Part shown: in pieces, positions 1-20,880 of the stretch
Layout: each line of letters starts with the position of its first letter
Numbering within the stretch: position 1 is the stretch's first letter
IMG/VR virus record: IMGVR_UViG_3300020411_001047
Span: 1 to 20,880 of that record
Strand: one strand, 5' to 3'
DNA: 20,880 bases
Source: a virus
The notes under the pieces: model-generated
What the model saw: the letters and a program-made list of their open reading frames with translations, nothing else
Database searches by the model: none
What the model was told of the DNA's origin: nothing
Made by a program: the position numbers and the translations under genes

Positions 1-1
1 T

Positions 2-211
2 AAGGCTACACCGATAAAGTGTAATAATAAACACATTGATTTAGAAAAAGGAATTGAAATGGAATGTGGTGGTGAGGTATTTACTCAAGGTGTAGAATTA
101 AAAAAATTATCTGCTCTTGTATCACCAAATGGTCAAACAAGTGTTATTCCAGTTCAATGTTTCTTTTGTGTAAAGTGTAGCACAAGATATGACTTGGAGA
201 ATTTATCGTGA
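2..211 (+). CDS. Small cysteine-rich (zinc-ribbon-like) protein, C-terminal part only
   Basis: An open frame enters from the left edge and ends at TGA 209-211, giving 69 visible residues; the start lies outside the window. The visible part has a Cys near the left edge followed by a His (CNNKH), a CGG, and a CFFCVKC cluster near the end. This spacing suggests a small zinc-binding fold, but no family is recognised. It overlaps the next gene by four bases (GTGA), so the two are probably translationally coupled. Its place upstream of the late sigma factor suggests a regulatory or accessory role, which is inference only. Confidence 0.6.
   Translation, partial: KATPIKCNNKHIDLEKGIEMECGGEVFTQGVELKKLSALVSPNGQTSVIPVQCFFCVKCSTRYDLENLS
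196..200 (+). promoter_or_regulatory. Ribosome binding site GGAGA supporting a GTG start
   Basis: GGAGA lies seven bases upstream of GTG at 208, inside the end of the preceding gene. No in-frame ATG follows near the N-terminus, so this site decides the GTG start of the 106-residue protein. Confidence 0.6.
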
Positions 212-528
212 TATTAGAAATTATATTAGGATTCATATGTATCGTATTTGTATTTGTTATTTTTAATTTAACTAGGAAGGTAGAGGGATTAGAAGATGAT
301 AAAGAATTTTATGAATCATATATAAATGTATTTGCTGAAAGGATAGAAGGTGTATCAGCTAAATTAAAACAAATTGATAATAGAGGAACATTCGAGAGTG
401 ATGATGAAGTCGGATTTTTCTTTACATATATCAAAGAATTACAGAAGGAAGTAAGTAACTTAATAGGACAAACAGAAACAGGAGAGATGAATGAATCAGA
501 CAACACAATCAATAGAGAAGAAGGATAG
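208..528 (+). CDS. Small membrane-anchored coiled-coil protein, unknown function
   Basis: This is a 106-residue protein with a GTG start. Residues 2-20 form a strongly hydrophobic segment (ILEIILGFICIVFVFVIF) followed by basic residues (TRK), as in an N-terminal signal anchor with the rest in the cytoplasm. The remainder is charged and helical with heptad-like spacing (KEFYESYINVFAERIEGVSAKLKQI, about residues 32-56) and an acidic tail. It starts in a GTGA overlap with the previous gene, and its last 38 bases overlap the sigma factor gene. No family was recognised. The overlaps argue that it is a real gene in a tightly coupled operon; the minus-strand frame covering it is its shadow. Confidence 0.7.
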   Translation: MILEIILGFICIVFVFVIFNLTRKVEGLEDDKEFYESYINVFAERIEGVSAKLKQIDNRGTFESDDEVGFFFTYIKELQKEVSNLIGQTETGEMNESDNTINREEG

Positions 529-1288
529 CTTGAAACCACCTAAAGTTGTGAAGAAGAGAAAGAAAAAGAGTAAAGTATACTTTGGAACGCCAGTTCAAGA
601 ATCTATTATTAGATATAATTCATTAGATCAAATAGAACAAGCTGACGAAAGAAATAAGATATATAAAGAAGAGATACATGCAGCTTTTATGAAGTTGTGT
701 GAAAATTTAATTCATACATTTAAGTTTTATTATTTTGATGTTCCATCAGATCAAGTTCAACAAGAGGTTGTATCTTTTTTAGTTTTGAATATGCATAAAT
801 ATCAACCTGATAAAGGAAGGGCTTTTTCATACTTTAGTATAGTAGCTAAAAATTGGTTGATATTAAATAATAATGGTAATTATAAAAGATATAAAACACA
901 TGTTAAGATTCCTGAAAGTGATACACCACAAGGTCAAACACCGAGAAATTTAAATATTGCCTCTGGGGCAGCACAATCATATTATTTACAACCACATGAT
1001 GATCAAGAGAATTATGATGAATTTGTGGTATATATGGTTAGGTATTTTGAAAATAAAATACCATCCTTATTTAAAAAGAGAAGAGATATAATGATTGCTG
1101 ATTCGGTTGTTGAATTATTCAGAAGAAGAGAGATGATAGAAAACTTTAATAAGAAAGCTTTATATGTTTTAGTTAGGGAAATGACTGGATATAGTACCCA
1201 ACATATTACTAAAGTTATTAATGTTTTAAAGAAACATTATAGAAATTTAGTTCAAGAATATGAAAATACTGGAACAATTAAGTTATAA
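491..1288 (+). CDS. gp55: T4 gp55-like late-transcription sigma factor
   Basis: A 265-residue protein likely to replace the host sigma factor on RNA polymerase and direct late transcription. The core resembles sigma-70 region 2 as found in T4-type gp55: residues 104-124 contain YQPDKGRAFSYFSIVAKNW, the characteristic KG-[RK]-AFSYF-[ST] signature, preceded by a helical stretch of about residues 57-100. The N-terminus is Lys-rich (residues 9-28). It is longer than T4 gp55 (about 185 residues). The extra C-terminal part has REMTGYSTQHITKVINVLKK (about residues 226-245), which reads like a helix-turn-helix. The clamp-binding SLDFLYE-type end of T4 gp55 is not evident. AGGAGAG directly precedes the ATG, and the start lies 38 bases inside the upstream gene. 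A strong hairpin terminator follows. The family call is firm; the C-terminal HTH is inference. Confidence 0.85.
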   Translation: MNQTTQSIEKKDSLKPPKVVKKRKKKSKVYFGTPVQESIIRYNSLDQIEQADERNKIYKEEIHAAFMKLCENLIHTFKFYYFDVPSDQVQQEVVSFLVLNMHKYQPDKGRAFSYFSIVAKNWLILNNNGNYKRYKTHVKIPESDTPQGQTPRNLNIASGAAQSYYLQPHDDQENYDEFVVYMVRYFENKIPSLFKKRRDIMIADSVVELFRRREMIENFNKKALYVLVREMTGYSTQHITKVINVLKKHYRNLVQEYENTGTIKL

Positions 1289-1311
1289 TTCATCACAAAA
1301 TATCATTATAA

Positions 1312-1345
1312 AAGAAAGGGATTTATTAAATTAAATCCCTTTTTT
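1312..1345 (+). terminator. Rho-independent terminator after the sigma factor gene
   Basis: AAAGGGATTTA (1315-1325) pairs perfectly with TAAATCCCTTT (1332-1342) around a six-base loop. The stem runs into a T tract (1340-1345), and flanking A/T bases extend the pairing. It sits in the 108-base gap between the sigma factor and the structural operon, separating the two transcription units. Confidence 0.8.
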
Positions 1346-1354
1346 ACTTTCTGG

Positions 1355-1370
1355 ATATTTATATATGAAT
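1355..1370 (+). promoter_or_regulatory. Candidate phage late promoter, copy 1 (ATATTTATATATGAAT)
   Basis: This AT-rich 16-mer follows the terminator and ends 26 bases before the ATG at 1397. The identical 16-mer occurs at 18023-18038, and a 14/16 match occurs at 20075-20090, again upstream of plus-strand structural genes. It contains TATTTATA, the exact reverse complement of the T4 late -10 box TATAAATA. I see no -35 element, as expected for a gp55-type promoter. If this is the -10 region, the 5' leader would be about 20 bases. The promoter call is inferred from position and conservation. Confidence 0.6.
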
Positions 1371-1396
1371 GAAAGTATCTAATTAGGGAGTATTGT

Positions 1397-1804
1397 ATGA
1401 AGAATGATCCAGAAATATTTGGTGGTAAAAAGTTCTCTGATTTATTAGAGGAAATCCACAAAAATTCATCTGATAAGAAAGTTCAGATAGATTTACTCAT
1501 ATCTGAATTAACAAGCTATATCCAAACAGCAAATGATGTTGTTCAGATAGTTCCACTTATATCTCAATATCTTGAGGTAGCAGTTAAGAATGATGAACAA
1601 TTAATTAAGGTAGCTACCTTAGTTCAAAGGTTACTTGCTGTAGAAGGTAAAACTCAAGAAAAGGATTCACTATTATCGGAGAGTGAAAAGGAACAATTAT
1701 TAAAAAGTTTAGATGATGTAGTTGTAGATTTAAACAAAAGAAATGATGACATTCAATCTGATGTTAAAAAAGTAAAAAATAAATCAAAGAGGGCAAGTTC
1801 ATAA
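1397..1804 (+). CDS. Conserved helical phage protein, first gene of the baseplate operon, unknown function
   Basis: A 135-residue, probably all-helical soluble protein. Residues 1-15 (MKNDPEIFGGKKFSDL) lead into long amphipathic helices (LLISELTSYIQTANDVVQIV, about residues 33-52), ending in a Lys-rich tail (KKVKNKSKRASS). It has no membrane segment or recognised motif. AGGGAG at 1385-1390 is six bases from the ATG, and its stop shares one base with the gp5 start (TAATG), implying coupled translation. As first gene of the operon next to the hub/spike gene it may be a small baseplate component or assembly chaperone; that is inference from position only. Confidence 0.7.
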   Translation: MKNDPEIFGGKKFSDLLEEIHKNSSDKKVQIDLLISELTSYIQTANDVVQIVPLISQYLEVAVKNDEQLIKVATLVQRLLAVEGKTQEKDSLLSESEKEQLLKSLDDVVVDLNKRNDDIQSDVKKVKNKSKRASS

Positions 1805-3138
1805 TGGCATTTGAAAAATATACTAAACCACCAAGTCAAAGAAATACTTCTGATACTAAACCTGTTGGTAATTTTAAAACAGGAATGAAGAGGGCTGTTC
1901 TTGATGAACCAAAAGCTAAATTTTTTCAACACGAAGCTGGAGAGGTTGTTGATGTAATCTTAAACTCAAGTCATCCAGATTTTATGAAAATGTCAGATAT
2001 AGGTTCTTGTAAAATTAGATTACTTGATAGTGAATTTGCTTTACCAAAAGCTCAATTAAATTGGTATAGGTGTGTAGAAACAAATATAAAAGAATATCCG
2101 TTGGTGGGTGAATATGTAGTAGCAGTTAAATATATGGGTAAGTTTTATTGGACACATAAAATAAATCTATTAGGTAGTATAAATAATAATGCTATGTTTC
2201 ATTTTACAACTGGTAATAAATTAGATAATGGTTATGGGGTAGTAGCTAAAGCTGCTGGTTATGCTGCTAGCGCAGCTGCTGGTGCTATAAAGAATACTAT
2301 GTCACCATTTGCTATGGGAGATTTATTTAAAGGTAACACTCAAATCGCTCCACTAGCAGCTCATGAAGGGCACACAATGTTTAATGGTAGATTTGGTCAA
2401 TCAATAAGATTTGGTAATAGAGCTAGATTAAAAACACAAAAAGGATATCAGAGTGATGCTGGCACAGACCCATATAAATCACCTCATATTATTATAAGAT
2501 CTGGTCCTTTGTTTGATGAATCAGCTATGAAAAAGGCTACTGGTAAGTTTGTTGGGTTAGGAAAACCAATAGAGGAGGATATAAATAAAGATGCTAGTTC
2601 TATATGGTTAACAACAAAAGAAGAAGTTCCATTATCAATAGCAACAGCTAAAGAAAAAATGAAACCATATACATCTGTTAAAAAACCAAGTAAGTATAAT
2701 GGTCAACAGATAGTTGTTAATTCGGATAGAATAATTCTTAATACAAAGAAAAAACAATTATTATGTTTTTCTAAACAAGATATGTATCTGAATAGTGGTA
2801 GAGATTGGGGATTAGATGTATCAAAGAAAATTAAAATACAGAATATGGATACCTTCCAAATAAAATCGGATAAGAAGTTTTCTATTTTTTCTAAAGATAA
2901 AGTTAATATAGATGCAAAGAAGAATATAAATTTTGGAGATAAAAAGGGTGAACTTATAGTTAAGGGTGAAACATTACATAAGTTATTAAAAGAGTTAATA
3001 GATGCTGTTAAACAAAGTCTAACACCTGCAGCTTGTGTAGCTGGTCCTTATCCAGTAACACTAACCAACCCAGCTTTTTTAGAAAAGGTTAAAGCAAAAT
3101 TAAGTAAGATGTTAAGCGATAGAGTAACAACAATATAA
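1804..3138 (+). CDS. gp5: gp5-like baseplate hub / tail spike protein, lacking the T4 lysozyme domain
   Basis: A 444-residue homologue of the T4 gp5 / VgrG-type central spike, which trimerises beneath the tail tube and punctures the outer membrane. About residues 38-130 fit the N-terminal OB-fold (GEVVDVILN through GKFYWTHKINLLGS). An Ala-rich linker follows (GYAASAAAGA, about residues 151-160). Residues 187-205 (HEGHTMFNGRFGQSIRFGN) match the segment leading into the C-terminal beta-helix. About residues 303-385 are short alternating strands (RIILNTKKKQLLCFSKQDMYL; FQIKSDKKFSIFSKDKVNI) of the needle. The tail ends in a helical cap. T4 gp5 carries a glycosidase domain between the OB-fold and helix; no such domain fits here, so this is probably a spike without its own muralytic enzyme. 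The start overlaps the previous stop by one base. Confidence 0.8.
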   Translation: MAFEKYTKPPSQRNTSDTKPVGNFKTGMKRAVLDEPKAKFFQHEAGEVVDVILNSSHPDFMKMSDIGSCKIRLLDSEFALPKAQLNWYRCVETNIKEYPLVGEYVVAVKYMGKFYWTHKINLLGSINNNAMFHFTTGNKLDNGYGVVAKAAGYAASAAAGAIKNTMSPFAMGDLFKGNTQIAPLAAHEGHTMFNGRFGQSIRFGNRARLKTQKGYQSDAGTDPYKSPHIIIRSGPLFDESAMKKATGKFVGLGKPIEEDINKDASSIWLTTKEEVPLSIATAKEKMKPYTSVKKPSKYNGQQIVVNSDRIILNTKKKQLLCFSKQDMYLNSGRDWGLDVSKKIKIQNMDTFQIKSDKKFSIFSKDKVNIDAKKNINFGDKKGELIVKGETLHKLLKELIDAVKQSLTPAACVAGPYPVTLTNPAFLEKVKAKLSKMLSDRVTTI

Positions 3139-3140
3139 AT

Positions 3141-3146
3141 AGGAGG
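3141..3146 (+). promoter_or_regulatory. Strong Shine-Dalgarno AGGAGG
   Basis: A perfect AGGAGG six bases before the ATG at 3153. It is the strongest ribosome binding site I see in the window, suggesting high independent translation of the 174-residue protein after gp5. Confidence 0.7.
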
Positions 3147-3152
3147 TTTCAA

Positions 3153-3677
3153 ATGAAACTAAATGAGTTAAAGAAAATAATAAGAACAACAATAAAATCT
3201 GAAGTAAGAAAAGCTATCAGAGAAGAACTAACTGAAATTATGTTAGGTAAAGAAGAGAAAAAACCTTCTTTATCAAAAATGGTTAAACCAAAGAAAAAGG
3301 TTGTTCGACAAAACACTAATGAAGTTCAGTATACTTCTAATCCACAACTAAATGAAATTTTAAATCAAACAGTTGGATTTAATGGTGGTGGTGGAGCAGG
3401 TTTAGAAGAAGATGATAAAACTATTTCTGTGGATAGTAGTGTTGCTCAATCAGGAGATTTAAGAGGAAGATTTTCACAATTGATGGGTATTGATAATGCA
3501 TTTCAAAATACAAATGGAACACCACAAGGTAGGGAAGCTAATTTAGTTCAGACAGCCGCAGCTATGGGTAGAACCGCAGACCAAGTTCCAGATGATGTTG
3601 CTAATGCATTGACAAGAGATTATCGTGATGTGATGAAAGCGATAGATAAGAAAAAAGGTGGAGGACCGTTAAAGTAA
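3153..3677 (+). CDS. Unknown structural-operon protein with basic helical N-terminus
   Basis: A 174-residue protein of no recognised family. Residues 1-35 form a charged helix (LKKIIRTTIKSEVRKAIREEL) like an oligomerisation or packing helix. Residues 36-52 are Lys-rich (KPKKKVVRQ). A flexible Gly/Asn middle (NGGGGAGLEEDDK, about residues 77-90) follows, then a second region with GRFSQLMGIDNAFQN and a final helix (VANALTRDYRDVMKAIDKKK). It is preceded by AGGAGG and separated from the next gene by one base. Its place between gp5 and gp25 suggests a baseplate or virion role, but the sequence does not prove it. Low complexity makes distant matches hard to judge. Confidence 0.65.
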   Translation: MKLNELKKIIRTTIKSEVRKAIREELTEIMLGKEEKKPSLSKMVKPKKKVVRQNTNEVQYTSNPQLNEILNQTVGFNGGGGAGLEEDDKTISVDSSVAQSGDLRGRFSQLMGIDNAFQNTNGTPQGREANLVQTAAAMGRTADQVPDDVANALTRDYRDVMKAIDKKKGGGPLK

Positions 3678-3678
3678 A

Positions 3679-3963
3679 ATGGCACTCAATAAACAAAAAT
3701 TAGCTAAAGGTATAAAGAAGGCTTTTGATGAAGGACATAAGATTGTTAAGAAAAATGATAAAGCAGATATGCATTGGGAAATCGCAAAAAGAATCGCTGA
3801 TTCTATCGATGAATATATCAGAGGTGGTGATGTGAAAGTAGATACTGATACACCAAATGTAAAAATTATGCCTGGTATAGCTACACCATTGGGTTCAACT
3901 ATCGCACCTGGAAATCCTGTTCCAATGTCAACAAAAGGAACTGGGAAAGGTAAGGTAGTTTAG
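3679..3963 (+). CDS. Small tandem-paralogue protein A (PGNPxPMSTKG family), unknown function
   Basis: A 94-residue protein with an N-terminal helix MALNKQKLAKGIKKAFDEG, a second helix IAKRIADSIDEYIRGGDV (about residues 36-53), and an extended Pro/Gly tail ending APGNPVPMSTKGTGKGKVV. The neighbour at 3964 has the same plan and is evidently a duplicate: MxLNKxKLAKxIKKAxD at the start, I..SIDxYIR in the middle and PGNPxPMSTKG at the end. It ends in TAG with the next ATG directly abutting. Small proteins near gp5 in T4-like phages include the PAAR spike tip gp5.4, but no PAAR signature is visible here. A virion or baseplate role is inferred from position. Confidence 0.7.
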   Translation: MALNKQKLAKGIKKAFDEGHKIVKKNDKADMHWEIAKRIADSIDEYIRGGDVKVDTDTPNVKIMPGIATPLGSTIAPGNPVPMSTKGTGKGKVV

Positions 3964-4311
3964 ATGCCATTGAATAAAATGAAATTAGCTAAAGATATTA
4001 AAAAAGCTTTAGACAAGATGGAATCAAAGGGTAAAAAAAAGGCTTTTAAGAAATCAGATGACCCTCATGAATTTTTAGGTAAGGAGATTTCTAAAGCGAT
4101 TGATAATTATATAAGGAAGGCAGATGTGGTAGGTGAACATAATATGAAGAATTATAAAATGAATGTAGGAACAAATACATTAGAATACGCACCACCATAT
4201 GCAACGCCAACACCTGGAGCAACGATATCACCTGGTAACCCAGCGCCGATGTCAACAAAAGGTCCATTTGGTAAGGGGGCTTATCCTGGTGCTAAAGGAA
4301 AGATAACATAG
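3964..4311 (+). CDS. Small tandem-paralogue protein B (PGNPxPMSTKG family), unknown function
   Basis: A 115-residue paralogue of the preceding protein. Shared parts are the N-terminal helix (MPLNKMKLAKDIKKALDKM), the second helix (ISKAIDNYIRKADV, about residues 41-54) and the tail motif (TISPGNPAPMSTKG). It differs by a Lys-rich insertion after the first helix (ESKGKKKAFKKSDD), an inserted NMKNYKMNVGTNTLEYAPPYA stretch, and a Gly-rich end (PFGKGAYPGAKGKIT). The start abuts the previous TAG. The next gene follows after 10 bases carrying AGGAGA. Function is unknown; the duplication suggests two related subunits or a subunit and its variant. Confidence 0.7.
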   Translation: MPLNKMKLAKDIKKALDKMESKGKKKAFKKSDDPHEFLGKEISKAIDNYIRKADVVGEHNMKNYKMNVGTNTLEYAPPYATPTPGATISPGNPAPMSTKGPFGKGAYPGAKGKIT

Positions 4312-4321
4312 GAGATAAAAA

Positions 4322-4747
4322 ATGCCAGAAAATCCAGATTTAAATGATGATATATCGGTTGGTGTAACCTTACCATTTGACGGGGATCAACTTGGTGGGT
4401 ATAATTTATCTAAAACAACATTACAACAAGCTTCATCAAATATAAAAAATCTTTTACTAACTATGAAAGGTGAACGACCAATGCAACCAACATTTGGATC
4501 TGATTTATTTAGAACTTTATTTGAACCTATGGTTGATGGTGGTGAAATAGAGGAACAAGCTGAATTAGCTATTAATGAAGCTATGGAAGAATGGTTACCT
4601 TATATAAAAATAGAATCATTGGATTTTACATCATCAAATGTTGAGAAAGACAGAAACATATTTAAAATAACAATGGTCTTTTCGATAGTGGGTGATCCAA
4701 ATAGATTTGATGAATTAACATTTACAGTTGAAGGTTCGGGAGAATAA
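4322..4747 (+). CDS. gp25: gp25-like baseplate wedge subunit (lysozyme-like gp25/gpW fold)
   Basis: A 141-residue protein of the T4 gp25 / phage P2 gpW-type wedge family, which connects the baseplate inner ring to the sheath and helps nucleate sheath assembly. The diagnostic segment is ERPMQPTFGSDLFRTLFEP at residues 51-69: the Glu, the P-x-FGSDL turn and the following helix are the family core. The preceding stretch (LQQASSNIKNLLLTMKG, about residues 34-50) also fits. The C-terminal half has the expected helix (AELAINEAMEEWLPYIKIESLDF) and final strands. AGGAGA lies six bases before the ATG, and gp6 starts two bases after the stop, the usual gp25-gp6 neighbour pair. Length is typical for the family. 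Confidence 0.9.
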   Translation: MPENPDLNDDISVGVTLPFDGDQLGGYNLSKTTLQQASSNIKNLLLTMKGERPMQPTFGSDLFRTLFEPMVDGGEIEEQAELAINEAMEEWLPYIKIESLDFTSSNVEKDRNIFKITMVFSIVGDPNRFDELTFTVEGSGE

Positions 4748-4749
4748 TA

Positions 4750-6756
4750 ATGCCAAAGCAAGATGTCAAAAAAGAAGTTAAATATTTAAATAAAGATTTT
4801 AAACAATTTAGAAATAATCTAATTGATTTTGCTAAAGTTTATTTTCCAAATTCATATAATGACTTTAATGAAACATCTCCTGGTATGATGTTTATTGAGA
4901 TGGCATCATATGTCGGTGATGTGTTGTCTTATTATATAGATAATCAATTTAAAGAATCATTATTAGGTTACGCGGAAGAACAACAAAATATACTTAGATT
5001 AGCACAAACACTTGGGTATACACCAAAATTATCTACACCATCAATTGTAAATTTAGATGTTTATGTTGTAATACCATCAGACTTAACAGATTCATTAAAT
5101 CCAAAACCAGATTATACATACGCTCCTATAATTGAAGCTGGTATGGAACTTGGTTCATCATCAACAGGTACAAATTTCAGAACATCGGAAGCAGTAGATT
5201 TTAGAAGTGGTGGTACTGTATCTGTATATGAAACAGATGGTGATAACAATCCAATGAGATGGTTGATTAAAAAAAGTGTTATGGCTCAAGCAGGAACAGT
5301 TAAAACTTTTACTCAAACCTTTAACGCACCATCTAAATTTGTAACATTTGAATTACCAGATGCAAATGTTATAGAGATATTAGATTGTAAAGATTCGGAT
5401 GGTCAGAGTTGGTATGAAACACCATATCTTGCTCAAGATACAATGTTTGTTGATACAGCCAATACATCTGCTAATGATTCTGAATTAGCTCAATTTAGTC
5501 AAGACGCTCCATTTTTATTAAGACTTAGAAAAACAGCAAGAAGATTTATAACAAGAATAAATAGTTTAAACAAAATGGAATTGAGATTTGGTTCTGGTAT
5601 ATCAGACAATCCTGATGAAGAGATTATTCCAAATCCAACAAACATTGGTTCGTTTTTACCTGGAACACCATCAAAGATAGACCACTCATATGATCCATCA
5701 AACTTTTTATATACAAGAACATATGGATCAGTTCCAACTAATACTTCATTAGTTGTTCGTTATTTAGTTGGTGGTGGTATAGATTCAAATGTTCCTCAAG
5801 GAGATATAAAAACTGTTAATACAGTTGTGTGGAATTATGCTGATGAAGAATCTTTAGATGTTAATACTGTCAAAAAAATAAAACAATCACTTGCTGTAAC
5901 AAATACTGAACCAGCAACAGGCGGTAGGGGTATTGAATCGAATGAAGAAATTAGAATGAATGCTATGGCTCATTTTTCTACACAAAATAGAGCAGTAACT
6001 AAAGAAGATTATATAACAAGAGTTTATTCGTTACCATCTAAATATGGTAATGTAGCTAAAGTTTATATTGTTCAAGATGACCAAACAAATCAAGCCGATG
6101 GTGTTGTTGTAACATCTAACAGTACTGGTAAATCTGTAACAACAGGAGGAGAGGGTGGAACAGCATCTTCAAACGAATCTAATGGAACATTCGGAACTGG
6201 TGCGGTTGTTAATGCTGGGTTCATAGGACCAGCTTCTGCTGGTAAAGCTCATATACCAAATCCATTAGCTTTAAACTTTTATACTTTGGGATATGATTCA
6301 AATAAAAAATTAATCAAACTAAATTCTGCAGTTAAACAAAATTTAGAAAACTATTTAAGTCAGTATAGAATGTTAACCGATGCTATTAATATGAGAGATG
6401 CTTATATAGTTAATATAGGAATAAACTTTCAGATATCGGTATTAAAAAATTATAATAAAAGAGAAGTTATTTTAAAATGTATAGATAAGATAAAAGATTT
6501 CTTTGATATAGATAAATGGCAAATAAATCAACCAATTGTAAAAGCTGATTTAATTTATGAAATGTCATTGGTCGATGGAGTTCAGAATGTAATTGAAGTT
6601 AATGTTGTTAATAAATGGGATAAAACACAAGGATACTCTGGTAATGTTTATGATATAACAGAAGCTACAAGAAATGAAATAATATATCCATCAGCTGATC
6701 CTTGTATCTTTGAATTAAAATATTTTGAAAAAGACATAGAAGGTATGTCGGTTTAA
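4750..6756 (+). CDS. gp6: gp6-like baseplate wedge subunit
   Basis: A 668-residue protein matching the T4 gp6 wedge family, which as a dimer forms the continuous inner ring of the baseplate. The N-terminus is characteristic: YLNKDFKQFRNNLIDFAKVYFP, then FNETSPGMMFIEMASYVGDVLSYYIDNQ and LAQTLGYTPKLSTPS (about residues 12-98). The middle is beta-rich with variable insertions. GGRGIESNEEIRMNAMAHFS (from residue 391) followed by NRAVTKEDYITRVYSLP is the conserved region shared with baseplate-J proteins. A Ser/Thr/Gly-rich loop (about residues 455-490) looks surface-exposed. The C-terminal domain (LNSAVKQNLENYLSQYRMLTDAINM onward) is also typical. T4 gp6 is of similar size (about 660). It directly follows gp25. 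Confidence 0.88.
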   Translation: MPKQDVKKEVKYLNKDFKQFRNNLIDFAKVYFPNSYNDFNETSPGMMFIEMASYVGDVLSYYIDNQFKESLLGYAEEQQNILRLAQTLGYTPKLSTPSIVNLDVYVVIPSDLTDSLNPKPDYTYAPIIEAGMELGSSSTGTNFRTSEAVDFRSGGTVSVYETDGDNNPMRWLIKKSVMAQAGTVKTFTQTFNAPSKFVTFELPDANVIEILDCKDSDGQSWYETPYLAQDTMFVDTANTSANDSELAQFSQDAPFLLRLRKTARRFITRINSLNKMELRFGSGISDNPDEEIIPNPTNIGSFLPGTPSKIDHSYDPSNFLYTRTYGSVPTNTSLVVRYLVGGGIDSNVPQGDIKTVNTVVWNYADEESLDVNTVKKIKQSLAVTNTEPATGGRGIESNEEIRMNAMAHFSTQNRAVTKEDYITRVYSLPSKYGNVAKVYIVQDDQTNQADGVVVTSNSTGKSVTTGGEGGTASSNESNGTFGTGAVVNAGFIGPASAGKAHIPNPLALNFYTLGYDSNKKLIKLNSAVKQNLENYLSQYRMLTDAINMRDAYIVNIGINFQISVLKNYNKREVILKCIDKIKDFFDIDKWQINQPIVKADLIYEMSLVDGVQNVIEVNVVNKWDKTQGYSGNVYDITEATRNEIIYPSADPCIFELKYFEKDIEGMSV

Positions 6757-6760
6757 TAAA

Positions 6761-6766
6761 AGGGAG
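6761..6766 (+). promoter_or_regulatory. Ribosome binding site AGGGAG supporting a GTG start
   Basis: AGGGAG lies eight bases before GTG at 6775 in an 18-base gap after gp6. The next in-frame ATG is far inside the conserved beta-sandwich, so this site fixes the GTG start. Confidence 0.6.
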
Positions 6767-6774
6767 AATAGAAA

Positions 6775-7806
6775 GTGCATTATTTTATATATCCAAGTAA
6801 AGACGCTACAATATACAGTGGAAGTGGTACTGATAAATTAGATAAGAACACTGGGTTGGATGAAATATTAGAAATAGATAAAAGAATCCAACCAGATTAT
6901 TTAGAAGATAATTGGTCAAGAATACTTATCCATTTTGATGTATCAACTTGGGCAACTCATTCAAATGAAGTGTATTATTTAAATATGTATGACGCTGGTT
7001 CGGAAGAGATTCCTTTAACTAATACTTTATATTGTTATGCTGTTTCTCAAAGTTGGGAGATGGGTGTTGGTAAATTAGATGATTATCCAAATACAACCGA
7101 TGGTGTAACTTGGAAGTGGAGAGATGTGAGTGGTAGTAATGATTGGAGTTCTTCTGGTGGAACAACTTATAGTGATAATGTTGCTAGTCAATCTTTTGAA
7201 TATGGAACAAATGATTTAAGAATGGATGTTACTAATATGGTTAATACTTGGGTTAGTGGAACAAGAGTTAATGATGGTATGATGATTAGAAGGAGTAATT
7301 CAGAAGAGGGTGATATAAAGAATTATGGTAAAATGAAATTCTTCTCTAAAGATACTAACACAGTATACGCTCCAAGATTAGATATAATGTGGGATGATTC
7401 AACACATAATCCAGTTACTACACCACCTTTAAATGCTGATAATGATATTGTTCTTTATATGAAAGGATTAAAAGAAACATATAATGAAAAAGGAAAAGCT
7501 AGATTTAAAGTATGTGGTAGAGATAGATATCCTGAAAGAACATTTGCTACATCATCTGAATATCAAACGATAAAATACTTACCAGTAAATACATATTATT
7601 CTATCAGAGATGCTCATACAGATGAAGTATTAATACCATTTGATGATTATACTAAAGTTAGTTTTACTGAAGCCGATGGTAATTATTTTGATTTATGGAT
7701 GGATAGTTTCCAACCAGAGAGATTTTATAAAATAGTATATAAAGTTGTTTATACTAATACAACAAAATATTTTGATAATGATTTTAGTTTTAAAGTTGTG
7801 AGGTAA
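6775..7806 (+). CDS. DNRLRE-like beta-sandwich virion protein
   Basis: A 343-residue protein with a GTG start. About residues 1-208 resemble a DNRLRE-type beta-sandwich: PSKDATIYS (7-15) and NTGLDEILEI near the start, SRILIHFDVS where the family has its R-x-[YL]-x-x-FD strand, a Trp-rich middle (VTWKWRDVSGSNDW), DVTNMVNTWVSG (151-162), and a final YAPRLDIMW strand. Residues from about 215 (NDIVLYMKGLKETYNEKGKARF) form a second beta domain of Ig-like character. DNRLRE domains occur in surface and polysaccharide-related proteins, so a host- or glycan-contacting baseplate part is plausible. It follows gp6, where T4 has gp7 and gp8, but I see no similarity to either. It could alternatively be a purely structural wedge part. 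Confidence 0.6.
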   Translation: MHYFIYPSKDATIYSGSGTDKLDKNTGLDEILEIDKRIQPDYLEDNWSRILIHFDVSTWATHSNEVYYLNMYDAGSEEIPLTNTLYCYAVSQSWEMGVGKLDDYPNTTDGVTWKWRDVSGSNDWSSSGGTTYSDNVASQSFEYGTNDLRMDVTNMVNTWVSGTRVNDGMMIRRSNSEEGDIKNYGKMKFFSKDTNTVYAPRLDIMWDDSTHNPVTTPPLNADNDIVLYMKGLKETYNEKGKARFKVCGRDRYPERTFATSSEYQTIKYLPVNTYYSIRDAHTDEVLIPFDDYTKVSFTEADGNYFDLWMDSFQPERFYKIVYKVVYTNTTKYFDNDFSFKVVR

Positions 7807-7810
7807 TTAA

Positions 7811-8872
7811 ATGCCAATAAGTCCAGAAAAACAAAAAGAGTTAGCCAACGAACAACCTGGTAAAAATGATGTAACTGAACTTCAAGAGAAAGAAGCAAGA
7901 CAAAAACAATCAGAACTTCAAGTATCAGCTAGTTTGGGTCAGATAGAACCAAATGTAAGAGATGCCGCAGGAAATCTTGTTTTATTCGAAGATGTGAATG
8001 GTGGTAATGTTCAAGAATCTTCACAATTTATTACTGTAAAAACTAAAACACCAGTACATGATTCTGGTGAAGTAGATTCTTTACTTGATAATGTAGTAGA
8101 AGAATTATTACCAATGTCGGAAGAGGAAGATGAGGGTATATCTTTATCAGAAAGGATTAGAAATTTCTTTATTGAGTATGAAGAGTTAAGAGATTTAATA
8201 TGGGATGAGAATGAAATGGAAGCACAAGAATCCCATGTTTATTTAGTTAAACAAAGTAAATCTTACTTACCAATACCAAAAGTTCCATTAAGATATGATG
8301 GTGATGTTGCTGGTATGCAGGGAGAGGGTAGACTTAAAAGTAATAATGTTGTTGAGTTAAGAGATGCTGTATTTTTACCATCTATGGAAGGTCATCAAAT
8401 AGATTTATATGGGTTATCTAAAAATGAAAATCCTGTTTTAACAATAAATGATATTATTAAAACAATTATAACTAAAATGGCTACATTGGAATTGGGTGAA
8501 ATTGATGTAAATAAATTTACAGCAACTTTAAAAAGGTCATTAAGTGCTAAATATGAAACAGGTCAAATTAGAAAGAAAGAGCAAGATGATCTTGATAAAA
8601 AGTTAGAAGAGGTATTAAAAGAATTATATCCTAATCTTGAACAGGGTGATACTCAAGAGAAAAAAGAAGAAAAAATGAAAGAAGATTTGGATAAGAAACC
8701 AAAGAAAACTACAGCAGATAAAGCTTCTGAAAAAAGAAAAAGAAGATTAAAAGGATTTAGAGCTAGAAGGAAGAAGGGTGCTAGATATACAAATGCTAGA
8801 ATGAGAGTTAGAAATAGAAAAGGTAAAACAACAAATTCAAATAGACAAACTTCAAAAAGAAGAGGAAACTAA
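7811..8872 (+). CDS. Unknown structural-operon protein with strongly basic C-terminal tail
   Basis: A 353-residue protein of unrecognised family. The N-terminus is hydrophilic and Gln/Glu-rich (residues 1-55). The acidic region EELLPMSEEEDEG (about 95-107) is followed by a compact core with SYLPIPKVPLRYDGDVAGM and AVFLPSMEGHQIDLYGLSKN (about 150-205). Helices follow (LTINDIIKTIITKMATLEL; KKEQDDLDKKLEEVLKELYP). Residues 308-353 are a tail with 22 Lys/Arg out of 46, beginning KRKRRLKGFRARRKKGAR. The next protein starts in the TAATG overlap and begins with an even more basic segment, so the two may share a binding partner. A GAGG lies seven bases before the ATG. The basic tail might contact DNA, an acidic protein or an acidic glycan; nothing decides between them. 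Confidence 0.65.
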   Translation: MPISPEKQKELANEQPGKNDVTELQEKEARQKQSELQVSASLGQIEPNVRDAAGNLVLFEDVNGGNVQESSQFITVKTKTPVHDSGEVDSLLDNVVEELLPMSEEEDEGISLSERIRNFFIEYEELRDLIWDENEMEAQESHVYLVKQSKSYLPIPKVPLRYDGDVAGMQGEGRLKSNNVVELRDAVFLPSMEGHQIDLYGLSKNENPVLTINDIIKTIITKMATLELGEIDVNKFTATLKRSLSAKYETGQIRKKEQDDLDKKLEEVLKELYPNLEQGDTQEKKEEKMKEDLDKKPKKTTADKASEKRKRRLKGFRARRKKGARYTNARMRVRNRKGKTTNSNRQTSKRRGN

Positions 8873-11800
8873 TGGGTTTATTTAGTAGATTAAGAAGACG
8901 ATTAAAGAGAAAGAAGAAAAGACGTAATCTTAAAGGAAAGAAACGTTTAAGTAGACAATCCAAATTAAGAAGACTTCTTAAAGCAAAACAAAAAAATACA
9001 AGAAGAAAATCAAGTAGGAAGAAACCTCTTACTAAGAAGGAAATTCTAGCCAAAAGAACCCGTAAAGTTAAAAGATTAACTGGTAAAAAAAGAACTATAA
9101 AGAGACCTAAAAAATCTATAAAGTTTAAACCAGGAAAGAAACTTACTGCACAACAAAAGAAGAAAGCTTTAGAGTATAGAAATAAAAGAAGAGTTCAAGT
9201 TGCTTTAATAAAAGAGAAGTCAGAACAAGCTAAAGATGCACAAGACCAAAAATTAGAAGAAGCTGTAGCTAAACGAAATGAAAAGTTGGGGATTAAACAA
9301 GAAGAAACTCAACCTGTTACTGTTAATGAATTGATGTATGAACTTAAAGATGCTATTAATAGACAATATGTAGAGCATGGAAGATCAGCACCAGCTTATT
9401 CTGGAACTGTAACAGAAATAATCAGTCCTACTGAAGTTAAAGTAGATGTTCCATTTACAGACCACCAATTAGATACAGGGTTTTTGTGGAGAGATTTTAC
9501 TATTAATTATCCTGTAAATGAATCAGTAGAGATATCAGGAACTGAATTAGAAGAAAAAGATTTAGTTATAGGTGAACAAGAATTTGATATAGAACAAAAA
9601 ACTTTAAAGTTACAAGAAATTACAACACGAAGTGAGGAGTTAGTAACAAGAGTTCTACAATTCTTTGCATTGAATGGATTCTTAACTGGTAGTTTAGATG
9701 AAACACATTTATTATCACAAGACCAAGCACAGACTATTAAAAAAGTTTCAGAAGCTTTAGAGGGTGCTCAAGATAAATTTACTATAACATCCCAACATTC
9801 AGCTTCATTAGCTGCTATACATAAAGATCCAAGAGGGTGTAGAGCGCCCGAAGATATTATAGCTCCTGATGTTATTCCTGTATTTGAATTTTATAATCCT
9901 ATATCTGATGATTATTTTTATTCAGTAAATCAAGAATGGAATTACGACCAAGACGCTGGTGATGGATATGCTAAATTTCAAATGTTTAAGGAATACATTG
10001 AAACTAATAGACTTGAAACAGTTGAATACCATCAAATACAAAATGATTTTAAAAGAGAAGGTAAAGGACCTACTGCTGTTGATTTTGAAAACGCAGAGGA
10101 ATCAGATGGAAAATTAAGAATGAATTGGGGTAAGGGTTCACCTGCTCAGGGTGCTACTGACCATCTGTTCACTACTTTATGGGAAGGATATTGGAAACCA
10201 TTAAGACATGGTAAAGTACAATTAAGTATGAAAGTTGATAATTCAGGATTTATAGATATATGTGAACCGGGTGGTCAATGGAGAAGAATTTTAAATACTG
10301 GTTGGGGTGATAGAGATCAGAATGGTGGTATGGGTAAGGCATCAGATACCTTTGAAGTTCCAAAAGAGTGGGTAGATAAGGATATTAGAATACCAATAAG
10401 ATGGATGCAGTCTGAAAGTAAAGGTGATGCTCAATTTAGAATTGGTCAAAAATATTTAGATGCACCTGATGAGGTAGTAACAAAGAAAGTTCCTATATAC
10501 GCGTTTCAAAATATAGGAAGTATTAGGTGGTTTAAAAAACGACCAAAGCTTGTAATTGGATATAAGACAGTTAAATATAATTTATCGGATAAGTTTTTAG
10601 ATTGTGATGCTAGTCAAATTTCATTAGCCGCTCCTGGTAATTGGAAATATAATACTGTAGCATTTGGTGCATATGACCCATTACAAGCATCTCATATGAA
10701 AGCTACTATGGCAGTACCTGTTCATAAATTTACATCGGGTCCTATTAAACCAGATTACTATGAAGCGGCTGGTAGAACATTACAAGGTAATGTTGATAGA
10801 GGTAGCCCATCGAGAGCTAATGAAGCTGCTGGTATACATTATTTAGCTGTTGATAAAAAAGCTCCTGAAGATAATACTCAAATTGATTCAAAAGATTGGA
10901 ATGATTTAGGAACAGAGTTCTATGCTTTATCAGATGAATTACCATCACCACATCCTACATTTAGGGAAGAAATTACTTTGACAAATAATCAAACTGGTGC
11001 TGTAGAAGAAGTAGTTGTAGAACAAGGTAAAGCTTTACCTGTTCATTATTTTTATAACAAAGCTTCTGGAACATATAGATTCAGAATAATTGAAGATGGT
11101 AGAACAAGACAAGCTAGAACAACTGAAGGTGTATTGAAAGAAAGTGAAGATGGTATTCCAGTTATGGAAAAAACTGAAATTAAAATTGGAACAAACTTTA
11201 CTCCTGAATTAGCTGGTGGTAGTAACGCAGCTGCTAAAGATGGAAAAGGAAAACCAGCACCAGCTATACAAGTTGGTGAAGGTTATGAGTGGAAAGGAAT
11301 TGCATTTTATGCATATGAACCACCTGGATTACCACCAAATGTTCATCCAATAATTCAGATTTATATTAATAACAAATTAGCTCCTGAAAATTATCAAGTA
11401 AGAGCTAAGTGGTTACATTTAGATCATCCAGTATCAATGACAGCAAAAGCTATGGATTCCGATGGTAGAATTACAAAATATACTTGGAGATTAGTAAATC
11501 AGAAATCTGATATAAGAGGTAGGAAGGGTGAAAAACCAAGAATACTTGCTAGAGATGCATCATTAAAATATACTTTCCCAATTGGTAGAACAAGAATTAG
11601 TTGTACTGTTGAAGATAATAGAGGTGATTCAGCAACAGATACTATTGATATTATAGTATTAGCACCTGAAAGAAAGAACTGGCAACCATGGACATATGAT
11701 GATATGAATAAGTTACAAGGAAATCAATTTAATGTTCCATATTATTATCATAGAAGAAGAAGGTGGAGAAGAGATGTTCGTAAGACTGTAAATGTTCCAT

Positions 11801-12618
11801 ATAATAAACAAGCATATGATTTTTATCAATTAGGATTTAAAGATGGTCAGAATGATGATGACCCAAGAGATTCAGCCGCTTTAGATAGATTTAAATTTGG
11901 AAGAACAAGAACTGTTCCTTATCAAGTAGCTACTGGTAGAAGACGAAAAAGAAGATGGGGAAGAAGAAGATGGGTAACTAACTATACAACAAAATATAGA
12001 AAAGAACATTATAGTGAAAGTGGAAAAGATTTAACAAGTCATAATTGGTTAAGACAACGTAATTCGCATGTTAGAAGTATTGGTATGGCTGAATCTGAAA
12101 TAGATAATAGAATGAAAAAGATATATAATCTTGGATATAATCATGGTAAAAAAGGTCCACATTATCTGATAGATAATGATTTAGCTTCTAATATTAGAGG
12201 TGGTAAAAATTTACATCCAAGACAACTTAAAGGTTTTGAGAGATTAAGACCACCTAAAAAGGTTAGAAATAGAATAAAGAAAGCTTTAACAGTACCAAAG
12301 AAAATTAGAAATAAAGTATTACCACCTAAAAAGGTTAGGAAAGCAGTTAAGAAAGCCGCAAGAAAAATTAAAAAGTTTTTCAAAAGATGGTCTGATGTTA
12401 GATTAAAAACAAATATTAATTATATCAGAACCTCAAAAAGTGGAATAAATGTTTATGAATATAATTATATATGGAGTAGTAAAAAATATAGAGGTGTTAT
12501 GGCTCAAGAATTATTAGAGAAATACCCTCAAGCTGTAGGAAAAAGACTTGGATATTATACTGTTGATTATGACAGATTAGATGTTAACTTTGAGGAAGTA
12601 GATGGCAGAAGAAAATAA
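8872..12618 (+). CDS. Large multidomain fibre/adhesin-like protein with C-terminal peptidase S74 auto-chaperone
   Basis: A 1248-residue protein. Residues 1-110 are extremely basic (30 Lys/Arg in the first 60). From residue 335, IPVFEFYNPISDDYFYS resembles short Tyr/Phe-rich adhesin repeats such as DUF5648. About residues 425-540 look PA14-like (LFTTLWEGYWKPL, MKVDNSGFIDI). About 845-931 form a PKD/Ig-like domain (AMDSDGRITKYTW ... CTVEDNRGDSATDTIDIIV). Arg clusters lie at 961-967 and 1022-1034, then a Lys-rich linker. Residues 1174-1248 form an intramolecular chaperone: SDVRLKTNI (Ser1174, Lys1179 as the likely self-cleaving dyad), YRGVMAQELL, YYTVDYDRL. Such domains fold trimeric fibres and then cut themselves off. 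At 75 residues this one is short. The last 17 bases overlap the next gene. The S74 call is firm; the PKD-like and PA14-like calls are moderate. Confidence 0.8.
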   Translation: MGLFSRLRRRLKRKKKRRNLKGKKRLSRQSKLRRLLKAKQKNTRRKSSRKKPLTKKEILAKRTRKVKRLTGKKRTIKRPKKSIKFKPGKKLTAQQKKKALEYRNKRRVQVALIKEKSEQAKDAQDQKLEEAVAKRNEKLGIKQEETQPVTVNELMYELKDAINRQYVEHGRSAPAYSGTVTEIISPTEVKVDVPFTDHQLDTGFLWRDFTINYPVNESVEISGTELEEKDLVIGEQEFDIEQKTLKLQEITTRSEELVTRVLQFFALNGFLTGSLDETHLLSQDQAQTIKKVSEALEGAQDKFTITSQHSASLAAIHKDPRGCRAPEDIIAPDVIPVFEFYNPISDDYFYSVNQEWNYDQDAGDGYAKFQMFKEYIETNRLETVEYHQIQNDFKREGKGPTAVDFENAEESDGKLRMNWGKGSPAQGATDHLFTTLWEGYWKPLRHGKVQLSMKVDNSGFIDICEPGGQWRRILNTGWGDRDQNGGMGKASDTFEVPKEWVDKDIRIPIRWMQSESKGDAQFRIGQKYLDAPDEVVTKKVPIYAFQNIGSIRWFKKRPKLVIGYKTVKYNLSDKFLDCDASQISLAAPGNWKYNTVAFGAYDPLQASHMKATMAVPVHKFTSGPIKPDYYEAAGRTLQGNVDRGSPSRANEAAGIHYLAVDKKAPEDNTQIDSKDWNDLGTEFYALSDELPSPHPTFREEITLTNNQTGAVEEVVVEQGKALPVHYFYNKASGTYRFRIIEDGRTRQARTTEGVLKESEDGIPVMEKTEIKIGTNFTPELAGGSNAAAKDGKGKPAPAIQVGEGYEWKGIAFYAYEPPGLPPNVHPIIQIYINNKLAPENYQVRAKWLHLDHPVSMTAKAMDSDGRITKYTWRLVNQKSDIRGRKGEKPRILARDASLKYTFPIGRTRISCTVEDNRGDSATDTIDIIVLAPERKNWQPWTYDDMNKLQGNQFNVPYYYHRRRRWRRDVRKTVNVPYNKQAYDFYQLGFKDGQNDDDPRDSAALDRFKFGRTRTVPYQVATGRRRKRRWGRRRWVTNYTTKYRKEHYSESGKDLTSHNWLRQRNSHVRSIGMAESEIDNRMKKIYNLGYNHGKKGPHYLIDNDLASNIRGGKNLHPRQLKGFERLRPPKKVRNRIKKALTVPKKIRNKVLPPKKVRKAVKKAARKIKKFFKRWSDVRLKTNINYIRTSKSGINVYEYNYIWSSKKYRGVMAQELLEKYPQAVGKRLGYYTVDYDRLDVNFEEVDGRRK
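12249..12338 (+). repeat. Direct repeat of 18 bases encoding a Lys-rich PPKKVR linker motif
   Basis: ACCACCTAAAAAGGTTAG occurs at 12249-12266 and again at 12321-12338, 72 bases (24 codons) apart and in the same frame. The protein shows PPKKVRNRIKKA, VPKKIRNKV and PPKKVRKAVKKA in succession, just before the S74 domain. It appears to be a local duplication building a basic linker. Confidence 0.7.
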
Positions 12619-15600
12619 AAAATTAGAATATAAAAATCAAGAAGATATTGATACTACTGGTCAAAAGGCTAGGGGAGAAAGATTAAATCAAGAAGATTTA
12701 GATATTCTACCACAACCCACACTGGAGGATTCGGAGTTCGGGAAACCAGATAAACTTGATATTCAAGATGAATTTGTTGAATTGCATGTATATGATAAAC
12801 AAAACAATCTTCTTGAATCTATCTATGACCAAATTCAATGGACTACAAAGAAAGCACCGGGTGGGGAAAAAACTCAAGGTCAACAATTAGTTTTAAAACC
12901 TGGAGACGATTTAAGATTTCATGGTTACAGAGTTGGGAAGTTTAAAGTAGTATATAATTTCTTTTCAGAATTATTAGGTGATAGATTAGGTAATAAAGTT
13001 TATATTGAAGAGATATCACCAACACGACAAGAAATAAGAATATTACCTGTTAGAAAACACCCAAAGGCTAGTTTAGATCCAAATGAAAAACCATTTATAA
13101 AAGCTGGAACAGTGTATGATGGAACAACCAAATGGGATTCTGATATTAAAAAATTAGAAAGGGTTGTTGGTAAATTTGATGAACAAATTCAAATGGTTGA
13201 AAATCGTATTGATAAGAGAAAAAAACATATTAATCATTGGATGGATTCTCAAAAAACATTTAATTTAACTGGTAGAGTAAGATTGGAAACTTTAACTAAT
13301 AATTTTACAAAAATACCATATGAAAATAATTTAGATGAATATCCAAATCAGAAATATAGTTCTTTAAAAACTAAAGAAATTATAGATGATAAAATAAAAA
13401 CTAATGAAGAATCTCTTTCTAAATTTAATCAAAGATTACAAAAGTGGAAAGAAGCTAGAAAAGCACCACAATCTGATTTACATAAATTACAAAAATGGCA
13501 AGAGATTTGTAAACTTATGCACAAAGATGATAAAAAATTCTTTTCAGATTTTTATGATTTTACACAAGGTAATGATACTGATGATTATACTTACAAGGAA
13601 GGTATTATAAAATCTACTGGAACTATAAAAGATAATATGATAACTATTGAGGGTGGTAAGTTCCAAAAATATATGCAAGGTGGTACTTTAGTAGTTAAAA
13701 ATTTAAATACAGGTGAGATTACATATCAAGCTAAAATACAAAAAGTAAAGGGTAGTAAATCTAATCCAAGAACACTTGTTATGGATAGACCATATACAGT
13801 TAAAAATATCCCTACATTATTACCAAAAACTTTTGATTGGGAAATACAATATAGACATTCAAGAAAAGTTAATAGAAAAGATTTAAAAAATCTTATTTCA
13901 TTTGGTAATAATAATAATATTGTTGTAACTAATTGGTTGGTTGATAACATTACTTATTCGGATTTCCCTTTCTCTGCGATTCTTAAATTATACGAACCAT
14001 TACCAGAAGATATTGTTGAGAAAGATCAGTTTTGGTTATCAAGAGAAAGATTAGCTCCTGTAATAGAAAATATAAATTTATTTAGTAATGAAGAAGAAGA
14101 TTCGGGTAACCTATTAAGACCACCAAATTTTGATGTTGATGATAAATACTTACCAAATGCAGATAGACCAACTTTATATGAAAATTGGGATGACTTATTA
14201 TCTACCCAAGCTACTACTAAAGAAAAATTATTAAATGAATTATTTAGTGGAAGTTTAGATTCTGCTAGAGTTAATGTTAAGTATCAAAACTATGAAGACT
14301 TCATCCACTTTAGTTCAGCTGAAGAGAGATTAAAAAACTTTAGATATAAATTGACTTTACTTGAATCATATGATTCTAAAATAAATACATTAGGAAATGT
14401 TACAGGTTCGGAAAATACATCAAGTATGGTTTATGTTGAAAAACAAGAGTATTCTGAAAGAAGAAGAAAACTTATAAATGATTTTGATGGTTATGAAAAA
14501 CATCTATATTATGGAACACAATCTTTTTCAGATAGTGGTTTATTTTCAGGAAGTGCTGTAGATACTTGTTATCCAAAAATAAATTCAACTACATTGTATA
14601 CAGTGGATTCACCTACTGGTGAAGTTTGGATGGATAATCAAATAGCAACAGCTTCATTATATGATAAAACAAATTTAGATTCTTTATATAATTCATTACC
14701 ATTACATATTACTGAAGATCTTAACAATCAAGAATTTTTTACTTTTATGCATATGATAGGTCAACATTTTGATACTCAATGGCAATATGTAAAACAACTT
14801 ACAAAAGCTACGACAAGGAATGATTCTGTCACCGAAGGTATGTCAAAAGATATAGTTTATTATGTTGCTAAGTCGTTTGGTGTTGAGGTTGAAAAGGGAA
14901 CAGATGCTAGGAGGTTGTGGAGAGAATATCTTGGAACTAATGTAAGTGGTTCAGCTGATAGTGGAGTTGGTGCTGCTGTTGGGGAAGTTATATCATCGGA
15001 TGATTATTCAAAAGAAATATGGAATAGAATTTTAAATAACTTACCATATCTTTTAAAAACAAAAGGAACTTCTCGTGGTATTAAAGCATTGTTATCTTGT
15101 TATGGTATACCACAAAGTATATTGGATATAAGAGAATATGGTGGACCAGTAGCTGATACTACTAAACCAAGTTATTATTATAAAGAAGAATTTGGGTATG
15201 GTGTTCAGATGTTGGGTGATAACTATATATCAAGTAGTTGGTCAACATTTCAACCAACCAATAGATATCCTGATGGGGTAGAAATAAGATTTGATTTACC
15301 GTTTAGTGGAATGAAATCATCACCTGGTGTTGTTGGTAAATTAGAATCAACATCAAGTTTTACAATAATGGAAGCGTCTGGAACAAGTGCTAATAGTAAT
15401 TTAGCTAATTGGTCACTAACAGTTGAAAATAGTGGTTCAACAGATAATGATTATGGTGTTGTTGCACTTAATCTATATGGAACAGAAGGAACTTCATATA
15501 CACTTTCATCAAGTAAATTGCCTGTTTATAATGGTAAGTATTGGAGTGCTTTAGTTCAGAGAACAACAGAAGGTGGAAGCTTATTATCATCTGATGATAG

Positions 15601-17971
15601 TGGAAGCGCTATAAAATATAATTTATATGTTGGTCAATATAATGAAGAGGCTCATAAAGTTTTACATTCTTCATATACAAGTATGATTGTTAGTGGTGCT
15701 AATGCTACTGAACAAAAAGGAAATGCAAGTTGGACATCACCAATGACAATGTATATTGGTGGTGGGTTAGGTAAAAGATATGGTCATATGTTTACAGGTT
15801 CCTTACAAGAATATAGAACTTGGAATGGTGAGATATTAACTAAAGATACATTTTTAAATCATGTAGCATCACCAAAAACATATACTGGTAATACCTATTC
15901 ATCATCAAATGAATATAATACAGTTAGATATTCATTTAATCAGAAAAAGAATCATAGTTTAGCTGGTTATTATACAGAGAGTAATGGTAGAACTCATTTA
16001 AATGCAAATGTGGTAGATGAATCAAGAAATACAAGTCAAGATACACCTGGGTATACTGTAGGTTTTTCATCATTAGCAAGTGATAAATACCACTATGAAT
16101 GGGAAGTTAGTGAGAATAGATATCTTGTACCTAATATAGGAACAAGAAGACCTACTGATAAAATAAGACAAGAAGAAAGTGAATTAGTTCATGGTAATTT
16201 AAATACCAAAAAGTCTGTAGAAAGAAGTTCATTAGATGGTGCGCCATTAGATTCAAATAGAGTTGGTGTTTATTTCTCACCAACAAATCTTGTTAATATA
16301 GATATAATGAGAGAGTTTGCTGGTTTAGATATGGGTGATTATGTTGGTAATCCGTTGGATAGATATAGACCAAATTATCCTGATTTGGATAAATTAAGAA
16401 GATTTTATTTTGATAAGTATGTAGATTCGAATGGTAAGGCGCAAGGTAATTTAATTTATGAATATATTAAACTGATTGATTATTATGATAGGTCTTTATT
16501 TAATATGATTCAGAAGTGGTTACCAGCTCGTGCTAGTAAGACTGTTGGTATCGCCATTGAACCACACATATTAGAAAGAAGTAGGATTGAATGGAAACCA
16601 CTTGTTAAAGAAGAAAATAACTATGATGGTAAAGTTGATATTGAAGATTATATTGCTAGAGATGATTTAGATGATGGTTTTGGTGCAACTTATAAAGGTA
16701 GAGTATCGAACCAAGAGGGAGCTATTGATAAAGATAGTTTCTTTAATTTCTTTGGTGAACAACATACAGAAGAAGGTGGTATAGATCCAGACTCATATCT
16801 TAATTTCTTCGGTGAACAACATACAGAAGAAGGTGGTATAGACCCAGATAGTTATTTAAATTGGTTTGGTGAAGTATCCAATCCAACAGGTATTATAGAC
16901 AAGGATGGTCATTTTAACTTTACAGGTATACATACTCCGTTGGAGGGAGAAGTTCCACAAGATTCTTCTTTTAATTTAAGTGGTAGAACACCAAACTACG
17001 AAGGTGGAACAGAAGCTGAAACTCAAATAGATTTAAGTGGAACATCAAGAAGATATACAGGAGTAACAGATAAAGAACTTCAATATATTTTAAGTGGTAG
17101 AACACCAAATTATTCTGGTGGAACAGAGGCTGAAACTCAAATTGATTTAACTGGTAGAGTTCCAAGATATGAAGGGGAATCAGAAGCAGAAAATGAAGTT
17201 GGTTTAGAAGGAACTGCTAGAACATATGAGGGTGAAATGATGACACCATTAAGAGAGTATTTTGAATATCCTGTTATTCAGAATTTAAATGCTCTTTCTT
17301 GGAGTTTTGTTAGTGGTTCTGATAGAGGAGCTGGATTGAGAGATGTATTAAGGGGTGGTGAAGTTTTTGCTGAATTTAATGAACAACAAGATAGTCAAAT
17401 TAGATTTATTCATAGAAAATATCCATCAGCATCTTATGATAATACAACACATAATACTATCCATCCCGATGGAGCTAGAGAAGTTTATTTTAAATCGGGT
17501 TCAATTAGATGGGGTGGAGTATTAGATGTAGAGTTACAACCATATGAGATAAATAAATATATAAATCCTAATACACATCATGTAACTTGGCAAGATGGGT
17601 ATGTAAAAAATGGAGTAACAATAGATTATAAGGCTGCTGAAATAGTTCAAGAATTTTCAAGTATTCAAGCTGCACAAAAATATGAAGGTATAAAAATGGA
17701 ATGTGGTCCATATGAAACAAAGATTGATGATAGAGGTGAACAATATCAACATAGAGATACTGATAATCCACTACAAGAGAATCAAACATTGTTTGGTAGT
17801 GGTTGGGCTCATGGTGGAGGAAAAATTGGTATTACACCAGTGCAGTGGTTAGATTTATCTGATAGTAAAGAAACTTCAGATGGTGGACCTGTTATTAAGG
17901 TAACAGAAACAACACCAACACAATTAATAGTAACAACACCTGAACAAGATACTAATATTGATACAAATTAG
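12602..17971 (+). CDS. Giant tail/baseplate protein: tail-protein-I-like segment, LamG-like domain and 19-residue repeats
   Basis: A 1789-residue protein, the largest in the window. About residues 50-165 are a conserved N-terminal domain (EFVELHVYDKQNNLLESIYD, KPGDDLRFHGY, YIEEISPTRQEIRI). About 178-290 are coiled coil (KKLERVVGKFDEQIQMVENRI). About 700-850 resemble phage tail protein I: FFTFMHMIGQHFDTQW, then LPYLLKTKGTSRGIKALL (814-831) and SCYGIP. About 892-1095 read as a LamG/concanavalin-like sandwich (FDLPFSG, MYIGGGLG, GSLQEYRTW). About 1190-1345 are a conserved block ending LPARASKTVGIAIEPHILERS. Residues 1366-1555 are ten exact 19-residue repeats, followed by a 234-residue C-terminal domain. 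It overlaps the previous gene by 17 bases, with GAGGAAG before the ATG. Likely a long baseplate or tail-fibre-attaching subunit with a glycan-binding domain; the exact role is unknown. Confidence 0.75.
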   Translation: MAEENKKLEYKNQEDIDTTGQKARGERLNQEDLDILPQPTLEDSEFGKPDKLDIQDEFVELHVYDKQNNLLESIYDQIQWTTKKAPGGEKTQGQQLVLKPGDDLRFHGYRVGKFKVVYNFFSELLGDRLGNKVYIEEISPTRQEIRILPVRKHPKASLDPNEKPFIKAGTVYDGTTKWDSDIKKLERVVGKFDEQIQMVENRIDKRKKHINHWMDSQKTFNLTGRVRLETLTNNFTKIPYENNLDEYPNQKYSSLKTKEIIDDKIKTNEESLSKFNQRLQKWKEARKAPQSDLHKLQKWQEICKLMHKDDKKFFSDFYDFTQGNDTDDYTYKEGIIKSTGTIKDNMITIEGGKFQKYMQGGTLVVKNLNTGEITYQAKIQKVKGSKSNPRTLVMDRPYTVKNIPTLLPKTFDWEIQYRHSRKVNRKDLKNLISFGNNNNIVVTNWLVDNITYSDFPFSAILKLYEPLPEDIVEKDQFWLSRERLAPVIENINLFSNEEEDSGNLLRPPNFDVDDKYLPNADRPTLYENWDDLLSTQATTKEKLLNELFSGSLDSARVNVKYQNYEDFIHFSSAEERLKNFRYKLTLLESYDSKINTLGNVTGSENTSSMVYVEKQEYSERRRKLINDFDGYEKHLYYGTQSFSDSGLFSGSAVDTCYPKINSTTLYTVDSPTGEVWMDNQIATASLYDKTNLDSLYNSLPLHITEDLNNQEFFTFMHMIGQHFDTQWQYVKQLTKATTRNDSVTEGMSKDIVYYVAKSFGVEVEKGTDARRLWREYLGTNVSGSADSGVGAAVGEVISSDDYSKEIWNRILNNLPYLLKTKGTSRGIKALLSCYGIPQSILDIREYGGPVADTTKPSYYYKEEFGYGVQMLGDNYISSSWSTFQPTNRYPDGVEIRFDLPFSGMKSSPGVVGKLESTSSFTIMEASGTSANSNLANWSLTVENSGSTDNDYGVVALNLYGTEGTSYTLSSSKLPVYNGKYWSALVQRTTEGGSLLSSDDSGSAIKYNLYVGQYNEEAHKVLHSSYTSMIVSGANATEQKGNASWTSPMTMYIGGGLGKRYGHMFTGSLQEYRTWNGEILTKDTFLNHVASPKTYTGNTYSSSNEYNTVRYSFNQKKNHSLAGYYTESNGRTHLNANVVDESRNTSQDTPGYTVGFSSLASDKYHYEWEVSENRYLVPNIGTRRPTDKIRQEESELVHGNLNTKKSVERSSLDGAPLDSNRVGVYFSPTNLVNIDIMREFAGLDMGDYVGNPLDRYRPNYPDLDKLRRFYFDKYVDSNGKAQGNLIYEYIKLIDYYDRSLFNMIQKWLPARASKTVGIAIEPHILERSRIEWKPLVKEENNYDGKVDIEDYIARDDLDDGFGATYKGRVSNQEGAIDKDSFFNFFGEQHTEEGGIDPDSYLNFFGEQHTEEGGIDPDSYLNWFGEVSNPTGIIDKDGHFNFTGIHTPLEGEVPQDSSFNLSGRTPNYEGGTEAETQIDLSGTSRRYTGVTDKELQYILSGRTPNYSGGTEAETQIDLTGRVPRYEGESEAENEVGLEGTARTYEGEMMTPLREYFEYPVIQNLNALSWSFVSGSDRGAGLRDVLRGGEVFAEFNEQQDSQIRFIHRKYPSASYDNTTHNTIHPDGAREVYFKSGSIRWGGVLDVELQPYEINKYINPNTHHVTWQDGYVKNGVTIDYKAAEIVQEFSSIQAAQKYEGIKMECGPYETKIDDRGEQYQHRDTDNPLQENQTLFGSGWAHGGGKIGITPVQWLDLSDSKETSDGGPVIKVTETTPTQLIVTTPEQDTNIDTN
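16697..17266 (+). repeat. Ten in-frame tandem repeats of 57 bases (19 residues)
   Basis: Ten units of exactly 19 residues, each opening with Gly, most with a second Gly near position 8. Examples are GEQHTEEGGIDPDSYLNFF, GRTPNYEGGTEAETQIDLS and GRVPRYEGESEAENEVGLE. Unit starts fall at 16697, 16754, 16811, 16868, 16925, 16982, 17039, 17096, 17153 and 17210. Units 2 and 3 share 47 of 57 bases, with the first 32 identical; units 6 and 8 share 49 of 57. The regular Gly spacing and alternating polar/hydrophobic pattern suggest a beta-solenoid or stacked-hairpin rod. The minus-strand frame here is a shadow. Confidence 0.9.
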
Positions 17972-18022
17972 GTGTTTAAAATGGTAAAATGAAAAATAAA
18001 AGTCAAAAAATTTAGAAACTAA

Positions 18023-18038
18023 ATATTTATATATGAAT
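18023..18038 (+). promoter_or_regulatory. Candidate phage late promoter, copy 2 (ATATTTATATATGAAT)
   Basis: Identical over 16 bases to the site at 1355-1370. It lies in the 146-base gap 17972-18117, about 80 bases before the ATG at 18118, so the leader would be longer than for the other copies. I see no convincing terminator hairpin in this gap (only a weak CTATA...TATAG pairing near 18041-18056), so read-through from upstream probably adds to expression. The rest of the gap is featureless AT-rich sequence up to GGAGA at 18106-18110. Confidence 0.6.
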
Positions 18039-18117
18039 CACTATAGATGTTTATAGAATGTTTTATACGAAAATAAAATTTAATGATATTTATTTTTAGA
18101 CAAATGGAGAAATTAAA

Positions 18118-18765
18118 ATGGGATATTTAAATAATACGCAGATAGTAGTAGACGCTATTCTTACTAAAAAAGGTAGAGAACTACTTGCTAAAGGCGAAGA
18201 TCAATTCAAAATTACACAATTTGCATTAGCTGATGATGAAGTAGATTATCTACTTTGGAATCCAGCTCATCCGAAAGGAACTGATTATTATGGGGAGGCA
18301 ATTGATAACCTACCTATGATAGAAGCTAATCCAGATGAAACTCAAATAATGAGATATAAACTTGTAACATTACCTAAATCAACTGCGAAAATGCCAATGG
18401 TAACTATCGTAGGTGGTCCATTTTCATTTACAAATCCTGGTGATACTATCCCATTTGAACCACAAACAACAGGTGGATTAAGTAATGATACTTTGGGATA
18501 TACAGTTATTCTACACGATTCGGATGCTGCTGTTCTTGATGTTCTTGAACCAGCGCCCGGCTTTACTGGAGCAACTATCCCAACATTTTTAAGTGATGAT
18601 GACCAAAAGCAAAGTATAAGTGCTGTAGGTCTTAAATTTCAATTAACATCGAAATCACAACCTAATTCTGATTTAAAAACTAAATTAACAGTTGTTGGTA
18701 ACGAAACTGGTGGAACAACCACAATTGATGTAACAATTAAGAAAACAGTTTTAACAGTAACATAA
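18118..18765 (+). CDS. Predicted virion structural protein with conserved KKGRELLAKG N-terminus
   Basis: A 215-residue soluble protein. The N-terminal block looks highly conserved in style: QIVVDAILTKKGRELLAKG (8-26) followed by FKITQFALADDEVDYLLW (30-47), with the rest of this domain to about residue 95. The C-terminal half (about 100-215) is beta-rich and Thr/Gly-rich, ending TTTIDVTIKKTVLTV, like an Ig-type or adhesin-type domain. GGAGA lies seven bases before the ATG, and a candidate late promoter lies upstream. Codon use leans more to C-ending codons than in the preceding operon (GCGCCCGGC, ATCCCA), as in highly expressed late genes. I recognise the style from marine phage structural operons but no named T4 equivalent. 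Confidence 0.7.
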   Translation: MGYLNNTQIVVDAILTKKGRELLAKGEDQFKITQFALADDEVDYLLWNPAHPKGTDYYGEAIDNLPMIEANPDETQIMRYKLVTLPKSTAKMPMVTIVGGPFSFTNPGDTIPFEPQTTGGLSNDTLGYTVILHDSDAAVLDVLEPAPGFTGATIPTFLSDDDQKQSISAVGLKFQLTSKSQPNSDLKTKLTVVGNETGGTTTIDVTIKKTVLTVT

Positions 18766-18785
18766 TATAATAGGGAGAAGACTAA

Positions 18786-20033
18786 ATGGCTATTTCAAAA
18801 GATCAAATACAACAAATAATCGGTGAAGGCCTTACCGAACTCGCGCAGCAGGGTGTGTTGGATTTGGGTGAAGTATCCGCAATTGTAAATGCGATATCAA
18901 ACCCGTTAGTAGAAACCTTCGAAGCACAAGCTGGATTATCTGGCTTACCAGTTCGAACTTTTACTGAATTTAATCCACTATCTGATATCGTAAGTAATGT
19001 AAAGCATAAAGTATCAAAACCTTTATGGACAAAAATAGGAACAAGTGGTAATGCTGCTACACTTACAAATTTCTATATAAATACTAATTCGGCTGTAGGA
19101 TTAACAACATCTTCTACATTTCCTTATTATCTAAATATTTATGATGAAGATCCTGCAAGTGTTCATTCAGGTTCAGCGGATCCAAACTTTGCTATCGCTT
19201 ATGGTCATAAGACTGGTGGTGGTGCTTACAATCATAATTCAAATACAAGTTACGCTCTACAATATCCAACAAGAGCTATATACGCTCAATATAAAGCATT
19301 ATTATTAGACCCATCGGATGCTAAATTTTCAATCGGTGGAACTGATACAGATGATATTTGGGTTGTTAATATTAATAGAGCAAGAATTAAAGAAAAACTT
19401 GATCCAGGTAACTGGGAGATAAGATTGAGTGGTTCAAATGGTCAATTAAGACTTATTGATGATTCACTACAAGGGATGAATCCTTATGGTTCAGTAGATG
19501 CTCCTGTTCAAGGTGGTAGAGTTTATAATATTATGAGTGGAACAATTGAACTTCCAGATGATGATCCGAAATTCGCTGTTCCAACTGGTTCGACTAAATA
19601 TGGTTTAGTTTATCCTGATTTGGGTATTATGGTATTAGACCCAAATGCTGTATCTACTTCTGTTGGATTAGTTCCAACAAGAACAAGTGGTTCTGGTGAT
19701 GTAGATACACCATCAGATAACTTACTTGCATTTAGAACAGCTATGGTATCTGGTTCATTCTTTAGAGCTAGAAGTGAAGAGGAAGTAACATCAACACATT
19801 ATTTCTGTAGAATACAGAATAAAGATTATAACTTTAGTAATAATCCAACATTCTTTACAGCATCTGATGGTTCGTTTACTAACGCTTCATTCTATAAGGA
19901 TCCAAAAGTATATATTACAACTGTGGGTCTTTATAATGAGAATAATGAGTTATTAGCTGTTGCTAAATTAAGTAAACCACTATTAAAATCATTCTCAAAA
20001 GAGGCAGTTATCAAGGTTAAATTAGACTTCTAA
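18786..20033 (+). CDS. Predicted virion structural protein, unknown exact role
   Basis: A 415-residue soluble protein. The N-terminus is helical (ISKDQIQQIIGEGLTELAQQ; GEVSAIVNAISNPLVETFEAQ, to about residue 50). Next is a long beta-rich region with many Ser/Thr/Gly/Asn, including NINRARIKEKLDPGNWEIRL and IIDDSLQ-like turns (LIDDSLQGMNPYG). The conserved-looking C-terminus reads HYFCRIQNKDYNFSNNPTFF, then VYITTVGLYNENNELLAVAK and LSKPLLKSFSKEAVIKVKLDF, suggesting a beta-sandwich with a surface or assembly role. AGGGAG lies eight bases before the ATG. It forms a two-gene unit with 18118, followed by a terminator-like hairpin. The first 50 codons are unusually G+C-rich. No T4 protein is recognised; a tail or fibre structural protein is the likeliest class. 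Confidence 0.7.
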   Translation: MAISKDQIQQIIGEGLTELAQQGVLDLGEVSAIVNAISNPLVETFEAQAGLSGLPVRTFTEFNPLSDIVSNVKHKVSKPLWTKIGTSGNAATLTNFYINTNSAVGLTTSSTFPYYLNIYDEDPASVHSGSADPNFAIAYGHKTGGGAYNHNSNTSYALQYPTRAIYAQYKALLLDPSDAKFSIGGTDTDDIWVVNINRARIKEKLDPGNWEIRLSGSNGQLRLIDDSLQGMNPYGSVDAPVQGGRVYNIMSGTIELPDDDPKFAVPTGSTKYGLVYPDLGIMVLDPNAVSTSVGLVPTRTSGSGDVDTPSDNLLAFRTAMVSGSFFRARSEEEVTSTHYFCRIQNKDYNFSNNPTFFTASDGSFTNASFYKDPKVYITTVGLYNENNELLAVAKLSKPLLKSFSKEAVIKVKLDF

Positions 20034-20059
20034 TTAACATAACGATAATAAAAAAGTAT

Positions 20060-20097
20060 AAATTCCCTTTTTGTATATTTATATAGGAAGGGAATTT
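20060..20097 (+). terminator. Terminator-like hairpin with a promoter motif in its loop
   Basis: AAATTCCCTT (20060-20069) pairs perfectly with AAGGGAATTT (20088-20097) across an 18-base loop, followed by further T residues (TTATTT). It lies 26 bases after the stop of the 415-residue protein. The loop contains most of candidate promoter copy 3, so one element may both end one transcript and start the next. Confidence 0.65.
20075..20090 (+). promoter_or_regulatory. Candidate phage late promoter, copy 3 (ATATTTATATAGGAAG)
   Basis: Matches copies 1 and 2 at 14 of 16 bases, including the whole ATATTTATATA core. It ends 27 bases before the ATG at 20118, nearly the same spacing as copy 1. It overlaps the loop and right arm of the hairpin at 20060-20097. 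Confidence 0.55.
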
Positions 20098-20117
20098 TTA
20101 TTTATGGAGTATAGAAT

Positions 20118-20880
20118 ATGGCATCTAATTTAGGGGCATTTAAAAAATTAAAAGACGGAGATTATCAAGTTCTTCCATACAAGGCTCATAAGACTTGGAA
20201 GTTTGATGAAGCGTCTATTAATGAAAGAGATATAAATGTTTTCAAGGGTGAGTTAAATAATAAAACAGATTTAGCAGCTACAACTGGTTCTACTAATGAA
20301 ATGAAAGCTACTAAAGATACTGTTTATAGAGAGATAAGACATTTATATTATGGAGGAAGCCCTAACACAGGCTCTGGTATGAATCCTACTATAATAGGTA
20401 ATGGTCAGAGAGCTGGAGACCCATATCATACATTTGGTTCTAATTCAGATAAATGTTTTACAAATTTAGATGGTAAAAATCTCACTTGGATATTAACACC
20501 ACAATTGGTATATGGTGAAAAGATAAAACCAGGTTCAGTTAAACTTACAGATAAATCCACTGGAAACCTAATTACAATATATGATGATGGTCATGGAAAT
20601 TTATATGATAACGCGGATTCATCAAGTTTATCTTCATTAGACCAATCAACAACAGAGTTTATGTATGATAATGATAATTTAGTTGGTTATTGGTCATTGA
20701 ATGGAAATCTTGTAGATAGGGGTTTTAGGTCATTTAATGATGGAACTCATTCAGGAACTGCTGTTTATACAACATCTTCTGCATATTTCAAAGCTTTAAC
20801 ATTTGATAGTGCAAGTGCTGAATCAGTTTATTTACCAAGTTCAACTTCAACAGGAAGTTGGGAAGATGGTTTTGGAAATA
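20118..20880 (+). CDS. LamG-like virion structural protein, N-terminal part only
   Basis: The frame opens at ATG 20118, with GGAG at 20106-20109, and stays open to the window edge, giving 254 visible residues. Residues 1-30 read MASNLGAFKKLKDGDYQVLP then YKAHKTWKFD. About residues 70-160 contain YREIRHLYYGGSP, a TFGS motif, LTPQLVYGEKIKPGSVKL and a YDDGHGNLYD turn, a style common in large marine phage structural proteins. From about residue 195, LVGYWSLNGNLVDRG begins a LamG/concanavalin-like sandwich (LTFDSASAESVYLPSS). This is the second LamG-type protein in the window, after the one at 12602. A carbohydrate-binding surface protein of tail or capsid is likely. The C-terminus and full size are unknown. 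Confidence 0.75.
   Translation, partial: MASNLGAFKKLKDGDYQVLPYKAHKTWKFDEASINERDINVFKGELNNKTDLAATTGSTNEMKATKDTVYREIRHLYYGGSPNTGSGMNPTIIGNGQRAGDPYHTFGSNSDKCFTNLDGKNLTWILTPQLVYGEKIKPGSVKLTDKSTGNLITIYDDGHGNLYDNADSSSLSSLDQSTTEFMYDNDNLVGYWSLNGNLVDRGFRSFNDGTHSGTAVYTTSSAYFKALTFDSASAESVYLPSSTSTGSWEDGFGN

Follow-up and report, generated by a model that had tools for sequence, protein, structure and literature searches.

The window analysed here, meaning the whole stretch of DNA, is a 20,880-base contig from an uncultured virus, with 31% G+C. It carries a baseplate module on the + strand, in which a gp25-like gene and a gp6/J-like gene are followed by genes for large proteins, including a 1789-residue product that contains a tandem array of 19-residue units. 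Three other genes lie between the gp6-like gene and the gene for this product. The features of the locus are as follows.

4322–4747, + strand: gp25-like baseplate wedge protein (PF04965, E 1.6e-10; PHROG baseplate wedge, 2e-18).
4750–6756, + strand: gp6/J-like baseplate wedge protein (PHROG baseplate wedge, 8.2e-21).
12602–17971, + strand: baseplate-module protein of 1789 residues that carries the array (open reading frame; relatives in the same place).
16520–16609, + strand: end of the last conserved domain, with the motif LPAR..G..EP..LERS and a 10-residue spacer (alignments A1–A5).
16610–16696, + strand: irregular unit 0, residues 1337–1365, EENNYDGKVDIED..., with about 11 residues inserted (sequence; offset from LPAR as in the first unit of group A, defined below).
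16697–16981, + strand: units 1–5, sub-type [I/V]-[D/P]-x-D-x-x-[FLY]-N-[FLW] (unit comparison).
16754–16867, + strand: units 2 and 3, alike at 18 of 19 residues and with their first 32 bases identical (unit comparison).
16982–17266, + strand: units 6–10, sub-type Y-[E/T/S]-G-x-[T/S/M]-x (unit comparison).
17267–17971, + strand: C-terminal region, whose end, SDGGPVIKVTETTPTQLIV, fits the conserved C-terminal motif of the relatives, DGxxPVEVxxTNPxxL (alignments).

The baseplate module also includes the gene at 8872–12618, which overlaps the start of the array-protein gene by 17 bases and encodes a 1248-residue protein with a Lys/Arg-rich stretch in its first 100 residues or so, a Peptidase_S74 (chaperone of endosialidase) domain at the C-terminus and a weak match to PKD. 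Elsewhere in the window, the adjacent small proteins encoded at 3679–3963 and 3964–4311 look like tandem paralogues, being alike at their start (LNK.KLAK.IKKA) and end (PMSTKG), and the 265-residue product of 491–1288, without a match in Pfam, is taken to resemble phage late sigma factors such as T4 gp55.

The 1789-residue protein had no Pfam, PHROG or PDB sequence family match; in Pfam, nothing was found at E 0.1 and only Prefoldin (0.27), outside the array, at E 10, and no Pfam or PHROG model covers the array itself. Its conserved part, which extends to about residue 1330, has homologues in the Microcystis phage Mel-JY01, in LR756508, a 484-kb uncultured phage, and in the Flavobacterium immuto phages (E 4e-88, 7e-83 and 1e-52, respectively). 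In all of these the gene order is conserved, with gp25- and gp6-like genes ahead of the homologue, and the gp6/J-like protein of the window shares 40–46% identity with theirs over 99% of its length. Their large baseplate-region proteins are annotated as hypothetical or have no annotation and, unlike the window, show no 19-residue array in their C-terminal regions.

The first-pass annotation of this DNA had described an exact array of ten 19-residue units with a strictly held length and a Gly-anchored period, all of which is borne out. Residues 1366–1555 (16697–17266) form ten units of 19 in frame and without insertions or deletions, with Gly at position 1 in 10/10 units and, additionally, at position 8 in 10/10. 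The period-19 autocorrelation (BLOSUM62) was 2.08, against a best value of −0.13 for any period in 1000 shuffles, and no comparable period was found in the other open reading frames of the window, where the best value, about 1.1, came from a Lys/Arg-rich stretch. The unit has a small residue at position 1, often Tyr and an acid at positions 6–7, and hydrophobic residues at positions 10 and 18. Two features had escaped the earlier description, namely unit 0, which is in the register of the ten units, and the division of the array into two sub-types (units 1–5 and units 6–10). The array adjoins the C-terminal side of the last conserved domain and is followed by a variable region and the conserved C-terminal motif.

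Units 2 and 3 had been reported to share 32 leading bases and then to differ mostly silently, as if by partial gene conversion or recent exchange. The pattern was confirmed: all ten differences fall in the last 25 of 57 bases and amount to five silent codons (including TCA/AGT) and one Phe/Trp replacement. Among the 18 shared residues, silent change affects none of the first ten codons and five of the remaining eight (hypergeometric p about 0.0065), and this skew toward the second part makes partial recent exchange plausible. The longest exact direct repeat in the array region of the window is 32 bases, which is too short to suggest an assembly artefact. A second-order 38-residue duplication, previously assigned to units 6–7 and 8–9, is rejected, because units 6 and 8 are twins (17/19 residues, 49/57 bases) whereas units 7 and 9 share only 6/19 residues and 32/57 bases, no better than units 7 and 8 (7/19 and 35/57). 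Both in units 2 and 3 and in units 6 and 8, the protein sequence is kept while silent sites differ.

Relatives were collected from IMG/VR, where at least 573 loci were confirmed for the whole protein (573 of the 600 pattern matches listed), at least 547 for the C-terminus of group A (547 of 600) and at least 547 for the window-clade alignment (547 of 599); some contigs entered more than once, so that locus counts exceed phage counts. From each scan, 80 loci among the matches listed were taken on. The C-terminal region behind LPAR was cut out in 74/84 sequences, window included; the addition of group A, whose members are drawn from the IMG/VR relatives L040–L083 and L085–L164, gave 150 regions, window included, with 15 loci left out, and the last set, from the window-clade alignment, gave regions from 65/75 new loci. 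Among the matches listed, no relative was closer to the window than about 38–39% identity, and the best relatives by the conserved part for which a C-terminus was available (L005 and L168, 38%) have a short C-terminal region without an array. No match was obtained by tblastn of the array region against named phages, nor by tblastn of a group A C-terminus. Homologues were also observed in three metagenome-assembled-genome contigs (L165, L166 and L167), binned as Winogradskyella, a Nitrosopelagicus bin and an uncultured bacterium; these are possibly binned phage DNA, placed with their hosts or by mistake. They show no 19-residue array in the parts inspected, and the LPAR motif is present in only one of the three.

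Tandem 19-residue units directly behind LPAR were found in the window, in group A and in a clade of three contigs (L007/L173, L171 and L172; hereafter the L007 clade). In group A, the distance from ERSK to GFG[IL]Y is 121–123 residues in 98/103 sequences, where 47/150 lacked a landmark and some contigs count twice, and this distance corresponds to five units. The distances recorded were 119, 121, 122, 123, 127, 131, 131 or 186 residues, the longest belonging to L069, which has about three more units. Group A units follow the motif [AGS]-[ED]-N-[NY]-Q-Y-[ED]-x-x-I-D and differ from those of the window in lacking the second Gly; they occupy the same place and register, with five units in nearly all sequences versus ten in the window. 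The L007 clade has one first unit and six regular 19-residue units that begin with Gly. Most group A arrays have the start of their first unit 29 residues behind LPAR, L007 has it at 30, and unit 0 of the window fits this offset. A comparison of copy number among related phages had been proposed; no relatives of the window close enough for it were found among the matches listed, and what stands at the level of clades is that unit number is a clade property, with five units in almost every group A sequence sampled, six regular ones in the L007 clade and ten in the window, the high end among the arrays seen here.

The constraint on the unit was determined from 35 group A representatives below 80% identity (175 units), in which position 10 is hydrophobic in 98%, position 5 is Gln in 82%, positions 2 and 7 are acidic in 84% and 83%, and position 1 is Ala, Gly or Ser in 91%; in group A, positions 6, 10 and 18 are hydrophobic and positions 8 and 12 are mostly small. 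A composition-corrected profile of the ten window units was compared with 21 of 22 group A representatives, leaving out L074, which has 18-residue units. One phase beat all position permutations (0/5000), and the reverse test with a group A profile on the window gave 0/5000 for the whole array, 0/5000 for units 1–5 alone and p 0.002 for units 6–10 alone. The agreement of L007 with the window and group A phase was weaker (p 0.008 and 0.014). Reversed profiles scored fairly high, with 0.72 against 0.92 in group A and 0.83 against 1.09 in L007, so part of the phase signal is a general pattern. The shared phase, with a small residue at 1, hydrophobic residues at 10 and 18 and often an acid at 11, is thus found in the three sets, less strongly in L007. 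The agreement in phase of 21/22 group A sequences was dropped as evidence, since reversed sequences agree too. Unit numbers obtained by chain scoring of all relatives were also discarded, this scoring being too lenient and chaining through non-repeat sequence; five group A members (L067, L069, L081, L113 and L120) did not exceed shuffles, and the chain scores retained are those of the window (162 vs 51) and L007 (93 vs 33).

Sequence change within the arrays is faster than around them. Across 254 close group A pairs, which are not independent, dN/dS was 0.07 upstream, 0.35 in the array and 0.14 in the C-terminal domain, and mean pairwise amino acid identity in group A was 48% in the array versus 78% upstream, which indicates relaxed purifying selection on the array sequence while length is held. 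Adjacent and distant group A units are equally alike (5.1, 4.6, 5.4 and 4.9 of 19 residues at distances 1–4), and hence there is no sign of neighbour stacking. The three contigs of the L007 clade have the same unit number but differ in how alike their units are. Units 3 and 4 agree at 57/57 bases in L171, as opposed to 45/57 in L173 and 42/57 in L172; units 1 and 5, which are not neighbours, agree at 56/57 bases in L173, as opposed to 49 and 48 in the other two contigs. The arrays concerned lie within L171:14048–15070 and L173:14054–15076. This pattern is best explained, as read from the sequences, by exchange between units with their number unchanged; identities of 57 bases in metagenome contigs could be assembly errors, a caveat from which the window is free. 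Unlike the window protein, in which none were found, the L007 homologue (L007:10831–17073) has PKD domains in three stretches (PF18911, E 2e-19); it also gives a weak Laminin_G match, as does L069.

Other relatives have a different period or none. Units of 31–32 residues occupy the place of the array in L008, L009, L012, L014, L015 and L024 and, in the last set, in L170, L175–L177, L181–L183, L185, L186, L188 and L189. This second repeat type, seen in L008, L012, L014, L024, L175, L186 and others, takes forms such as Y.PLES.LN.S.PFRVN.HT.ESGS..SASS. The unit length is 18 in L074 and 17 in the pair L035 and L037, and a clear period is missing from most other relatives, among them the three phage records.

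AlphaFold2 modelling of group A (39 sequences, 404 residues) gave a mean pLDDT of 49, with 29–41 and no strands in the array and 70–82 in parts of the beta domain that follows it. For the window segment (38 sequences, 583 residues), the mean was 38 and the array had 24–44; small hairpins, spaced by about 19 residues, were modelled around Gly1 in the first three units, but their pLDDT of about 41–44 is too low to rely on. With 38–39 aligned sequences, low pLDDT can also mean that AlphaFold2 missed a fold. By charge and hydropathy, the window array and 97/97 group A arrays are on the disordered side, compared with 2/97 group A C-terminal domains; the array of L173 is very close to the dividing line (0.458 vs 0.464). 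The C-terminal region of the window likewise plots as disordered, so that its array does not stand out in this respect. Foldseek with the group A model returned nothing below E 0.5 from the PDB; its BFVD matches were limited to two homologues from phages and a weak match to Pithovirus. A PDB sequence search gave nothing for the protein, and a profile search gave one meaningless match.

Here it is tentatively proposed, as the leading reading, that the array is a fixed-length strap of the baseplate protein, with one short docking strand per unit, which becomes ordered on assembly, and with a fixed unit count in each clade. Its basis is the place, period, phase and held length of the array, together with weak sequence constraint and no predicted fold, and it is favoured because a rod finds no support in prediction and a free linker is at odds with the held length and phase-specific residues. 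The strap probably holds the two ends of the protein apart and is not a free-standing rod; a span from the LPAR domain to the shared C-terminal motif (DGxxPVEVxxTNPxxL, kept in the window as SDGGPVIKVTETTPTQLIV) is favoured. Each unit would offer a beta-strand-like docking segment, around positions 4–12, that stays unordered until it meets its partner on baseplate assembly, the candidates being an adjacent wedge protein and a fibre subunit present in several copies. The strap would then set the reach of the C-terminal part, unit number would set that reach or the number of contacts, and exchange between units may renew the sequence with the number unchanged. Many relatives have 31–32-residue units or no detectable array, and the family can therefore do without the strap.

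The first-pass annotation had suggested instead a rod whose length may be tuned by unit number, which in its explicit form would be a beta-solenoid with each 19-residue unit as one coil of the beta-helix. This is unlikely, though it deserves to be weighed before the other alternatives. The unit matches the coil length known from filamentous haemagglutinin, as outlined in PMC3756990, and the pattern of hydrophobic and small residues in group A and the hairpin spacing in the window model are in its favour. However, the pLDDT is 24–44 in the window and 29–41 without strands in group A, the composition falls on the disordered side, only two or three hydrophobic positions per unit are well kept, each coil of a solenoid would stack its acidic residues (positions 2 and 7) on those of the next, and no Pfam repeat family matches. 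What survives of the earlier suggestion is the recurrence of the 19-residue spacing and of Gly, Ala or Ser at position 1 in relatives; the disordered-looking prediction and the relatives with units of 17, 18 or 31–32 residues or no array speak against it and fulfil half of the refuting outcome that the first-pass annotation had named.

A narrower version of the strap, somewhat more doubtful than the rod, would make it a multivalent ruler that folds on assembly, in which the partner is periodic (candidates are a wedge neighbour and a fibre adaptor lattice), each unit docks a single strand on one of its subunits, unit number counts these subunits and gene conversion renews the binding faces. It is improbable that the array is a trimeric fibre shaft, with three chains wound together. 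Short Gly-containing repeats are common in viral fibre shafts, and single-chain prediction of such trimeric shafts often performs poorly, as the low pLDDT would then reflect. However, the S74 chaperone domain typical of trimeric fibres sits in the neighbouring protein and not in the carrier, and the carrier lies among wedge genes, where a counterpart of gp7 would be a monomer, as T4 gp7 is described to be in PMC3004832. Least probable is a free, entropic linker grown merely by slippage, for although the composition, low pLDDT and fast sequence change would suit it, the length held at 121–123 residues in 98/103 group A sequences, the strong phase-specific conservation and the unit pairs 2/3 and 6/8, which keep their protein sequence while silent sites differ, do not.

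The narrower version of the strap, if true, would mean that the baseplate contains a molecular ruler built from docking peptides, and not from a folded rod or a helical tape measure. Independently of this, a 19-residue repeat of which a literature search found no description is now defined for a large, mostly uncultured phage group, with at least 547 group A C-terminus loci. A length held unit by unit while the sequence drifts offers a clean case in which to ask what sets baseplate geometry, and exchange of sequence between units at constant number has a natural example in the L007 clade.

Among known systems, T4 gp7 resembles the array protein in being a large single-gene product in the gp25–gp6 neighbourhood, and is described in PMC3004832 as a monomer of three domains joined by linkers, which contacts gp6, gp8, gp9 and gp10. 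There is, however, no sequence link through Pfam, PHROG or PDB, and its putative status as counterpart is read from gene order. Similarity to gp7 or Tail_P2_I was not detected by Pfam in four members of A1, and PF09684 was not found in 4/4 relative contigs; since these and other profiles gave no match, membership of the gp7 family is not claimed. The repeat itself is closest in kind to filamentous haemagglutinin (TpsA), which, in the account given in PMC3756990, has about 80 imperfect tandem repeats, each of at least 19 residues and with many strands and turns, that form the coils of a beta-helix rod. The likeness lies in the imperfect tandem repetition of 19 residues; the array protein gave no Pfam match to the haemagglutinin repeat profile and shares no family with it. 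Filamentous haemagglutinin is a secreted adhesin with a folded beta-helix of about 80 coils, whereas here 5–10 acid-rich units without a confident fold are part of a phage baseplate module. The array is thus a new, previously unnamed repeat family of a known general kind, that of tandem structural repeats in tail proteins.
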